64,000 nucleotides of DNA from Bdellovibrionales bacterium (GCA_947502835.1 CANNBJ010000004.1:186001-250000), one strand, 5' to 3'. Positions 1-64,000 are shown, counted from the first letter of the stretch. The notes: generated from the sequence alone by a model not told the origin. Numbers and translations: made by a program.

Positions 1-673
1 CCGCAAGACGATCAGCCGAAAGCTCAAGATCCTGGGAGCAAGGGCAAAAGAGGATCACGCGGAATGGCTCGAGGAGCGCTTCTCGGAAACGCCTATCAGG
101 CACATTCAGTTTGATGACCTTGAGACAGTGGAGCATACGAAATGCAAACCCCTGAGTGTCACCCTCGCAGTTCAAAACAAGAGTCGGGAAATCCTTGATA
201 TTCAGGTAAAACGAATGCCGGCGAAAGGTCCCCTCTCGAGAGTCGCCCGAAAGAAATACGGACCAAGAAAAGACGAACGCCCGGCTGGTTGGGATCAGCT
301 CTTCAGGAATTTAAAATCTCTGCTCCATGCCAATGTTCTGTGTGAGTCTGATGAGAATCCGCACTACCCGCAGTTCGTGAGAAGTCACCTGCCCCAGGCC
401 AGACACGTTCGTCATAAGGGCGCGCGGGGTGCGATTGTGGGTCAGGGCGAGCTGAAGAAACTAAAGTTTGATCCTCTGTTTTCGCTCAACCACACCTGTG
501 CAATGCTCAGAGCCAACGTAAATCGTCTCTTTAGAAAGACTTGGAGTACGACCAAGAAAGTCGAGTGCCTCGTCGATCATCTTTGGATTTACGTGAGGTA
601 CCATAACGCAGTCCTTGTGAACTCGGATCCGGGGTTCGTGCCCACTCAAAGAAGCCAGTTGGGGGGAGGTTGA
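1..673 (+). CDS. IS1-like transposase, 3' part (5' end outside window)
   Basis: The reading frame is open from base 2 to the TGA at 671-673, so about 223 residues are visible and the start lies off the left edge. The visible part begins with an RKTISRKL segment typical of a DNA-binding helix before the catalytic core. Next come an FDDLET block (first Asp), an SDENPHYP block (second Asp) and a C-terminal LRANVNRLFRKTWSTTKK block, which lines up with the C-terminal part of IS1-family transposases. Where IS1 has the catalytic Glu (IERHN-type segment) this protein has Asn (LNHTCAML). I recall related single-ORF transposases with this Asn, so the gene need not be dead. No terminal inverted repeat could be fixed. 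The stop codon overlaps the -35 of the next gene. Confidence 0.7.
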   Translation, partial: RKTISRKLKILGARAKEDHAEWLEERFSETPIRHIQFDDLETVEHTKCKPLSVTLAVQNKSREILDIQVKRMPAKGPLSRVARKKYGPRKDERPAGWDQLFRNLKSLLHANVLCESDENPHYPQFVRSHLPQARHVRHKGARGAIVGQGELKKLKFDPLFSLNHTCAMLRANVNRLFRKTWSTTKKVECLVDHLWIYVRYHNAVLVNSDPGFVPTQRSQLGGG

Positions 674-698
674 TAAGTTGCCCCCGACTCGCTAAGCT
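670..698 (+). promoter_or_regulatory. sigma70-like promoter, probably leaderless
   Basis: TTGATA (670-675), a 17-nt spacer, then TAAGCT (693-698). The -10 ends 8 nt before ATG 707, so transcription would begin at or next to the start codon. There is no Shine-Dalgarno sequence upstream of that ATG. Confidence 0.6.
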
Positions 699-706
699 CT
701 CCCACC

Positions 707-1732
707 ATGATGACTCTTTCTCCGCAAAAAAGGATCTTGGTGGGTGGATTGTTGGTCGCGCTCGGGGCGGCTGCTTATTTTGCCTGGACCTCGTATTTCG
801 GCGTTTCCAAGAACCTGCGGACGAATCCGGTCTTGAAAAAGGATTACCAAATCCTGCGGAATGAGGACCAGAAAACCCATGTGGAGCAGATCTCCATGGC
901 GCTGCACCGGCTGAACAGTTACCGACTCCCCGAGGGGCTCGCCGAGGCCTTGAAGCGGGAAAAGGATCCCCGTCCCCAGGTTCGGAGTTCGGTTGCGGAG
1001 TCTCTTGCCATGAATGTGATGCAGGGGGAGGTTCTCGAGGCCGAAATCCGGCTTCTCGGGGATCCCGAGGAGGCGGTTCGGGTCGCTGCCCTGACGGCGC
1101 TCTCCCGGGTCGGGGACCCGCGCCGGATCGAGTTGCTGAAGAAGGCCATGGCCAATCCCTCTAAATCGGTTCGGGAGGAGTTTCTCATTCGCTCAGGGCT
1201 TTACAACGCAATCCAAGGATCGGAACAGGAGTCTCATTTGAGCGCCATTCATGCGCTTCTGGATCAACACAAGGGGGATCCAGGACTGAATGCCTTCGGC
1301 CTCAAGGTCCTGCTGAGGACCGGTGCGACCGACGCAAGGAGTCTCGATCGGGTGGAGGGTGCTTTTTTGAATTCCGCTACGCCCAAAGAACTGATCCCCT
1401 CGCTGTATCGGCAACTCGTGCGGACGCGGCCGGAGCTGCTCGTAAAGCGTTTCTCCAAGGATGCGCGCTCCTCATTCGTTGCGCTCCGGATCACCGCATT
1501 GAACAGCATTCTTGAACTTTGTCCGCCTGAAAGGTGGGATGTGATTCAGGGGGTCGTGAATGATCCGGAAATGGACCCGCAATCAAAGATGGTCGCCAAA
1601 AGAATCGCAAGCCATCTCGGGGGAAAGATCGATGCGTCGGAGAAAATCCTGGCACCTCCTGCCGGATCGGATCGTTGTGCGGTTTCCCGCCGGAGCAAAT
1701 TGAAGCACCCCGATACTGGAAAAGGAACCTGA
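707..1732 (+). CDS. HEAT-repeat protein with N-terminal membrane anchor
   Basis: This 341-residue protein has one N-terminal hydrophobic segment (about residues 9-27, GGLLVALGAAAYFAWTSY) that should act as a signal anchor. After it come alpha-helical repeats with HEAT/armadillo-like periodicity: 'RPQVRSSVAESLA', 'PEEAVRVAALTAL' and 'SKSVREEFLIRSG' are each spaced about 35 residues apart. Such repeats are protein-interaction scaffolds, here probably on the periplasmic side. ATG 707 was chosen because a good promoter ends just before it; ATG 710 is an equal alternative. The C-terminus is basic and less ordered. It is followed 21 nt later by the phospholipase D gene, which has its own -10-like element. 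The specific function is unknown. Confidence 0.6.
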   Translation: MMTLSPQKRILVGGLLVALGAAAYFAWTSYFGVSKNLRTNPVLKKDYQILRNEDQKTHVEQISMALHRLNSYRLPEGLAEALKREKDPRPQVRSSVAESLAMNVMQGEVLEAEIRLLGDPEEAVRVAALTALSRVGDPRRIELLKKAMANPSKSVREEFLIRSGLYNAIQGSEQESHLSAIHALLDQHKGDPGLNAFGLKVLLRTGATDARSLDRVEGAFLNSATPKELIPSLYRQLVRTRPELLVKRFSKDARSSFVALRITALNSILELCPPERWDVIQGVVNDPEMDPQSKMVAKRIASHLGGKIDASEKILAPPAGSDRCAVSRRSKLKHPDTGKGT

Positions 1733-1753
1733 ATTCTGAGATAAGGTGCTGGC

Positions 1754-2797
1754 ATGAAAGCCGGGGCCTGGGCGGAAGAACAGATTTATTTTGATCAGGG
1801 GGACTACTTTCAGGCCATCCTTTCGGAGATTTCTTCTGCACGGCATTCGATTGAGTTGGAGTCCTATATTTTCGAGCTGGATGCAATTGGCATGGCCGTT
1901 ACAAGCGCGCTCCGGGAAGCAGCACTCCGCGGAGTGCGGGTGAGGATTCTGGTGGATGGAATGGGAACCTGGTTCACCCAGGATCGGCTGAAAAATGGGT
2001 TCGAGGGGAGTCGGGTCCAGTTCAAGGTCTATCATCCTTTTTCTTTCCCTTGGTTCGGGGCTTCGCATTTGAACAAGAGGCTTCACAGGAAGCTCTGGAT
2101 CTTTGACCATCGCACGGCATTCACCGGAAGTTTCAATATCACGGGGGCGGCGAATCGGGACACCGGAGTCAGGGTGCGGGGGGGGCCGATTCACCTGCTA
2201 TCGGACGCTTTTGAGAGGCTTTGGAGCAGAGACCCGCGCAAGATCCATCGAAAGACACGGTTGGGATGGGTTCGTCTCAATGAGAACAAAAGGATGAGAA
2301 GGGCCAATGTACAGGATCTTGTCCGCAGGATGCGCGAGTCCGACAAAAGGATTTGGATCACCAATGCGTACTTTGTTCCTCCGCTTTTCCTTTTGCGTGT
2401 TCTTTGCAGGGCGGGACTCAGGGGAGTCGATGTGCGTCTCCTGCTTCCGGCACGACCTGATCATGTTTTCATGAAGTGGATGGCGGAGGCATTCTACAGG
2501 ACGCTTCTTCTCAGTGGAGTGCGGATTCATGAATACGGAGAATCCTTTTTGCATGCAAAGACGCTTCTGATGGATGACTGGGTGATGGTGGGTTCGACAA
2601 ACCTCAACCATCGAAGCCTGATTCATGATCTCGAGGTGGATGTGGTGTTGCATGAAGCGCATTCCAGGGAAGTCTTGCGGGAGCGGTTTGAGCGGGATCT
2701 CGAGAGTTCGCGCGAGCTTTCCCTCCACGATCTCCGGTTCTCCGTGTTCTCAAGGATTCTTCAGTGGCTGCTGCATTTTTTCAGGTTCTACGCATGA
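1754..2797 (+). CDS. Phospholipase D-family protein, cardiolipin synthase B-like
   Basis: The protein (347 residues) carries two HKD motifs, the mark of the PLD superfamily: LHRKLWIFDHRTAFTGSFN near residue 115 and LHAKTLLMDDWVMVGSTNLN near residue 265. There are no clear N-terminal membrane helices, and the length fits the short ClsB (YbhO) type rather than ClsA. The expected reaction is phosphatidyl transfer that makes cardiolipin at the inner membrane. The next gene overlaps it by ATGA and encodes an endonuclease/exonuclease/phosphatase-fold protein. This is the same partner as in the E. coli ybhP-ybhO (clsB) pair, which supports the assignment. A TAAGGT hexamer ends 6 nt before ATG 1754 and no Shine-Dalgarno is present. 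Another PLD-type activity cannot be excluded. Confidence 0.8.
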   Translation: MKAGAWAEEQIYFDQGDYFQAILSEISSARHSIELESYIFELDAIGMAVTSALREAALRGVRVRILVDGMGTWFTQDRLKNGFEGSRVQFKVYHPFSFPWFGASHLNKRLHRKLWIFDHRTAFTGSFNITGAANRDTGVRVRGGPIHLLSDAFERLWSRDPRKIHRKTRLGWVRLNENKRMRRANVQDLVRRMRESDKRIWITNAYFVPPLFLLRVLCRAGLRGVDVRLLLPARPDHVFMKWMAEAFYRTLLLSGVRIHEYGESFLHAKTLLMDDWVMVGSTNLNHRSLIHDLEVDVVLHEAHSREVLRERFERDLESSRELSLHDLRFSVFSRILQWLLHFFRFYA

Positions 2798-3525
2798 GGA
2801 TCAAGGTCATGACGTTGAACATTCACAAGGGGTTCTCTCTGTTCAACCAGCGAGCCATCCTTCCCGAGTTGAAGCAGGAGATCCGTGCCCACGGAGTGGA
2901 TGTGCTGTGTTTGCAGGAAGTCTTGGGGGAGCACCGGAAACACGCACCGCGTCCGCAATTCGAGTTCATCGCAGACCAGATCTGGAAACATTATGCGTAC
3001 GGGAAGAATGCGGTCTATTCGAACGGGCACCATGGCAACGCGATCCTGAGCCAGTTTCCGTTTCTTGAGTTCGAGAACTTCAATATTTCCAATCACCGGT
3101 TCGAACAGCGGGGCGTCTTGCACGGGGTGATCAGTGCACCGGAATGGAAGGGGAGGAGGATCCATGTGATGACAGCGCATCTGGACCTGCTCTCTGCGGG
3201 CCGGAAGAAGCAGGTGGATCGAATCCTTGGGTTGATCCGGATGAGGGTGAAGTCCGGGGAGCCCCTGATCCTTGCCGGGGATTTCAATGACTGGTCCGAG
3301 GAGCTTACGGAACGCCTTTCCTCGGATGCGGGCCTGTCGGAAGCCCATTTTGACAGGTTCGGGGATCACGCACGGACGTATCCTTCGGTTTTTCCCGTGT
3401 TGAAGCTGGATCGGATTTACGTTCGGGACCTCACGGTTGAATCCGTTCAGAGGCTTTCCGGCGCGCCCTGGGATTCCTTGTCGGATCATCTGGCGCTGGT
3501 GAGCGAGCTTCGCCTTGAAATATAG
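2794..3525 (+). CDS. Endonuclease/exonuclease/phosphatase (EEP) family protein, YbhP-like
   Basis: The 243-residue EEP-fold domain has the expected motif order: MTLNIHKG at the N-terminus, CLQEVLGE (metal-binding Glu), TAHLDL, LAGDFNDWSEE (catalytic Asp/Asn) and a final SDHLALVSEL (Asp-His pair). Start ATG 2794 overlaps the preceding stop (ATGA), which indicates translational coupling to the cardiolipin synthase-like gene. Members of this fold hydrolyse phosphodiester bonds in DNA, nucleotides or lipid head groups. The pairing with a ClsB-like enzyme suggests a role in phospholipid metabolism, as proposed for YbhP, but the substrate cannot be read from the sequence. No signal peptide is seen. 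Confidence 0.8.
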   Translation: MRIKVMTLNIHKGFSLFNQRAILPELKQEIRAHGVDVLCLQEVLGEHRKHAPRPQFEFIADQIWKHYAYGKNAVYSNGHHGNAILSQFPFLEFENFNISNHRFEQRGVLHGVISAPEWKGRRIHVMTAHLDLLSAGRKKQVDRILGLIRMRVKSGEPLILAGDFNDWSEELTERLSSDAGLSEAHFDRFGDHARTYPSVFPVLKLDRIYVRDLTVESVQRLSGAPWDSLSDHLALVSELRLEI

Positions 3526-3538
3526 TAAATAAATTTAG

Positions 3539-3567
3539 TTGACAAATTGCGGATCCCGCCATAGCGT
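3539..3567 (+). promoter_or_regulatory. Promoter with consensus -35, probably leaderless
   Basis: TTGACA (3539-3544), a 17-nt spacer and TAGCGT (3562-3567) end 6 nt before ATG 3574, which has no Shine-Dalgarno sequence. The predicted +1 is the A of the start codon. Confidence 0.6.
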
Positions 3568-3573
3568 GCGGGC

Positions 3574-4380
3574 ATGAAACGGAAATCATTGATCCTGGTT
3601 CCCTCCCTGATGCTTCTCTTGGCTCCCGGCCTTTCGAAGGGGTCGGCTCTGGTTGCGAAAAACGAGCAAAAGGGGGAAATCACCTTTTTTACGCAGCTGA
3701 TCTATCGGGGAAAGGCACTGACGGAAGCGCTCGCTCGGGCTTCGAGCCTTGAGATCGCAACCCTCTGGAACGAATCCAAAGGCACAGTCAGGTACCGGGG
3801 CCGTGACTATCGTGCGAAGTTTGTCATTTCCCAAGTCGTGGACCGGTACCATCGTCATCCGGATTCGGGCTCGTGCGCGGAAAACGTCGTGCAGATCGAG
3901 CAACCTGCTCAAGCTGGGGATCGTTCCTTTTATGCGATGTCAGGACGTTTCGGAACCTTCTATACAAGCGACGATCTGGGACGATCCTCCACGGCAGCCC
4001 ATGAGTATGGACATGGGTTGGGTTTGGATCACGATGATTTGGATCAGAGAAACGCGAGTGTGCCCGGGATCATGTTTGCCCGTGGCACCTTGGTGCGACC
4101 CGAGTTTCAGTGGAATCCTCTCGCAGGGGCGGGTGCCCCCGGGGGGAGCATCAAGCCCCATCACCGCAAGGTGAGGGCTGTGGATCTTCAAAAGATCAAT
4201 CTTGATCGGGTGAATTTTGCGGGAGGCGTCGGATGTCTGGGGAGTGGAATCTTGAGGGCGGTTCGCGTTGCGGAAGTGGTGAAGCCCGAGCCTCGGATGC
4301 GGCTTGAACTCAATCTCCATGAAGGGTATTTTTCGCCCGAGATTTCGGAGGAGTTGGAGTCCGAGGCTCATGACCATTGA
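3574..4380 (+). CDS. Exported metzincin-type zinc metalloprotease
   Basis: The 268-residue protein has a Sec signal peptide (about residues 1-24) and the extended metzincin zinc motif HEYGHGLGLDH (His143, His147, His153; catalytic Glu144). A Met-turn-like PGIMFARG lies about 14 residues further on. This arrangement fits the matrixin-like M10/M12 group. No pro-domain cysteine switch is evident; the single SGSCAENVV Cys before the zinc motif could be regulatory. The protein is probably periplasmic or secreted. The following gene starts inside its 3' end with an 11-nt overlap. In a predatory or surface-degrading bacterium such an enzyme could digest prey or matrix proteins, but that is speculation. 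Confidence 0.8.
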   Translation: MKRKSLILVPSLMLLLAPGLSKGSALVAKNEQKGEITFFTQLIYRGKALTEALARASSLEIATLWNESKGTVRYRGRDYRAKFVISQVVDRYHRHPDSGSCAENVVQIEQPAQAGDRSFYAMSGRFGTFYTSDDLGRSSTAAHEYGHGLGLDHDDLDQRNASVPGIMFARGTLVRPEFQWNPLAGAGAPGGSIKPHHRKVRAVDLQKINLDRVNFAGGVGCLGSGILRAVRVAEVVKPEPRMRLELNLHEGYFSPEISEELESEAHDH

Positions 4381-5050
4381 TCCTGAACACCAGGACCCGG
4401 CTCATGTGATCCTTCATTTTGGAAGTGTGCCAGAACCATTCGGAGAAATTCCCGAGGGGGCGTGGCAGAGTCTCCGTCCCCGGTGGAAGCAGGTGCATGG
4501 AACTTCCACGGGAGAGGTTCGCCATCCCGGGCAGGAGCTCGGTGAGGTGGATGCAGTGTGGACCAGGGTGCCGGAACTGCCGATCGGGGTGGTCACTGCG
4601 GACTGTGTTCCGATTCTGCTGGAAAGGGCGGATGGAAAAGCCGTTGCCGCCATTCATGCGGGATGGCGTGGAACCCATGCCCGAATCCTTGCCGCTTTCT
4701 TCCGGTCGCTTCCGCCCGAGCTCTCGGATCCGCGGGAGTGGGTCGCGCGATTGGGCCCTTCTGTCAGGGCGTGCTGTTATGCAGTTGGAGAGGATCTGCT
4801 CGGGCGCTTTACCCGGGACTTCCCGGAGGTGCCGCGCCCGCGATGGGAGCCCAAACCGGGGCATCTTGATTTGATCGCGCTCAACTCGGCTGAGTTGCTG
4901 AGATTGGGGGCCCGCATTGCATTTGTCCATCCCGACTGCACCCTTTGTGCGACCAGGGATGGAGTGCATGTGTATTCAAGTTACCGGCGGGGAGACAGGG
5001 AATCCCGTCAGATTTCGATGATTTGCCTGTCATCAAAAAAATATCTCTGA
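4370..5050 (+). CDS. pgeF: Peptidoglycan-editing factor, laccase-domain (YfiH) protein
   Basis: The 226-residue protein contains the conserved blocks of the Cu-oxidase_4/YfiH family: KQVHG, VTADCVPILLE, IHAGWRG, LGPSVRACCYAVG and a C-terminal DCTLC...YSSYRRG. The His/Cys ligands of the metal site are all present. In E. coli PgeF clears peptidoglycan precursors with L-Ser in place of L-Ala; other family members show purine nucleoside phosphorylase or adenosine deaminase activity. ATG 4370 was chosen because it follows GAGG by 3 nt and starts the recognisable domain; longer in-frame starts lie within the upstream gene. It is cytoplasmic and overlaps the metalloprotease gene by 11 nt. Confidence 0.85.
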   Translation: MTIDPEHQDPAHVILHFGSVPEPFGEIPEGAWQSLRPRWKQVHGTSTGEVRHPGQELGEVDAVWTRVPELPIGVVTADCVPILLERADGKAVAAIHAGWRGTHARILAAFFRSLPPELSDPREWVARLGPSVRACCYAVGEDLLGRFTRDFPEVPRPRWEPKPGHLDLIALNSAELLRLGARIAFVHPDCTLCATRDGVHVYSSYRRGDRESRQISMICLSSKKYL

Positions 5051-5076
5051 AATCCACTGCCCCTTTTTGCTATGAT
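5047..5076 (+). promoter_or_regulatory. pepF promoter, probably leaderless
   Basis: CTGAAA (5047-5052), an 18-nt spacer and TATGAT (5071-5076), which ends 7 nt before ATG 5084. The ATG at 5072 lies inside the -10 and is therefore unlikely to be used. Confidence 0.5.
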
Positions 5077-5083
5077 CCCTGAA

Positions 5084-6874
5084 ATGGATCAATACAAGAC
5101 ACGGCAAGACATTCCCGAATCATTCAAATGGAACCTCAACCTGATGTATCCGACACCTCAGGATTGGGAGGCGGATTTCGCAAGAGTGGAGTCGGCGATT
5201 GTCTCCGTCGAGCGATTCAAGGGCCGCCTTTGCCATTCTGCGCACACCTTGCATGAGGCATTTGAGGAGCAGTCGAAGCTTGATCTATTGATTGAGCGTC
5301 TTTACTCCTATGCACACCATCTTTCGGACGAAGACACCAGGAACTCGGAGAACCTCGGCCGGGTGGATCGCATCCGATCCAAAGCAGCCGATGCGGGAGC
5401 AAGGCTTTCGTGGATGGATCCCGAGCTTTTGGAAGCGCCGATGGAAATCTTGAAAGGGTTTCATGTCGATCCGGTTCTCGTGAACCATGCACGAAGGATC
5501 GAGCTCTTGATCCGCTCGAAACCCCATCAGCGAAGCGCCGAGGTGGAGGAGGTGCTGTCCCTTGCGTCGGAGCCCCTCGGAGTCGCCTACAAGACGTTCA
5601 GTTTGCTTGAGAACGCAGACATGAAGATTCCCCATGCGAAGGATGCGGAAGGAAAAGAGCATGAGCTCAATCATGGAAGCTACAGCGCTTGCCTTGAGTC
5701 CTCGGACCGCGTGTTGAGAAAGAATGCCTTCGAAACCTACTTCGGCGCGTATGCCCAATATCAGAACACCTTCGCGGCAACCCTCGATGCACACGTAAAA
5801 AAACAGATTTTTTATGCGAAGACCCGCAGATTCCAGAGCGCGATCGAAGCGAGCCTGTTTTCAGATCAGATTCCGGTGGGTGTGTATCACGGGCTGATCG
5901 ATACGGTTCATCAGCACCTGCCCCTTCTGCACCGGTGGGTTTCCTTGAAAAAGCGCGAGCTCAAGCTGCCGGAAATGCAACTCTATGATCTTTTCTATCC
6001 GATGGTGAAGCCCGCCAAAGTCGAGATTCCCTATGAGCAGGGATGCAAGTTGGTCGCTGAAGCTGTGCGGCCGCTGGGAGAGGATTATGCGAAAACCCTG
6101 GAAAGCGCTTTCCATGAGCGCTGGATCGATGTGTTCTATACCCCTGGGAAACGTGGAGGCGCTTATTCCGGTGGCATGTACACTTCAAAGCCCTACATTC
6201 TCCTCAATCACAAGAACAACCTGAACAGCACCTTCACTCTGGCCCACGAACTCGGTCATTCCCTTCACTCCTACTATTCCAATCGGTATCAGCCGTACCA
6301 GACCGCGAGTTATCCGATTTTCCTCGCCGAGGTCGCCTCCACCACAAATGAAATGCTCCTGCACTTTTATTTGAATGAGCGGGCTGACAGCAAGGAGATG
6401 AAGTTGTACCTGCTGGATCACCTGTTCACCCAGTTCAGGGGAACCTTGTATCGACAGGTTCAGTTCGCGGAGTTCGAGCGGGACATCCATGCCATGGCCG
6501 AGAAGGGGATCCCTCTCACGGCACAGACCCTTTCCGAGACCTATGCCGCCATTCAGGCGAAGTTCTACGGTCCAGACATGGTCATGCATGATCTCGTCAA
6601 ATACGAGTGGACCCGGATTCCGCATTTTTACTACAACTTCTATGTCTACAAGTATTCCACGAGCTTTGCCGCCGCCCAGTACTTCGCAAAGAAGATCTTT
6701 GAGGGGGATACTGCGGTCCGGGACCTTTACCTCGACTTCCTGAAATCAGGATCCTCAAGGGATCCTTTGGAGACACTGAAGAAGGCGGGCGTCGATCTGC
6801 GCGACTCCAAACCCATTGAGGCAGCCTTCAAGGTTTTTGAAGAAGCACTGAATGAATTCGAGCGAACCCGGTAG
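5084..6874 (+). CDS. pepF: Oligoendopeptidase F, M3 family
   Basis: The 596-residue protein matches the usual length of PepF. It has the M3 zinc motif in LAHELGHSLHSYYS (about residue 388) and the downstream metal-ligand Glu in FLAEVASTTNEMLL, 25-30 residues later, as expected for thimet-like oligopeptidases. The N-terminal part is the long helical domain that restricts the substrate to oligopeptides. No signal peptide is present, so it should recycle peptides in the cytoplasm. Start ATG 5084 (MDQYKTRQDIPE) is preferred over ATG 5072 because the latter falls within a TATGAT promoter hexamer. It is probably monocistronic, since a minus-strand gene follows convergently. Confidence 0.9.
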   Translation: MDQYKTRQDIPESFKWNLNLMYPTPQDWEADFARVESAIVSVERFKGRLCHSAHTLHEAFEEQSKLDLLIERLYSYAHHLSDEDTRNSENLGRVDRIRSKAADAGARLSWMDPELLEAPMEILKGFHVDPVLVNHARRIELLIRSKPHQRSAEVEEVLSLASEPLGVAYKTFSLLENADMKIPHAKDAEGKEHELNHGSYSACLESSDRVLRKNAFETYFGAYAQYQNTFAATLDAHVKKQIFYAKTRRFQSAIEASLFSDQIPVGVYHGLIDTVHQHLPLLHRWVSLKKRELKLPEMQLYDLFYPMVKPAKVEIPYEQGCKLVAEAVRPLGEDYAKTLESAFHERWIDVFYTPGKRGGAYSGGMYTSKPYILLNHKNNLNSTFTLAHELGHSLHSYYSNRYQPYQTASYPIFLAEVASTTNEMLLHFYLNERADSKEMKLYLLDHLFTQFRGTLYRQVQFAEFERDIHAMAEKGIPLTAQTLSETYAAIQAKFYGPDMVMHDLVKYEWTRIPHFYYNFYVYKYSTSFAAAQYFAKKIFEGDTAVRDLYLDFLKSGSSRDPLETLKKAGVDLRDSKPIEAAFKVFEEALNEFERTR

Positions 6875-6889
6875 GCCTCGAAGAAGGGG

Positions 6890-7708
6890 TCAGTGAAGAG
6901 TTTTCGGGATTCCAGGGCTCAATCCGAAACAAAGCATGGAGAGCGTGCCGTATTGGATGCCCTGAAACAGGATCTCGGCCTCGTCGCCGGGAAGGGCTGC
7001 ACCCACGGTGAAGAGGATCGGGAGAAAATGCTCCTCTGAGGGATGGGATCGCTGGAAACCGGGATGATCCTCGAAGTGGAGGATCGCCTCAACGCTCTTC
7101 GCTTTGAGGGAGGAGATGAGCCATTCCTCGAAAGCCACAGCCCAGGGCGCTCCCGGGGAGTGCTTTCCCGACCACTGGAGTTCGCGGAGATTGTGAACTG
7201 CGCCTCCGCTTCCGACCAGAAGGACTCCTTGCTCGCGCAGGGAGGCAAGGGCGTGACCCATTTTCAGGATCTGTGCGGGAAGCAGATTGATGGGAAGACT
7301 CACGCGCACCACCGGGACGTCCGCATCCGGATACAGATGAAGCAGGGGAACCCAGATCCCATGATCGAGCAGACCCTCCGATTCGACTTTGACCTCGAAT
7401 CCGGCCTGCTGAAAGCGATTCGCAGCCTCATCTGCGATGGAAGGTGAGCCCGGGCATGAATAGGACATTTCATAGAGCTCCGGAGGAAATCCTGCAAAAT
7501 CATGTTGAATCGTGTTTCGCTCGCACTTCAGGATATGAACCCGATCGCTGGATAAGGAGTGGGCCGAGACCACCACGATTGCCTTTGGTTTTGGAATGGA
7601 GCCTGCGAAACGGCGCAAGGAGTCCTGATAGGGATCATCCTCTTGGGGAAAGGCAGTCATGGGAGTGCCGTGACTGAGGAATACGGTGGGGAAGCGGTAA
7701 GAGGACAT
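6890..7708 (-). CDS. LigB-family extradiol ring-cleavage dioxygenase, YgiD-like
   Basis: This 272-residue protein resembles class III extradiol dioxygenases of the DODA/YgiD type. It has an SHGTP motif (His13), VSAHS (His50), LLDHGIWVPLLHLYPD (His116) and a C-terminal HPSEEHFLPI block, which together supply the metal ligands and the acid/base His. Known relatives cleave catechol-type substrates such as L-DOPA; the native substrate here is unknown. The protein is cytoplasmic, with no signal peptide. It sits alone between a convergent pepF and a separate minus-strand operon. Its promoter (see 7715-7743) leaves no room for a ribosome binding site. Confidence 0.85.
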   Translation of the reverse strand: MSSYRFPTVFLSHGTPMTAFPQEDDPYQDSLRRFAGSIPKPKAIVVVSAHSLSSDRVHILKCERNTIQHDFAGFPPELYEMSYSCPGSPSIADEAANRFQQAGFEVKVESEGLLDHGIWVPLLHLYPDADVPVVRVSLPINLLPAQILKMGHALASLREQGVLLVGSGGAVHNLRELQWSGKHSPGAPWAVAFEEWLISSLKAKSVEAILHFEDHPGFQRSHPSEEHFLPILFTVGAALPGDEAEILFQGIQYGTLSMLCFGLSPGIPKTLH

Positions 7709-7714
7709 GGCGGA

Positions 7715-7743
7715 ATCCTAAAGGAAAGAGGGGGATTCGGCAA
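7715..7743 (-). promoter_or_regulatory. Promoter of the LigB-family gene, probably leaderless
   Basis: On the minus strand: TTGCCG (7743-7738), a 17-nt spacer and TAGGAT (7720-7715). It ends exactly 6 nt before ATG 7708. No Shine-Dalgarno sequence is present. Confidence 0.6.
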
Positions 7744-7752
7744 GACATCAAC

Positions 7753-9465
7753 TCAGAGCTTGAAATAGAGATTCAATCGCCCGAAGGTGGATGGCTCTTG
7801 CCAGGAGTTTTCAAGGCCAAGGCCTTTGAACACGGGGAGCTCCATCTCGACCGCATTCTTTCCTTCGATCTCGGCAGCCATTCTGAGAATCATCGAAGCA
7901 ACCTTGCGACGCAATCCAGGAATGAGTTCCGAGGGGAGGTCGAATTCGGGAATCCCGTTCATGATCTCGTAGGCGTCGGACACCACCTTCCGGATCGAAA
8001 TGTTCAGAAAGGGAACGTCCTTTCGCATCCGGAACTCCATTTTCGTGCTCATTCGGAGCGGAAAGCGAATCGGATGTTTTGGATTGATCAGGATGCTCTG
8101 GAGCCCTTTTCCTCCTTTGTACACAACATCGAGATAGATTTCGGGGGATCCACCCGCCTGATTCAGGACAACGAAGGCTCCCCGTGGTCCGAGCTCGAGG
8201 TTTTCTTCCTTGAGCATTTCATCCCACAGCTTTGCATCGATTGTCGTTTGCAGGAGTCGATTCAGGTACTCCTCCGAAACGCTGAGGGCCACATCCGCCC
8301 CGCCGGAAGCGATCTTTGCGCGAACCTCCTCCGCGGCGCGGATCCGGTCTTCCCCTGAAAGGGCCCTGATCGGCGCGTGCGGGCGCATGTGTCCCGCACA
8401 GGCGTTTCCGAATTTCACGAAGAGTTCATTCGTGCAGAGCTCGCCTGCGACAGAAAGGGAGAGCTGATCACGATCCGGCTGGGAGAAGAGCGTGGTGAGG
8501 TAGCGCGTATGGATCGCATCCGTCGAAATGGAGAGTGCGCTCGGGAGGGTTTTGCTGAACACGGTCTTCAGGATGGACGGTCCGATCGACTCCTTGAGAG
8601 CCGAGCCCACTTGCCGGAGCACCGAGGACAGAATGTTCTTCAGGTGTTTTTGGAGCAAAGGCTTGAATTCATCGAAGGTGATGGAGCGGGACAGGGAGTT
8701 CAGGCGAACCACCACGGGATTGATGGCCAGATGATCCGGGGTGATGGGCTGTCCGGATGCGGTTCCGAACACGCGGATTTCTTCAAGGTGTTGATTCACG
8801 TAGGCGGGGAGGGTGTCGAGGTTCGATCCGATCAGTTTGAATCGGAACTCTTGATCCCGGATTGCTTCGAGATCCACTCCGAATGCAGCTGGTTCCAGGG
8901 ACCGGGGCACTTCCACCGTAACCGGTTTCAGGGTGCCTGTGAGATAAGCGTCCGCGGTCTTGGTTTTGGGATTCGGAATCATGAAGTCAAGCTGGACGCC
9001 CTCGGGAAGACCGATGTCCACGCCCTGAAGGAGGGCGGTCGCCTTCATCCGGATCGTTGGATCGACAACTTCGATTCCCTCCGGGCGTGCATGAAGGGTA
9101 TGAACCTTGTAATAGATCTTCGGAATGCGGATTTTGAGGTAGGCCCCTTTCGGATCGATGCGGAAGACCTTGGTGATGGTTTCCTTGATTTTGTTCCACT
9201 CGGGCTTGTCGGAGAACTCTTCGAGGGGGATCACGGGACTCTCGGTGAGTTCAGTGATGTCGGTCATTCCGTCGCTCAACTCGGAGTTGATCAAAAGCAG
9301 GCGAATCTTGTCGATGAGCCAGGAAGCCGATTTCTGATCAAGCCTTGTCTGCAGAAGAAGGTCATCGGTTGCCGCCAGCGCCGAAGGCCCAGAAAGCCCG
9401 GAGAGAAGCGACAAAACAAGAAAAAGGTTGAATCCACATGCGCGCCATCTTGAATCGGTCTTCAT
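7753..9465 (-). CDS. Secreted protein of unknown function, second of a tandem pair
   Basis: The 570-residue protein has a Sec signal peptide (about residues 12-31, FLVLSLLSGLSGPSALA). The mature part is mainly alternating beta-type sequence interrupted by two long amphipathic stretches. No catalytic motif was recognised. Its layout parallels the gene just upstream: an N-terminal beta-rich half, a Lys/Leu-rich amphipathic helix (LLQKHLKNILSSVLRQVGS), a Cys-containing AGELC segment, then a second beta-rich half. The two are probably old paralogues. Start ATG 9465 overlaps the stop of the upstream gene (ATGA) and has GGAGG 9 nt before it. A TULIP-like lipid-binding fold is possible from the helix/beta pattern but untested. 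Confidence 0.55.
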   Translation of the reverse strand: MKTDSRWRACGFNLFLVLSLLSGLSGPSALAATDDLLLQTRLDQKSASWLIDKIRLLLINSELSDGMTDITELTESPVIPLEEFSDKPEWNKIKETITKVFRIDPKGAYLKIRIPKIYYKVHTLHARPEGIEVVDPTIRMKATALLQGVDIGLPEGVQLDFMIPNPKTKTADAYLTGTLKPVTVEVPRSLEPAAFGVDLEAIRDQEFRFKLIGSNLDTLPAYVNQHLEEIRVFGTASGQPITPDHLAINPVVVRLNSLSRSITFDEFKPLLQKHLKNILSSVLRQVGSALKESIGPSILKTVFSKTLPSALSISTDAIHTRYLTTLFSQPDRDQLSLSVAGELCTNELFVKFGNACAGHMRPHAPIRALSGEDRIRAAEEVRAKIASGGADVALSVSEEYLNRLLQTTIDAKLWDEMLKEENLELGPRGAFVVLNQAGGSPEIYLDVVYKGGKGLQSILINPKHPIRFPLRMSTKMEFRMRKDVPFLNISIRKVVSDAYEIMNGIPEFDLPSELIPGLRRKVASMILRMAAEIEGKNAVEMELPVFKGLGLENSWQEPSTFGRLNLYFKL

Positions 9466-11216
9466 TTTCTCTTTCCTCCTTCATCCTTCAGGTTACCCGA
9501 GATCATGAGCCCTCGATTGGGAGTGATCTTCACCGTTTTCGGCAGGAATGAAAAGTCCCGCACCGTAATCGCCCGGCTGACGGGAATCGAGAATTTCGCA
9601 GGAAGCATGGACTCGAACTCCTGCCGCACCGTCCGCATGAAACTGGTCTTCACGACCGAGGTCATGGAATCCACATTGCTCTGACACCAACCCGGAGGGC
9701 AGGTCCTCGGGGGTAGGTAGGTTCCGTCCCGGGAAAACGGAAGGATTGTGGAAACCGAAAGGGTGGATTCTCCCGCAGGATTCGTGGTGATTCCGTCAAT
9801 CTTGAACTTGATTTCGAGGGGGATCTTCACGGTTTTTCCGGAGCCGAAGTAGTATTCGATCAAATCGCCCAGAGAGAGCTGCAGGCGTTCCCCGAAGGAT
9901 GAGTTTGCCCTGATGGTCTTGATGATGTCGATGTCGAGATTCACAACCGCGCCCACGGAGTTCGTGTTCGGATCAAATCGAACATGAAGGCCGGCGGGAG
10001 CAAGGGAGACGCCTGCGGTTTTGTTTTCGGCATTGAAATACGTGCGGATCCTCGCTTGAAAGCGATCGGAGTGGATGATGTCCTGGACAATGGATTCATA
10101 CAGCACCACTCCTCCGTCATCCTGGGGAAGGATCAGGTTCACATCCTTCAGTCCGATCGGACTTGTTCTGGACGCATTCATGAGGCATTCGTTGTCGACG
10201 CAAAACCTTCCCGCGATCTGGGCCGAAAACAACTTCGATTCTTCGATGTACTGGAGGTAGCTGAAGATGAAGTCCATCTGAATCCCGGAGAGGAGGTTCT
10301 TCACATTCTGGTTGAACCCGGATGGTCCGATCACATCCGTCGAGTTCATGCTGAATTTGATGAGGGGGGCGGTTTCGATTTTTTCAGCGATCGCTTTGAT
10401 GTTTTCCTCGATCGCATCCGAAACCTTGGAGCGCAAGGTGCGAACGATTTGCGGCTCCGATTGTTGGAATTGGGCCCGGATGGAGGGTTCGTCTGCGATC
10501 AGGCTTTGTCCGTTCGAGAGGATTTGGAGCTTGAGGGGTTGGCGATCGAGCGTGAGGCGCCCGAGTTCCACGAAGAATTTCGGAGGCGAGCGATCCTTGA
10601 GGTTCGTCCTGAATCCCGTGACACGGATCCGGCTCCCCATTTCATTGAGTTCGAAGAGCAGATTCAGATCGAGCTTGATGGGCGCCGATCGCCGGCTGAG
10701 TCCCATTTTCACGCCGTTCGAGTCGATGGCGAAGGCCCGATCAAACGCTCCGGCCGGCACCTTGATGGAGACGGTCCTTGAATCAACCTTGAGTTCACTC
10801 ACAATGAGCGTGGCCGAGACTTCAAAGGTGTTGGTGGATTTCTTCACGACTGCCACCTTGAGTGAAGATTCGGGAAGAACCATCTTGATCCGGAGCGGGC
10901 TTACGGAAAGATCGAGAGTTTCCCGGATCCCGAGCACGTCGAGGATTTCCCGAAGACCGGGTTTCGGATCCGGAAGCTCGATCTTCTGTTCGAAGGCCTG
11001 GGTTTCGAACTCAAGGTTTCCACCGTTCAGGTCCGCATTCAATGACCGGGCAATCATTCCGCGTACCACCGCTTCGATGCTCTCGTTCCGAAGCAGGGTG
11101 TTCCCGATCGGACGGCTTCCCGGATATGCCTCGAACAGTACCTCCTGGGCCTTGGAGTCGGGCGAGGGGGCGAGGATCGCGGTAGCTATCAGGAAGAGGT
11201 GGAAACAAGTTCTCAT
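9462..11216 (-). CDS. Secreted protein of unknown function, first of a tandem pair
   Basis: The 584-residue protein starts at ATG 11216, with AAAGGG 5 nt upstream, and has a signal peptide MRTCFHLFLIATAILA. An in-frame ATG at 11249 would place a charged stretch before the signal and was rejected. The body has long beta-strand-like repeats, an amphipathic helix near the middle (RSKVSDAIEENIKAIAEKI), and an AGRFCVDNEC segment with two Cys that could form a disulphide. The order of these elements matches the downstream gene, so the pair probably arose by duplication. It is co-transcribed with that gene (ATGA overlap). Likely location is the periplasm or outer-membrane inner face; function is unknown. 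Confidence 0.55.
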   Translation of the reverse strand: MRTCFHLFLIATAILAPSPDSKAQEVLFEAYPGSRPIGNTLLRNESIEAVVRGMIARSLNADLNGGNLEFETQAFEQKIELPDPKPGLREILDVLGIRETLDLSVSPLRIKMVLPESSLKVAVVKKSTNTFEVSATLIVSELKVDSRTVSIKVPAGAFDRAFAIDSNGVKMGLSRRSAPIKLDLNLLFELNEMGSRIRVTGFRTNLKDRSPPKFFVELGRLTLDRQPLKLQILSNGQSLIADEPSIRAQFQQSEPQIVRTLRSKVSDAIEENIKAIAEKIETAPLIKFSMNSTDVIGPSGFNQNVKNLLSGIQMDFIFSYLQYIEESKLFSAQIAGRFCVDNECLMNASRTSPIGLKDVNLILPQDDGGVVLYESIVQDIIHSDRFQARIRTYFNAENKTAGVSLAPAGLHVRFDPNTNSVGAVVNLDIDIIKTIRANSSFGERLQLSLGDLIEYYFGSGKTVKIPLEIKFKIDGITTNPAGESTLSVSTILPFSRDGTYLPPRTCPPGWCQSNVDSMTSVVKTSFMRTVRQEFESMLPAKFSIPVSRAITVRDFSFLPKTVKITPNRGLMISGNLKDEGGKRK

Positions 11217-11239
11217 GGCATCCCTTTCTTCAGGATGCG

Positions 11240-11268
11240 GAGTTAACAAGAGCGATTGATTTTGTAAA
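11240..11268 (-). promoter_or_regulatory. Promoter of the tandem secreted-protein operon
   Basis: On the minus strand: TTTACA (11268-11263), a 17-nt spacer and TAACTC (11245-11240). This gives a leader of about 17 nt that carries the AAAGGG ribosome binding site of ATG 11216. The rest of the 218-bp divergent gap (11217-11434) is AT-rich. It holds a TATAAG hexamer at 11355-11360 that may serve the plus-strand gene; no well-spaced -35 was found for it. Confidence 0.45.
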
Positions 11269-11434
11269 TGAACAAAGTTTAAAGAAACCGATTTTCCTTG
11301 TCTGATTTTTTTACACTCGGTCGCAGTTTTGTCGAAATTCCTGACCTTTTTTCCTATAAGTTGCTGAAAACACGGTTCAAACGGGGTGGCACAGCTCGTG
11401 CTTCATGGTAGGGGAAGAGGAGAAAGGAGGTTGC

Positions 11435-12667
11435 ATGTCGAGCGGTGTGATGAGCCCTTGGGCTTTTTTCAAGAGTACGGTTACCAAGTTCTGCTTCGGA
11501 CTCGGTCTGGCAACCCTTTCCTATTACTCGTTTGCAGAAGTCAAATCCTGGATCGACGAGCGTCACGAAAATGCAGCAAAGAACCGGGGTACCGGACTTC
11601 AGGAAAAGATCAATGCGCTCACCGAGGGGGGAGCAGGCAGTGATCCCTCGGTACAGATGACAGGGTTTCCCCTGACCGCGCCGAATGCCATTCCTCTTCC
11701 CTCAGTGTCGAATCCCCAACAGTCCGCCACGGGGGATGTTTCGGTGGTTGCCGCCGGGCCCGAGGGGATTCCCTCGGTGAATGCATCACCCGCAGCGAGC
11801 CCCGATCCTGCAGCCGCAGGAGCGATGGAGTCGGCTCAAAATCCTGACAATGGCGAAGTGGTCCCCAATGGTGGAATGGAAATGACCGCTCCCTATGCCT
11901 TTCCTTATGCCTATGATCCGGGATTCGTTTCGGGTGATCCGGGATTGGAGTCCAGCGAATCCGGAAAGGGCGAGAGTCCGGGGCTTTCCCAAGGCTCAGG
12001 CGCCGCAACCGGAGGCGCAAGCGAGTCATTTCAAGGAGCGGCGGCTCCCGGGATGTTTGCTCCCAGATCCAACGCCCAAAGCAGCGGTTCAGCGCCGGTA
12101 AATTCGAATCGGATTCAGCCCCAGGACCTTCCCTTTCTGACCACGGGATTGAAAGCGGTTTTCAATGCGCAGCCGGTCGGAGTGATCAGTGGCGGGACCC
12201 AGTCCACCGTGCATACCTCGCGTTGGACTCCCAGTGAGGGGCTGTCTCCTGACCTGAAATTCGCGATCGTGGGTTCGAATGTGAATGCACTTACCTTCCA
12301 AGTCGGTGTGAATCTGCAGAATGCGAGTCAAACCTATGCACTCCACACCGGGGTCGGAAGCGCCGTAACCGCAAGCGCGCGCAATGAGTTTCGCAATGGC
12401 CAGATGTTCCGGGTTTTTGAGTTCCGATTGTCGAACATTTCGGTCCGGGCCGGAGAGGTTCTCCGTCAGATCTATGTGGTTCTGTCGTTTGAGGCAGGAA
12501 GTTCCGCGAATCCGGTGCTCGGTGCGGATTCCATGATCAGTTTTGTGAGAACCCAGGTTCAGATGGTTTCAACCCCTTGGAACTTCAATGCCCCTGCTGC
12601 AAACACCGATCCGGTTGTCACTGCAGACCAGGTGAATTACTCCATGCCGATCGAAAGGCTTCCGTAA
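11435..12667 (+). CDS. Membrane-anchored protein with low-complexity linker, unknown function
   Basis: The start at ATG 11435 is fixed by a perfect AGGAGG 4 nt upstream; the in-frame ATG at 11405 lies before it. The 410-residue protein has an N-terminal hydrophobic segment (about 14-31, TVTKFCFGLGLATLSYYS) that should be an uncleaved anchor or signal. A long Ala/Gly/Ser/Pro-rich linker (about 60-220) follows, and then a compact C-terminal domain (about 225-410) rich in beta strands (for example FRVFEFRLSNISVRAG). This is the layout of a periplasmic domain carried on a flexible tether. Its 3' end overlaps the convergent aat gene by 31 bp. No family was recognised. Confidence 0.6.
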   Translation: MSSGVMSPWAFFKSTVTKFCFGLGLATLSYYSFAEVKSWIDERHENAAKNRGTGLQEKINALTEGGAGSDPSVQMTGFPLTAPNAIPLPSVSNPQQSATGDVSVVAAGPEGIPSVNASPAASPDPAAAGAMESAQNPDNGEVVPNGGMEMTAPYAFPYAYDPGFVSGDPGLESSESGKGESPGLSQGSGAATGGASESFQGAAAPGMFAPRSNAQSSGSAPVNSNRIQPQDLPFLTTGLKAVFNAQPVGVISGGTQSTVHTSRWTPSEGLSPDLKFAIVGSNVNALTFQVGVNLQNASQTYALHTGVGSAVTASARNEFRNGQMFRVFEFRLSNISVRAGEVLRQIYVVLSFEAGSSANPVLGADSMISFVRTQVQMVSTPWNFNAPAANTDPVVTADQVNYSMPIERLP

Positions 12668-13311
12668 GGAAATCGTCCCGTTTTTTGGAAAGGGTGATTT
12701 GCGCCGTGGTTCGCACTCCGTTCGCGAACGGCGGACAGTCGCTTCTTGAATTCGTTTCGTGAAATCTCCTTGGCTCCAAAACTTGCGGTATGGGGTGAGA
12801 GAACCTGGATGTCCATCCATTCCCGGCCTGCTTGCTCTTGAAGGTGTACGGCTGCGATCAGGGCTGCTTTGGATGCATTGGACTCACGATGAAACATGCT
12901 CTCGCCTGCAAAATAGCCGCCCGTGTCCACTCCGTAAAGACCACCGATCAGTGATGAGCCATTCCACACCTCAATGCTGTGTGCATGTCCTCGCCTGTGA
13001 AGCTCGCAATAGGCGCTTTTCATTTCGGATGTGATCCAGGTCCCGGTACCCGCGCGTTCCGAACACGCTTCGATGACCTGCTCAAAAGCCCCGTTGGCAC
13101 TGAACTCCCATGGACGATTCTTCAGAAAAGACCGGAGTCTCCTCGGGATGTGCAGGTCCTTGAAGTCCAGGATGCCCCTTTTCTTGGGGAAGTACCAAAG
13201 AAGAGGCATGCCCTCGGATGGCCAGGGAAAGACCCCTGCGGAATACGCCTGAATCAGCGTTTCGGGTGAGAGATCGAGACCCGCGGCCACGATGTCGTTT
13301 TCGTCAGTCAT
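12637..13311 (-). CDS. aat: Leucyl/phenylalanyl-tRNA--protein transferase
   Basis: The 224-residue protein has the family's signature blocks: GVFPWPSEGMPLLWYFPKKRGIL near the N-terminus, TGTWITSEMKSAYCELHRRGHAHSIE in the middle, and GGLYGVDTGGYFAGESMFHRESNASK (the GESMF core). It adds Leu or Phe from aminoacyl-tRNA to N-terminal Arg/Lys of proteins, feeding the N-end rule pathway (ClpS/ClpAP) in the cytoplasm. The length is close to E. coli Aat (234). Start ATG 13311 overlaps the fadI stop (ATGA), so it is translationally coupled to a thiolase, an unusual partner. The C-terminal tail is slightly extended and overlaps the convergent upstream gene. Confidence 0.92.
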   Translation of the reverse strand: MTDENDIVAAGLDLSPETLIQAYSAGVFPWPSEGMPLLWYFPKKRGILDFKDLHIPRRLRSFLKNRPWEFSANGAFEQVIEACSERAGTGTWITSEMKSAYCELHRRGHAHSIEVWNGSSLIGGLYGVDTGGYFAGESMFHRESNASKAALIAAVHLQEQAGREWMDIQVLSPHTASFGAKEISRNEFKKRLSAVRERSANHGANHPFQKTGRFPYGSLSIGME

Positions 13312-14591
13312 CCGTTGGCTTCAAGAATCATGACAGAGCCCAGTCCGCCGGCGGCGCAGACCGAGATCAGTCCGAACTGCTTTCCGCTCGCCTTCAATTG
13401 ATGAAGCGTTTGAAGAATCAAGCGGCCGCCGGTTGCTCCGAAGGGGTGCCCCATCGAGATGCTGCCCCCATTCGGATTGAGTTTCACAGGATCGATTTTC
13501 CCGATCGCCTGGGCGAGCCCGAGCTTTTCTTTGGCAAAGGTCTCGGATTCGATCGCGCGAAGAGTGGCAAGAACCTGTCCGGCAAATGCCTCGTGGATCT
13601 CCACCAGATCGAGCTGCTCCCAGGAGAGGCCTGCGGACTTCAAGGCCTTCGGAATCGCATAAACGGGGCCGATGAGAAGAGGCTCGTTTTGGATGTCCAC
13701 TCCTGCGGCAGCATAGCTTTTGAGGAATCCGAGGGGCTTCAGTCCGAGTTCGCGGGCTTTGGATTCCTTCATCATGAGAAGCGCAGAAGCACCATCGGTG
13801 AGCGGGCTTGCATTTCCGGCTGTGATGGTTCCATCGGGGTAGAACACGGGCTTCAGTTTTCCAAGTTTTTCGAGGCTTGAGTCCGAGCGAACATCCGTAT
13901 CGCGATCCACGACCTTTCCATCCGGAGTGGGGACCTTGCACACGTGAGAATTGAAAAATCCTTTCTCCCAGGCGGCATTCGCTTTCTGATGGCTCTCGAG
14001 CGCGTATTGGTCTTGTTCCGCACGGCTCACTTTGAAGAGGCGGGCCATAAGGTCAGCGGATTGCCCCATGGTGAGGCCGGTCGTTGGTTCCTTGATTCCG
14101 GGAGCCTGGGGAGCTAAAAAAGCGCCTTTGAATTTCGAGAGCATTCCCAGGCGTTGGCCCATGGTTTTGGCCTTGGCGATGTCTTGAAAGTAATTGGTGG
14201 CCTCAAGGCTGAACAGTGCACGCACGGAGCTGATGGATTCCACGCCGCCTGCAAGACCGATGTCGATTTGACCAGAAGCGATTTTTGCTGCGATCCCCGC
14301 CGCAGCTTCCATTGCGGATGCGCAATAACGATTGATTCCCGTAGCCGCAATGGTTGCCGGAAGGCCGGAGTCGAATTGGGCTTCACGCGCGATGTTCGAT
14401 CCCTCGGCCGGAGCGCTGACGATCCCGAAATAGATCTCATCGATCAGAGTCGGATCCACTCCGGTCACGTTGACAGCCTCGCGAAGGGCAATGCCTCCGA
14501 GCTGCGCGGGTGACATTTTTTGGAACACGGAGCGCGCCCGTGCGAAAGGGGTTCTTGATCCACCGATGATTGCGATTCGTTCTTGATTCAT
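13308..14591 (-). CDS. fadI: Acetyl-CoA C-acyltransferase (thiolase), FadI/FadA type
   Basis: The 427-residue thiolase has all catalytic residues: nucleophilic Cys90 in INRYCASAME, the His in EIHEAFAGQVLA, the His in MGHPFGATGGR and the second Cys in SVCAAGGLGS. Length and the NRYCASAM-type active site fit the FadI/trifunctional beta-subunit group, which cleaves 3-ketoacyl-CoA in the last step of beta-oxidation. An acetoacetyl-CoA thiolase role cannot be excluded. No fadJ or fadB partner is in the window. TACACT ends 6 nt before ATG 14591 with no Shine-Dalgarno. The downstream aat gene is coupled by ATGA. Confidence 0.88.
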   Translation of the reverse strand: MNQERIAIIGGSRTPFARARSVFQKMSPAQLGGIALREAVNVTGVDPTLIDEIYFGIVSAPAEGSNIAREAQFDSGLPATIAATGINRYCASAMEAAAGIAAKIASGQIDIGLAGGVESISSVRALFSLEATNYFQDIAKAKTMGQRLGMLSKFKGAFLAPQAPGIKEPTTGLTMGQSADLMARLFKVSRAEQDQYALESHQKANAAWEKGFFNSHVCKVPTPDGKVVDRDTDVRSDSSLEKLGKLKPVFYPDGTITAGNASPLTDGASALLMMKESKARELGLKPLGFLKSYAAAGVDIQNEPLLIGPVYAIPKALKSAGLSWEQLDLVEIHEAFAGQVLATLRAIESETFAKEKLGLAQAIGKIDPVKLNPNGGSISMGHPFGATGGRLILQTLHQLKASGKQFGLISVCAAGGLGSVMILEANG

Positions 14592-14597
14592 GCGACC

Positions 14598-14603
14598 AGT
14601 GTA
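14598..14603 (-). promoter_or_regulatory. -10-like element before fadI
   Basis: TACACT on the minus strand, exactly 6 nt before ATG 14591. No convincing -35 is seen, so this rests mainly on the spacing shared with other genes here. Confidence 0.35.
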
Positions 14604-14607
14604 GAAC

Positions 14608-14919
14608 TTACCGGTCCTGCTCTTCCACTAAAAAGCGATCAAGTTTCTTGAACAGACTCTCCATGGCGGCCTTCGCCTCCGTATTGATCGCGGTTTTGGA
14701 GAGCGAACTTGTGTTCAGAACTTCAAGGGCGCGATTGACGTCTTCGGAGAGTTCGACGAACCCGAAATTCTGCGCACCCTCGGCCAGATGGGATGCTTCG
14801 AGCTTCAATCCGGCCCAGTCCCTGTCCATCAGTTGCTTTCGCATTTTCCTCAGACGCGAGGTCACGCGTTCAATGTAGCCGGACTTGACTCGATTCTGGA
14901 TTTCACGGGTGGAAAACAT
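14608..14919 (-). CDS. Small Hpt-like helical protein
   Basis: This 103-residue helical protein resembles a histidine phosphotransfer (Hpt) domain. The segment EASHLAEGAQNFGFVELSED (His44) matches the Hpt pattern His-x-x-x-Gly followed by a Gly/Phe turn, although the usual Lys after the His is Glu-like here. Hpt proteins shuttle phosphate between response regulators in multistep phosphorelays in the cytoplasm. No kinase or receiver gene is adjacent; the window's only response regulator is 33 kb away. It lies 46 nt downstream of tolB with its own promoter. The call is tentative; a generic four-helix protein is the alternative. Confidence 0.45.
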   Translation of the reverse strand: MFSTREIQNRVKSGYIERVTSRLRKMRKQLMDRDWAGLKLEASHLAEGAQNFGFVELSEDVNRALEVLNTSSLSKTAINTEAKAAMESLFKKLDRFLVEEQDR

Positions 14920-14928
14920 CCTGCAGGA

Positions 14929-14957
14929 ACTTTAGCCGAGCCGTACCCGGGACGCAA
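14929..14957 (-). promoter_or_regulatory. Promoter of the Hpt-like gene
   Basis: On the minus strand: TTGCGT (14957-14952), a 17-nt spacer and TAAAGT (14934-14929), ending 9 nt before ATG 14919. The implied leader is only about 2 nt. Confidence 0.5.
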
Positions 14958-14965
14958 GGGCCGAG

Positions 14966-16264
14966 TCACTGCAGATAGGGGCTCCACTTCGGGGCAACAC
15001 AGGTTCCCATCCCGAAGGTGAGGCGCCTGACCTTGCTCCCGTCATTGTTCATGACAAAGATGTTCTTTCCCCCCGAACGGCTGGAGGAAAACACAAGGAA
15101 GGAGCCATCCGGACTGTAATGGGGATCTTCGTTGTTCCCCTCATCTTTGGTCAGGCGGTCGATCTTGCCTCCATCCGAAGTGATCGTGAAGAGGTCGAAA
15201 CGGCGGTCGAGCCATCCCGCGAATACGATCTTGCCGCCATCCGGCGACCAGTTCGGGGTGGCATTGTAGGAGCCCGCATAGGTGAGACGTTTGACCTCAA
15301 GTGGATTTCCCAGGTCCAAGGTGTAAATCATGGGCTTTCCAGGTCTTGAGGAGACAAACGCGAGTTTCCGTCCGTCGGGACTGAAGGCGGGATCGACGTC
15401 AAAGCCGAGGGAGCGGGTCATTTGTGTGCTTTCCTTGGTCTCGAGATCGAGAAGATGGATTTCGGGATTCCCCGTGTAGCTCATTGTGTAGGCGATCTTC
15501 TTGCCATCCGGGGAGTAGCTGGCCCCCGAGTTGATTCCGCTGCGATTGCTGAGGAGTTTCAGGACGCCCGTACGGAACTGGTACTCGAACAGATCTATGT
15601 TTTTGACGTTCCCGGAATGCCGGTTGTACACCGAAAACGCGATCTTGCTTCCATCCGGACTCCACGAGGGGGCAAGCGACAGAGAGCGCAAACGGGTTAC
15701 CTGCCGGATGTCACCGCCATCAAAAGATGAGGTGTAGATTTCCTTTTTCCCCGACTTGTCGCAAACAAAGGAGATCCGGGTCAGGAAGATCCCTTTTTTT
15801 CCGGTGATGGCGAACACGATGTCGTTGGCAATGGTGTGTCCAAGCGTTTTCCAATCCCCGGATTCGGTGGAATACCGTTTTGCGAGGATTTCATTTCCGC
15901 CCCCGACTGATGCGAAATGGAACTCAAGTGAGGCCGACCCCTTGCTCTCGGTGAAGCTTCCGAACCCCACATAATCACTTCCGGTCTTTGCCCAGTCTCC
16001 CACCTTGAGATCGGCAAGGGTTGCGATCGAGGTTTGAGGAAAGGCGCTTGCCGGCAACATGCGGAATTGGTCCGTGAACTCAAGGTCCGCAGAAACGGTT
16101 TGCTCGACGATCTTGAGAGCTGCCAGCTCGGACTCGCGGGTCACTTTGCTTTGCGTGAGAGCGACGACCGGTTTTTTTGTCTTTGCTTCGCCCACCTGAA
16201 GGTAGGTGGACTGGGCGGATGCGGTGAGGTTGAGAAAAAGCAAGGCGAAGAGAGGAGTTCGCAT
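14966..16264 (-). CDS. tolB: Tol-Pal system beta-propeller protein TolB
   Basis: The 432-residue protein (start ATG 16264) has a signal peptide MRTPLFALLFLNLTASAQS. An N-terminal alpha/beta domain is followed by a beta-propeller built from WSPDG/YSPDG/FSPDG repeats: APSWSPDGSKIAFS, GASYSPDGKKIAYT, DPAFSPDGRKLAFV, TPNWSPDGGKIVFA and DPHYSPDGSFLVFS. It is periplasmic and in the Tol system binds Pal and TolA during outer-membrane constriction. An ATG 69 nt upstream lies inside the tolA region and was rejected. It ends the tolQ-R-A-B operon here; no pal gene follows, since an Hpt-like gene comes next. Confidence 0.9.
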   Translation of the reverse strand: MRTPLFALLFLNLTASAQSTYLQVGEAKTKKPVVALTQSKVTRESELAALKIVEQTVSADLEFTDQFRMLPASAFPQTSIATLADLKVGDWAKTGSDYVGFGSFTESKGSASLEFHFASVGGGNEILAKRYSTESGDWKTLGHTIANDIVFAITGKKGIFLTRISFVCDKSGKKEIYTSSFDGGDIRQVTRLRSLSLAPSWSPDGSKIAFSVYNRHSGNVKNIDLFEYQFRTGVLKLLSNRSGINSGASYSPDGKKIAYTMSYTGNPEIHLLDLETKESTQMTRSLGFDVDPAFSPDGRKLAFVSSRPGKPMIYTLDLGNPLEVKRLTYAGSYNATPNWSPDGGKIVFAGWLDRRFDLFTITSDGGKIDRLTKDEGNNEDPHYSPDGSFLVFSSSRSGGKNIFVMNNDGSKVRRLTFGMGTCVAPKWSPYLQ

Positions 16265-16283
16265 GGGCTCTACCCTAAAGTCA

Positions 16284-17033
16284 TCAAAGAGGAAATCCAA
16301 GCAAAATCCCCTGACTTCCGATCTCTCCCGCAATCGCAGGGGGGGGAAGGGGGAAGGGGTTTGCGGCGTGCAGGGTGCGTTTCACCTCCTGGTCAAATGC
16401 ATCGCTTCCCGAGGACTGGACAAACTGGAAGGATTTCATCCGTCCTTGGGAATCGAGGTAGACCATGACCTTTGCCGATCTGCCCTGATCCTGGAGCCAC
16501 TTCGGGAGCTCCCAATAGGTTCGCACCCGTTCCAGAACGACATCAAAATAGCTCGTTTCGAGAGCCTGCTTTGCCTCACCGGTCAGGGCGGAACCCTTCG
16601 AGACCTGATTGCCCTTGATTTCATCCTCGCCGGCCAGTGCTTTCACACGCTCCAGGGCCTTGATCCTCTCCAGGGCACGTTTCAGTTTGGTTTGGGCTTC
16701 CCTTTCCTTCTTGGATTCTTCCTTTTTCTTGGATTTCTTTTTGGTGGAAGAGAAGTCACCCTTTTCGATTTCGGGAGCCACTTCGGACTTCACGGGGGCC
16801 GGAGCCGGTGGGGGCGGGACCTCTTTTTTTTCTTCGGTGGGTGCGGGAGCGGGCTGAGGAATTTCAGAGCGTTTCAGATCGGGAAGTCCCACGAGGTCCA
16901 CCCGGAGGGTGGGGAGAAAGACTTTCGGCTCGGAGGGGCTGATCACGCTCTTCAGCGCAAGGAACATGGCTAGCGTGAAGTGGAGGAACAATGAAATGCG
17001 AAATGCTCTGGCAAGAAGTTCGTTCTGGGCCAT
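16284..17033 (-). CDS. tolA: TolA/TonB-like energy-transducing protein
   Basis: The protein has about 249 residues. An N-terminal transmembrane helix (FRISLFLHFTLAMFLALKSV) is followed by a Pro-rich region (PPPPAPAPV), a Lys/Glu-rich helical stretch (KKKSKKKEESKKEREAQ) and a C-terminal TonB-C-like domain (TYWELPKWLQDQGRSAKVMV ... SSGSDAFDQEVKRTL). This is the TolA layout, spanning the periplasm to link the TolQR motor with TolB/Pal, though the helical domain is much shorter than in E. coli TolA (421 residues). Two starts are possible: GTG 17042 directly after the tolR stop, or ATG 17033; the ATG was taken. Position in the operon supports the name. Confidence 0.8.
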   Translation of the reverse strand: MAQNELLARAFRISLFLHFTLAMFLALKSVISPSEPKVFLPTLRVDLVGLPDLKRSEIPQPAPAPTEEKKEVPPPPAPAPVKSEVAPEIEKGDFSSTKKKSKKKEESKKEREAQTKLKRALERIKALERVKALAGEDEIKGNQVSKGSALTGEAKQALETSYFDVVLERVRTYWELPKWLQDQGRSAKVMVYLDSQGRMKSFQFVQSSGSDAFDQEVKRTLHAANPFPLPPPAIAGEIGSQGILLGFPL

Positions 17034-17042
17034 GCCTTGCAC

Positions 17043-17474
17043 TCAGTCGGTTCCTTCCGGGGCGGTGACGAGACCCACCCGGCTGATCTTCGCTTTTTTG
17101 ATTTGGGCCATCACCTTCGCGACGACGCCGTAACTGACAGATTGATCCGCCTCCACAAGGACCTGGAGATTGGGTTTGGCGATCGAAAGAGCCGTCAGTT
17201 TTTCAAAGAGGGCGCTTTTTGCGATCGGCTTCTGATCGAGTTCGAGGGTTTGATTCCCCCGTATCGTGAGAACAATCGGGTCCTCGGATTGGGGGAGGCT
17301 GCCGGAGTCCGCTTTCGGGAGGTTCACCTCGACCCCCTGTTGCAGGAGAGGCGCGGAAACCATGAACACGATCAACAGCACAAGCATCACATCCACCATC
17401 GGCGTGACGTTGATCTCGGCCAAGGACACGCGACCTGATTTAGGAGTCGATGCGGGATTCAGACCCATGGGCAC
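17043..17474 (-). CDS. tolR: Tol system motor protein TolR
   Basis: The 143-residue ExbD/TolR-family protein has a single N-terminal transmembrane helix, TPMVDVMLVLLIVFMVSAPL. It carries the proton-binding Asp28, and a periplasmic domain ends in a typical 'QVLVEADQSVSYGVVAKVMAQ' block. It forms the proton channel with TolQ. Its start (ATG 17474, alternatively ATG 17468) overlaps the 3' end of tolQ by about 35 nt. It is one of three ExbD/TolR-type proteins in this window; the other two belong to the separate motor operon at 55,999-56,938. Confidence 0.9.
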   Translation of the reverse strand: MPMGLNPASTPKSGRVSLAEINVTPMVDVMLVLLIVFMVSAPLLQQGVEVNLPKADSGSLPQSEDPIVLTIRGNQTLELDQKPIAKSALFEKLTALSIAKPNLQVLVEADQSVSYGVVAKVMAQIKKAKISRVGLVTAPEGTD

Positions 17475-18174
17475 TGGCTCCTCTTTGTTTGGAAAGCAGG
17501 CTTCGCTGAATCATGTTCAGGTATTCCTGCGAAAAACTTTCGACATCGAGACTGATTTTTTTCATCCGGTTCACCAGCGTATTGTAGGCGATGGCCGCGG
17601 GAATGGCTGCCGCAAGGCCCATGGCGGTTGCGATGAGCGCTTCCGAGATTCCCGGAGCCACCACAGCCAGGGAGGCGGAGCCCATGGCACCGATGCTCTG
17701 AAACGAACCCATGATCCCCCAAACGGTTCCGAACAGTCCGACAAACGGCGCTGCACTCGCGGTGGATGCAAGCCAATCGACATATTTTTCAAGTTCCTCG
17801 ACTTCGAGGGCATGGCTGCGATTCATGGCCCGTGTGATGTTCGCAATTTCAGGGGTACCTTCAGGGCTTCCTTGCTGAACCGGGAGTTTCCGGAGCTCCC
17901 GGTACCCTGAGCTGAACACCTTGGCGATTTGTGAATCAGGAAACTCCTCGAGTTTCTTGTGGATCTCATCGAGGCTGCTCGAGTTCCAGAAAAGATCGAC
18001 GAACCCGCGGTTCTGGTGGGTGGAGTTCTTGATCATTTTCCATTTCAGGTAGATCACGGCCCAAGTGACCACCGATGCTGCAAGAAGGAGGAACAGAATG
18101 AATTTGACGAGGGGGCCTGCGTCCGAAATGAGGCTCCATGTGCTGAGATGAGGGGTGATTGCTTTCGGGTTCAT
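17440..18174 (-). CDS. tolQ: Tol system motor protein TolQ
   Basis: The 244-residue MotA/TolQ/ExbB-family protein has an N-terminal transmembrane helix (VKFILFLLLAASVVTWAVIYL). Two further helices in the C-terminal half contain the conserved APFVGLFGTVWGIMGSFQSIG and APGISEALIATAMGLAAAIPAAIAYN stretches. It forms the stator ring with TolR that uses the proton motive force. The gene starts by ATGA overlap with the upstream CPBP-like gene, so the whole block is probably one transcript from about 19,020 downwards. The order Q-R-A-B is the classical tol order. Confidence 0.92.
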   Translation of the reverse strand: MNPKAITPHLSTWSLISDAGPLVKFILFLLLAASVVTWAVIYLKWKMIKNSTHQNRGFVDLFWNSSSLDEIHKKLEEFPDSQIAKVFSSGYRELRKLPVQQGSPEGTPEIANITRAMNRSHALEVEELEKYVDWLASTASAAPFVGLFGTVWGIMGSFQSIGAMGSASLAVVAPGISEALIATAMGLAAAIPAAIAYNTLVNRMKKISLDVESFSQEYLNMIQRSLLSKQRGASAHGSESRIDS

Positions 18175-19019
18175 GTGATCCTGGATTCCTTTCGTAGCCT
18201 GACCTTAGCATAGTGGATGAAGAGGAGCAAAAGGATGAGCATGACCCGGAGGTGGCCGTTCTGGAGCAGACTCAAATCCGGTTGGTTCGACTTGAGTTGG
18301 AAGATTCCGACCGTTTCATTTTCGAAAAAATGCAGGCCCAGGATCGCATGGGTGAGGATGAAAAAAGCGGTCAGAAACCCTGCGGTGGACCAAAAAGAGC
18401 GCGAGAGAAGAAAGAGCAGAAGGAGGGTCAGGATTTCCCCCGGTTTCGGGGAAAACCAGATGGCGTAGATTCCAAGCAGTGTGAGGTTTTCCACAATGAG
18501 TTGGGAGCGGACCGAGTGCAATTCGCGACGGAGAATCACACGGGCGAGGAACTCGGTGGAGAAGACGAAGCCGAAGATCAGGACGGCTCTGAAGATCCAC
18601 GCATAGGAGGCAAGGAAATTGAGATTCACCTGGGTTGAGAGTCCGAGAAAATCATAATCCCGGTTCAAAATGAGAGCCAGAATCATGAGAGTTCCGAACC
18701 CGGCGCCACGAAGAGAGGCGCGGAGCCATTCGGGGAAGCCGCTTCTGCGGGATCTCCAAACTTCCTTGACCGTGTCCTTGAAAAAGATGAGTGCCGAAAA
18801 TGAACTCAGCGTGGCAAACAGGATCTGGTTCTCACTCAGGAACTGGTTCAGCGTTGTCATCCGGTTCAGGGCCGAGACTCGATTCGAAGTGAGGGACCAA
18901 AGCAGGAGGATCGCAAGGGTGAAGGAGTGGAACAGTCCACTCCAGAAAATCAGGAAGGCTGAAATCTTGAATGCGGGAGCCAGTTTCGCAAAATGTCGAT
19001 TGAGCTTCGCCTTCCACAT
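18171..19019 (-). CDS. CPBP-like polytopic membrane protein, first gene of the tol operon
   Basis: The 282-residue protein has about seven or eight predicted transmembrane segments. Three CPBP (Rce1-type) motifs can be traced: TEFLARVILRREL (motif 1, normally EExxxR, here TExxxR), FFILTHAILG (FxxxH) and HFFEN (HFxxN). CPBP proteins are intramembrane proteases or their inactive relatives, and some modify membrane proteins or bacteriocins. The first Glu of motif 1 is missing, so activity is uncertain. It overlaps tolQ by ATGA and lies only 25 bp from the divergent ftsE start. Why such a protein should lead a tol operon is unknown; a generic membrane protein is the alternative. Confidence 0.5.
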   Translation of the reverse strand: MWKAKLNRHFAKLAPAFKISAFLIFWSGLFHSFTLAILLLWSLTSNRVSALNRMTTLNQFLSENQILFATLSSFSALIFFKDTVKEVWRSRRSGFPEWLRASLRGAGFGTLMILALILNRDYDFLGLSTQVNLNFLASYAWIFRAVLIFGFVFSTEFLARVILRRELHSVRSQLIVENLTLLGIYAIWFSPKPGEILTLLLLFLLSRSFWSTAGFLTAFFILTHAILGLHFFENETVGIFQLKSNQPDLSLLQNGHLRVMLILLLLFIHYAKVRLRKESRIT

Positions 19020-19029
19020 AGATTAGACT
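19000..19029 (+). promoter_or_regulatory. ftsE operon promoter
   Basis: TTGAGC (19000-19005), an 18-nt spacer and TAGACT (19024-19029), lying within the 5' end of the divergent gene. The leader of about 9 nt carries GGGGGAG before ATG 19045, so here a ribosome binding site is present. Confidence 0.5.
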
Positions 19030-19044
19030 GAGGGGGAGTACATC

Positions 19045-19722
19045 ATGAAACCAGCACTCCTCAAAGTTGAAAATTTGGCCAAATCCTATGTTCCGGGCGA
19101 GATGGTCTGGAAACATGTGAGCTTTGAGTTGGCACGCGGCGATTTTCTTTACATTCTCGGAGGATCCGGAGCGGGCAAGAGTTCCCTGCTGCGGACGCTT
19201 GCGAGTTTTGAGAACCCTTCCGATGGGCGCGTTTTGTGCCAAGGGGTGGATCTTCAGACCTCGGGACGCTCCGAGCTCGAGCGGATCCGGCAGAAGATCT
19301 CGTTCATTCCCCAGAATCTCGGACTGATCCCGGACCTCACCATTGAGGATCATCTTGAGCTCAGCCGCATGGGAATCCGTCCCTCCGAACGGATGGAGGA
19401 GAGTGCGCTCCGGAATGTGATTGCTCTCACAGGTCTCAAGGACAAACTCAAAAAGCGCGTCTCGGAGCTCTCCGGAGGAGAGAGGCAGAGAGTCGCGATC
19501 CTTCGTGCCTTTGCCCGGAAGGTGGACCTTTTGATTGCGGACGAGCCGACCGGTGCACAGGACTTCGAGATGACCTGGAAGCTCATGGACCTTTTTGTAA
19601 AACTCAATCTTTCCGGCACAGCCCTTTTGCTTGCCACGCATGATCTCGAAATGGTGAGACGCCTTCGAAAGCGATGTGCCATTTTGAAAGACGGCAATTT
19701 CAAGGTGGAGGACCGCGCATGA
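19045..19722 (+). CDS. ftsE: Cell-division ABC transporter ATPase FtsE
   Basis: The 225-residue ABC ATPase has Walker A GGSGAGKSS (residues 39-47), a Q-loop IPQNLGL, signature LSGGERQR, Walker B DLLIADEPTG and the switch His in LATHDLE. Length and the ATGA overlap with an FtsX-type permease identify FtsE rather than a LolD-type ATPase. FtsE drives FtsX in the inner membrane to activate septal peptidoglycan hydrolases through a periplasmic coiled-coil protein, which here is the third gene of the operon. GGGGGAG precedes ATG 19045. Confidence 0.85.
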   Translation: MKPALLKVENLAKSYVPGEMVWKHVSFELARGDFLYILGGSGAGKSSLLRTLASFENPSDGRVLCQGVDLQTSGRSELERIRQKISFIPQNLGLIPDLTIEDHLELSRMGIRPSERMEESALRNVIALTGLKDKLKKRVSELSGGERQRVAILRAFARKVDLLIADEPTGAQDFEMTWKLMDLFVKLNLSGTALLLATHDLEMVRRLRKRCAILKDGNFKVEDRA

Positions 19723-20576
19723 TCCGCATCGGACTGCTGTTCAAGCTGGCCTTGATTCCCTTCCGGCGAGCCTGGGGAGTTCTTGGTTTGATGGTTGTTT
19801 CTCTTGCGCAGATGTTTCTGGCCCTTTGGTTTTGCGCGCTTCTTCTCAACGAAATCGCGCACACGCGCCAGTTCGCGGAGCAAGCCAAGCTGATCACGGT
19901 CCAGCTCAAGGATCAGGCGGATGCCCTCCCGAAGATCAAGGAACTGATCGCGGGACAGGATGTGACCCTCGAGGAGTGGACCACGGAGGATGTCCTTGCA
20001 AAAATGGAGCAGGATGAGCCGGAGCTGGTGCAGACCGTGCGCTCCATGGGGCAGGAGGGGGGCATGCTCTTTCCGAAGTTGATCGTGATTCGCGGTGTGA
20101 TTGCCCCCGAGCGGATCGAAAAGCTGAAGCTTCTCACGGAAGTTTCGCGCCTCGACCAGAGCCCGGTGCACCATGCAAGATTGACCGGCTTTTATCGGCA
20201 TCTCGGGCTTGAAATCAGGATTGCCGCAACCCTGCTTTTGCTTCTTGTCCTCGTTCAGCTCGTCGTATTCCAGCGGATTCAGAACCGCGATGCCGCCGAG
20301 GTGGTTTCCAATCTTTCCGCGTGGGGTGTTCCCGCGGTCGCGGCGCGTTTGCCCTCGCTTCTTTCGATGGTCACACTCTCGGGGATCGCGGCGATCCTTT
20401 CCGTGTTCGAGTGGGTGATCTTCCGGACCTTCATCTGGAGGAACAACGCATTCCTCGGAGAGTTGAGTCTTGACCACGGTCTTGCATTTCCATGGACGAG
20501 CGTGCTTCTTACGATTCTCGTGGTGGGTTTCATGAGTGTGGTTCTCGTTTTCTCGGGGAGAGCGGTTGAGGAATGA
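19719..20576 (+). CDS. ftsX: Cell-division permease FtsX
   Basis: The 285-residue protein has four hydrophobic segments: one near residues 18-40 (GVLGLMVVSLAQMFLALWF) and three in the C-terminal half. A periplasmic loop of about 125 residues lies between the first two (QLKDQADALPKIKELIAGQD region). This is the FtsX topology, and in characterised systems the large loop binds EnvC. Start ATG 19719 overlaps the ftsE stop. The stop overlaps the next ATG at 20573, so ftsE-ftsX-envC-like translation is coupled throughout. Confidence 0.85.
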   Translation: MIRIGLLFKLALIPFRRAWGVLGLMVVSLAQMFLALWFCALLLNEIAHTRQFAEQAKLITVQLKDQADALPKIKELIAGQDVTLEEWTTEDVLAKMEQDEPELVQTVRSMGQEGGMLFPKLIVIRGVIAPERIEKLKLLTEVSRLDQSPVHHARLTGFYRHLGLEIRIAATLLLLLVLVQLVVFQRIQNRDAAEVVSNLSAWGVPAVAARLPSLLSMVTLSGIAAILSVFEWVIFRTFIWRNNAFLGELSLDHGLAFPWTSVLLTILVVGFMSVVLVFSGRAVEE

Positions 20577-21700
20577 TTCTTCTCAGGCTTGCCTTGATGA
20601 CGGTGTCGGGCCTCGGGTGGGCGGCGAATCCGTCCCTGACCGACAAGCTCGACCGGGTGAGGAATGAGCGTTTCGCACTGGAAAAGGCGTTGATCGACGC
20701 AGAGAAAGCGAAAAAGTCGACTGAGGACCAGCTCAAACGCCTGAAGGCGCTCCAGCAGCTCCAGACGCGGGAGAAGGATCTTACGGAGCAGCGGTTGAAA
20801 ACACTCGAGAAGTATCTCGCTGAACTCCAGAACCGGAAACTCGAGGTCAATCGCCGGCTTGAATCAGCCCGCACCTCGGTGAAAGGGGGAGTTTCCAAGA
20901 TTCTCCATCCGTGGGTGGTCCGCAGGGACGAGCTCATCCGGGGAGAGGGGCAGTCGGGAGAGGCGTTGGTGAGGCAAAGGGTTTTCTCGGCGGCAATCGC
21001 CGTTGATTTGAAGGAAATCGAAAGCCTCAGGATCGATCTTGCGGATGCCGAGGATCTTGAAAGCCGGATTGAACAGGAGAAGCAGCAGATTGCAAGCCTG
21101 ATGCAGGATGTGTCGGAGCAGGAATCCCTGATCCGCTTCCACCAGAAGATTCGCGAGGACCTGAATGTCGATCGACAGGAAGAGCGAATGAGGCAGTTGG
21201 AGGAATACCGGAAGCTGAAGGCATCGGAAACCGAAATTGAGCAAAGGATCACGGACCTCCAGGGACGGCAAAAAATCGAGGAGGAAAAGGACCTGAGAAA
21301 GAGGACCCGGATTCTTGCCTTGAAGCCGAAGAGCCTTCCTTGGCCCCTGAAGGGAAAGCTCGTCGGGTTTTATGGACAGCATCGGGATGAGAAGTCGGGG
21401 CTTGCGATTTTCAGGAAGGGGATCGAGATCCTGACCATGACCGATCAGGCCCCGGTGACCAGCGTGCTGGATGGAAGGGTGCAATTCTCGGGAGAGATCC
21501 CGGGCAAGGGCAAGGTCCTGATCCTGGAGCATGCCGACTCCCTGTATAGCATTTACGGCGGGCTCGGAACCCTTGCCCGTTCCGCGGGCGAAGAAGTGAA
21601 GGCCAGGGAGAATTTGGGGTACCTTGAATCGGACAAACCGTTGTATTTTGAGATCCGGTCAAAGAATGTGGCGATCGACCCCGTGCGGTGGTTGCAATGA
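20573..21700 (+). CDS. EnvC-like murein hydrolase activator, degenerate LytM domain
   Basis: The 375-residue protein has a short signal peptide, a long coiled coil (about 25-235, rich in Glu/Lys/Leu/Arg heptads) and a C-terminal M23/LytM domain (about 255-375). The LytM zinc ligands are not conserved: the first His motif reads FRKGIEIL, the HxH near the end reads PLYFEI, and the YGHL position is YGGL. Loss of zinc is typical of EnvC, which activates amidases instead of cutting murein itself. The position directly after ftsX with ATGA overlap supports this. It acts in the periplasm at the division site. Confidence 0.85.
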   Translation: MILLRLALMTVSGLGWAANPSLTDKLDRVRNERFALEKALIDAEKAKKSTEDQLKRLKALQQLQTREKDLTEQRLKTLEKYLAELQNRKLEVNRRLESARTSVKGGVSKILHPWVVRRDELIRGEGQSGEALVRQRVFSAAIAVDLKEIESLRIDLADAEDLESRIEQEKQQIASLMQDVSEQESLIRFHQKIREDLNVDRQEERMRQLEEYRKLKASETEIEQRITDLQGRQKIEEEKDLRKRTRILALKPKSLPWPLKGKLVGFYGQHRDEKSGLAIFRKGIEILTMTDQAPVTSVLDGRVQFSGEIPGKGKVLILEHADSLYSIYGGLGTLARSAGEEVKARENLGYLESDKPLYFEIRSKNVAIDPVRWLQ

Positions 21701-21716
21701 GGAGCAAAGAGCAGCA

Positions 21717-23084
21717 ATGAATGTTTTCAAATGGATGCCTCTGGGGTTGTTGATCACGAGTGTCTGCGCAGCGGATGCTCCGGTATTGAACCGGAACGAC
21801 CGCTACAAGAATCTTGAACTCTTTCAAAAGGTCCTCCAGTTCGTGGAGAAGAACTATGTGGACCCGGTCCAAAACGATGCTCTCTTGAATGGCGCCATCA
21901 AGGGGATGCTTGAAACCCTAGACCCGCATTCGAACTTCCTGACGGCCGATGTGTACCGGGACATGAAGATCGATACCAGCGGGAAGTTCGGAGGTGTCGG
22001 GATCGAAGTCGGAATGAAAGACGAGGTTCTGACCGTGCTTGCACCTCTCGAGGACAGTCCCGCGTGGAAGGCGGGAGTTCTTCCGGGCGACAAGATCGTG
22101 AAGATCAACGGAGAAAGCACCAAGGGGTACTCCCTCTCCGAAGCAGTCACAAAGATGAGAGGGAAGAACGGGACCGTGGTCAACCTCACGCTGTACCGGA
22201 AGGGGTGGGGTGCATTCCGCACTCTTCCGCTCAAACGTCAGGAGATCAAGATTCGCTCGGTGCGTTCGGAGCTGCTGGAGCCGGGGTTCGGCTATGTGCG
22301 GTTGTCCTCTTTCAACGAGAGTGCGGCCAAGGATGTGAAAAAAGCGATCGAACAGCTCGAAAAGAAGGAGAAGCTTCGGGGGCTCATCTTTGACCTTCGC
22401 ATGAATCCAGGTGGCCTCCTGGATCAGGCGGTCGATGTGGCCTCCCTCTTCATTGATGAAGGTGTGGTGGTTTCCACGATCGGGCGCGATCCTGAGCAAA
22501 AGGAAATCCGGAATGCCCGCAAGGGAATGGCGCGCAAAGATCTTGCCTTGGTGGTTCTTGTGAACAGCAGCACGGCATCTGCTGCAGAGATTGTCGCGGC
22601 TGCCCTTCAGGACCATCACCGGGCCATGGTGATTGGTGACACCACTTTCGGAAAGGGGTCGGTCCAAACGATCATTGATCTGGGATCCGAGATGGGACTC
22701 AAGCTCACCATTGCCCGCTACTTCACTCCGAACGGAGTGAGCATCCAGGAAAAGGGAGTCGTGCCTGACATTTTCCTCGAAGAGTACGATCCGAAACTCC
22801 TTGCCCAAGCCAAGATCAAGAAGGATTCCACGCGCGAGAAGGATCTCAGGGGACACCTCGTGAACCCGTCCGGAGGGAAGAACGGGGATGAGTTCACCAT
22901 CCAGGATCTGAAAGAACAGAACAAAGGGAAAGCCGGGGAGAAGAAGGAGTCGGGAGTCTCCGATGATGAGGATTCCAGCGATCTTTCTCCCATCCGGTTC
23001 AATCCGAAAGAGGATTATCAGACGCAACAATCCTTGCGGTATCTGAAGTCTTTCGAGGTTTTCAAAAAAATCAAGAATGAGTGA
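21717..23084 (+). CDS. ctpA: Carboxy-terminal processing protease, S41 family
   Basis: The 455-residue protein has a signal sequence (MNVFKWMPLGLLITSVCAADA), an N-terminal helical cap, a PDZ domain (FGGVGIEVGMKDEVLTVLAP ... GDKIVKINGEST) and the S41 domain with catalytic Ser in TASAAEIV and Lys in TFGKGSVQT. These form the Ser-Lys dyad of tail-specific proteases, periplasmic enzymes that often trim murein hydrolases or their regulators. Start ATG 21717 lies 16 nt after the EnvC-like stop. The C-terminal extension (about 395-455) is Lys/Glu-rich. Clustering with ftsEX-envC fits a role in septal wall remodelling. Confidence 0.9.
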   Translation: MNVFKWMPLGLLITSVCAADAPVLNRNDRYKNLELFQKVLQFVEKNYVDPVQNDALLNGAIKGMLETLDPHSNFLTADVYRDMKIDTSGKFGGVGIEVGMKDEVLTVLAPLEDSPAWKAGVLPGDKIVKINGESTKGYSLSEAVTKMRGKNGTVVNLTLYRKGWGAFRTLPLKRQEIKIRSVRSELLEPGFGYVRLSSFNESAAKDVKKAIEQLEKKEKLRGLIFDLRMNPGGLLDQAVDVASLFIDEGVVVSTIGRDPEQKEIRNARKGMARKDLALVVLVNSSTASAAEIVAAALQDHHRAMVIGDTTFGKGSVQTIIDLGSEMGLKLTIARYFTPNGVSIQEKGVVPDIFLEEYDPKLLAQAKIKKDSTREKDLRGHLVNPSGGKNGDEFTIQDLKEQNKGKAGEKKESGVSDDEDSSDLSPIRFNPKEDYQTQQSLRYLKSFEVFKKIKNE

Positions 23085-24312
23085 TCGCGAGCTGCCCCTT
23101 TTTCAAGCAAGCATTCCGGATCGTGCGCCATCCGCGCTCAGCGTGAGCGAGCTTACGGGACGGATCAAGAACAGCCTGGAGAAGGATTTCTTCGAGGTCT
23201 GGGTGAAGGGGGAAATCAGCAACCTGAAGCCTGCGGCAAGCGGCCATCTCTATTTTTCCCTGAAGGATGCGGGGGCAACACTTTCGGCGGCGGCCTTTGG
23301 ATGGGGGAGGAAGAAGAACTCCTTCCAGCTGAAGGATGGCATGGAGGTCCTTTGCCGCGGCAATATTTCGGTGTACCCGCCGCGGGGCAATTATCAACTC
23401 CTCGTCGAAGCGATCGAGCCGGTCGGTGCCGGATCGCTTCAGCTTGCGTTTGATCAACTGAAGGAAAAGCTCATGAAAGAGGGGCTGTTCGATCCCTCCC
23501 GCAAGCGGCCTCTTCCCCGCTATCCCTCAAGAATCGTGGTGATCACCTCTCCCCAGGCGGCGGCGCTTCGGGATGTGCTCACGGTGCTCAAGCGCAGGGC
23601 TCCCTTCGTTGAAGTGATCCTGGTGCCCGCTCTTGTCCAGGGTGAGGAAGCACCGAAAAAATTGATTCAGGCGATCAAGGTGGCGAATCATCATCGTTTG
23701 GGGGAAGTGATTCTGCTGACACGCGGGGGAGGAAGCATCGAAGACCTCTGGAGTTTCAATCACGAGGAATTGGCGCGAACGATCGCAGAGAGTTCCCTGC
23801 CGGTTATCTCTGCGGTCGGGCATGAGGTGGATTTCACCATTGCTGATTTTGTCGCGGATCTCCGCGCGCCCACGCCTTCGGCGGGAGCCGAGATCCTCAC
23901 GCAACATTGGGTGGAGCTCAGGGAGCGCTCGCGGCAGTTGCATGAGCGCCTCTTCATGTCGCTCAAAAGGGACTTGCTTTTGAAGCGAAGGACCCTTGAG
24001 GCGTTTTCCGCGCGGCTGAAGAGCCCGAAAGATCGCCTCCGCGAGCAAATCCAGCGACTGGATGAAATCGAACTTGCCCTTCAGCGCGGGGTTCAGCTCC
24101 TGATCGAGAGAAAGAAGATGGCTCTGGAGCGTCTGGCAGGAAAACTCCACGCGCTCTCGCCTTTGCAGGTTCTTTCGAGGGGGTATGCCCTTGTCCAGCG
24201 CAAAGAGGGGAATGCTGAGGGAGCGGTGGTTCGAAGTGCAGCGGCCATCAAAAAAGGGGAAGGGCTGATTCTTCGTTTCAGTGATGGATCAGTGGGGGTG
24301 GTGTCGGAATGA
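23077..24312 (+). CDS. xseA: Exodeoxyribonuclease VII large subunit
   Basis: The 411-residue protein has the N-terminal OB-fold (VWVKGEISNLKPAASGHLYFSLKD), the catalytic domain with PSRIVVITSPQAAALRDVL, RGGGSIEDLWSFNHEELARTI and ISAVGHEVDFTIADFVADLRAPTPSAGAE, and a C-terminal coiled coil. XseA with XseB degrades single-stranded DNA in the cytoplasm and acts in repair. It starts inside the ctpA 3' end (8-nt overlap) and its stop overlaps the next start (ATGA). No xseB is adjacent in this window, so it must be elsewhere. Confidence 0.93.
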   Translation: MSDRELPLFQASIPDRAPSALSVSELTGRIKNSLEKDFFEVWVKGEISNLKPAASGHLYFSLKDAGATLSAAAFGWGRKKNSFQLKDGMEVLCRGNISVYPPRGNYQLLVEAIEPVGAGSLQLAFDQLKEKLMKEGLFDPSRKRPLPRYPSRIVVITSPQAAALRDVLTVLKRRAPFVEVILVPALVQGEEAPKKLIQAIKVANHHRLGEVILLTRGGGSIEDLWSFNHEELARTIAESSLPVISAVGHEVDFTIADFVADLRAPTPSAGAEILTQHWVELRERSRQLHERLFMSLKRDLLLKRRTLEAFSARLKSPKDRLREQIQRLDEIELALQRGVQLLIERKKMALERLAGKLHALSPLQVLSRGYALVQRKEGNAEGAVVRSAAAIKKGEGLILRFSDGSVGVVSE

Positions 24313-25226
24313 GAGCGCTCATCGGTTTGCTTGTGTGTTTTGGTTCAACTGCCATGGCAGCCCAGCTGGGTAAGGTCATCGTCGATTCGGCGAATGTTCT
24401 GGAGTATCCGAATGCCGGAGCCAAGGTGGTCTCAAGCGTGAAAAAGAACTCGGTCCTGCAAGTGAGCAATCTTGCAACCGAGGGGTTTTACAAGGTCCGT
24501 CTTCCGAGCGGCGATCTTGGTTGGGTTTCGGGGAATGACGTCTTTGTGTCTCCCGCCGAAAGTGCAAAGTCCCCGCAGTTTTCGGAGAGCAAGGAAGAGC
24601 AACCGGAAAAAAAGCGGGAGAAGATTGCAGATGAGGATGATTTCTGGGGGGACAAGACCAGGATCCAGCTCGGATTCGGGTTGAAATATACGGTGTACGG
24701 GGGGCTCACGGATTATTTTACGGGTTTGGAGGACATGAATTATGGCCAGACCATCAGTGTCGAGCTCCAGAGGAAATGGTTTTACCTCTTGTATTGGGCG
24801 CTCCGTGTGGAACTCAATACCGCGAAATCGGGGGATCAACAGATCAGTGCAACCACCGTTCAAAGGATCAATGAATTTTCGATTCCCATCCAGCTCGGCA
24901 TTATGATTCACCCCATTCACACACGCAAATTCAGGATCGGCCTTGGGGCCTACGCGGGTGCGTCCGTGGTCAACTATACGGAGATCGAGCAGGAGGTTTC
25001 CTCGGTTTCAAATTCCGTGAAATACAGTTCGATTGATCCGGTCGGCTCGGGTGTGGTTCAGGTCAGTTATGGCCTGACCAAGGCACTCGCGATCTTCGGG
25101 GAGTTCGATTACCGCTACCATGTCACGGGAGAGCAATCCCCAACGACGGTGCTTGGAACCATCCCGGGCTTTCAAATCGATTACTCGAGTTATTTCATGA
25201 AAATGGGACTTGAGCTGAGATTCTGA
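24309..25226 (+). CDS. SH3b-domain outer-membrane beta-barrel protein
   Basis: The 305-residue protein has a signal peptide (MRALIGLLVCFGSTAMA), a bacterial SH3 domain (about 20-80, VIVDSANVLEYPNAGAKVV ... LGWVSGNDVFV), a charged linker and a C-terminal beta-barrel (about 115-305). The barrel shows alternating hydrophobic strands and ends in GLELRF, an aromatic terminus that signals BAM-dependent outer-membrane insertion. SH3b domains often bind peptidoglycan, so it may tie the outer membrane to the wall. It is the last gene of the ftsE operon (ATGA overlap with xseA). A short minus-strand reading frame overlaps its last 37 bp. Confidence 0.7.
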   Translation: MRALIGLLVCFGSTAMAAQLGKVIVDSANVLEYPNAGAKVVSSVKKNSVLQVSNLATEGFYKVRLPSGDLGWVSGNDVFVSPAESAKSPQFSESKEEQPEKKREKIADEDDFWGDKTRIQLGFGLKYTVYGGLTDYFTGLEDMNYGQTISVELQRKWFYLLYWALRVELNTAKSGDQQISATTVQRINEFSIPIQLGIMIHPIHTRKFRIGLGAYAGASVVNYTEIEQEVSSVSNSVKYSSIDPVGSGVVQVSYGLTKALAIFGEFDYRYHVTGEQSPTTVLGTIPGFQIDYSSYFMKMGLELRF

Positions 25227-25306
25227 GCCGCGCGGGTGGTCACTGTCAGTAAAAATGCGAGGCAGACCATGCTGATGGCGATGAAAAATGTGAACTTGGC
25301 GTTCAT
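25190..25306 (-). CDS. Possible small membrane protein (38 residues)
   Basis: A 38-codon frame encodes Met-Asn-Ala-Lys followed by a hydrophobic helix (about residues 5-23, FTFFIAISMVCLAFLLTVT) and a short polar tail. GGAGG lies 9 nt before ATG 25306, which is the main reason for listing it. It overlaps the 3' end of the convergent barrel gene and is followed upstream by the hairpin repeat. A chance hydrophobic frame is a real alternative. Confidence 0.3.
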   Translation of the reverse strand: MNAKFTFFIAISMVCLAFLLTVTTRAAQNLSSSPIFMK

Positions 25307-25364
25307 TCCAGGCTTCCTCCGAGAAACCCCATCGGCATCTGAAGAGATAATCTGAAGTCTTCTC

Positions 25365-25573
25365 GGAACCAACTGGCATCCTTGAGTGGGCATGGCCTCC
25401 AGGTGTCGGTGGTAACCCCCTTTGATCCTTTGATGTTGGGCCTCCGAGCCGCATCCTGCGGCCTTGCTTTCGTCAGTCCGAACTCGCAAGAGTCGGCTCA
25501 ACATCAAAGAATCAAAGGGGGTTACCTCCAAAACCCAGAAAGTCACGCCCACTCAAGGATGCCAGTTGGTTCC
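25365..25573. repeat. 209-bp long inverted repeat with conserved tip (copy A)
   Basis: The arms 25365-25393 and 25545-25573 are complementary over about 29 bp with at most one mismatch (ends GGAACCAACTGG / CCAGTTGGTTCC). After an unpaired bulge, a second 28-bp arm pair (25410-25437 with 25499-25526, one mismatch) continues the stem. The tip contains CTCCGAGCCGCATCCTGCGG (25442-25461), which itself folds into a CCGCA-TCC-TGCGG mini-hairpin and recurs almost unchanged at 42001-42020. It lies between two convergent genes. No convincing gene was found in the remaining parts of the 25,227-25,592 gap, apart from the small frame above. Confidence 0.8.
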
Positions 25574-25592
25574 GGGGAGGGCGCAGGCGGAA

Positions 25593-27110
25593 TTATTTCC
25601 GGCTTATTTTGTCCAGTAATGTCAGAATGAGCGGCTCATCGGGGGCGAGTGTGGGCTGGAGCTCAAAAACCATTTGAGCAAGTTCCTCGCGGGGCATTGG
25701 TGAAAGGCCGCGTTGGTCCATCAGTCTTTCAAGGTAGCGAAGGGTTCGATCGATGAGTTTGCCATTGCTTGCCCGAACCCAGGTCATGACATTCCCTTCG
25801 TACCGATCCAGTCTTCCCATGACCAGAAGCGAAAGCGTGTTCAGGAGCATCTTGACCAGGATCTGCTCCCCGAGCGGGTCCTGAATCAGATTGGTTTGAA
25901 TGCGCAGATCGAAGACATCCGACTTGAGCTCGAGTTCTCCTGTGCGATGATGCCCGTCCAGGCGCACGATCCGTTGCTCTTTGGGTCGAACCCGCTTTCT
26001 TCGCCTTTCCGCGGCCTCGCGTCCGAAATCGAACTCGAGAATGGATTCGAGATCCAGGCGGTTCGGGAGCTCAGGCCAATCAAGCCCGATGGGGGCACGG
26101 CCCAGGATCCGTCGCCAGGATTCGAGAGGGGAGTGGGCATCCGGGATGCTCAGATAGCAAAGCGAATGCGGTGCTTTCGGTTCAGTCGATTTTTCAAACG
26201 GGGTCAGACTGAAGGTGGGAGAGCGCTCGGTGGTGTCTGTCAGGACTGCAATCGGGTAGGTCGAGGTTTGATACAGAACGACGGCGTCTCCGAGGTACGC
26301 AAAGGCTTCCCACTCGATCACGGGTTTTAAAAACGGAGTGAGATCGAGCTTCGAGTACTCATCGAGGAAAAGATCCGCAAGGAAGAAGTTCCGGGTGAGC
26401 GCCATTCCCACGGCGAGCATTTGCGCGGTGGCTGCCTGAAGGCGGGTGCTTCCGGAAAGGGCCATGGGTCCCACCGGAAGACACAGCGAGTTTACCCTTG
26501 GGTTCTCAATGACTTCGCGACTTCTCTCGATTGTTTTGCAAAGGATCTCTCGGGGATTGCAGTACACGAACCAAGGAGACCGGGTTGATGTTTCGAGCGC
26601 GCCTGCAAGGGTTCCGAGCACGTAGGGGGTTTCCCCCCCTTCGGTGATCGCGATCAGGAGATCACCTTCTGAAAAGCCGAGATCCGAGAGGTGCCGTTTT
26701 CCGTATTCCGGAAAATCCTCGAAGTTCTCCACTGATTTCACAAGAGCGAAATCTCCCCCCGCCATGAGGGCCTGCACCCGGTTCTCAAGCGGGGTTCCGG
26801 CGTGAATCGACCGAAACACCGATTCCAGGGTCAGCGCGAGTCTTCCCGTGGCACCGCAGCCGGAGAGAAAAACCCGCGCTCCCGAATCGAGGGTGCGATC
26901 GATTTCCGAGGAGAGGGTGCGGATCAGGGGAAGTGCTTCCTTCACCACATCCATCGCATGCAGATCGATGTCCTGAAGAACCCGGATCGCCGTCTCGGGG
27001 TCCTCCTTGGCCATGCTTGAAAGGAACTCAGTTGAGGGGTGAAACCCCTCAGTGGGAAGGTGTCCCAGGGAAAAGTATTTTGATGCCTTTAAAAACGCTT
27101 CAAGTTGCAT
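25593..27110 (-). CDS. SIS-domain protein, MurQ/glucokinase-regulator-like
   Basis: The 505-residue protein has an N-terminal SIS domain with VFLSGCGATGRLALTLESVF and LLIAITEGGETPYVLGTLAG. These blocks match MurNAc-6-phosphate etherase (MurQ) and the glucokinase regulatory protein (GCGTSGRLA and SGRTPYV types). It is longer than MurQ (about 300) and has a second half with SIS-like features, closer to the two-SIS GKRP layout. It probably binds or isomerises a phosphosugar such as MurNAc-6-P. GGGAG lies 6 nt before ATG 27110. The -35 of the divergent gene overlaps its first codons. Etherase activity is not assured. Confidence 0.6.
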   Translation of the reverse strand: MQLEAFLKASKYFSLGHLPTEGFHPSTEFLSSMAKEDPETAIRVLQDIDLHAMDVVKEALPLIRTLSSEIDRTLDSGARVFLSGCGATGRLALTLESVFRSIHAGTPLENRVQALMAGGDFALVKSVENFEDFPEYGKRHLSDLGFSEGDLLIAITEGGETPYVLGTLAGALETSTRSPWFVYCNPREILCKTIERSREVIENPRVNSLCLPVGPMALSGSTRLQAATAQMLAVGMALTRNFFLADLFLDEYSKLDLTPFLKPVIEWEAFAYLGDAVVLYQTSTYPIAVLTDTTERSPTFSLTPFEKSTEPKAPHSLCYLSIPDAHSPLESWRRILGRAPIGLDWPELPNRLDLESILEFDFGREAAERRRKRVRPKEQRIVRLDGHHRTGELELKSDVFDLRIQTNLIQDPLGEQILVKMLLNTLSLLVMGRLDRYEGNVMTWVRASNGKLIDRTLRYLERLMDQRGLSPMPREELAQMVFELQPTLAPDEPLILTLLDKISRK

Positions 27111-27133
27111 GGGGTACTCCCTCAGTGTACCAC
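27105..27133 (+). promoter_or_regulatory. Promoter of the solute-binding-like gene, probably leaderless
   Basis: TTGCAT (27105-27110), a 17-nt spacer and TACCAC (27128-27133), ending 7 nt before ATG 27141. There is no Shine-Dalgarno sequence. The -35 overlaps the start codon of the divergent gene. Confidence 0.5.
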
Positions 27134-27140
27134 AGTTTCC

Positions 27141-28451
27141 ATGTCAAAAACAAAACTTGCCCTGCTGATTCTCGCAGTCACTTTTGGTGCAAACACCATC
27201 GCCTTCGTGTTTTCCAAAAAGTCGTTCACCGTCGAGGAGGTCAAGAATCTTTGGATCCATGAGATTCCCTCAAGCGCCTCTCCCCTGGATTCCTATGCGG
27301 CCTTGGATCTCGGACCGCACCAGGGGATCATCGGCACTTTGGTTGCGCCGAACCATCTGAAATCGGCACAAGAGGCGACCCCGCTTCTTGCGGAATCGTG
27401 GACGTGGAATCCGGGGAAGACTCTTCTTGCCGTCCGCTTGGTCCCCGGGCTCAAGTTTCAAAACGGGGACCCGGTGACGCCTGTGCATTTCACGGGGCTT
27501 CGGGATTATCTGAAGGCAAAGGGGCCGGGACTCTTTGCCGATCCAACATGGAAAGCTTGGATGGAGTCCGAAATTCGCGCAGGGGAGGGGGGGATCGAGT
27601 TTGATCTTGGAAAGACAAAACCAGGCTTTGATCCCGCAGCATTCCTTGCTTCAGTGTTGAGCCATCCGTTGACGGGAGCAATCCATCCCTCGAATCTCGA
27701 GAGCATCAAGAACGGAACCGTCCTGACCAAGGAATGGATCTCGTCCGGCCCGTACAAGGTCCGGAAATGGAATCCAAAGGAGATCACGCTCGTAAGCCGG
27801 GATGATTTTCCGATTCGTCTTCCGGATCCTTTTTTCCGCACTCTCAAATTTCAAAGCGCACCCATCAAGAATCCCTCATGCGACTTTTTGCTGGGTCAGG
27901 CGATGGAAGAGGACGCCATGAGAGAGCATTCAAGGCAGGACACCTCCCTTGATCTTTCCGTTTTCTGGGTGTGTCGATCGTTTCGGGATGGAGGCGTGTG
28001 CTCCGACCGGAATCTTCGTCTGGGAATCGCAAAAGCCCTTGCGCCGGGGGGCTCGTCCGCAGAGGGCCCGTCGTTGAAGGGAGTCAAAGTGCGCTATCGG
28101 ATTCCAGTGGGTTCAGACTCGTTTCGCGCGGAATTCCGGAAAAGGATCGAGGGAAACCTCGCTCGTGCCGGGGCGACCGTGGAGGAGACTTCGTATTTCT
28201 TCAAGAGTTCCAAGGAAACCGATCTTGAACTCCAATTCGTGGTGACTCCCCCGGTCGCGGGCGATCCTGACTTCGCGATGACCCTCGCACGGATTTCAAG
28301 CCGCCTTGGGATTGACGTGCTTTCCGAGGAAAATCTGATCGGAGCAGTCACCCGGTTTCCGCTCAGTGTCTTTATGAAGAAGATGAAGGGAAGCATTTAC
28401 GGGAAGGTGTTTCTTGAGCCCGACATGGACGAAAAACGGATGCCACTTTGA
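27141..28451 (+). CDS. Family 5 extracellular solute-binding protein-like
   Basis: The 436-residue protein (start ATG 27141, MSKTKLALL) has an N-terminal hydrophobic signal or anchor (about 5-21). The domain resembles peptide/nickel ABC-transporter binding proteins: LLAESWTWNPGKTLLAVRLVPGLKFQNGDPVT matches the conserved 'aesw..s.dg...f.Lr.gvkFhdG.pvta' block, and SSGPYKVRKWNPKEITLV matches the 'GtGPY.v' block. It is shorter than OppA/DppA (about 520-540), and no permease or ATPase genes are near. It may be an orphan receptor. The in-frame ATG at 27105 lies in the promoter and was rejected. Confidence 0.6.
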   Translation: MSKTKLALLILAVTFGANTIAFVFSKKSFTVEEVKNLWIHEIPSSASPLDSYAALDLGPHQGIIGTLVAPNHLKSAQEATPLLAESWTWNPGKTLLAVRLVPGLKFQNGDPVTPVHFTGLRDYLKAKGPGLFADPTWKAWMESEIRAGEGGIEFDLGKTKPGFDPAAFLASVLSHPLTGAIHPSNLESIKNGTVLTKEWISSGPYKVRKWNPKEITLVSRDDFPIRLPDPFFRTLKFQSAPIKNPSCDFLLGQAMEEDAMREHSRQDTSLDLSVFWVCRSFRDGGVCSDRNLRLGIAKALAPGGSSAEGPSLKGVKVRYRIPVGSDSFRAEFRKRIEGNLARAGATVEETSYFFKSSKETDLELQFVVTPPVAGDPDFAMTLARISSRLGIDVLSEENLIGAVTRFPLSVFMKKMKGSIYGKVFLEPDMDEKRMPL

Positions 28452-28477
28452 ACTTTTCAAATCAGGGAAAGGGGTCA

Positions 28478-28483
28478 TAGAAT
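28478..28483 (+). promoter_or_regulatory. -10 element before the 28491 gene
   Basis: TAGAAT ends 7 nt before ATG 28491. The matching -35 position (TTTCAA, 28455-28460) is weak. Confidence 0.4.
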
Positions 28484-28490
28484 GTGGGAC

Positions 28491-29315
28491 ATGAAAAAAG
28501 TTCGCATCTTGACCGCGCTTCTTTGTTTGTTTGCTGCAGGATCGGCCCTTGCCCTGAAGGGCAAGGGAGAAACTCCGGCAGATGTTTCCCTTGAGATCAT
28601 GGGGAACATTTACCCCGTGGACCAGCTTCCTGCCGGGTGCGCTGAAATCCTGAAGGGTGTGAAGTGCGCTGATCCCTCCTACGGGAAGTTCCATGTGATC
28701 TCGAAAAAAGAGGGAGGGATCACTTCCTCCGTGACCACCTTCTCGGGGCCGGAAGGTGTCCAGGTCACCGAACAGTCGTGGGAGAAAGACGGACATGTGC
28801 AGAAAGCCGTGATCGAGAATCTCGCGATCCGGAAACGGTCCGAGCTTGAGGTCAAGGACGGCAAGGTGTTTTATCGCGTGACCGATCTCAGCGACGGATC
28901 GACGAAGACCTCCGAGGACGAAGCCGAGGAGAATCTTGTGGTTCCCTCCACTGTCATGTCCTACATCAAACCCTCCTTCCATCTCCTCAAGGAAGGAAAA
29001 GAGGTTCGCCTGAAGGTTGCAGTGCCGGATCGCCGCGAGAGCTATACGTTCATCATGAGAAAACATCAGTCGGGGACAACGGCCGATGGAACCGAGATGA
29101 TGGTGCTCGAAATGGCGCCCTCGAGTTTCATCATCAAGGCCCTTGTCGATCCGATGTATTTTTATATCAAGCCTGCCACGGGCGAGATGTTTGCATTTGA
29201 AGGCAGATCCGCTCTTCGCCGGAAGCAGGGCGATTCTTACAAGGAAATGAAGGTTCAGACCGCCTACGACTACCGGATCAAGGTCGCAGCGGGAGCCGGG
29301 GTGAAAAAAATATGA
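28491..29315 (+). CDS. Exported protein of unknown function
   Basis: The 274-residue protein has a clear signal peptide (KKVRILTALLCLFAAGSALA). The mature part is beta-rich, with two Cys (PAGCAEILKGVKC) close together near the N-terminus that could form a disulphide. A repeated 'SSFIIKALVDPMYFYIKPATGEMFAFEGR' region near the C-terminus resembles DUF3108-like periplasmic proteins that are read as outer-membrane-biogenesis or lipid-linked factors; this similarity is only impressionistic. Start ATG 28491 was preferred over ATG 28482, which falls in the -10. The stop overlaps the transaldolase start (ATGA). Confidence 0.55.
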   Translation: MKKVRILTALLCLFAAGSALALKGKGETPADVSLEIMGNIYPVDQLPAGCAEILKGVKCADPSYGKFHVISKKEGGITSSVTTFSGPEGVQVTEQSWEKDGHVQKAVIENLAIRKRSELEVKDGKVFYRVTDLSDGSTKTSEDEAEENLVVPSTVMSYIKPSFHLLKEGKEVRLKVAVPDRRESYTFIMRKHQSGTTADGTEMMVLEMAPSSFIIKALVDPMYFYIKPATGEMFAFEGRSALRRKQGDSYKEMKVQTAYDYRIKVAAGAGVKKI

Positions 29316-30031
29316 AGACGAAACGAAACTACCGGATCAAGATTTTCTCGGATGGAGCCGAGCGGGATCAGCTGCTCAAGATGAACGGGAACCCGCTGGT
29401 GAGCGGCATGACCACCAATCCCACCTTGATGAAGAAGGCGGGCGTCACCGACTATCGTTCTTTTTGCAAGGACATCCTCAAGGAGATCCGGGTGAAGCCG
29501 ATTTCCTTCGAAGTTTTTGCGGATGATTTTCCGACCATGGAAAAGCAGGCTCGTGAAATCGCAACTTGGGGCGAGAACGTTTATGTAAAAATCCCGGTTC
29601 AAAACAGCGAGGGAAAGTCGGCCCTTCCCTTGGTGAAGACCCTGACCCGGGCCGGGATCAAATTGAATGTGACCGCCATTTATACCTTGAAGCAGACGAT
29701 TGAGACCTGCCAGGCGCTCGAGGGTGGTGCTGCGTCCATCGTGTCGGTGTTTGCCGGGAGGGCCGCGGACCTGGGCCATGATCCGGTACCCACTCTTACC
29801 GCTGCGGCAGAGGCTTGTGCGGAATACGGGGATCAGATGGAGTGTCTTTGGGCGTCGACCCGGGAGGTCTACAACATCCTCCAGGCCGAGCAGTGCGGAT
29901 GCGAGATCATCACGGTTCCCTTTGATGTGCTTGCCAAGCTCGAGGGCGGGTTCAAGACGCTCGAGGAATTGAGTCTGGATACGGTCCGGACCTTCAAAAA
30001 AGACTCGGAAAGTGCGGGATTTTCCCTCTGA
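29312..30031 (+). CDS. Transaldolase family protein
   Basis: The 239-residue TIM-barrel protein has the family's NPTLMKKAG motif near the N-terminus, the Schiff-base Lys in VYVKIPVQN and GIKLNVTAIYTLKQTIE afterwards. Size fits the short transaldolase/fructose-6-phosphate aldolase (TalC/FSA) subfamily rather than the 310-residue E. coli TalB. It catalyses dihydroxyacetone transfer in the pentose phosphate pathway or aldol cleavage. The SVFAGRAADLG block agrees with the subfamily. It is translationally coupled to the upstream exported-protein gene, a functional link that is not obvious. Confidence 0.85.
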   Translation: MKTKRNYRIKIFSDGAERDQLLKMNGNPLVSGMTTNPTLMKKAGVTDYRSFCKDILKEIRVKPISFEVFADDFPTMEKQAREIATWGENVYVKIPVQNSEGKSALPLVKTLTRAGIKLNVTAIYTLKQTIETCQALEGGAASIVSVFAGRAADLGHDPVPTLTAAAEACAEYGDQMECLWASTREVYNILQAEQCGCEIITVPFDVLAKLEGGFKTLEELSLDTVRTFKKDSESAGFSL

Positions 30032-30062
30032 ACCTGTGCTAGGAAAGGGGCCCGTTTTGTGC

Positions 30063-30068
30063 TACTTT
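30063..30068 (+). promoter_or_regulatory. -10 element before lysS
   Basis: TACTTT ends 7 nt before ATG 30076. No recognisable -35 and no Shine-Dalgarno sequence were found; it is listed because the spacing recurs in this window. Confidence 0.35.
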
Positions 30069-30075
30069 TCCGGGC

Positions 30076-31617
30076 ATGAGTCAAGAAAACCTGAACCTCT
30101 CCGAGCAGGAGATCGTCCGACGCGAAAAACTCGAAAACTTGAAGGCGGCGGGGATCCACCCCTATCCGGAACGCTTCGAGATGACCCATGAGCTTGCTGT
30201 GGCCCGCGAGCTTCCGGATGGAGCCGCCGGAGTCAGTGTTGCCGGCCGGATCACCGCGATCCGCCGGATGGGGAAGCTCAGTTTCATCACCCTCCAGGAT
30301 CTGAAGGGCAAGCTCCAGCTCTGCATGAAGATCGACGATGTGGGGGAGCAAAAGTATCAGCACTATGTGGACTTCGTCGACATCGGGGACTTCTTCGGCG
30401 CGAAGGGCGAAATGTTCACCACGCGAGTGGGCGAGAAAACCCTCCAAGTCAAGGAATACACTTTTCTCGGAAAATGCCTTCGCCCCCTTCCTGAGAAGTT
30501 TCATGGACTCCAGGATGTCGAGATCAAGTATCGCCAGCGTTACCTGGATCTGATCACAAGCGAGGAGGCGAGACACCGCTTCCTGCTCCGCTCTGCGATC
30601 ATTCGGGAAATGCGGAATTTCCTCGAGGGTGAGAGTTTCATCGAGGTGGAAACCGCAAGTCTTCAACCGAATCCTTCCGGAGCGCTGGCACGTCCCTTCA
30701 AAACCCACCACAATGCCCTCGACATTGATCTGTTCCTCAGGATTGCTCCCGAGACCTACCTTAAAAGACTCGTGGTGGGAGGGTTCCATCACGTATTCGA
30801 GTTTGCGCGGTGTTATCGCAATGAAGGGATCAGTCCGAACCATCTGCAGGAGTTCACGATGGTCGAGGGGTACTCTGCTTATTGGAATTACCGCGACAAC
30901 ATGAGCCTCATGAAGCGCCTGTTTCAGACGGTGTTTCAGAAAACCCTTGGAACAACGAAAGTAAGGTTGGGCGATGTGGAAGTGGATTTCGGCGGCGAGT
31001 GGAGCACGGTCACCTTCCGTGATCTTCTTCTCCAGGATTGCGGGATCGACATCGAGAAATTCAAGACCGCACCCGAGTTGCTCGCAGCAATCAAAGACAA
31101 GCGGATTGATCTGGAAGAGGATCATCCCGAAAAGCTCGGCCGGGGAAACTTGATCGACATTCTTTACAAGAAGGTCAGTCGGCCAAAAATCATCGGGCCC
31201 ACGTTCCTCACCGAGCATCCGATCGATCTTTCCCCTCTGGCCCGTGCCAATGACCAGCGTCCCGACCTGACGGATCGCTTTCAACTCGTGGTGAACGGTG
31301 TGGAGATTGTGAACGCCTACTCCGAGCTTGTGGACCCGATCGAGCAAATGAAGCGTCTCGAAGAGCAAGCCAAGCTCAATGCGGAAGGCGATCAGGATGC
31401 GATGGTGAAGGATGACGACTACGTCTCTTCCATGGAATACGGAATGCCTCCGATTTCAGGGTGGGGCATTGGAATCGACCGTCTGGTGCAATTTGTGACC
31501 AACTCGGACAACATCAAGGACTGCGTACTGTTTCCGCTCACCCGCAAGGCCCAAGGCAGCCATTCGGAGCCGGAATCCGTCGGTGCGGATCAGGACGATT
31601 ACGAGCCCAAGATTTGA
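30076..31617 (+). CDS. lysS: Lysyl-tRNA synthetase, class II
   Basis: The 513-residue protein has an N-terminal anticodon-binding OB fold (VSVAGRITAIRRMGKLSFIT). It also carries class II motif 2 (FEFARCYRNEGISPNHLQEF) and motif 3 (GWGIGIDRLVQFVTNSDNIKD). It charges tRNA-Lys in the cytoplasm. Length agrees with bacterial LysS (about 505). Motif 3 has Trp after the first Gly where GLGIGIDR is usual, a minor change. A short acidic tail after the last motif (SEPESVGADQDDYEPKI) looks lineage-specific. It is followed after 10 nt by ugd, which has its own GAGGA site. Confidence 0.95.
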   Translation: MSQENLNLSEQEIVRREKLENLKAAGIHPYPERFEMTHELAVARELPDGAAGVSVAGRITAIRRMGKLSFITLQDLKGKLQLCMKIDDVGEQKYQHYVDFVDIGDFFGAKGEMFTTRVGEKTLQVKEYTFLGKCLRPLPEKFHGLQDVEIKYRQRYLDLITSEEARHRFLLRSAIIREMRNFLEGESFIEVETASLQPNPSGALARPFKTHHNALDIDLFLRIAPETYLKRLVVGGFHHVFEFARCYRNEGISPNHLQEFTMVEGYSAYWNYRDNMSLMKRLFQTVFQKTLGTTKVRLGDVEVDFGGEWSTVTFRDLLLQDCGIDIEKFKTAPELLAAIKDKRIDLEEDHPEKLGRGNLIDILYKKVSRPKIIGPTFLTEHPIDLSPLARANDQRPDLTDRFQLVVNGVEIVNAYSELVDPIEQMKRLEEQAKLNAEGDQDAMVKDDDYVSSMEYGMPPISGWGIGIDRLVQFVTNSDNIKDCVLFPLTRKAQGSHSEPESVGADQDDYEPKI

Positions 31618-31627
31618 GGAAGAATCG

Positions 31628-32998
31628 ATGAAAACTGCAATCATTGGCACAGGCTATGTCGGGCTCACTACCGGAGTGGCGCTTGCTTATCTCGGTCATG
31701 AGGTCACTTGTCTTGATGTCGATGCTGCCAAGGTCGAGAACCTGAAAAAGGGGATTTCTCCGATTTATGAGCCGCATCTGGATGAACTCATGAAGTTGGC
31801 ATCCCGCAATCTCAAGTTCACGCTCGATGCCGGGGATGCGCTTCGGGATGCGGAGGTCGTGTTCATTGCAGTGGGTACACCCTCTCTTCCGGACGGAAAT
31901 CCGGATCTGACCTTTTTGAAGTCCGCAGCCCAGAGCATCGGGGAAAAGATCGCATCGCCCTATGTGGTCATTGTGAACAAATCCACCGTGCCGATCGGAT
32001 CCGGCAACTGGGTGGAAAGCATTGTGCGCGATTCGTACCGTGCCCGCCATGCCTACCAAGGTTCCGGATTCGTGGTGGCTTCGAATCCGGAGTTTTTGAG
32101 AGAAGGCTCTGCTCTTTCCGACATGTTGTATGCGGACCGGGTTGTGGTTGGAGCCGACGATCCAAAGGCTCTTGACGTCCTTCGCAAGCTCTATCAGCCG
32201 CTCCTTGAGCAAACCTTCGAAGCACCCGCGTTTCTCCCGAGGCCCGAGGGCTTTCGGGCGGTTCATTTCCTGACCAGTGATCTTCAATCGGCCGAACTCA
32301 TCAAGTATGCGGCAAACGCGTTCCTTGCGCTCAAGATCTCCTTCATCAACGAGATTTCCGAACTCTCGGAGAAAGTGGGAGCCGACATTCAGCATGTCTC
32401 TCGCGGGATCGGTCTGGATTCACGGATCGGGAACCGGTTTCTCCAGGCAGGGATTGGCTGGGGCGGATCGTGTTTCGGAAAAGACACCGCCGCACTCATC
32501 TCCACAGGAAAGGAGTACGGGCTTCCAATGCCGATCACCCAGGCGGCAAGGGATGTGAACACCAGGCAGCGTGCGCGAATGGTCGAGATTCTCATGAGCG
32601 AGCTCAAGATCCTGAAAGGGAGAAAAATCGGGATTCTCGGGCTCTCGTTTAAGCCATTCACCGATGACCTGAGAGATGCCCCGGCACTCGAGATCGCAAA
32701 GAGACTTCTGGAGCGTGGAGCAAAAGTAGTGGGCTTTGACCCGGTCTCGATGGATCGCGCAAGGAAAGAATGGGGCGAGACTGCGATCGAGCTTGTTTCG
32801 AACGCCGAGGCTGTGTTCAGCGAATCCGATGCCGTATTGCTCGTAACCGAGTGGCCGCAGTTCAGGACCATCGATTTTGCGAAATGCGCTGCTCAAATGA
32901 AAAACAAACTCATTCTCGACGGCCGCGGGCATCTGGATTCAACCCAGATGAACCAGGCGGGAATTCGTCTCATCACCCTGGGAAGAGCGACCCGATGA
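31628..32998 (+). CDS. ugd: UDP-glucose 6-dehydrogenase
   Basis: The 456-residue protein has the N-terminal NAD-binding motif GTGYVGLTTG, the EGSALSD substrate block and the catalytic Cys in GIGWGGSCFGKDTAAL. A C-terminal KILGLSFKP-type segment reads IGILGLSFKPFTDDLRDAP. It oxidises UDP-glucose to UDP-glucuronate in the cytoplasm. Start ATG 31628 has GAGGA about 8 nt upstream. It overlaps the next gene by ATGA. That gene's product uses UDP-glucuronate, so the two form a short pathway towards UDP-xylose for surface polysaccharide. Confidence 0.93.
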   Translation: MKTAIIGTGYVGLTTGVALAYLGHEVTCLDVDAAKVENLKKGISPIYEPHLDELMKLASRNLKFTLDAGDALRDAEVVFIAVGTPSLPDGNPDLTFLKSAAQSIGEKIASPYVVIVNKSTVPIGSGNWVESIVRDSYRARHAYQGSGFVVASNPEFLREGSALSDMLYADRVVVGADDPKALDVLRKLYQPLLEQTFEAPAFLPRPEGFRAVHFLTSDLQSAELIKYAANAFLALKISFINEISELSEKVGADIQHVSRGIGLDSRIGNRFLQAGIGWGGSCFGKDTAALISTGKEYGLPMPITQAARDVNTRQRARMVEILMSELKILKGRKIGILGLSFKPFTDDLRDAPALEIAKRLLERGAKVVGFDPVSMDRARKEWGETAIELVSNAEAVFSESDAVLLVTEWPQFRTIDFAKCAAQMKNKLILDGRGHLDSTQMNQAGIRLITLGRATR

Positions 32999-33945
32999 AG
33001 AAACCATTGGTGATGGTCACGGGAGCGGCAGGGTTCGTTGGCAGCCATCTTGCGGAGCGCCTCTTGAACGAGGGCTTTTCGGTGGTGGGGGTAGACAATC
33101 TTTGCACCGGAAGAATGCGGAATCTCAAGTCATTTGAGAATCATCCGGATTTTGAGTTTGTGAAGGCCGATCCGAGCGATGGTTTGCCGGATGAGTACTC
33201 GAAAAGAAACTGGTCATGGGTGTTTCATTTCGCCTCTCCCGCTTCGCCGCCGAAGTATTTCGGAATGCCGATCGAGACTCTCCAGATCAACAGCGAGGGA
33301 ACCCGTCACCTGCTTGAGTTGTGCAGAAAGACCGGAGCCAAATTCTTTTTTGCGTCCACATCGGAAGTGTACGGTGATCCGCTTGTGCATCCTCAGCCCG
33401 AGAGTTATTGGGGAAACGTGAATCCGATCGGAGTCAGGTCGATCTACGATGAAGCCAAGCGCTACGGGGAGGCGATCACCTATGCCTATCATCGAACGCA
33501 TGGGGTTGATGTCAGGGTGATCCGGATTTTCAACACCTACGGGCCACGCATGGATCCGGAGGATGGCCGGGTCGTGACCAATCTCATGTTTCAGGCGCTT
33601 CGGAATCAACCTCTTACGATCTACGGAGATGGAACCCAGACCCGCAGCTTTCAGTATGTGTCCGACCTGATCGAAGGGATTGTCCGGCTGATGGGGGTGG
33701 ATCATTCGGAGCCGGTGAATCTGGGGAATCCCAGTGAGTTCACGATTCTTGAGTTTGCAAACAAGGTGAGGTCGCTCATTCCCACTCGGAGTGATACGGT
33801 GTATCGCCCTTTGCCTTCCGATGATCCCAAGCAGAGAAAGCCCGAGATCTCGCTTGCCAAGCGAATCCTTGGGTGGGAGCCCGTGGTCGATCTGGAGAGG
33901 GGGCTTGCTCTTACGTTGGAATATTTCAAAACCAACGAAGACTGA
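32995..33945 (+). CDS. UDP-glucuronate decarboxylase (UDP-xylose synthase)-like SDR
   Basis: The 316-residue extended SDR has VTGAAGFVGSHLAERLL at the N-terminus and the catalytic YDEAKRYGE (Tyr-x-x-x-Lys). The segments FASTSEVYGDP, RIFNTYGPRM and RSFQYVSDLIEGI are typical of UDP-xylose synthase. It starts within the ugd stop (ATGA), so the substrate of one enzyme is the product of the other. Expected reaction: UDP-glucuronate to UDP-xylose plus CO2. A UDP-glucuronate or dTDP-glucose epimerase/dehydratase is less likely because of the TYGPRM and YDEAKR motifs. Confidence 0.85.
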   Translation: MKKPLVMVTGAAGFVGSHLAERLLNEGFSVVGVDNLCTGRMRNLKSFENHPDFEFVKADPSDGLPDEYSKRNWSWVFHFASPASPPKYFGMPIETLQINSEGTRHLLELCRKTGAKFFFASTSEVYGDPLVHPQPESYWGNVNPIGVRSIYDEAKRYGEAITYAYHRTHGVDVRVIRIFNTYGPRMDPEDGRVVTNLMFQALRNQPLTIYGDGTQTRSFQYVSDLIEGIVRLMGVDHSEPVNLGNPSEFTILEFANKVRSLIPTRSDTVYRPLPSDDPKQRKPEISLAKRILGWEPVVDLERGLALTLEYFKTNED

Positions 33946-33957
33946 GTGTTTCAAAAT

Positions 33958-34866
33958 ATGCGATTCGGGGGGATCTTCGGTTTTTTAGGTTTCATGATGC
34001 TTGCGGCCCGAGGTGAGGCTCTTGGACTTCAAGTGCGTTGGCTCGGGGTTGTGGGCCTCAGCATCACCGATGGTCAAAGCACGCTTTTGATTGATCCCAC
34101 CTTCACCAAGCCATCCTTGAAGCATTGGATTACGGGAGCGGAATTCAAATCCGATCCGGATCGGGTAAGGGAGGGGCTCGGGCGTGCGCAGGTGAAAGTC
34201 GCGGATGCGATCTTCGCAAGTCATGGACACTTCGATCACGCGGTGGATCTGGCCAGGGTTTCAGAGGCAACCGGTGCGACCATCCATGGCGGAATCTCAC
34301 TCAGAAGAATCGTGACCGCGGATCCTGCGATTCGAATCAACGTTCGGGAGATCAAGGATCGGGAGGAGATCAAGGTCGGGCGGTTTCGTGTGATGCCGTA
34401 TCTCCGGGAGCATCCTCCCATCTTCCATCTCGGAGCTCTTCACTTCCTGCCGGGGGTGGTGCCCGACGGGTTTCATTTTCGCTTCTACGACTATCACGAG
34501 GGGGAGGTCTGGGGCTTTCGCATCGAACACCCTGAGGCGAGCGTGATCGTGGACCAGAGCAGTCATTTTTTTCCTGGAAATTCTGTTTTTTCGGGCAAGA
34601 CCGACGCCTATTTCGTCGGGGTGGCGAACAAGGTGAGTCTTCAGGATCTCGTGCAGAACAATATTTTGGCGCTTCATCCTTCGCTCGTGGTGCCCCTGCA
34701 TTTTGATTTCTTTCTCCTGAACTCCCGTCTTCTGGAAGGGCTCCGGATGCCCTTTATGCAGCTTGAAGCCATTGAAAAGGCACTGCGATCGGCGGATCCT
34801 GCCATCCGGTTCAAGGTTCCCGAGGTGGATCAGTTCATCGAGGTCAAGAAAATGACCACCCCCTGA
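33958..34866 (+). CDS. Exported metallo-beta-lactamase-fold hydrolase
   Basis: The 302-residue protein has the MBL motif SHGHFDHAVD (residues 89-94 supply His/His/Asp/His), a further His in REHPPIFHL, DQSSHFFPGN and PLHFDFF near the C-terminus. The layout is UlaG/L-ascorbate lactonase- or NAPE-PLD-like. The first 21 residues are hydrophobic (FGGIFGFLGFMMLAARGEA) and look like a signal peptide, which is unusual for a UlaG-type enzyme. ATG 33958 was taken; GTG 33946 is possible. It follows the xylose synthase-like gene by 12 nt. The substrate is unknown. Confidence 0.7.
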   Translation: MRFGGIFGFLGFMMLAARGEALGLQVRWLGVVGLSITDGQSTLLIDPTFTKPSLKHWITGAEFKSDPDRVREGLGRAQVKVADAIFASHGHFDHAVDLARVSEATGATIHGGISLRRIVTADPAIRINVREIKDREEIKVGRFRVMPYLREHPPIFHLGALHFLPGVVPDGFHFRFYDYHEGEVWGFRIEHPEASVIVDQSSHFFPGNSVFSGKTDAYFVGVANKVSLQDLVQNNILALHPSLVVPLHFDFFLLNSRLLEGLRMPFMQLEAIEKALRSADPAIRFKVPEVDQFIEVKKMTTP

Positions 34867-34891
34867 GGCCGCGCGCGGGTGGGCTTTTTTT
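34856..34891 (+). terminator. Possible terminator after the MBL-fold gene
   Basis: CCACCC (34856-34861) pairs with GGGTGG (34877-34882) around a 15-nt GC-rich loop, followed by GC and seven T (34885-34891). The stem is short, so this is tentative. If real, it overlaps the furthest-upstream start of the next gene. Confidence 0.35.
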
Positions 34892-35448
34892 CAGGAATTC
34901 CCGAAGAATTCCGAAACGAAGATGTGCAGGTAACGGCGTTTGCCATCATGCTCGTTGGAATGGTCGGTGTCTTGGGGTGGCTCATTGCCTCTCCTGATCC
35001 TACTCGTCGCGAGCAAGAGGCGTTGTTCAAGAACTCAGCGCCCGAACTTGCAAAGTCGTTTCAGCGGGTTCTTGAGCATTCGGAGGAACTCGGGGTGAAT
35101 CGGGGGCCGGCTTCCGTCGACGGGCCTGCCGCGGGCGAAGCCGGGACGGACAGCGGGAGCGGGGTCCGCGAGGATCCGGGGGCGATTCGGGAGATGGAGT
35201 CTCTTTCGGAACTTGTTCAGGCGCCCGTTCGCGACGAGGCGGACCTCTTCGAGCGCTTTCAGCGGGTGAAGCAGCACGGACAGGGCGGGCTCTCGGATGT
35301 CGCGCTGGGAACCCTCCGAGAACTCCTTTCCATGATGAGGGCCTTGTATCCCGGAAGCGAGAGACTTCCGGAGCTTGAAAAGGAGTTGGAATCAATCGAG
35401 CAGGACCGGATCAATCGGATGAATCCGAATCCAAAGGTCGGCAACTAG
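34879..35448 (+). CDS. Small anchored protein of unknown function
   Basis: The frame encodes up to 189 residues with one transmembrane helix (FAIMLVGMVGVLGWLIAS, near residues 21-38). An acidic, partly low-complexity linker (GPASVDGPAAGEAGTDSGSG) and a C-terminal helical part with Leu/Glu/Arg heptads follow. The start is uncertain. GTG 34879 gives the longest form but lies in a possible terminator; GTG 34924 (174 residues, helix at the very N-terminus) and ATG 34948 are alternatives. The stop codon shares the palindrome CTAG with the convergent manC stop. No family was recognised. Confidence 0.5.
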   Translation: MGFFSGIPEEFRNEDVQVTAFAIMLVGMVGVLGWLIASPDPTRREQEALFKNSAPELAKSFQRVLEHSEELGVNRGPASVDGPAAGEAGTDSGSGVREDPGAIREMESLSELVQAPVRDEADLFERFQRVKQHGQGGLSDVALGTLRELLSMMRALYPGSERLPELEKELESIEQDRINRMNPNPKVGN

Positions 35449-36824
35449 ACCCTCTTGTAATCGTCCGAATAACGAACGATGTCGTCTTCCCCGAAATACG
35501 AACCCACCTGGACCTCAACGAACTCCACGACCTCCGACTCATTGGGATTCCGGATGCGGTGCTTTGCGCCTTGCGGGATGTAGATGGACTCCCCCGGCTT
35601 CAGGCGGTGGATGACATCATTGAGCACCACCTCCGGGTGGCCCCTCACGATGACCCAATGTTCAGCTCGTTTTTCGTGGCTCTGGTAGGAGAGTTGGTGG
35701 CCTGGATTCACGTAAATCACCTTGGATTTGAAATCACGCGTATCACGCAGGATCTCAAAGCTGCCCCACGGCCGGAACTCGAAGGTGTGTTCGTGGGCTC
35801 GCTTGTCCTTTTTTTCGTTCAATGCATCCACAACCTGCTTCACCTTCTGGGTTGCGCTCTTCTTTGCGACGAGAATCGCATCCGAAGTATCAACCACAAC
35901 GAGGTCCTTGGTGTCGACGAACGCCACGAGGCGCCCCGAGCTTGAGAGTGAGAAGTTGCCTTGTCCACCCACTTCGATCTTGTCTGTGCTGTCGCGAAGC
36001 TTTGCGATTTCGGTCCAAGATCCCACATCACTCCATCCGAGGTCACACGGAATGCAGACCTGATCGGTGAGTTTTTCCATGATCCCGTAGTCGATGCTTT
36101 GGGAGGGGCACCTTGCATAGATTTCGTTCAGATTCGAAAGATCCGATTTCAAGCCCTGGATCACCTTCCAGAGATCAGGCATGAGCGTCTGGAAGTGGGA
36201 GATCATTTTGGCCACGTGGAATACGAACATTCCTCCGTTCCAATAGAAATTGCCCGATGCAAGGAATTCCTCCGCGGTTTTCTCGTCGGGTTTCTCGCGA
36301 AACCCCTTGGTCGTGTGGGCCTTGAGCTTCCCTTTTTCGGCGAAGGTTTTTTTCGAGACTTCGATGTAGCCGTAGCCTGTTGCGGGGTAGGTAGGTTTGA
36401 TCCCGATGGTCACGACCTGCCCTTCACGGGCGCACTCGGTGGCAAGTTCGATGGCTTTCTTGAACGTCTCTTCATTCTGAATCAAATGATCGGAGGGGAA
36501 GATCCCGGCAACAGTGTCGGTTTGCCTGCGGTCCTCAAACACCTTGCACAGAAGGGCGATCGCAGGAGCCGTGTTGTTTGCCTTCGGTTCGAAGATCGCT
36601 TGATGATGGGGAACGTGGGCCTCGCGCATGGAGGATTCCGTCACCACCCGAAGTGCGGTATTCGTGACGACCCAAGGCGAGCCGAGGGGCTTCAGGCGGT
36701 TCAGGGTCTTCATAAAAAGAGACTCATCGAAAATCTCACAAAACTGCTTGGGGAAGTGGGTGCGGGAGAGGGGCCAAAGACGCGTGCCGCTGCCACCGGA
36801 AAGGATTACGGGAACGAATTTCAT
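35445..36824 (-). CDS. manC: Mannose-1-phosphate guanylyltransferase / mannose-6-phosphate isomerase
   Basis: The 459-residue bifunctional protein has the nucleotidyltransferase signature ILSGGSGTRLWPLSRTHFPK at the N-terminus and GVMWDLG-type residues further on. A C-terminal cupin (VNPGHQLSYQSHEKRAEHW ... IPQGAKHRIRNP) carries the isomerase. It makes GDP-mannose for O-antigen, capsule or other surface glycans in the cytoplasm. Start ATG 36824 gives the conserved MKFVPVILSGGSG; an in-frame TTG at 36842 was rejected. Together with ugd and the xylose synthase-like gene it makes a sugar-nucleotide neighbourhood. Its 3' end meets the convergent gene at a shared CTAG. Confidence 0.92.
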   Translation of the reverse strand: MKFVPVILSGGSGTRLWPLSRTHFPKQFCEIFDESLFMKTLNRLKPLGSPWVVTNTALRVVTESSMREAHVPHHQAIFEPKANNTAPAIALLCKVFEDRRQTDTVAGIFPSDHLIQNEETFKKAIELATECAREGQVVTIGIKPTYPATGYGYIEVSKKTFAEKGKLKAHTTKGFREKPDEKTAEEFLASGNFYWNGGMFVFHVAKMISHFQTLMPDLWKVIQGLKSDLSNLNEIYARCPSQSIDYGIMEKLTDQVCIPCDLGWSDVGSWTEIAKLRDSTDKIEVGGQGNFSLSSSGRLVAFVDTKDLVVVDTSDAILVAKKSATQKVKQVVDALNEKKDKRAHEHTFEFRPWGSFEILRDTRDFKSKVIYVNPGHQLSYQSHEKRAEHWVIVRGHPEVVLNDVIHRLKPGESIYIPQGAKHRIRNPNESEVVEFVEVQVGSYFGEDDIVRYSDDYKRV

Positions 36825-36839
36825 AGAGCCACAGAGTTC

Positions 36840-36871
36840 CAAAAAACATCAGGTTTTGCGAGTGTTTTTTG
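36840..36871. promoter_or_regulatory. 9-bp perfect inverted repeat in the manC/nfu divergent gap
   Basis: CAAAAAACA (36840-36848) and TGTTTTTTG (36863-36871) are exact complements 14 nt apart. They lie between the manC start and the nfu promoter. This could be an operator or a chance AT-rich repeat. Confidence 0.3.
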
Positions 36872-36888
36872 CAGGGGGGATTGGACTC

Positions 36889-36918
36889 TTGCCAATACCA
36901 TACTCTTTAGTATAGATT
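36889..36918 (+). promoter_or_regulatory. nfu promoter, probably leaderless
   Basis: TTGCCA (36889-36894) is followed after 16 nt by TATAGA (36911-36916) or after 18 nt by TAGATT (36913-36918). The second ends 7 nt before ATG 36926. There is no Shine-Dalgarno sequence. Confidence 0.6.
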
Positions 36919-36925
36919 GCCCCTC

Positions 36926-37489
36926 ATGGAAGATTCAGCTGTTTATGTTTCCTTGGAATTCACCCCGAATCCCAATACCCTCAAGTATTCTGTGAACCGG
37001 AAGTTGCTTGAAAAAGGGGCTGCCAATTTCACGAAGATCGAGGACGCGACAGCCCGGTCCCCCCTTGCCCTGAAGCTCCTGAATGTTGCGGGAATCAGTG
37101 GTGTGATGATCGGGAAGGATTTTGTCACGATTACCAAGACCGAGGATGGGGATTGGGACCATGTCCACAAAACCGCATCTGACACCATTGAACAACACCT
37201 TACTGCGCGCGAAGTGGTGGTCATCGAAGAGTTGCAAAATGCGCTCTCCAATCAAAATGCATCCGAAATTGAAAAACGGATTCAAAAGTTCCTTGATGAT
37301 GAGATTCGACCGGCAGTTGCGATGGACGGAGGCGATGTAACGCTCGATCGCTTTCAAGACGGTACCGTGTATCTCTACATGCAGGGAGCCTGCGCCGGAT
37401 GCCCGAGCTCGACCATGACACTCAAGATGGGAATTGAAACCAAGCTCAAAGCGGTGGTTCCCGAAGTGATCGAAGTGGTGCAGATTTAA
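36926..37489 (+). CDS. Nfu-type iron-sulfur cluster scaffold/carrier
   Basis: The 187-residue protein has an N-terminal scaffold domain (SLEFTPNPNTLKYSVNR...) and a C-terminal NifU-like domain. The CxxC motif GACAGCPSSTMTLK lies near residue 157. This two-domain layout matches NFU1/NfuA-like carriers, which deliver Fe-S clusters to apo-proteins in the cytoplasm. The N-terminal domain is of the Scaffold_N (NFU1) kind rather than the A-type domain of E. coli NfuA. Start ATG 36926 follows the promoter directly; TTG 36917 is possible. Its TAA overlaps the convergent TAA in a shared TTAA. Confidence 0.88.
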   Translation: MEDSAVYVSLEFTPNPNTLKYSVNRKLLEKGAANFTKIEDATARSPLALKLLNVAGISGVMIGKDFVTITKTEDGDWDHVHKTASDTIEQHLTAREVVVIEELQNALSNQNASEIEKRIQKFLDDEIRPAVAMDGGDVTLDRFQDGTVYLYMQGACAGCPSSTMTLKMGIETKLKAVVPEVIEVVQI

Positions 37490-38043
37490 AAATCAAAATG
37501 ATTCAGAGAACCCTCTTCCCTTGGGGCACCCTTCGCAGGCTTTTCAGCTTTCGATGCAGGACCTCGGAAGGGAGCAGGTGCTTCCTCATTTCGCTCATCC
37601 CCATCCGGGTACCATTGCGAAGGTGCGGGATCGAGACGGTAGGGCTTCCAGTTTCCGGAAAGATTCTGGTTTGACAGGGCAAGCTTGTCGTAGTCCTTTG
37701 CGCTTGCGTCGATAAAGCCTTTCAGGTTTTTTTGAAAGGGCACGCCCAGAATTGCGCGGCGAACCAGGGGGCGATCCTTCTTTCCCAGTCGATAGGCGAT
37801 CACCATCACCTTCTTGCCTTTTTCCCGGTCATCGAGTTTTGCGCCCAAGCCCTGGAGTGATCCTTTTGGATACACATGGATCTCGAGATTTCCCTCCCAT
37901 TCAATGACATCCACGCGCTTGCCTGATGGGCCCTTGCCATCGAGGCGGTCAAAAACACCCTCGTCGGCGAAAACCGAAACCGAGGTGAGGAAGCCTGTGA
38001 GGATCGCCAAAACAAACAGCAGCTTTCGGAAAGGAAGGATCAT
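37486..38043 (-). CDS. Exported protein of unknown function
   Basis: The 185-residue protein (start ATG 38043, AAGGA 8 nt upstream) has a signal peptide (RKLLFVLAILTGFLTSVSVFA). The mature part has a beta-rich core with a basic stretch (KVMVIAYRLGKKDRPLVRR) and a Pro/Lys/Glu-rich C-terminal tail that looks unstructured. It is probably periplasmic. The gene is convergent with nfu, with the two stop codons sharing four bases. No family was recognised, and neighbours give no clue beyond a general envelope setting. Confidence 0.55.
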   Translation of the reverse strand: MILPFRKLLFVLAILTGFLTSVSVFADEGVFDRLDGKGPSGKRVDVIEWEGNLEIHVYPKGSLQGLGAKLDDREKGKKVMVIAYRLGKKDRPLVRRAILGVPFQKNLKGFIDASAKDYDKLALSNQNLSGNWKPYRLDPAPSQWYPDGDERNEEAPAPFRGPASKAEKPAKGAPREEGSLNHFDF

Positions 38044-38187
38044 GGTGTGTTCCTTGTAAAAAAAATTCAAGCACCCGATCCTGGGCAAAGCGTCCTGACT
38101 TCCGTGGACTTTCTCTTATCGGCATGCTGCACCGCAAACTTGAGTTTGTTCCGCCAAAAAAAGCGCGCGCATTGACAAAAATCCGTC

Positions 38188-38193
38188 TACCAT
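38188..38193 (+). promoter_or_regulatory. -10 element before the PHP-like gene
   Basis: TACCAT ends 7 nt before ATG 38201. A TTGACA at 38172-38177 is only 10 nt upstream, too close to pair with it. Confidence 0.35.
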
Positions 38194-38200
38194 ACCAAGG

Positions 38201-39637
38201 ATGGGGAGTCGGGGGCGAGGGAGAGTTGAACTGGTTGGAATCACCGCATTTTTGTGTGCGGTCTTGCTCTCGGCCTGTTCGAACCGTCCGGTTTCGCCAG
38301 GCCTTGTTCCTGCCACCGAGCTCGGCACGGTTCGGGGGCAGAGCTTTGTTCGTGCGATCACCCACTTTCACACGCCTTATTCGTTTGATGCCTGTGATGG
38401 CAAGGGCTACAACGCCGATGGCACCATCAATCGGGGATGTTGGGCTGATGCACGCTATGCGTTTTGTGAAAATCATATCAATTACATTTTTGCGACCGAT
38501 CATGTGAATTACCTGGCCGAGAGCTCGTTTTCCGATTTGGCGCTGCTTGAGGCAGGCGATACCTTGATCACGAGCGGAGGCGGCGCGGTCGGCAATCAAA
38601 TGGTCTGTCCGAACGGTTTTTCTCCGCGGCTTGCAATCGGTCTTGAGGGAAAGCTCCTTGCGCTCGGGATGGAGAACCATGTTTCGGCGGATCTTGCCGA
38701 TCGGGCCAGTGTCTATGATGGCGAGGATCCCGCGCGACTTCGCGGAACCGGTGTCAACGATGCGAAGGCACTGGTGGGTGTCCCGCACACCGAGAGCCGC
38801 GATCTGATTACGCTGACAGCAATTCAGCCCTCCTTTCTTGAGATCTACAATCTGCACGCGAATCTCGATCCAAAAATCCGGAAGAAGTACCTCGGGCGGA
38901 ATCCCTTCGATAAGATCGGGGTGTTCATCAACTATCTTGCGGATCCATACTCTTCCTTGAATCCGGACTACATGTTCCTTGATTTCATCGAGTTCAATGA
39001 TGTGTATTTCGAGCGCTGGGATGCGCTCGTCTCGGCGAGTCCGACCGCGCGGGTCACGGGGGTAGGCGGACTTGATTCGCACGAGAACATTTTTTCGCAA
39101 AAGGCCGCCGATGGCGAGCGACTCGACCATCACAGGCGCATGACCCGATTCATCAACAACCTGGTGCTGACCAGTACAGACTCGATCGATGGAGTAAAGA
39201 CCGCAATCGAAGCGGGAAGGGTGTTCTTCACAGTCGAGGGAATGGGAACACCCGTGGGCTTGGACTACCATGGAGTACAGACCTCGGTTGCTGGTGATAC
39301 TGTGTTTGAGATGGGGGAGATCATGCAGGTCACGGCGCCTGCCACGGCTCGTCTCGAGTTTGCCGTTCCTGTGGTGCATCCGGCCTTTCCCGGCATGGAT
39401 TCGGACGAACGGCCCGAGATCCGCGCCGAACTGATTCAGGTTTCAAACTCAGGCACAGAGACCGTGGTGGCCAGGACCTCTTCTTCCCGCCTGGTGTATT
39501 CGAATCCGGGTCTCGGGGACTATCGAGTTCATGTGTATCAAAAACCTCGTCACCTGCGCGAACTGCTCTTCAATGAGGATCTCGCGGATCAGGAGTTTCT
39601 CTGGATTGTGAGCAACCACATCAAGGTGACGAACTGA
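38201..39637 (+). CDS. PHP-domain-like lipoprotein
   Basis: The 478-residue protein has a lipoprotein signal (VELVGITAFLCAVLLSACSN, lipobox LSAC). A PHP-type phosphoesterase fold follows: THFHTPYSFD near the N-terminus, FATDHVNYLAE, VGVPHTESRD and VGGLDSHENIF supply the expected His/Asp metal ligands. A C-terminal beta domain (VTAPATARLEFAVPVVH...) follows. PHP domains hydrolyse phosphoester bonds with a trinuclear metal site. Most are cytoplasmic, so a lipid-anchored PHP protein is less common. Its stop overlaps the start of a barrel protein (TGATG), suggesting joint work at the outer membrane. The substrate is unknown. Confidence 0.65.
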   Translation: MGSRGRGRVELVGITAFLCAVLLSACSNRPVSPGLVPATELGTVRGQSFVRAITHFHTPYSFDACDGKGYNADGTINRGCWADARYAFCENHINYIFATDHVNYLAESSFSDLALLEAGDTLITSGGGAVGNQMVCPNGFSPRLAIGLEGKLLALGMENHVSADLADRASVYDGEDPARLRGTGVNDAKALVGVPHTESRDLITLTAIQPSFLEIYNLHANLDPKIRKKYLGRNPFDKIGVFINYLADPYSSLNPDYMFLDFIEFNDVYFERWDALVSASPTARVTGVGGLDSHENIFSQKAADGERLDHHRRMTRFINNLVLTSTDSIDGVKTAIEAGRVFFTVEGMGTPVGLDYHGVQTSVAGDTVFEMGEIMQVTAPATARLEFAVPVVHPAFPGMDSDERPEIRAELIQVSNSGTETVVARTSSSRLVYSNPGLGDYRVHVYQKPRHLRELLFNEDLADQEFLWIVSNHIKVTN

Positions 39638-40236
39638 TGAGCCGATTTTTATTCCTCCTCGCAGTATTTCTCTCGTCTTCTGCACGGGGAAATGAACTCG
39701 GGGTGAGTACCGGACTTGAGTTTCCGCAGCCCCTCACCTTGGGAGTTCAATACAAGACCGATGCTCTGCCCGCATGGGTCGCGTTTTACAAGGCCGGGTT
39801 CTTTGCCTATCCCTTCTCGGGGGGGAGTCGGTCCGTGTCGATTTACAGCATGGAGATCGGGGCGAGGTATCATCCGTTTTTAAATGGATTTTATGTAGCG
39901 GGGCAGCTTGGCTTTCGGAAGATGGGGGTCACGGTCGATATCTCAAACCTGAAGCAAGACGGGGTTTCCCTGGCCAACACCGCCACCGCGAGTCTTGGTA
40001 CAGTCTATACCGGTGCACTGATCGGCTATGAGTGGAGACTTGGACCCAAATTCTCGATTGGAGTGGATGCAGGGGTGCAACTTGCGCTCATCCATTCTGG
40101 TGGAATCACCATCTCTGCCGATCCGAGTCTTGAAGACGGCACCGATAACTCGGTGAGCGATCAAAAAGAGATGCGAAGGATTTCGGGACTTCCCGTTCCG
40201 CAAATTGCGGTTTTGAGAGTCGTCTGGTACATTTAG
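39637..40236 (+). CDS. Outer-membrane beta-barrel protein, small
   Basis: The 199-residue protein has a signal peptide (MSRFLFLLAVFLSSSARG) and a mature region of alternating strands with aromatic girdle residues (WVAFYKAGFFAYPF, SIYSMEIGARYHPF, GFYVAGQLGFRKMG). It ends with VVWYI, an aromatic-type C-terminus. A barrel of about eight strands is expected. The start overlaps the stop of the PHP-like gene by one base (TGATG), so translation is coupled. Specific function is unknown; transport or anchoring for the partner lipoprotein is inference. Confidence 0.6.
   Translation: MSRFLFLLAVFLSSSARGNELGVSTGLEFPQPLTLGVQYKTDALPAWVAFYKAGFFAYPFSGGSRSVSIYSMEIGARYHPFLNGFYVAGQLGFRKMGVTVDISNLKQDGVSLANTATASLGTVYTGALIGYEWRLGPKFSIGVDAGVQLALIHSGGITISADPSLEDGTDNSVSDQKEMRRISGLPVPQIAVLRVVWYI
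40205..40233 (+). promoter_or_regulatory. ettA promoter
   Basis: TTGCGG (40205-40210), a 17-nt spacer and TACATT (40228-40233), which ends 10 nt before ATG 40244. The leader would be about 3-4 nt. No Shine-Dalgarno sequence is present. Confidence 0.5.
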
Positions 40237-40243
40237 GCCCATT

Positions 40244-41938
40244 ATGGCCAAACCAAAGTTCGCGTTCTCGATGAGTCGAGTCTCCAAGATTTATCCACCC
40301 AACAAAACGGTTCTCCGGGACATTTCGCTGTCGTTTTTTTATGGCGCGAAGATCGGGGTCTTGGGCTTGAACGGGGCCGGGAAGTCGACCCTCATGAAAG
40401 TGATTTCAGGCGAGGAAACGAATGTGAACGGCGAGGTGCTGCCCTCCGAAGGAGTGACCTTCGGATATTTGAAGCAGGAGCCGGAGCTTGATCCTACGAA
40501 GACCGTAAAAGAGATCGTGATGGAGGGCACAGGTGAGCTCGGTCGCGATCTGAAGCGCTTTGAAGAGATCGGCCTTAAGTTCGCGGATCCAGAGCTTGAC
40601 CCCGATGAAATGACGAAGCTTCTTGAGGAGCAAGCAGTCATTCAGGAGCGGATTGAGGCAAAAGATGGCTGGGACATTGATCGCAAGCTCGAAGTGTCGA
40701 TGGAGGCTCTTCGCTGTCCTCCTGCTGATACTCCGGTGAAGAATCTTTCGGGCGGGGAACGAAGGCGCGTGGCGCTGTGCCGACTGCTCATCCAGCGGCC
40801 GGATGTGTTGCTGCTCGATGAACCGACCAACCATCTGGATGCCGAGTCGGTTGCATGGCTTGAGGATTTTTTGCAAAAATACGAGGGTACTGTCATTGCG
40901 GTCACCCACGATCGCTACTTCCTCGACAATATCGCGGGCTGGATTTTGGAACTGGACCGCGGACATGGAATCCCTTGGGAAGGAAACTATTCAAGCTGGC
41001 TTGAGCAAAAACAAAATCGTCTCGCCCAGGAAGAAAAAGCCGAGACCAAGCGCCAGAAGACCTTGGAGCGGGAACTTGAGTGGATTCGCATGAGTCCGAA
41101 GGCACGTCAGGCAAAGAGCAAGGCGCGGGTGAGTGCCTATGAGCAGCTTTTGAATGAAAACCAGGGGGGCCGCCGTGACGAGGAAATGGAAATCTTCATT
41201 CCTGCGGGCCCAAGGCTTGGATCTGTGGTGATCGAGGCCGAGAATCTTTCCAAAGCATTCGGAAGCAAACTCTTGTTTGAGAATCTGAACTTCAAGCTCC
41301 CTCCGGGCAGCATTGTCGGAATCATCGGCGGGAACGGAGCCGGAAAGTCGACGCTCTTCAAGATGCTTGCGGGACTCGACAAACCGGATGGCGGCGCCAT
41401 TCGCCTCGGAGATACCGTGAAGCTCGGATACGTGGATCAATCGCGCGACAGTCTGAACTCGGAGAACACCGTATGGGAAGAGATTGCCGGAGGAAAGAAC
41501 GAGACGGTGCTTCTTGGCAACCGCGAGGTTTCCTCAAGGTCGTATTGTTCCCGATTCAATTTCACAGGATCCGATCAGCAGAAACAAGTGGGAATCCTTT
41601 CGGGCGGGGAGCGCAACCGTGTGCATCTGGCCAAGATGTTGAAGTCGGGCGCGAACGTGCTTTTGCTCGATGAGCCGACGAACGACCTCGATGTGAATAC
41701 GCTTCGGGCTCTTGAAGAGGCGCTCGTGAACTTTGCGGGTACCGCTCTTGTGATCTCGCACGATCGCTGGTTCCTGAACCGGGTGGCGACTCACATTCTT
41801 GCCTTCGAGGGCGACTCGAAGGTCGAGTTCTTTGAAGGAAACTTCCAAGACTACGAAGAGGACAAAAAGCGCAGACTCGGCGCCGAAGCATTGATGCCGA
41901 AACGGGTAAGACACCGCTCGATCGAAGCCTTCCGGTAG
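40244..41938 (+). CDS. ettA: ABC-F protein EttA (energy-dependent translational throttle)
   Basis: The 564-residue protein has two ABC domains: Walker A GLNGAGKST (residues 41-49) with LSGGERRRVALCR and LLLDEPTNHLDAES, then GGNGAGKST with LSGGERNRVHLAK and LLLDEPTNDLDVNT. Between them is the 'arm' and a charged linker (QKTLERELEWIRMSPKARQ), both characteristic of EttA. It binds the ribosomal E site and gates entry into elongation by ATP/ADP ratio. Length is close to E. coli EttA (555). It appears monocistronic, ending in front of the copy B hairpin. Confidence 0.93.
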   Translation: MAKPKFAFSMSRVSKIYPPNKTVLRDISLSFFYGAKIGVLGLNGAGKSTLMKVISGEETNVNGEVLPSEGVTFGYLKQEPELDPTKTVKEIVMEGTGELGRDLKRFEEIGLKFADPELDPDEMTKLLEEQAVIQERIEAKDGWDIDRKLEVSMEALRCPPADTPVKNLSGGERRRVALCRLLIQRPDVLLLDEPTNHLDAESVAWLEDFLQKYEGTVIAVTHDRYFLDNIAGWILELDRGHGIPWEGNYSSWLEQKQNRLAQEEKAETKRQKTLERELEWIRMSPKARQAKSKARVSAYEQLLNENQGGRRDEEMEIFIPAGPRLGSVVIEAENLSKAFGSKLLFENLNFKLPPGSIVGIIGGNGAGKSTLFKMLAGLDKPDGGAIRLGDTVKLGYVDQSRDSLNSENTVWEEIAGGKNETVLLGNREVSSRSYCSRFNFTGSDQQKQVGILSGGERNRVHLAKMLKSGANVLLLDEPTNDLDVNTLRALEEALVNFAGTALVISHDRWFLNRVATHILAFEGDSKVEFFEGNFQDYEEDKKRRLGAEALMPKRVRHRSIEAFR

Positions 41939-41974
41939 ATTCGAACTTGGATCAGGTCAGGAGATCGACATAGT

Positions 41975-42051
41975 ACCCTTCGAAATGATTGTGTCTTGGT
42001 CTCCGAGCCGCATCCTGCGGCCTCGCTCAAAACACAATCTTTTCGAAGGGT
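41975..42051. repeat. 77-bp hairpin repeat with conserved tip (copy B)
   Basis: The arms ACCCTTCGAAATGATTGTGT (41975-41994) and ACACAATCTTTTCGAAGGGT (42032-42051) are complementary with one mismatch, and a few inner pairs extend the stem. The tip CTCCGAGCCGCATCCTGCGG (42001-42020) is identical to 20 bases in copy A, while the stem is unrelated to that of copy A. It sits between the convergent ettA and a minus-strand gene. The rest of the 41,939-42,096 gap shows nothing else. Confidence 0.8.
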
Positions 42052-42096
42052 GCAGTGTCAGGATCCGTTCCATGCTGCAAATTGAAAGCCCATCTG

Positions 42097-43266
42097 CTAG
42101 CGAGGGGGCTTGAGCGAAGTCAGGCAACCGGCATCTTTGCCGCCATCTTTTGGCTCCGGAATGAGGCGCGTGACCTGAAGCAATGCTGAGATTTCTTCAC
42201 GGGCTTTTGCCACGTTCGCTTCAGTTCTAAAGCGTCCCGCGATCTCGCGGGCTTTCAGCCAGATTCTTTCCTCTGCACCTTCGCCACCCCATGCTTGAAA
42301 CAAAGGTGCGTATCTTGAATCGGGCTGAAGAGCAGGGGATTCTGGGTTCAGCACCGGGATCAGTTTCTTCTCAAACAGATCAGACAGGGTGATTGCTTGA
42401 TTTTGAAAATGGTCAGAGATCCGGTATCCGCCGAAATCAAAAATGAATTTCCCCGCATCAGAGCCCTGAACATTCAAGACATCATAGAGAATGGTTTTGT
42501 CATTCCCGATGCTGGTTTTTTTATAGGCGCTCGTGATTCCGTATTCACGAAGGGTTTGTTCGATGTGAACGGCATTCCTTTGTTCGAGCTGTTCGGACCT
42601 TCGGATATCCCTGAAATGGGATTGGCGAAGCAAAAGGCCTGCGGGTTGAAAGGAAGCATCCACCGGTGATTTTACCTGGAATCCGAAATCAATCACAGCA
42701 TAGCTGTCAATTACACTGAACTCACTGCCTGCGTGTGCGAGGGTCCTCTTTACGAGTTTGGTGAAAGCGAACTCGCGGATCGCTTCTGCGGTCTCCATCA
42801 ATCCATTCCGGTGGCTGTTTTGGCTGATCGCTTGGGTGAGTCCGCCCGCTCCCTTCGCATCGAGAATGCCGCCCTCTACTTCGATGACAAGTGCGCGACC
42901 GTAATTCGGAGGTCTTAGGCTTGACTTCGGGTCGTGGAGGTCAATCGAGATTGCGGTATTCACTCCCCGTTTTTCACCGACGTCGACTTGGTCGCGCGAA
43001 ATGCAGGCGGCAGATTCAAGCAACCATTCATCGATCTGGGCGGTACTCATGGTACGCGTGATTTCAAAGTCTCGGCGGATCAGTTCATAATCGACTTCAA
43101 GGACTCTTGCGGTGGTGACACGAAGAGCTGGTTTCAACAGGAATTGGCTAGGATGAAAGGTGCCGATGATCTCCTGAAAGTTTTTGGGCGGAATGTGGGT
43201 GGGGGCCGCGAATGCGCCTCGATTGACCAAAAGGATAAGAAAAAAGAGGAGTCTGGGCTTTTCCAC
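42097..43266 (-). CDS. Exported protein of unknown function
   Basis: The 389-residue form starts at GTG 43266 (VEKPRLLFFLILLVNRGAFAAP), which gives an immediate signal peptide, and TATTTT ends 7 nt before this GTG. An upstream TTG/ATG start near 43,360-43,395 would add a charged stretch before the signal and was rejected. The mature protein mixes helices and strands; it has two motifs with Cys (SAACISRD, DAGCLTS) and no recognised catalytic signature. The segment NYGRALVIEVEGGILDAKGAGG followed by a Gly-rich turn may be an active-site or binding loop. Function is unknown. Confidence 0.55.
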   Translation of the reverse strand: MEKPRLLFFLILLVNRGAFAAPTHIPPKNFQEIIGTFHPSQFLLKPALRVTTARVLEVDYELIRRDFEITRTMSTAQIDEWLLESAACISRDQVDVGEKRGVNTAISIDLHDPKSSLRPPNYGRALVIEVEGGILDAKGAGGLTQAISQNSHRNGLMETAEAIREFAFTKLVKRTLAHAGSEFSVIDSYAVIDFGFQVKSPVDASFQPAGLLLRQSHFRDIRRSEQLEQRNAVHIEQTLREYGITSAYKKTSIGNDKTILYDVLNVQGSDAGKFIFDFGGYRISDHFQNQAITLSDLFEKKLIPVLNPESPALQPDSRYAPLFQAWGGEGAEERIWLKAREIAGRFRTEANVAKAREEISALLQVTRLIPEPKDGGKDAGCLTSLKPPR

Positions 43267-43273
43267 CTCGCGC

Positions 43274-43279
43274 AAAATA
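43274..43279 (-). promoter_or_regulatory. -10 element before GTG 43266
   Basis: TATTTT on the minus strand ends 7 nt before GTG 43266; the -35 position (CTGGAA, 17 nt away) is weak. Confidence 0.35.
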
Positions 43280-43397
43280 CCAGAATGGTCAGGGATTTCC
43301 AGCGGTAAAAAAAATTTAAATGTTTCGTAATTACATGGTTTTAAGATATCAACGGTCTTCATGGAGCGACTTGGAGTGAAGATTTTTAGAAACAATG

Positions 43398-43426
43398 TTG
43401 ACTTTTTGAATCAAGTTCTGTATCAT
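43398..43426 (+). promoter_or_regulatory. Strong promoter with an 84-nt leader
   Basis: TTGACT (43398-43403), a 17-nt spacer and TATCAT (43421-43426), close to the sigma70 consensus. Transcription would begin near 43,433, leaving a leader of about 84 nt before ATG 43517, longer than for other genes here. Confidence 0.65.
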
Positions 43427-43516
43427 GCCGATCAATTGTGTGCTCAGGTTCCTTCGTGGCGCGTATGTGGTAGTTCACGTAGAAAACAGTCTGAGTATGA
43501 AATGGAAGATCGATTT

Positions 43517-45052
43517 ATGAAGAATTGGGCAGGTTTAGTGACTTTGGTTCTCGCTCTCACCGCGTGCGGAAAGAGTCTTCAGATGAAGGCGAAGCCGGAA
43601 GACAAGGCGACGGCTGGTTCGACCGGTGATGTAAGAGTGGTCGTGACTCCAAGTCCGAGCCCGAGTCCAAGCCCTGGGGCAAGTGTTTCCACGATTACAG
43701 GGAAAGACGGGCAGGGGGTTCCAGCGAGTGGTCCTTCTGAAACTGCGACTGATCCTGCTGCGACCGCCAATGATCCTGCTGCGACCGATGGAAGTGCGGA
43801 TAAGGCTGTCCTTGCTGAGGTGAACCCAACCGATCTTCTCGCGAATACAGACGGGCAGCTCACACAGATCTCGGTGAAGGATTATTCTGAAATGCAGACT
43901 GCCTTGCTGTTTGACAACGGAACCGGAACGGATGCGATTCGCTCGGTTGGCGTTCCAGCCTGCAAGGATCCTGTGGGTTATGTGAAGAAGTCGAACCTTA
44001 TGTTCCGCGCGGTGATGTATTTCCCCAAGGCGGAAGAGATTTCTGAAATCACAAACGCTCAGCTTATCTTGCACAAAGTGGTGCGGCACAGTGAAAACGG
44101 CGGAAGAGACAGCACGAGCTTGAAGGATCAGGTGTTGTGCCTCTACGGGAACAACGGAAAACAATATTGTTCGGGAGAGATTGAGTATAACAAGGTGAAT
44201 TCGAAGGTGCTGAACGCGAACAATGAAATCAGGTCTCGCGCGTTTGCCGACGCCCAGGTCAGCAAGAATATTCCAAACAATGCCTTTCAAAACCTCAGCA
44301 CCACAGAGATGGACGCTGGTGCCAAGCTTGCGGAAGGCGATTTGGTGCTGGATTTGGCCGAGATTTTCAATCTTGGAACCATTCAGAACAATCCGACCAA
44401 TATGGACAATTTCGTGGACTTCCTCATCGACAACTCCGAGGAGTACAGCCACACCGGGTATCGCAAGTTCCGCTTTACTCTCGGGAACAATGTGTACTTC
44501 GAAAGCGGTCAGCTCCGGATCCAGTATTCCCTGAAGAACGCGGAATCGACTTCCACCCAGCAGGCCCTTCAGGCGAGCGAAATCAAGAACCTGACCGATG
44601 CTGAAGCCTACGATTTCAAAGAAGGCAAGTGTGAGGATGGTGTGGCTGCAGTGAGTGCAGCAAGCCAATCGGCAAATTTCTCCCACGAGCGGCATGGCAA
44701 AAACGGAAGCACCCAGCTTACAGACTTTTTCAACGCCGGGGAAATCACAGGACTGGGAAAGGTCGCCCGAAAGCTCGACTCCTACAAGGACAAGATCGAA
44801 AAAATCAACATCTCTGTGACCGCAGGCAGTGACGCCGCTGGTACCACGGCGGCTGTAAAAGCTCGCGAAAAAATGGCAACAGAAGCTTCCGGGATCAGCA
44901 GTGTCTTGACTGCGGGTCAGGCGAAAGGGGTGAAGGATGCAAGCACCCCCAAGAAGATCAATCTTGAAATCGTGCTGAAGCCGATGGCTCCGAAGGATGC
45001 AGACGCCCTGAAGGCCAAAATCGAGCAGGAGCTGAGAACAGAATGGCCTTGA
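43517..45052 (+). CDS. Lipoprotein with low-complexity N-terminal linker, unknown function
   Basis: The 511-residue protein (start ATG 43517, MKNWAGLVTLVLALTACGKS) has a lipobox LTAC. A linker with a Pro-Ser run (SPSPSPSPG) and a duplicated ATDPAAT/ANDPAAT segment follows, then a long ordered region (about 110-420). A helical Lys/Ala-rich tail (TAAVKAREKMATEASG...) ends it. The middle contains LLFDNGTGTDAIRSVGVPAC and a second Cys at VLCLYGNNGKQYC, which may form disulphides. It is anchored to a membrane facing the periplasm or surface. GGAAG precedes the start by 8-9 nt. Longer in-frame starts near 43,361 precede the promoter and were rejected. Confidence 0.6.
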   Translation: MKNWAGLVTLVLALTACGKSLQMKAKPEDKATAGSTGDVRVVVTPSPSPSPSPGASVSTITGKDGQGVPASGPSETATDPAATANDPAATDGSADKAVLAEVNPTDLLANTDGQLTQISVKDYSEMQTALLFDNGTGTDAIRSVGVPACKDPVGYVKKSNLMFRAVMYFPKAEEISEITNAQLILHKVVRHSENGGRDSTSLKDQVLCLYGNNGKQYCSGEIEYNKVNSKVLNANNEIRSRAFADAQVSKNIPNNAFQNLSTTEMDAGAKLAEGDLVLDLAEIFNLGTIQNNPTNMDNFVDFLIDNSEEYSHTGYRKFRFTLGNNVYFESGQLRIQYSLKNAESTSTQQALQASEIKNLTDAEAYDFKEGKCEDGVAAVSAASQSANFSHERHGKNGSTQLTDFFNAGEITGLGKVARKLDSYKDKIEKINISVTAGSDAAGTTAAVKAREKMATEASGISSVLTAGQAKGVKDASTPKKINLEIVLKPMAPKDADALKAKIEQELRTEWP

Positions 45053-45075
45053 TGACCGAATGAAAAGATGACTTT

Positions 45076-45108
45076 TTCAGCGGTCGGAAGTTTCTTCCGG
45101 CCGCTGAA
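45076..45108 (+). terminator. Hairpin terminator after the 43,517-45,052 gene
   Basis: The 14-bp stem (45076-45089 with 45095-45108; one T-G pair, the rest Watson-Crick) has the loop GTTTC. A run of five T lies just before it, and a weaker TTTT lies 4 nt after. It could therefore stop transcription in either direction. Confidence 0.65.
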
Positions 45109-45151
45109 TGCGTTTTACAGGCACAAATCACAGAAACGGAAACACTGGATC

Positions 45152-45937
45152 ATGCACATTCGTGGTGAGTGGATCAAAAATAGCGATTTTTTCGACGAGT
45201 CAACGAGCCAGGTTCTTTCGCTGGTGGTGGAGCGGTGCGGGCAAGTCCTCGCAGCGGGGAAACTTCCGGTCGTTGTTTTTGACCTTGATTCCACCCTGTT
45301 TGACGTATCCCATCGCTCCTATCAGATCCTGAAGGACTGGGCCGAACACCCCGAAACTGTTCGATTCGTGGAAACTCGTGACAAGCTGTCGGACCTTGGC
45401 CCCTCTGACATGCGATACTCGCTTGAGGATGTTTGGGAGATCAAAAAAATCCCAACCGACGTGAGTCCCTTTGATCATCAGTTCAAACATGCAAAACAGT
45501 TCTGGCGCAAAAGATTCTTCAATCATGACTATCTGATCCATGACACCCCCACGCCCGGTGCAGTCGATTTTGTGAATCGTCTCTACGGGATGGGTGTAAG
45601 CATTGTTTACCTCACGGGCCGGGATATTCCACTCATGGCCTTTGGCACGTTTGATCAGCTGAAGTCCCACGGATTGCCAATCGAGCAGGAACGCACCCGG
45701 TTGATCTTAAAGCCCAAACGCCACATGGACGATCTTGAGTTCAAGTGTGGGGCGGCGGAAACCATCAAGACCTTTGGATCGGTGATCGCAAGCTTTGAAA
45801 ACGAGCCAAAGAACCTTGTCGCCATGGCGAAGGTTTTCGATCCGGATACCATGAACGTGTTCATCGAAACCGTAAGCAGTGACCACCCGGCACCCGCCGG
45901 AAAATCCATTTATCGGATTTCGGAGTTTCACTTCTGA
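45152..45937 (+). CDS. HAD-superfamily hydrolase
   Basis: The 261-residue protein (start ATG 45152) has HAD motif I VVVFDLDSTLFD, motif II VYLTGRD and a motif III Lys in LILKPKRHMDD. A motif IV-like ASFENEPKNL follows, where the usual Asp pair is Glu/Asn. Such enzymes are mostly phosphatases; a cap domain of about 90 residues lies between motifs I and II. The frame is open further upstream (to 45,068), but that stretch is the terminator hairpin, so translation from there is unlikely. It is directly followed by the radical SAM gene with no gap. Confidence 0.75.
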   Translation: MHIRGEWIKNSDFFDESTSQVLSLVVERCGQVLAAGKLPVVVFDLDSTLFDVSHRSYQILKDWAEHPETVRFVETRDKLSDLGPSDMRYSLEDVWEIKKIPTDVSPFDHQFKHAKQFWRKRFFNHDYLIHDTPTPGAVDFVNRLYGMGVSIVYLTGRDIPLMAFGTFDQLKSHGLPIEQERTRLILKPKRHMDDLEFKCGAAETIKTFGSVIASFENEPKNLVAMAKVFDPDTMNVFIETVSSDHPAPAGKSIYRISEFHF

Positions 45938-47836
45938 ATGGGGAGCGTGAAGGTTCTGAGCCTGATTCCCCCGCTCGTGCAGGTCAACACTCCGTATCCT
46001 GCCACAAGTTTCATCACGGGATTTCTCGAAAAACTCGGCTATCCCTCAGCGCAGGATGATCTCGGCCTTAAACTCGTACTGAGACTTCTGAGTGCGCGAG
46101 GGCTTCTCGCAATCAGGGATGAAGTGCTTGGTCGGGCAAAGAGCGATCCTTCGGTTTTGGCAAAGGACTCCATCCGGTTTTTTCTCGATGCTTATCCCGA
46201 CTACGAGCGCACCATTGATCCTGTGATTTCATTTCTGCAGGGCAAGGACCCGACCCTTGCGCATCGGATTGCGGCCCGAACCCTTCTTCCAGAGGGGCCA
46301 AGGTTTCAGAATCTTGAAGCAGATGACCTCTCTTGGGCATTCGGGCTCATGGGCACACAGGATCAGGCCAAGCATCTGGCAAGCCTTTATATCGATGATT
46401 TGACCGATGTGATCTCGCACGGGGTTGACTCTGCGTTCTCTCTCTCTCGCTACGGCGAAAAGCTTGCTGCAAGTGCCCCGACCTTTGATCCTCTCCTGGC
46501 CGCATTAAGGAATGGTGGAGGGCTCATTGCTGAGATGATTCGGGAGCTTGCCGTTCATTCCATCGAAACGCACAAGCCGGATGTGGTTTTGATCACGATT
46601 CCTTTTCCCGGGTGCGTGCTCGGTGCGCTTAGGATTGCGAAGGCGATCAAAGCCCATGCACCATCGGTAAAGATCGGAATCGGCGGGGGATACGTCAATA
46701 CCGAGCTCAGGCGGCTCAAGGACGGGCGGATCTTTCAGTTCGTCGATGCCATCACGCTTGATGACGGGGAGCGCCCCCTTGAATTGCTTCTTGAACACTG
46801 GTCAGGGAAAGTAGGCCGCGAATCACTCCTTCGAACGTATCTTCGCGGGACAAAGGCACAGGGGAGTGTGGAGTATTGTAGTTCCGGGTCTGAGCATGAC
46901 CATCCCCAGATCGCAACCGGGTATCCGACGCTCAGGGGCCTTCCGATCGGGGATTATCTTTCTTTGGTGGAAATGCTGAATCCGATGCACCGGTTTTGGT
47001 CTGATCTTCACTGGAACAAGGTGATGCTCGCACACGGCTGTTATTGGCATCAGTGCAGTTTTTGCGACATCAGCCTTGATTACATCAAGCGCTACGAATT
47101 ATCGCCGGTTGACATGACCATTGAGCGGATGAAGAGGCTCAAGGCCGAAAGCGGATCGAGCGGGTTTCATTTCGTCGATGAGGCAGCGCCTCCGGTTGCG
47201 CTCAAGGATCTCTCCCATCGGCTGATTGAGGAAAAGCTCTCCTTTAGCTGGTGGGGCAATATCCGCTTTGAAAAGACCTTTACCCGAGAGCTCACGGCAC
47301 TCATGAGCGATGCCGGTTGCGTTGCCGTATCAGGCGGTCTTGAGGTTGCATCCGACCGCTTGCTGAAAAAGATGAAAAAGGGGGTCACGGTGGAGCAGGT
47401 TGCCCGCGTGACCCGAAATTTCCGCGAAGCCGGAGTCCTGGTTCACGCCTACCTCATGTACGGATTCCCAACCCAGACCGCGCAGGAAACGATCGACAGT
47501 CTCGAGCGCGTGCGCCAGCTCTTCGCGGCCGGATGTCTCAGTTCCGCATTCTGGCATCGGTTTTCCACAACAGCCCATTCTGCTGTGGGCCTTGCTCCCG
47601 AGGAGTACGGGGTCAAGATCCAAAGAAACGGCGAAGTGCAGTTTGCCGAGAATGATCTTGAGTTCCGGGACCTGGCAGGGGTCGATCATGATCGCTACGG
47701 TTTTGGTTTACGGAAGGCCGTCTATAATTTCATGCTCGGAATAGGGTTGGACCAGGATGTGAGATCGTGGTTTGATTTCAAGGTTCCAAGGCCTGAGGTG
47801 GATCCCGGGCTCGTACGAAAGGCGCTTGAGTCATGA
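45938..47836 (+). CDS. B12-binding-domain radical SAM protein
   Basis: The 632-residue protein has an N-terminal region of about 200 residues with VLSLIPPLVQVNTPYPATSF. Next is a Rossmann-type cobalamin-binding domain (about 205-300, VVLITIPFPGCVLGALRIAK ... KIGIGGGYVN), and then a radical SAM core with a CYWHQCSFC cluster motif (Cys-x4-Cys-x2-Cys). Family relatives methylate or rearrange unactivated carbons, often in natural-product or cofactor pathways. The substrate here is unknown. It follows the HAD gene stop without a gap, and its stop overlaps the response-regulator start (ATGA). ATG 45938 was taken; GTG 45947 is possible. Confidence 0.8.
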   Translation: MGSVKVLSLIPPLVQVNTPYPATSFITGFLEKLGYPSAQDDLGLKLVLRLLSARGLLAIRDEVLGRAKSDPSVLAKDSIRFFLDAYPDYERTIDPVISFLQGKDPTLAHRIAARTLLPEGPRFQNLEADDLSWAFGLMGTQDQAKHLASLYIDDLTDVISHGVDSAFSLSRYGEKLAASAPTFDPLLAALRNGGGLIAEMIRELAVHSIETHKPDVVLITIPFPGCVLGALRIAKAIKAHAPSVKIGIGGGYVNTELRRLKDGRIFQFVDAITLDDGERPLELLLEHWSGKVGRESLLRTYLRGTKAQGSVEYCSSGSEHDHPQIATGYPTLRGLPIGDYLSLVEMLNPMHRFWSDLHWNKVMLAHGCYWHQCSFCDISLDYIKRYELSPVDMTIERMKRLKAESGSSGFHFVDEAAPPVALKDLSHRLIEEKLSFSWWGNIRFEKTFTRELTALMSDAGCVAVSGGLEVASDRLLKKMKKGVTVEQVARVTRNFREAGVLVHAYLMYGFPTQTAQETIDSLERVRQLFAAGCLSSAFWHRFSTTAHSAVGLAPEEYGVKIQRNGEVQFAENDLEFRDLAGVDHDRYGFGLRKAVYNFMLGIGLDQDVRSWFDFKVPRPEVDPGLVRKALES

Positions 47837-48555
47837 GTGTTTCGGATTCCGGTGGGAAAAAGAGAGTGTTGATTGTTGAGGATGAGCCTCTTTTGCGTGA
47901 GGTTCTTCGCGATTTTTTGTCAGAACACTTTGAGGTTTCCGAGTGTGCAACAGGGGTTGATGCAGTGCGCCTTGCAACCGAACTCCACCCGGATGTGATC
48001 TTGATGGATGTGATGATGCCCGGGATGGATGGAATCACGGCGGTCAAGAAGATCAGGGAAAGCGAGGAAACCCGATTGATCCCCGTGTTGATGCTGACCG
48101 CAGTCAATTCCACAGCCAACCGGATCGAGGCATTTGGTCTAGGAGCGGATGACTACATCGCCAAGCCCTTTGATTTCGATGAGGTGTTGGCACGGATCAA
48201 ATCCAAGCTTTCAAGGATCAGGGATTTCCAGAAAAGACCCGGCTCGAGGGTTGAGTTGGGCAATTTGGTCATGGAAAAGCGGAGCCGTGAGGTGTTTGTT
48301 TCAGGAAAGATCATCGATCTCGGACCCGTCGAGTATGGAATCCTCGAGCTCTTGCTCGATTGCGACGGGGGAGTGGTGACCCGAAAGGGCATCATGGATG
48401 GAGTCTGGAAAGATGACACAAAAAACGATCGCTTGATTGATGCGCACCTTACGTCCTTGCGAAAAAAGATTACGGACTTCTCAGGCGAAATCCAAACGGT
48501 CTACGGAGAGGGGTACCGGATCAAGCTTACAACTGGTACCCAAGTCCAAAACTGA
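47833..48555 (+). CDS. OmpR/PhoB-family response regulator
   Basis: The 240-residue protein has a receiver domain with acidic VEDEPLLREV, phospho-acceptor Asp59 in VILMDVMMPGMDG and the Lys in DDYIAKPFD. A C-terminal winged-helix Trans_reg_C domain follows (FVSGKIIDLGPVEYGILELL ... YGEGYRIK). It is a DNA-binding two-component output protein. Translation is coupled to the radical SAM gene by ATGA, and no histidine kinase gene is adjacent, so its kinase must be elsewhere. The 3' end overlaps the convergent outer-membrane gene by 29 bp. It may regulate the upstream enzyme genes or the opposed motor operon. Confidence 0.88.
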   Translation: MSVSDSGGKKRVLIVEDEPLLREVLRDFLSEHFEVSECATGVDAVRLATELHPDVILMDVMMPGMDGITAVKKIRESEETRLIPVLMLTAVNSTANRIEAFGLGADDYIAKPFDFDEVLARIKSKLSRIRDFQKRPGSRVELGNLVMEKRSREVFVSGKIIDLGPVEYGILELLLDCDGGVVTRKGIMDGVWKDDTKNDRLIDAHLTSLRKKITDFSGEIQTVYGEGYRIKLTTGTQVQN

Positions 48556-49243
48556 TTGCGTCGCTGGTATTGCTCCGGGTTTGTGAGCTTCCTGCCGTGT
48601 TCTTCACGGTTTCCTTGAAGCCAAGGACACGGTAGTCCAGATGCAACACGATGTTCCGGTTGATGTGGATTTTTTGGCCGATTCCGATGAAGGGAGCAAT
48701 GTTGTTTCCGTTCTCGCTGTTCATGACCCCGGCCCCCCCGAGCAGGAATAGATCGACATAGATGATCATCTTCCCCAAGAGAGAGGCCTTTCCGTACAGG
48801 AAGTTCTCGTTGAGTTGAATCCCGTAAAAGCTTTTCGGAGTGTTTCGGAACAGGTCTGCAGTCGGCGCTTCCGCTTTGAGTGATTTATATGCTGCGGAAT
48901 CGCTCACGCTGCTCTTCCAAGCGATTCCATGCACGCTGAAGTACTGCGAAAAGTAGTAGCCGATGGATCCGCCATAATTCGAAACCGATTGAAATGGATC
49001 ATACGAGAGGCTGCCTGCGAGGAGATCAATCTCAAATCGTTTTTCGTTTGAATATCTCCTGTTTTGAACCACGCCCAGTTCCGAGTCTTTTCCCTGTGCC
49101 CAGTATTTCTCTGTGACTTTGGAAACATCCACAGCCTCTCCCTCAAGGGATGGAGCAGGCGCTTTTGATGCAGGAGTCGAGGTCTCGGCAAACCCTGCGT
49201 GGGGAAGAGAAAGGGCGAGAGCGAAAAAGATCCATCTTTTCAT
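48527..49243 (-). CDS. Outer-membrane beta-barrel protein of the Agl/Glt-like operon
   Basis: The 238-residue protein (start ATG 49243, MKRWIFFALALSLPHAGFA) has a signal peptide. Its domain reads VSKVTEKYWAQGKDSELGVVQNR, then strand-rich segments (YGGSIGYYFSQYFSVHGIAW) and a final ISFGLGYQL. The 'EKYWAQG...VVQNR' opening is like the outer-membrane barrel family shared by Myxococcota and relatives (I recall it as OMP_myx_plus). It is the last gene of the ten-gene motor operon, 27 nt after the GYF gene. In that setting it could be the outer-membrane partner of the machine. A longer start at 49255 is possible. Confidence 0.65.
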   Translation of the reverse strand: MKRWIFFALALSLPHAGFAETSTPASKAPAPSLEGEAVDVSKVTEKYWAQGKDSELGVVQNRRYSNEKRFEIDLLAGSLSYDPFQSVSNYGGSIGYYFSQYFSVHGIAWKSSVSDSAAYKSLKAEAPTADLFRNTPKSFYGIQLNENFLYGKASLLGKMIIYVDLFLLGGAGVMNSENGNNIAPFIGIGQKIHINRNIVLHLDYRVLGFKETVKNTAGSSQTRSNTSDAISFGLGYQL

Positions 49244-49270
49244 AAGTGATTCCATCCTATGGGTTCAATT

Positions 49271-49741
49271 CTACAACGGGGCCGCAGCATCATGCCAAGA
49301 AAAACGAAGAAGGGTTCCCTCGGTCGTCGACTCCGCAGCCTGGAAGGTAACCTTTGCATTCGAGGTCTTGAGATGGGTTTCATCGACCAGGTTCAGAGTC
49401 AGGGGAGCGGATGTGGAAAGCCCGTTCCATTCTCTTGACTCTTTGGGAAGAAGGATCTCCAGGCCATACGAGTGCATTCCCTTGACCACTCCACTCAATG
49501 CCTTGCCGCGATGCTGGAAGGCGCCGCTCAGGATCCTCTCCTTTAAGGTTTGCAACGAGGCTTGAAAGGGGTTTTCCGTGGGCATCCCCTCAATCGGACT
49601 CCAGGTCTGGGTCGCTTCATCCATCATCCAGGAGTAGGAGAGGAGCTTCCCGGTGGTGCGCATTTCCTCGATTTTGGATCCCGATACGGGGCCCGTCAGT
49701 TTTCCGGACTTGAACAAGTAGTAACGGTTTTGAGTGCTCAT
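49271..49741 (-). CDS. GYF-domain protein with PilZ-like C-terminus
   Basis: The 156-residue protein starts at ATG 49741, coupled by ATGA to the TPR gene upstream. The N-terminal part (YYLFKSGKLTGPVSGSKIEE ... TQTWSPIEG) is a GYF_2-type domain, a small peptide-binding fold. The C-terminal part (FQHRGKALSGVVKGMHSYGLEILLP) resembles a PilZ domain, with an RGKALSG-type turn in place of the RxxxR motif; the match is weak. It has no signal or membrane segment, so it is cytoplasmic. In Myxococcus GltJ (AgmX) a GYF domain is part of a larger membrane protein; here it stands alone. Confidence 0.6.
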   Translation of the reverse strand: MSTQNRYYLFKSGKLTGPVSGSKIEEMRTTGKLLSYSWMMDEATQTWSPIEGMPTENPFQASLQTLKERILSGAFQHRGKALSGVVKGMHSYGLEILLPKESREWNGLSTSAPLTLNLVDETHLKTSNAKVTFQAAESTTEGTLLRFSWHDAAAPL

Positions 49742-51483
49742 TTTTCCCTCTTCATCAGGCTGAGTTTCAGGAACTTCTCTTTTGCATTGCACTGGCTCTG
49801 GACGTCGGCCTTGAGAGCGCCCAGCTCGTCTTCCCATACCTCCGAGTTTTCGATGTCGGATGCGAGAAAGTGCCCCCAGCTCCAGGTTTCCGTGTGATCC
49901 GGGCCTGATTTTTCTTCCATGAGATCGTCCTTTTTTGCCTCGAAGTCCGGATGAGCATTCTTCCAGACGATGTCCTGGCTTGCGCCATTGTAGATTTCGA
50001 TCTCGATCAAATCCGAGTTGTCGCGCACATTTCGGAGAACCGCGAGGAGTTTCTGGTTCTTCTTGTTGAAATCCGAATTCACGCGCTTCACGAGTTCGGC
50101 CCTCATGCCCGGAAGTCGTTTTTCATAGCTGCGGGCGAGAGCCTTCCAAACCTTGGATGCCCGATAGAATTGGCTTAGTTTCCTCTGATCACGCTTCAGC
50201 GTTGCATACCGGTCCGAGAACTCGGGCGCCAGGGTTTGATTGCTCTTCAGCTTCAAGTTCGCGATCCTCACCTCTTGAATGAAAGCGGTGGCCCTTGCTA
50301 CCCATTCCTTGCTCAAGCGAACCTGTTCCGAATAGGCCTTGCTTTCGGTGTCTGCGATGAGCTTCGGATGGGAGATCATCTCATTGATTTCAGTCTGGCG
50401 GGTGAGGAACTCGGGGCGGCGAATCCATTCGGTGGTGAGCTTGGAAGGAGCCACCTGCACATTCTTGATCGCCTTGAGGGTCAGGTCGTATCCGTCGGTG
50501 CGATTCGTATTCTTTTTGAGCCAGTTGAAGCTGGCTAGATAATCCTTCACAAACGCTTGCACCATGCGGATCGATTCCGGATAGATGCAAAGCTCGTTCA
50601 GGGCCATTGCCGAGACCATGATGGGCTCGGGAGCGAAGGTGTGTCTTAGGCCTCCTGATCGCAACTGGAGGGCCACCCCGATCGCATCGTCGTATTTTTC
50701 CTGAAGAAGATATGCCCAGGCAAGATTGGAGAGTGCCTCGATCTGCTCGTTCGAGGTCTTCTTTACTTTCTGGAACTCGTCAGCCGCTTCCTTGAAGCGG
50801 GCGGTGGCGTAAAATGCGCGGCCCAGGAGCAGATGTGCCTGATCCTTGTAGCGGGAAAGGAAGCTTCCGGGGTGGGTGAGGAGATACTGAAAGTAGACGG
50901 AAAATCCTTGGATCGCATCGGCATACTTGCGGTTCTTCAGGCTGTTCACACCCGTCAAGAACCCCTTGTGGGCAGGCGAAAGCTTCGAAACAAGCGGCGA
51001 GTCCTTGCCCATGAGATTGAGGAGAAGGACATCCGAGTCTCCCTCGGTCCAGGTGAGTTGGGCTACGGTGGACAAGTCGGGGGCCCTGAAATCCGGACTC
51101 ACCATCTGAATCCGGCTCATGCAGGAATACGCGGCTTTCTTCAGATCACGGTTTTCAGTGTTCTCAAAAACGGAACTGAAGGCCTGATACGAAAGGGGCA
51201 TGATCTTGAGTTCGAACAGGACCCTTGCCACCCAATATTCCGAAAAATCCTCTTCGAAGGCCGAGTTCCCCATGACCGAACTGATTCTCTTCAGTTGTAC
51301 GGCGTGGGCAAATGCAGTCACATTCTGCGAACGACGGGCGGAGAATTCATGGAAATCCCGAAGCCAAGAGGGGGAAGATCCCTTTCGATTCAGGTTCCAG
51401 TGTTCCGTCGTCAAGCAGGGGTCCTGCACTTCGGCCAGCACTGCGGGGGTTGCAAACAGGATCAGGAGTGGAAGGATCTTCAT
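49738..51483 (-). CDS. TPR-type periplasmic protein of the Agl/Glt-like operon
   Basis: The 581-residue protein has a signal peptide (MKILPLLILFATPAVLA). Helical repeats with TPR-like alternation occupy about 90-330: 'YADAIQGFSVYFQYLL', 'LLLGRAFYATARFKEAADEF' and 'EALSNLAWAYLLQEKYDDAI' are clear repeats. A long coiled helical region follows (VRLSKEWVARATAFIQEVRI...), then a C-terminal domain with EIEIYNGASQDIVWKNAHPD. It is probably periplasmic and could link motor and outer-membrane parts. Compare AglT/GltE-like TPR proteins of myxobacterial gliding; homology is not proven. GAGG precedes the start. Confidence 0.65.
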   Translation of the reverse strand: MKILPLLILFATPAVLAEVQDPCLTTEHWNLNRKGSSPSWLRDFHEFSARRSQNVTAFAHAVQLKRISSVMGNSAFEEDFSEYWVARVLFELKIMPLSYQAFSSVFENTENRDLKKAAYSCMSRIQMVSPDFRAPDLSTVAQLTWTEGDSDVLLLNLMGKDSPLVSKLSPAHKGFLTGVNSLKNRKYADAIQGFSVYFQYLLTHPGSFLSRYKDQAHLLLGRAFYATARFKEAADEFQKVKKTSNEQIEALSNLAWAYLLQEKYDDAIGVALQLRSGGLRHTFAPEPIMVSAMALNELCIYPESIRMVQAFVKDYLASFNWLKKNTNRTDGYDLTLKAIKNVQVAPSKLTTEWIRRPEFLTRQTEINEMISHPKLIADTESKAYSEQVRLSKEWVARATAFIQEVRIANLKLKSNQTLAPEFSDRYATLKRDQRKLSQFYRASKVWKALARSYEKRLPGMRAELVKRVNSDFNKKNQKLLAVLRNVRDNSDLIEIEIYNGASQDIVWKNAHPDFEAKKDDLMEEKSGPDHTETWSWGHFLASDIENSEVWEDELGALKADVQSQCNAKEKFLKLSLMKREK

Positions 51484-51489
51484 GATTCA

Positions 51490-52665
51490 TCACCTCGACA
51501 AGCTTTTGAAAATGAATGGATAGGTCACGGCAACCATGACGCCACCACGAGGGTGGGGAAACTTCCAGGTTTTCAGCTTTCCAAGAAGACACTGTGTGAC
51601 CTGCGAGTCCTTCAGGCTTGCTTCCAGCACCCCCGCATTGGGAACCACGCCCGTGGCATTGATTTTGAAGTCCACCAGCAGTTTCCCGGCAATGGTCGGA
51701 TCCTTCAGGATTCCTGATTCATAACAATAGCGGATTTCATTCATGTGACTGTGAATCACGCGGGCCACTTCTTCTTTGGTGAGCCCTTCATCCACGGATG
51801 CGTCCTGGGTATTCAGGCCAACTTCAAACTGTCCGTTGCCCTGTCCCTTGATGCTGAGGCCCTGGCCGTTTCCATACCCGCCATCGCTTCCAATCCGCGG
51901 TTTCCCGACCTCTGCAGCGCCAAGAAGGCCGTCGGCCTTCTTCTGCAGGCCTGACCCGAGAAGGGTCTCGCTAGCGGAGATTTTCTGCGAAAGATTCTGG
52001 ATTGCCTTTCCGGTCGCCATGACCGAGTACTTCGAGAGGCCGCTCTTCAGGATGCTCCTCAGGCTGTTCTGAACGGTCTTGGTTTGAAAAGCCCTGGCAA
52101 CGGCCTTGGACTGGGCCCGTGCGCTGGCAACACCTCCCGTGGTGGGGGATTTCACTTCCTTCGGCTTGGTCAGAATGATTTTGGCAAACTTCTGGGGAAT
52201 GATCGCTTCATCCGTTTTGACCTCTGGCTCTAGGAGCTTTGATCCGACCACGGTGATCAGCAACACCGAAAGCATCGCAAGACCTTGTTTCAAGTGTCTC
52301 TTGAACAAGACATCCTCGGTAGCCGCCGTAAGGACCGAGGAGAGGGTGAAGGGAAGATCCTTCGGGACCAGGTTCCAGGCCACCGGAGCCACGGTTCGAA
52401 GTTCGGTAAGGGTGATGGTTTCCTTGGTCTGTGTGGACAGGAATGCGGGCGCACCACTCAAGAGATGATCGAAATCCAGAACCCGCAAGGACTCCACGGT
52501 CCCTGACTCGGTGGTGAAATTCCTGACCCACAAGGAGTTCCCCCGGCGTTCGAGCATGTACCGGACGGGGTGTCCCAAGGAGATCATGGATCGTCCATCC
52601 CAACGAAGAGGGAGGGACTTGCCGAATTTGACAAGGTATTTTGGCTGATGGAAGTTCGCGCTCAT
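51490..52665 (-). CDS. AgmX/PglI-tail (TonB-like) trans-envelope protein, GltG/GltJ-like
   Basis: The 391-residue protein has a cytoplasmic N-terminal region (1-125), a transmembrane helix (127-145, LKQGLAMLSVLLITVVGSK) and a linker. The C-terminal domain (about 300-391) carries MNEIRYCYESGILKDP, QVTQCLLGKLKTWKFPHPRG and VAVTYPFIFK. This CYE...WkFP...YPF pattern is the AgmX/PglI C-terminal domain, a TonB-like fold of proteins that span the envelope in the Glt system. The N-terminal part does not show clear FHA motifs, which GltG has. It overlaps the small gene upstream by ATGA and sits among motor genes. Confidence 0.75.
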   Translation of the reverse strand: MSANFHQPKYLVKFGKSLPLRWDGRSMISLGHPVRYMLERRGNSLWVRNFTTESGTVESLRVLDFDHLLSGAPAFLSTQTKETITLTELRTVAPVAWNLVPKDLPFTLSSVLTAATEDVLFKRHLKQGLAMLSVLLITVVGSKLLEPEVKTDEAIIPQKFAKIILTKPKEVKSPTTGGVASARAQSKAVARAFQTKTVQNSLRSILKSGLSKYSVMATGKAIQNLSQKISASETLLGSGLQKKADGLLGAAEVGKPRIGSDGGYGNGQGLSIKGQGNGQFEVGLNTQDASVDEGLTKEEVARVIHSHMNEIRYCYESGILKDPTIAGKLLVDFKINATGVVPNAGVLEASLKDSQVTQCLLGKLKTWKFPHPRGGVMVAVTYPFIFKSLSR

Positions 52666-52919
52666 TTCAATAACCTCATTTCCGTGAGGAGGGTTTCATC
52701 GCGATCGGTGAAGCCGGATCGCTTTTTATAAAGGTGATTTTTCGCTTTCTTGTTCCGTTCGCTGATCTGATTGAAGGCATCGAGCGGTTTGCGATTGATC
52801 CCCTCGACGAGCTCATCCTCGAAATTGATGTTTTTCGAGCGCTTGGACTCTTCTGCCTGAACGGGGGAGGCCAGAAGGATCATCACTGTGAAAATCATGA
52901 AGTTAAAGGGTTTCATCAT
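52662..52919 (-). CDS. Small exported protein in the Agl/Glt-like operon
   Basis: The 85-residue protein (start ATG 52919, or the adjacent ATG 52916) has a signal peptide (FNFMIFTVMILLASPVQA) and a short, charged, helical mature part (KRSKNINFEDELVEGINRKP...). It overlaps both neighbours: the upstream TPR gene stop at 52,916-52,918 and the downstream start at 52,662-52,665. AGAGGA lies 5 nt upstream. Function is unknown; the mature part is only about 65 residues, so it may be an adaptor or a processed peptide. Confidence 0.55.
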   Translation of the reverse strand: MMKPFNFMIFTVMILLASPVQAEESKRSKNINFEDELVEGINRKPLDAFNQISERNKKAKNHLYKKRSGFTDRDETLLTEMRLLK

Positions 52920-55900
52920 TTTTTCCTCTGAAAGAGTTGGGTTACGGTTGATTTCCACGGGGAGTCCGGAGCGCTCTCGATCAGGGCAAGTGCCTCGGAC
53001 GGGGTTCCACTCAAAAGGAGCACCAAGCCCTTCAGGATGGGAGCCACTCCCTTCTTTCCCAGTTCGCTTTGTTCATAGGCCGATACCAGGTGAAGCAGGT
53101 AGTCTCTTTGCTTGAGTTCAACGCCTTTTTTCCATTCCGCCCAGACGCTTTCGGGGAGGGATGCCTGAACTTCATTTGCAAGCAAGAGTGCATCGGCATT
53201 GGGAGCCTTCAGAACGACCGACATCTGGTCGACCTTGTCCATTGCCGCCCTCATCTCCACAACCTTGGTTTGGAAGGGTTTCAGGAGGTCCTCGGGGGTA
53301 TTGATTCCCTTCAAATCGGATACCAGACGCTCGTATACGAGGGTCAGTTCCACAATTGCCTTTCTCTTGAGATCGATCCAATTCAATTTCATGGCCTTCG
53401 AGAAGGCAAGGTCGAGTTCCTGCATGAGTCGCATCCTGCGTTCGATGCTGCTTTGGTCGGCGGTCAGGGGAGCAATCCCCGGTGCCGAGATCCGGATGCT
53501 TTCAAGAGTTTCACCGGTTCTGGAAATGAGCTTCGGAACCAGGTGGATCTGCAGGTTCGGATTCAGGTTCTCCCAGGAGTGGGAGAGGCGCTGAAGGAGC
53601 ACCAGGCGGTCCTGGAATGCGAGTTTCTTCGGGTTCCTCATTGCGATCAATGCCCAGATTGCCTGAACTTCCTTCTCGGCCTTGAGGGTGTTCCGGAACG
53701 ATGTCGCATAGGGGACGCCCGCTTCCTGGCTCTGGTCCAAGATCCGGATCAGCCGGTATTGTTCACAGGCCGGAGCGTTCTTCCCGGTGCATACGGACTT
53801 GTTCGAGAGGAGCTGGGACAGGCGAGTCTGGTCGTTTTTCAGCCAGGAGTACTCGAGAATCTGTTTTGTGATCTCCACGTCCTGATATTGGGTGAGGGCC
53901 TGGTATCGCTCAAGATCCTGGATGGATTCATCCATCTTGCCAATTTTCCTCCTGGCGTCCGCACGCAGGAGGATCAGCGACTGGTTCTTTTGTGCATCGA
54001 GCTTGATTTCCACCAAACGGCCGAGCTCTTTTTCCGCGCGAGCGGTTTCATTCATCGAAAGGAGAGTCTTTGCGTGGATGATGTCACATTCGACTTTGAT
54101 TTTGGTTCCTGCGAACTTCTTGGAACACTCCTCGGTTCTCTTGAGAGCCTCGGCAGGGTCCTGGGTCTTCAAGGTGATCTTCAGGTGGGCGCTCGCGGAC
54201 ATGTCCGCAATCGCCGCGGGAAGGGTTTTCGATTTGAATTTGAGGGACTTCACCTTCTGGGTCAGCTCAAAGAGCCGCTGCCAATCCTCGCTCTGAGAAA
54301 GGGTGTCGAGCGCAATCGAAATGGCAAGCGTGCCTTCCTCGGTTTCCGAACGCTTGGAGCCGAACTGAACCAGGTTCTGAACGGCGGCCTCGCGATCAAA
54401 GTAGAGGTAGCCGATCTTGTATGACTCGAGAACGAACGCCCGGAGACTGTTTTGTTCCTCTGCAGAGGCCTTTCGGAAATCAGCGCCCGCGATGGTGTTC
54501 ACCCACTCAAGCATGGATTGGAGTTGTTCCTTACTTGCCGGTTCGGGCTTGGCATTCAGTGCCCTGACTTGCAACTTCTCCGGAATCAGGTCCTGTTTCT
54601 TGAGCTCCCGGTACCGGGCGGAGAGCCAGCGCAGGGTGATGGCGGGGATCGAGAGTTTCTTGGCTTCAAGAGCCGGTGCAAACTCCGGCTTCATGAGTTC
54701 CGAGTAACGCTTTCCGGCTTCCTTGTACTCTCCCAATTCAAACAGGGTTTCTGCAAGGGAGTATTTTGAGAGGAGGGATGTCGAGTTGTCGCGTCCGAAC
54801 AGCTCCTCCACCGACTCGGTGAGTGTGATCAGGGGGCGGACGAGGACTCCGCGCTCGGTGGCCAATTTGTTCTTGATCACGAGCTTGTGGAGATCATTCA
54901 GGGAACTGGTCAGGATTTGTTCCATTTTCGGTTGGATTTTTTCGTTTCGCAATCCCTTCAGTTCACCAATGAGGGGGGAGATCTGCCCCCAGTTTCGCTT
55001 CTCGAAATGATATTGATACAGAAGGAGCGCCACTTCCGCGGTCTCCGGAAGGTCATGGTGTTTCTGTACGAGCCTGTTCTTCAAGGTCTCGAGTTCGGAA
55101 GTCAAGGTGTATGCCTTGAGAAGCTTTGCGAATTTGTACACAACCGTCCCGAAGTAGGAGCCTTTCAGGTCGATTTTCTTGAAGGTTTCGAGTGCCTGAT
55201 CCACGCTGGCATAATCCTGCTTCTTGTTGATCCCCTCGAAATTGAACAAGGCAAGATCGTTGAAGGCGCTTTCCAGAAAAGCAGTCTCCGCTGTGGTGTC
55301 TTCCTTCTTGCCCTCGATCCGTGCGAAGTAGAATTCGGTCTCTTTACTGAGCTTTTCAATCGCAGCCTGATATTGGGTCAGGTTGAAGTGACTCCATGCC
55401 GCTTTGTGGAGTGCGATCGGATAGAAGTCCGAATCCTTCATTTTTTCGATTTGTCCCAGGAATCCTAAGGCGTCCTGGTGCTGATTCGCATCCTGTGCGA
55501 AATCGGCAAGATCCATGAGGACCGAGTCGAGGTATTCGAACTCAGGCTGATTGTGAACCAGATAGAGGTAGTCTGCCTTGGCAAGCTCCACGAGCCCGAG
55601 CTCGCGGTAAGCCTTGCCGCGCTTGAAGTGCGACACCGGGGAGTAGCCATGATAAGGGTACTTTGCGATCAGTTCGCTGAGTGCCTGGATTCCGTTCTTG
55701 AGCGCATCCGAGTAAAGAGGGGATTTGTTCTTGATCGAGGTGCCTTCGCTGATCCGGAAGGAGATCCCCGAGCTTTCCAGATAGAGGTCCCCGAGACGAT
55801 GCAGAAGATCAGCCTCCTGTCGGGTCCCGCGGTACTGTTTCAGGAGACGTTTGAGCTTGGCAATCCCTTTGCTCTGAATGGAAAGCGCCGCCATGTCATG

Positions 55901-56002
55901 CACCGCATTCGAGTTCGATGCTGGAGGTGCTGCGAGCGCGGAGCCGTGCCCGCCAGCAAGCATTGCGACCAGGAGTGCGGAGAAGCCCGTGCGAGGTTTC
56001 AT
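52916..56002 (-). CDS. Large TPR-type periplasmic protein of the Agl/Glt-like operon
   Basis: The 1028-residue protein has a signal peptide (MKPRTGFSALLVAMLAGGHGSALA) and an almost wholly helical body of TPR-like repeats. Clear examples are 'EADLLHRLGDLYLESSG', 'SHFKRGKAYRELGLVELAKA', 'HQDALGFLGQIEKMKDSDFY' and 'DARRKIGKMDESIQDLERYQ'. Such proteins form long superhelical scaffolds. In the Glt system large periplasmic TPR proteins (GltC/D/E/I types) fill this role. Start ATG 56002 overlaps the stop of the second ExbD gene (ATGA). It is the largest gene of the window and long antisense frames within it are codon-bias artefacts. Confidence 0.7.
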   Translation of the reverse strand: MKPRTGFSALLVAMLAGGHGSALAAPPASNSNAVHDMAALSIQSKGIAKLKRLLKQYRGTRQEADLLHRLGDLYLESSGISFRISEGTSIKNKSPLYSDALKNGIQALSELIAKYPYHGYSPVSHFKRGKAYRELGLVELAKADYLYLVHNQPEFEYLDSVLMDLADFAQDANQHQDALGFLGQIEKMKDSDFYPIALHKAAWSHFNLTQYQAAIEKLSKETEFYFARIEGKKEDTTAETAFLESAFNDLALFNFEGINKKQDYASVDQALETFKKIDLKGSYFGTVVYKFAKLLKAYTLTSELETLKNRLVQKHHDLPETAEVALLLYQYHFEKRNWGQISPLIGELKGLRNEKIQPKMEQILTSSLNDLHKLVIKNKLATERGVLVRPLITLTESVEELFGRDNSTSLLSKYSLAETLFELGEYKEAGKRYSELMKPEFAPALEAKKLSIPAITLRWLSARYRELKKQDLIPEKLQVRALNAKPEPASKEQLQSMLEWVNTIAGADFRKASAEEQNSLRAFVLESYKIGYLYFDREAAVQNLVQFGSKRSETEEGTLAISIALDTLSQSEDWQRLFELTQKVKSLKFKSKTLPAAIADMSASAHLKITLKTQDPAEALKRTEECSKKFAGTKIKVECDIIHAKTLLSMNETARAEKELGRLVEIKLDAQKNQSLILLRADARRKIGKMDESIQDLERYQALTQYQDVEITKQILEYSWLKNDQTRLSQLLSNKSVCTGKNAPACEQYRLIRILDQSQEAGVPYATSFRNTLKAEKEVQAIWALIAMRNPKKLAFQDRLVLLQRLSHSWENLNPNLQIHLVPKLISRTGETLESIRISAPGIAPLTADQSSIERRMRLMQELDLAFSKAMKLNWIDLKRKAIVELTLVYERLVSDLKGINTPEDLLKPFQTKVVEMRAAMDKVDQMSVVLKAPNADALLLANEVQASLPESVWAEWKKGVELKQRDYLLHLVSAYEQSELGKKGVAPILKGLVLLLSGTPSEALALIESAPDSPWKSTVTQLFQRKK

Positions 56003-56484
56003 TCCTTGATCACTCCGAACTTCACTTCCGAATAGCCATTTTTTGCAAGGGTTCTCAGCACCATTTTCATGGTGGAAAAGGGTACGTTCTGATCGGAGAG
56101 AAGGATTGCGCGGGCATCGTCCTTCACGGAGTCGTTCGCCTTTGCAATCAGTTTCTGGCGCTCCCGCTCCTTGGAGAGGCGCTGATCAAATGATTTTTCG
56201 AAGTTTTTGTAGTCGGAAACGAACTCCTTTTCAACCAGGATGCCCTTGTCGGATAGCTCCACTTGAAGTGCGGACTCTGTCAGGGCGGTGGTATTCAGTC
56301 CAGCCGGGAGACGGGTTCCGTTCGAGGGAGAGATGGTGAGTGCGTCAGAGGCGATCCCTTTCAAGAGGAAAACCAGAAGGATGGTGAAAATATCTGCCAT
56401 CGATGTGATTTGAAGGCTCATTTGTCCCGTGTCTTTCGGGGCCTTGTTTTTTTGGAAGAGTCTTCTTCTTCTGGATCTCATCAT
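55999..56484 (-). CDS. Second ExbD/TolR-like motor protein (AglS/AglQ-like)
   Basis: The 161-residue protein starts at ATG 56484 (or 56481), with AGGAG 7 nt upstream. A basic N-terminus (MMRSRRRRLFQKNK) is followed by one transmembrane helix MADIFTILLVFLLKG, whose Asp31 sits at the proton-binding position. A periplasmic domain ends with KMVLRTLAKNGYSEVKFG. An extended form beginning 93 nt further upstream overlaps the preceding gene and was rejected. Two ExbD-like genes behind one TolQ-like gene repeat the AglR-AglQ-AglS order known from Myxococcus gliding motors. Confidence 0.85.
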   Translation of the reverse strand: MMRSRRRRLFQKNKAPKDTGQMSLQITSMADIFTILLVFLLKGIASDALTISPSNGTRLPAGLNTTALTESALQVELSDKGILVEKEFVSDYKNFEKSFDQRLSKERERQKLIAKANDSVKDDARAILLSDQNVPFSTMKMVLRTLAKNGYSEVKFGVIKE

Positions 56485-56494
56485 AAAGGATCTC

Positions 56495-56938
56495 CTAAAA
56501 CTCCCCGACAATGACGGGAAGGTTGGCACGATTGAGGTGGCCCATGACCTGGGAGAGGGATTGGAATCCCACCTCATCGTCTGCGGAAACCAGGATCTGG
56601 GTGAGTTTGTATTCGTTCGATTTCAGGGCATCGAGTTCGGCTTCCATGGTCTTCACGGATTCAGGCTTAGAGAGGTCGAAACGAATGGTTCCGTTCTTTT
56701 TGCCCTTTTCCCGGAATTCTGCGATCTGGTTTCCCTTCACCCTTACTACCAGTTCTGTATCGGGTTCTGTCTGAGCCGCATCCACCGCATTGCCGGGGGT
56801 GCTGACTTCGAAGAAGCCGATACTGAGGAAGCTCGCCGAGGCGAGGAGGAAGGTGATCAGAACGGTGAAGCAATCAATGATCGGAGTGATGTTGATATCG
56901 ACATCCTGGCTGTTGTTGCTTCCGAAGCTCGCGCTCAT
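56495..56938 (-). CDS. First ExbD/TolR-like motor protein (AglQ/AglS-like)
   Basis: The 147-residue protein has one N-terminal transmembrane helix (ITPIIDCFTVLITFLLASAS) with Asp22 at the proton-binding position. The periplasmic domain ends with TQILVSADDEVGFQSLSQVMGHL, a normal ExbD block. Start ATG 56938 overlaps the TolQ-like stop (ATGA), so it is coupled to its motor partner. It differs from TolR at 17,043-17,474 in sequence, so this is a separate motor, not a copy of Tol. It pairs with the second ExbD-like protein to form the rotor core in the inner membrane. Confidence 0.88.
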   Translation of the reverse strand: MSASFGSNNSQDVDINITPIIDCFTVLITFLLASASFLSIGFFEVSTPGNAVDAAQTEPDTELVVRVKGNQIAEFREKGKKNGTIRFDLSKPESVKTMEAELDALKSNEYKLTQILVSADDEVGFQSLSQVMGHLNRANLPVIVGEF

Positions 56939-57588
56939 GAGTTTCTCCGATCATCCGGGGTGCCGAGACTTGAAACCATGATGGAATCAAGCACCAGGAG
57001 CCCGGCGGATTCGAGTTCTGCAACGAGACGATTCGCCTTGTTGATGAAGAAGCTGAATACCACCATGCAGGGAACTGCAACGGCAAGACCGAGCATGGTC
57101 GCATTCATCGCAGTGGAAATCCCGTTGGCAAGAAGGGTCGCCTTCTGCTGGGGATCTGCATGACCCACTGCCGCGAAGGATTCGATGAGACCCGCAATGG
57201 TTCCAAGGAGTCCGAGAAGGGTAGCTACGTTGGCAATGGTCGCAAGATAGCTGGTGCGCTTCTGAATCTTTTCCGAGTATTTGTTCCGTGCCATCTCGAT
57301 CGAGTTCATGATGAGCTCTTCGGGCTGATGTGCCCGCTCAAGTGCGCTCTTGATCAAATCCGCGCTTGGCTTTCCCGAGAATTGGTTGCAGAGGGCGACT
57401 GCATCATTGAGTCTTCCCTTTGAGACGAGCTCCCGGATTTTGTCAAAGAACCCGTCAACATTCTGGATGGAATATCCTTTGAACAGGGTTTGCGCGCGTT
57501 CGACGATGATCGCACCCGCGATGATTCCGGCCGCGAGGATCGGGGCCACATGCATAAAATTGTTTTTAATGAATTCGAAAAATTCCAT
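56935..57588 (-). CDS. TolQ/ExbB/MotA-like motor protein (AglR-like)
   Basis: The 217-residue protein has an N-terminal membrane helix (HVAPILAAGIIAGAIIVERAQ). Two further helices carry the conserved LATIANVATLLGLLGTIAGL and ANGISTAMNATMLGLAVAVPCMVV stretches of the MotA/TolQ/ExbB superfamily. It forms a pentamer around two ExbD-like subunits and uses the proton motive force. AGGAG lies 6 nt before ATG 57588. Its place next to two ExbD genes, TPR proteins and an AgmX/PglI-tail protein supports an AglR-like role instead of classical TolQ, which is encoded at 17,440-18,174. Confidence 0.85.
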   Translation of the reverse strand: MEFFEFIKNNFMHVAPILAAGIIAGAIIVERAQTLFKGYSIQNVDGFFDKIRELVSKGRLNDAVALCNQFSGKPSADLIKSALERAHQPEELIMNSIEMARNKYSEKIQKRTSYLATIANVATLLGLLGTIAGLIESFAAVGHADPQQKATLLANGISTAMNATMLGLAVAVPCMVVFSFFINKANRLVAELESAGLLVLDSIMVSSLGTPDDRRNS

Positions 57589-57598
57589 ATCGTTCTCC

Positions 57599-58522
57599 TT
57601 ATTTCTGGTTACAAGCCCATTCTTGTTTTTGAAGGACGTTCCAATCGCGCATCATTGCGCGATCGTTCAGCCCACTATTGGTTCTGGCGAGAGCTTGGAG
57701 TTCCTTGCTCTTTGCCTTCAATTCTTTTGAGTCTGCATCCACTCCTGCCTTGCCCCAGGAGTCCTGAAATTCATCGGCATGGGCGTCGCTGAGGAGGTCG
57801 TCCATGAAACGTTTTTTGGGGGCGGTACAGGATTCGCGGCATTGCGCTGCACCGGTGCAGTAGGAAATCCGGATGAGGCTTTCCGGACCGACGACCGGCC
57901 CGAGAACGATCTCTTCCTTGCCCTTGGATTTCAGGACCTGGAATTCAACAGGTTTCTGGTTCACTTTTACGCAAATGCTTTTTTTGTTCACGTTTTCAGC
58001 GGCAAGGGGAAATGCATTTGAGAAATCGAGGAAGCTTTCAATGTCCTTCGCCTTCGCCGATTCATGGTGACGGTATTCGAACGTGTAACAATTCTTGATT
58101 GCCTCAGGTTTTGCGGCAAGCGGCTTCTCCGGGTTTTTCGGATTCGCTTCAGACTTTGATTTCATTCCCTCAGCGCTTGAGCCGACCGCAACTGCAGCAG
58201 AAGTGAGCGCAGCGGACGGAGTTTCGGAAGATGGACGGGATGGATCCTGCTCTGCCGGACTTTGCGTGTTTGCGGTGGCGGGATCGGACGTAACGGGCAC
58301 TGCTGGAACAGGAGCGGCCTCGGCAGTCTCGGGCTGTGCTTTCTCAGGAGACTGGGTTTCGCTGTTTGCGAGTGATTCCGGCTGCGATTTCTCAGCCTCG
58401 CCTGGAGCGGGGGAGTTGGATGTGGTCGGGGTTTGTTCGGAAGTGGTGCTGGTCTTTTGCATGAAAAACCAGGTTCCTCCCACAAGGGCGAGCACCGCTA
58501 TGATGATTCCAATCTTCCGCAT
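57599..58522 (-). CDS. Anchored periplasmic protein, first gene of the Agl/Glt-like operon
   Basis: The 307-residue protein starts at ATG 58522, fixed by AGGAGG 5 nt upstream; a start at 58549 is less likely. It has an N-terminal transmembrane anchor (IGIIIAVLALVGGTWFFM), a long Ser/Pro/Ala/Glu-rich linker (about 28-140) and a compact C-terminal domain. The C-terminal domain has six Cys (KNCYTF, SICVKV, SYCTGAAQC, SCTAP, WACNQ) that could form disulphides in the periplasm. It opens the operon just 10 nt before the TolQ-like gene. No known Glt homologue was recognised; it may be a lineage-specific subunit. Confidence 0.55.
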   Translation of the reverse strand: MRKIGIIIAVLALVGGTWFFMQKTSTTSEQTPTTSNSPAPGEAEKSQPESLANSETQSPEKAQPETAEAAPVPAVPVTSDPATANTQSPAEQDPSRPSSETPSAALTSAAVAVGSSAEGMKSKSEANPKNPEKPLAAKPEAIKNCYTFEYRHHESAKAKDIESFLDFSNAFPLAAENVNKKSICVKVNQKPVEFQVLKSKGKEEIVLGPVVGPESLIRISYCTGAAQCRESCTAPKKRFMDDLLSDAHADEFQDSWGKAGVDADSKELKAKSKELQALARTNSGLNDRAMMRDWNVLQKQEWACNQK

Positions 58523-58577
58523 ACGTTCCTCCTGCATCTGCTTTCTCAAAGACTGACAAAAACAGTCTGCATCTCTA

Positions 58578-58605
58578 AGTCTATTTTACGCCCCATAATT
58601 GTCAA
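58578..58605 (-). promoter_or_regulatory. Promoter of the Agl/Glt-like operon
   Basis: On the minus strand: TTGACA (58605-58600), a 16-nt spacer and TAGACT (58583-58578). It lies in an AT-rich gap (58,523-58,733). The leader of about 50 nt carries the AGGAGG of ATG 58522. Nothing else is seen in the gap. Confidence 0.6.
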
Positions 58606-58733
58606 CAATTTTTAAGAATTCAATTGAAGCAATGACTTGAAGCGTTAAAGTATAAATTAAAGCAATTTAATTAAATGATAACCATTTAACTATTTCGGAC
58701 AAGGGGAAATTTTCTCAAGTCCTGAAGGCATTT

Positions 58734-59513
58734 TCAGAAAGAGTTTTTTTTGACGCGCTCGATTTGCCAGATCTTCAGGTGGCGAACGGTTCGCGACACA
58801 CCTTCAAGCACTGAGATGATGAAGCCCTCCATGCCGTCCCGCCATGCGCCATAGTAGACATAGTTCTTGTAGAACATTGCAGGGAAGGACAGGAGGATTC
58901 GCAGGGGATGGGTCCTGAGCCCGTTTGAGAAGTCGTTCTCGGCCTGAAGGGTCGTGTAATGATTCAGCTTTTGCAGGATCCGTTCAATCCGTAAATCTTC
59001 CACATGAATGATAGGCTCTTCGAGGGAGCGTGTGGGATAGGGGCTTTCCACTCCTTCATGGACTTCACCGACAAATCGCAGGCGTTCTCTAGGAAAAAAG
59101 CGGATGTGGTAGGAGGGATTCCAAATTCCATGGTGGATTGGTTTTTTCAGGAAAAATTCCTGACGCCTGACCTTGTATTGGGAGGGTTGAAGTTCAGGGC
59201 TGTCGAGAAGTCCCCTGATTCGCACGGCCAGTTCCGGGGAGCAAGACTCATCCCCGTCAAGGAAGAAGATCCAGGAGCTTCTGGATTGATCGATTGCGAA
59301 ATTGCGTTGCGCCGAGAATCCCAGCCATTCCTTTTGCAAAAAGCGGATTTTCCCGGCCCACGGCTTGGTGCGGTCCTGGCAGAGAAGAGGAGTTTCGTCC
59401 TGGCTGAAAGCGTCCACAACGACGATCTCATCGCACCAGAGCAGGGATGTCAGCGCACGCTCGATGAATTTGGCCTCATTTTTGACAATGAGCAATCCGC
59501 TTACCGTTTGCAT
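58734..59513 (-). CDS. Family 2 glycosyltransferase, WaaE-like
   Basis: The 259-residue GT-A protein has the N-terminal SGLLIVKNEAKFIERALTSL, EIVVVDAFSQDET and a DxD motif in FFLDGDESCSPELA. A characteristic QRNFAIDQSRSSW segment is also present, along with a later HHGIWNPSYHIRFFPRERLRF and a C-terminal basic-aromatic region. This pattern matches the WaaE/KdtX group, which adds glucose to the lipopolysaccharide core. It acts on the cytoplasmic face of the inner membrane. It follows mnmC after 4 nt, so both may be co-transcribed, and a TAGAGT hexamer 6 nt before ATG 59513 may be a separate promoter. The acceptor is inferred only. Confidence 0.8.
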   Translation of the reverse strand: MQTVSGLLIVKNEAKFIERALTSLLWCDEIVVVDAFSQDETPLLCQDRTKPWAGKIRFLQKEWLGFSAQRNFAIDQSRSSWIFFLDGDESCSPELAVRIRGLLDSPELQPSQYKVRRQEFFLKKPIHHGIWNPSYHIRFFPRERLRFVGEVHEGVESPYPTRSLEEPIIHVEDLRIERILQKLNHYTTLQAENDFSNGLRTHPLRILLSFPAMFYKNYVYYGAWRDGMEGFIISVLEGVSRTVRHLKIWQIERVKKNSF

Positions 59514-59517
59514 GGGC

Positions 59518-61434
59518 TCACTCTACCCCAGATTTTCTGAGTTTTCGCACGAAAAAGCGAGCCGAGTGGATGTGCTCGAGAAGCTCCCGTTCGAGGGGAA
59601 TCGGAGAACCCGTCATCCATTCGGCAAGAATCTCGGCGGACAAAGAGGAATAGGTGATTCCACGGGATCCGAGGCCTGTGAGGAGCCACTCCCCCTGAGG
59701 GGCACGCAGGGGGGGGCCTGTTCTTGTTTTTGCACCCCGAAGATCCCGCTCATAATGATTCTTCATCCACTCAGGGTCGCAAAGGGGACCGACCATCGGA
59801 AGTTTGTCCGGGGTGGAGAGACGGTAGCCTGTTTTGGTTCTTCGTACGTGTTCCCGTTTGAGTCCTGCAAACACGGGCCACTTTTGAGCGGAGGAAAGCA
59901 GGGTTTCCGTGTCCCGCTCCTCCTGATCGGGGAGAATGGTTTTTGCCTGATAGGTGGCGCCAATCACGTGATGACCCTCGATGAGCGGGGTCGCATATCC
60001 TTCCTCCACAAGAGCATGCGGCAGGGTTCCGGAGCCGGACACGGGATCCGTAAAGATGATTTGCCCCCGGATCGGGCGGGTCGGGTTCAGATCATGAAGG
60101 GCATCGTGAAACTCGGAAACTCCTGGCAGTTTCGGGTCCGCTCCCAGGCAGTATACGACATGATCAAAGAGCAAGGGGCGGTCTTCCGTCATCAAGTGCA
60201 GTCCAATGCGGTCATCGGATCTCTGGACCGATGTGACCGCTCTGGTTTCGATGCGGATCAGCGGATGGTTCAGTCTGCTCCGGCACAGCTCCCGGGGATC
60301 GATCATTCCGCATCCGGGAAAGAAAATTCCCCGGTCCTGCACCTCAAAGAAGTCGGCGGGATAATCGGATCGCAAGAGGGGAGACGGGTCGTGAATGTCA
60401 GTCCGGAGAATGCCTCGTGAGGATTTGATTTTCAGTCGCTCAAGCTCTCTCAGGTGTGAGATGAGGGAGAGCTGCGAGAATCTGCTTACAGGGTTTGGAA
60501 TCTTGCTGAGCTGGGCATTGAAGAGTCCAACCGGGTTGCTGGATGCCCTCCCTGCCACGCCATTCGGGTCGAAGACCAAAACGTGAAAGTTTCGTTCCGC
60601 GAGTGCGCGCGCGATTGCGGAGCCGGCGAGCCCTGCGCCGAGCACCGCAACGTGCATTCCCGGCACAAGGCGCTTCTGACTTGTGGTTGAAAACCAGGGT
60701 TCTCGATCGATCTCCCGGGGCTGTCCCTTGAATTCCGCGGTGATGCACTCCCGCTTGTGCCCATAGCCTTCACGTTTTCTCACTTCAAACCCTTTGGTTT
60801 CCAGAGTTCGTCTGACCCAGCCGGCAGCGGTAAAGCTCGCCCCCCGGGTTCCCGTTTTGGAATGGAGTGCGACCTGATCAAAAAGCGGTTCTGAAAAGGC
60901 CTCCGGGTTTCGGCTCGGGGCAAAACCATCCCAATACCAGTGATCCGCCTTGAAATCGAGCTCTCCGAGCAGTTCTGTCGCATCACCCAGACATAGATAC
61001 AAGGAGACCGATCCCCCGAAAAACCGCAAAAGATGTACCCCCGGTGCGAGTACAGGGTATGCCTCGAGCAGCATTCGGGATTCCTCCCGGAGTTCGGGGA
61101 TGTTCTGGTAAAGGGTTTCAAGAGATGATTTTCGTACGGGATGATTCTCAAAGGAGAAGTACCTCAGGGTTCCCGTTGGCCTGGATCTCCGGAATTCCTG
61201 CAACGTCAGGAGAAAGTTCAACCCGGCCCCGAATCCGATCTCCGAGATCGTGAGCTCGGGTTTGCTCTCCGTGATTGCAGCGAGGGCCCCGCTTCCCTCC
61301 AGATACACGTATCTGGATTCCTCGATCCCCGACTCGGGTGAAAAATAGACATCCCTGAAATGCGGGGAGTAGGGTGTCTTTTCATTCTTGAATTCAAGGT
61401 CCGTGATCTGAACCCGGTGCTTGAGTTCAGGCAC
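59518..61434 (-). CDS. mnmC: Bifunctional tRNA wobble-uridine modification protein MnmC
   Basis: The 638-residue protein has an N-terminal SAM-dependent methyltransferase (MnmD) with IGFGAGLNFLLTLQEF and YWDGFAPSRNPEAFSEPLF. A C-terminal FAD-dependent oxidase has VAVLGAGLAGSAIARALAE and VYCLGADPKLPG. It converts cmnm5s2U to nm5s2U and then to mnm5s2U at tRNA position 34. Length is close to E. coli MnmC (668). The start is GTG 61434 with GGAG 6 nt upstream. It follows the lipoprotein gene by 14 nt. The two-domain form is clear because both conserved halves are present. Confidence 0.92.
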   Translation of the reverse strand: MPELKHRVQITDLEFKNEKTPYSPHFRDVYFSPESGIEESRYVYLEGSGALAAITESKPELTISEIGFGAGLNFLLTLQEFRRSRPTGTLRYFSFENHPVRKSSLETLYQNIPELREESRMLLEAYPVLAPGVHLLRFFGGSVSLYLCLGDATELLGELDFKADHWYWDGFAPSRNPEAFSEPLFDQVALHSKTGTRGASFTAAGWVRRTLETKGFEVRKREGYGHKRECITAEFKGQPREIDREPWFSTTSQKRLVPGMHVAVLGAGLAGSAIARALAERNFHVLVFDPNGVAGRASSNPVGLFNAQLSKIPNPVSRFSQLSLISHLRELERLKIKSSRGILRTDIHDPSPLLRSDYPADFFEVQDRGIFFPGCGMIDPRELCRSRLNHPLIRIETRAVTSVQRSDDRIGLHLMTEDRPLLFDHVVYCLGADPKLPGVSEFHDALHDLNPTRPIRGQIIFTDPVSGSGTLPHALVEEGYATPLIEGHHVIGATYQAKTILPDQEERDTETLLSSAQKWPVFAGLKREHVRRTKTGYRLSTPDKLPMVGPLCDPEWMKNHYERDLRGAKTRTGPPLRAPQGEWLLTGLGSRGITYSSLSAEILAEWMTGSPIPLERELLEHIHSARFFVRKLRKSGVE

Positions 61435-61448
61435 TGCCTGCTCCGGGG

Positions 61449-63752
61449 TTATGGCTTGCAGACTTCAGCGTTCGGTGGCGCGAGATTCGGATTTTCCGGT
61501 TTGGCGATCTGACAAACAATGTTGAAAACTCCATATCGGTCCGCGCTGTACTGGGTTGTGGGCAGGGAGTAGGTTGCCATCCACCATGCAAGTTTCGCAA
61601 GGTTGGCGACGCTTGCCGGTGTGGCCGGCATTTCCTGATAGCGGACGATGTAAGTATAAATCCCCTTCAGGAGGAAGTCATTCCCCGTGTTCAGGCCTTT
61701 TTCGCTTGCCGTCTTGCGGAGGAGCTCCTTGAAGACCGGGTAGGCCGAGTTGACCTCGGCTTTGGAGAGCAACTCCGTCGTATCAAAATCAAATCGATTG
61801 AACAGACTCTCGGTGTAATACAGGATCACGCCGAGGGCGCCGATATCAAACTTTCCGTATTCCTCTTCGGTGAAGCCATTTCGACGGGAACCGTGTTCGA
61901 GCCAAGTCATGGCTTTTCTCTTTTCCTCGAGCGAGAGGGTTCTCCAGAAGGCGGAGAGTCTCGGGAAATCAGCCGAGATCCAATAGTCCAGGCGATCATG
62001 GAATTGGGATCTCAGGCACTGGGCGGGAACGAGTGTCCAGCCCATGATGTCGGTTCCGAGGCCCTGATCGCAAACCGGGGTGATTTCCGCCCGCATCCTG
62101 TCGGTGAGTTCACCCGAGGAGATGATGATCATGGCATAGTTCACGAGCTCGACAAGCGATCCCTGAAGGTTTCCATCGCTCGCATCCGTGAAGAGATCCA
62201 TGTCCTGCAGGCGTTTCCCGCCGAAATTCGGAACGGTGGCGTCCACGATCTTCATGGCAAAGAGAATGTCCGAGAAGTCCTTGAAAAACGCGGTGACCTC
62301 GGTATCGACGAGGAAGTCCCGGTTTCCGGCATAGGCGCGAAGGATATGGCGTGCGGTCCTCTCAAGTGCAAGGACCATGAAATTCTGGTAGTGGGAATAG
62401 CCGATACCCGGGCCGAACTGGATGGTGTGCACCTCGCCCGATGCGCCCTGCTTTTTGCGGAACTGGGGGCGGTAGGTGAGGATCTTCGACTTGATGGTGC
62501 GGAAGCGAGCTTTTTCGCCGTTATCGGGGAGGGAGTTGAGGTGGCTCTCCAAGCGTTGAGCCATGACTTGCGGATTCACGGAATCACGGTCCAGGCCGGT
62601 CCTCTCGTAGAACTGATCAAGAGCTCTGAGATCAAGCACTAGGTCCCCGATGAATTGATAAACCGTATTGACCACACCCTGATCGACTCCGGTCTGCGTG
62701 CTCGAAAGCAGGACCTTGCGGAGGAGCGGGCGAAGCGCCATTTTGATGGATCTCTTGGGGAGCGAATTGAGGAATGAGTCGGGAAGAGCGTCGATCACAT
62801 GATCGAAAATCGGCAGAGGTGTGGCGCCATTGTGTGCCGCAAGGGATTCGTCGATGAATGGCTTTGCCTGTAGAAGGAGCTCCCAAATCAGATCTCTGAA
62901 GTTGGTGTCATTCATGATCCGGGAGAAGAAATCAGGATTTCCGTTCGAAGATTCGGCATTGATTGCGGTTTTCAGAGCAATCGCAAGCCCCCCGAGGCCG
63001 AGGGAAGTGCGGAAAATCCGCGGCCAATCCCCATTCTCGATTGCATCCCTTCGGGTGTTGAAGAGAATCCATTTTGCAAGAAATACCTTGTCCCCGAGTT
63101 CGTTGATGATGGGGAGATCAAGGGACCGGGTGAGTTCCTCGATCAGAACCTTGAGGGCGCCATCCGAGAGCATTCCCACAGGAAGGGTGTTCACGAAATC
63201 ACTGAGCTGTTCACCGGCACGCTTGAAAGCGGAGGCAAGTTCGAGAAGTTCGGCGGGACTGGGATTCCGGCTTTGCCGGATCTGGAGGTAGGGGATGAGT
63301 TCGCCGGTGATGGCCTGGAGTCTTTCGAGCGAGTTTTTCAGGAGTTCGATCTCTTCTTTTGTGAATTCGCGGCTTGAGCCGCCAAAGAGAGCCGATTTCA
63401 GGGAGAAGGCACCCATCAAGAGTTCCGGATTCACATCCCGATTCGTGATGAGAAAGCCCTTCACGAGATTGTACATGTCGCCCGGAGTGTAGGCATCAGT
63501 GGAGGTGCCACGCACATAATCCGTGAAGAAACTGAGGGACTGGTTGACGCAGTCGAAGGCGCCTTTCCATTCCTGGTTCGACATGCTCCCGTCGAGAAAC
63601 CGCCCTACGAGATTCTTCGAGTTGTTGAGACATCCGTTGTCTCCGACACCCGAGGCGCCTCCCGGAGCGGGAAGGGTCTTGTTGCCAAGCATCCCGCAGC
63701 TTGTGCTCATGAGAAGTGCCGCTGCAGTAACGGTGTTTCTGAAAAGAGGCAT
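61449..63752 (-). CDS. Large lipoprotein of unknown function
   Basis: The 767-residue protein (start ATG 63752, GGAGG 5 nt upstream; the ATG at 63776 lies in the previous coding sequence) has a lipobox MSTSC after a hydrophobic signal (NTVTAAALLMSTSCG). The rest is largely alpha-helical, with no repeated motif that I recognise. Early, a KEEIELLKNSLERLQ segment looks like a helical hairpin. Some Cys pairs (NGCLNN, FDCVNQ; VCDQG, QCLRS) may be disulphides. It is probably anchored in the outer membrane. It is in tandem with a C-terminal fragment gene of barrel type upstream and mnmC downstream. Confidence 0.6.
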   Translation of the reverse strand: MPLFRNTVTAAALLMSTSCGMLGNKTLPAPGGASGVGDNGCLNNSKNLVGRFLDGSMSNQEWKGAFDCVNQSLSFFTDYVRGTSTDAYTPGDMYNLVKGFLITNRDVNPELLMGAFSLKSALFGGSSREFTKEEIELLKNSLERLQAITGELIPYLQIRQSRNPSPAELLELASAFKRAGEQLSDFVNTLPVGMLSDGALKVLIEELTRSLDLPIINELGDKVFLAKWILFNTRRDAIENGDWPRIFRTSLGLGGLAIALKTAINAESSNGNPDFFSRIMNDTNFRDLIWELLLQAKPFIDESLAAHNGATPLPIFDHVIDALPDSFLNSLPKRSIKMALRPLLRKVLLSSTQTGVDQGVVNTVYQFIGDLVLDLRALDQFYERTGLDRDSVNPQVMAQRLESHLNSLPDNGEKARFRTIKSKILTYRPQFRKKQGASGEVHTIQFGPGIGYSHYQNFMVLALERTARHILRAYAGNRDFLVDTEVTAFFKDFSDILFAMKIVDATVPNFGGKRLQDMDLFTDASDGNLQGSLVELVNYAMIIISSGELTDRMRAEITPVCDQGLGTDIMGWTLVPAQCLRSQFHDRLDYWISADFPRLSAFWRTLSLEEKRKAMTWLEHGSRRNGFTEEEYGKFDIGALGVILYYTESLFNRFDFDTTELLSKAEVNSAYPVFKELLRKTASEKGLNTGNDFLLKGIYTYIVRYQEMPATPASVANLAKLAWWMATYSLPTTQYSADRYGVFNIVCQIAKPENPNLAPPNAEVCKP

Positions 63753-63765
63753 CCTGCCTCCGGAT

Positions 63766-64000
63766 TTAGAATGCATACTTGAGCCAACCCCTCAAACGGT
63801 CATCCCCGTAATAATTTCCAACCCATCCTTGGGTGGTGTTTGCAAGAATCACATCCATGCCGGCGCCGACGCTGATCCCCGCCGATCGGATCCAGTGCGA
63901 AACATCCATCGAGATCAGGTGGTTTTGTTGGATCAGATCCTGGATCCAACTGAGATTTCCCTCATTGATATCGGAGAATCTCCAGTTTCCGCCAACCTGG
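63766..64000 (-). CDS. C-terminal part of a protein (start outside window), possible outer-membrane barrel
   Basis: The frame is open from the right edge to the TAA at 63766-63768, giving about 77 residues; the start lies outside. The tail reads SVGAGMDVILANTTQGWVGN and ends ...GWLKYAF. Alternating hydrophobic residues and a terminal aromatic Phe are typical of outer-membrane beta-barrel C-termini, but one fragment is not enough to be sure. Its stop lies 13 nt before the lipoprotein start, so the two probably share a transcript. No family could be named. Confidence 0.45.
   Translation of the reverse strand, partial: QVGGNWRFSDINEGNLSWIQDLIQQNHLISMDVSHWIRSAGISVGAGMDVILANTTQGWVGNYYGDDRLRGWLKYAF

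Follow-up and report, generated by a model that had tools for sequence, protein, structure and literature searches.

A ten-gene operon from a Bdellovibrionales bacterium probably encodes a trans-envelope machine of the Agl/Glt family, driven by the proton motive force and serving either gliding or the exertion of force on a surface. The operon lies in the window, by which we mean the whole 64,000-nucleotide stretch of DNA that was analysed, and its core belongs, as judged from sequence, to the known Agl/Glt gliding-motor family (the expanded core complex). This core was already known, since four expanded core complexes have been described in Bdellovibrio (Luciano 2011, PMC3169522). The window's form is a variant: it is arranged in one operon, has an additional subunit that we call g1 and a degenerate PilZ partner, and its adhesin gene is no longer linked.

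Results

The operon is conserved in sequence and gene order

The ten open reading frames listed in a first-pass annotation of the DNA, all on the minus strand between 48,527 and 58,522, were found where they had been placed, and neighbouring genes overlap or are separated by gaps of a few bases (Table 1). Every one of the products recurs in related genomes, and in the same order, with sequence identities from 100% in close relatives to ~20-60% across the order, which excludes that they are chance reading frames. AglR of the window is 100% identical to AglR of the draft genomes of Bdellovibrionales bacterium RE-15aug16-115 and REEB465. The source draft genome measures 2.73 Mb, and the lineage is uncultured and falls within Bdellovibrionota. 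For AglS and the GYF protein, ribosome-binding sites and comparison with relatives make the probable starts given in Table 1 likelier than the longer readings, with resulting lengths of 160-161 and 156 aa, respectively.

Scans for promoters and terminators around the operon returned no more sites than were found in shuffled sequence; the candidate most like a promoter (58,605-58,578) and a stem resembling a terminator (48,494-48,473) lie at the positions expected for the start and end of the operon. Because cyclic-dinucleotide riboswitches are a possible means of control, we also searched Rfam for a riboswitch upstream of g1, and obtained no match.

Table 1. Genes of the operon, with positions counted from the first nucleotide of the window
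Product	Coordinates	Strand	Evidence or remark
g1: N-terminal membrane anchor, proline-rich linker, six-Cys C-terminal domain	57599..58522	-	new family, 307 aa
AglR-like MotA/TolQ/ExbB-family motor subunit	56935..57588	-	PF01618 2.7e-27
AglQ-like ExbD/TolR-family subunit, membrane Asp22	56495..56938	-	PF02472 3.7e-15
AglS-like ExbD/TolR-family subunit	55999..56577 (probable start 56484 or 56481)	-	PF02472 1.9e-11
GltD-like exported TPR protein, 1028 aa	52916..56002	-	TPR/ybgF matches, position
GltF/CglF-like exported protein, 85 aa	52662..52919	-	NF033764 CglF E=0.0014, slot
GltG-like protein, 391 aa: one membrane helix + AgmX/PglI (TonB-like) C-terminal domain	51490..52665	-	NF033760, NF033768
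GltC-like TPR protein, 581 aa	49738..51483	-	NF033756 1.7e-12, below cut-off
Cytoplasmic GYF_2 + degenerate PilZ protein	49271..49837 (probable start ~49741)	-	profile match, predicted structure
Outer-membrane beta-barrel, TIGR04565 (OMP_myx_plus)	48527..49255	-	TIGR04565 81 bits; PF13505 7e-4

AglR, AglQ and AglS form a predicted ion-driven motor

Together, AglR, AglQ and AglS have the make-up expected of an inner-membrane ion-driven motor. The one TolQ-like and two ExbD-like proteins that had been proposed were recovered by the MotA_ExbB and ExbD families (Table 1), and the membrane Asp is in place in both ExbD-like proteins, as claimed: it is invariant in the seed alignments, with AglQ D22 unchanged in 13 homologues and AglS D62 (numbered on the long reading) in 12. 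Homologues of AglR were found across the phylum. Against the equivalog models, the TolQ-like protein scored only 66.8 bits for TolQ (cut-off 221) and 55.6 bits for ExbB (cut-off 206), and a placement within ExbB-ExbD iron uptake, which had been named as the outcome that would speak against an Agl/Glt motor, did not emerge. A separate canonical Tol set is encoded elsewhere in the window (14,966-18,174), with TolQ at 233.9 bits (cut-off 221) and TolB at 352 (cut-off 343). In a tree of AglR proteins, the TolQ of this Tol set lies far from AglR of the operon; the relation of the latter to the Bd1481 clade is left open by the forks of the tree, in which several rows are long branches.

Glt-type proteins and an outer-membrane barrel follow the motor genes

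Profile searches against the Glt and Agl families, together with the conserved gene order, support the Agl/Glt-like identity of the operon. The AgmX/PglI tail, on whose presence the first-pass reading had been made to depend, was detected at 103 bits (NF033768; cut-off 40). The protein that carries it matches the GltG model NF033760 at 1.1e-36, with 126.7 bits against an equivalog cut-off of 650; by this comparison it is related to GltG, but is not an equivalog. A TonB_C domain was found in 23 of 31 GltG homologues, and an FHA domain was recognisable in none of the 31 proteins searched (window GltG and 30 homologues). An FHA domain is present in GltG of another Glt-type set of the same genome (set B, see below).

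The 1028-residue protein was confirmed as an exported TPR protein with homologues in relatives (32 of 40 related genomes), and it sits between AglS and GltF, the same slot that GltD occupies there. The second TPR protein reaches 46.9 bits against the GltC model (cut-off 450), and both large TPR proteins as well as GltF carry export signals. The 85-residue protein had been put forward as a possible new subunit. We dropped this view because of its match to CglF, which is another name for GltF, and its conserved slot: although the match is weak when taken alone, homologues fill the same slot in relatives, and the 82-aa counterpart in the GltF slot of Bdellovibrio bacteriovorus matches NF033764 with E=1.3e-4. 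The last gene encodes an outer-membrane barrel, as had been predicted, which exceeds the TIGR04565 cut-off of 60 bits; this match is at the level of the barrel family, not of an individual GltA/GltB-type barrel of Myxococcus xanthus.

g1 is a new family largely confined to one order

The first gene, put forward as encoding a possible new subunit, does encode a new family, in that the globular part of g1 is absent from Pfam and NCBIfam: no domain was found for it across 35 homologues, and a weak match to GltJ spans residues 4-141, i.e. the anchor and linker only. The AF2 model consists of a helix at residues 4-22, disorder up to ~140, and then a domain with pLDDT >90 over residues ~141-220. Searching the PDB for similar folds gave no match with E<=0.001, only scattered low scores with a best E=0.046. 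In the alignment, C145, C184, C228 and W294 are invariant and C222, C232 and C304 nearly so, and we describe the C-terminal domain by its six conserved cysteines. Some homologues have a lipobox-like GC or SC in place of the plain helix.

g1 occurs in 36 of 192 sampled genomes of the phylum, 33 of them within the order of the window's organism; a search of two Bdellovibrio genomes did not detect it. Of 39 relatives, 27 match GltD strongly (E<1e-30), and g1 is present in 24 of these; none of the 39 carries g1 in the absence of a GltD match. The sequence data thus mark g1 as a real new family that is nearly order-specific and co-occurs with the operon, and it may be an order-specific subunit located in the periplasm or outer membrane.

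The GYF protein carries a degenerate PilZ-like domain

The description of the ninth product as a cytoplasmic GYF protein was correct as to the GYF domain and the location, the protein having no export signal, but it overlooked a second, PilZ-like domain. Among 13 homologues, GYF_2 was detected in six and PilZ in one, the other 12 falling below detection; in contrast, PilZ reaches 48 bits in the GYF-PilZ protein of B. bacteriovorus kdesi. A profile-profile alignment with the Bdellovibrio GYF-PilZ protein spans both domains (probability 97.2, E=4e-11). The AF2 model of the window protein has a mean pLDDT of 86, and its fold neighbours include the PilZ structures 5y6g (YcgR) and 5vx6 (MotI), none with E<0.001, while flavin-reductase split barrels score as high as PilZ. 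The protein thus has the PilZ motor brakes YcgR and MotI/DgrA among its low-scoring fold neighbours but, unlike them, lacks the canonical c-di-GMP motifs RxxxR and DxSxxG. We infer that it could be a cytoplasmic control point of the motor.

The genome encodes two further Glt-type sets

Two more Glt-type sets are present in the genome: set B, which comes with a motor of its own and with a GltE-like TPR protein (393 aa, in the GltE slot), and set C, which has no adjoining motor genes. In both, a canonical PilZ gene lies beside GltG (L034:6159-6821 in set B and L035:9214-10104 in set C), such that a PilZ or PilZ-like protein accompanies all three Glt sets. The genome also encodes a small GTPase with an MglA-type sequence, identified from sequence motifs by eye and an Arf-family match.

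A VWA lipoprotein gene is linked to the operon in relatives

The gene order, which had been recommended for comparison, proved to be conserved in dozens of genomes across Bdellovibrionota. The usual order is g1 - VWA - AglR - AglQ - AglS - GltD - GltF - GltG - barrel - GltC - GYF, in a survey of 80 named loci and 27 loci of further relatives; the HMMs were seeded partly from the same genomes, and the counts are descriptive rather than an independent test. The VWA gene encodes a lipoprotein of ~560 aa with a MIDAS DxSxS motif (invariant D60, S62 and S64) that matches CglD and NF052240, the model of a Bdellovibrio MIDAS adhesin. We had at one point taken this gene for GltE, and abandoned the assignment once the MIDAS motif appeared. 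All 16 Bdellovibrio-type loci have it just upstream of AglR, as do 26 of the 50 others with enough flanking sequence. Relatives thus have in the operon a lipoprotein that shares the MIDAS of the CglB/MIDAS (VWA) adhesins, whereas the window's operon has no such gene. In one congener, a divergent VWA gene lies immediately ahead of g1, and contig C3 of the window's genome encodes two unlinked VWA lipoproteins; for these reasons, it appears that the VWA gene moved or was lost within the genus.

Comparison with Bdellovibrio and Myxococcus

Among described loci, the closest is Bd1473-Bd1483 of B. bacteriovorus, a single operon that likewise encodes AglR, AglQ, AglS, GltD, a GltF-like protein, GltG, the barrel and a GltC-like protein alongside a GYF-PilZ protein. 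In B. bacteriovorus kdesi the order is VWA - GYF-PilZ - AglR - AglQ - AglS - GltD - GltF-like - GltG - barrel - GltC, a locus that we equate with Bd1473-1483 by gene content and published tags, not by comparison with the HD100 sequence. Compared to it, the window's operon has g1 in addition, no VWA gene, the barrel in last position and an AglR that is ~45% identical; furthermore, the gene for its GYF-PilZ-like protein has a different place, close to the 3' end and not ahead of AglR, and the PilZ part of this protein is degenerate.

Several genes of the counterpart have been studied. Bd1480 is aglQ (PMC9140294), Bd1482 is a PilZ protein (PMC3271064), and Bd1481 is aglR and Bd1483 a cluster protein, insertions in either of which impair biofilm predation (PMC2277423). 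Bd1483 was later studied as a MIDAS lipoprotein, and its deletion caused no invasion defect (PMC11003981). In a sister cluster, aglS (Bd0838) is needed for prey attachment (PMC6561027), and Luciano 2011 considered Bd0828-0838, and not Bd1473-1483, the best candidate for gliding (PMC3169522).

With the M. xanthus AglRQS-Glt machinery, the operon shares the motor trio, GltD, GltG and an outer-membrane barrel, together with putative counterparts of GltC and GltF, a comparison that rests on NCBIfam models and PMC3169522. However, the M. xanthus machinery is spread over three clusters (M1, G1 and G2) and the window has one operon, and the window GltG has no recognisable FHA domain. Homologues of GltE, GltH, GltI, GltJ and GltK were sought in the operon and none was recognised. 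Thus, the completeness claimed in the first-pass annotation is not supported: the VWA lipoprotein and a GltE-type TPR protein are missing from the operon, and the four components GltH to GltK were not recognised in it.

Discussion

If the machine works as AglRQS-Glt does, protons flowing through AglRQS would move GltG, and GltD, GltF and GltC would relay the force to the barrel, from which it would reach a surface adhesin, with the outcome that the cell glides or exerts force on a surface. In relatives, the adhesin would most likely be the VWA/MIDAS lipoprotein of the same operon; in the window's organism it would act in trans, encoded elsewhere in the genome. The family matches, the conserved order, the data on Bd1473-1483 and on aglS of the sister cluster, the VWA linkage and the MglA-like GTPase count in favour of this reading. 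Against it count that gliding has never been observed for this lineage, that Luciano 2011 favoured Bd0828-0838 and noted core complexes outside the known gliders (PMC3169522), that five Glt components (GltE and GltH to GltK), among the essential ones of M. xanthus, were not recognised in the operon, that the bd1483 deletion left invasion intact, and that the genome has two further Glt-type sets, either of which may be the one that glides.

An alternative is a different task for an Agl/Glt-type motor, such as the export or positioning of a surface polymer, or remodelling of the outer membrane at prey entry. That one small genome has three Glt-type sets points to a division of tasks. The four sets of B. 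bacteriovorus are regulated differently (PMC2797640), core complexes are also present in bacteria for which gliding is not known (PMC3169522), the Nfs complex drives spore-coat assembly in Myxococcus with AglRQS (PMC3858216), and the window's set has no adhesin gene of its own. However, the operons of close relatives retain a VWA adhesin together with a PilZ or PilZ-like protein, a composition more in keeping with surface motility than with the assembly of a polymer. In addition, contact with surfaces induces bd1480 in the Bd1473-1483 cluster, and we consider a non-gliding task rather unlikely. The broad Pfam families that the TolQ-like and TolR-like proteins match would suggest a conventional ExbB-ExbD/TonB or Tol-Pal system, serving uptake or the stability of the outer membrane. 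This is highly improbable, because the scores for TolQ, ExbB, TolR and ExbD all fall far below the equivalog cut-offs and a Tol set that passes its cut-offs is encoded separately, its TolQ distant in the tree, while the partners in the operon are of Glt type and include no TonB-dependent receptor, TolB or Pal.

Within the reading of the operon as a gliding or surface-force machine, a more speculative scenario, to which we give little credence, concerns its two unusual components. The GYF-PilZ protein would have started out as a clutch on AglR or GltG under cyclic-dinucleotide control; having given up canonical c-di-GMP binding, it would now act as a regulator that is constitutive or answers to another trigger. 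In this scenario, g1 would be a new, disulfide-stabilised envelope subunit that assumed a role in coupling and thereby let the VWA adhesin leave the operon.

A 2026 review calls the motor, the adhesin and the force-transmission parts of Bdellovibrio gliding unidentified (PMC13104615). The Bdellovibrionota operon brings together motor, transducer, barrel, VWA adhesin and PilZ or PilZ-like control in what would be one transcription unit, and tells the shared core parts apart from the order-specific subunit g1. It thereby offers concrete candidates for each role in gliding, and the question becomes directly testable in B. bacteriovorus.

Further Glt-type gene sets and other loci

In set B, GltG bears an FHA domain and is followed by the PilZ protein. 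The GltD-like protein of set C has 1220 aa, and the GYF-PilZ protein, encoded next after the GltG-like gene, has two GYF-like stretches; no motor genes were adjacent to this set. The window's canonical Tol set is distinct from the Agl/Glt-type operon at 48,527-58,522.

The Bdellovibrionota-type operon was also found in loci L081 and L129, from records titled Nitrosovibrio and Lysobacteraceae, which are probably misnamed draft genomes.

Two VWA/MIDAS lipoproteins, spaced ~7 kb apart, may serve as surface adhesins for the Glt motors.

Glt-type and other loci in the window's genome (G000; C, contig; L, locus)
Feature	Position	Contig	Strand	Content
Set B	L034:6159-15698	G000:C1		barrel, AglR, AglQ, AglS, GltE-like TPR, GltD-like, GltF-like, GltG, PilZ protein
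Set C	L035:1221-10104	G000:C1		barrel, TPR, GltD-like, GltF-like, GltG-like, GYF-PilZ protein
Canonical Tol set	window 14966-18174		(-)	TolQ, TolR, TolA-like protein, TolB
Small GTPase	L185:1459-2055			MglA-type motifs
VWA/MIDAS lipoprotein	L074:5423-6811	G000:C3		
VWA/MIDAS lipoprotein	L074:14250-15566	G000:C3
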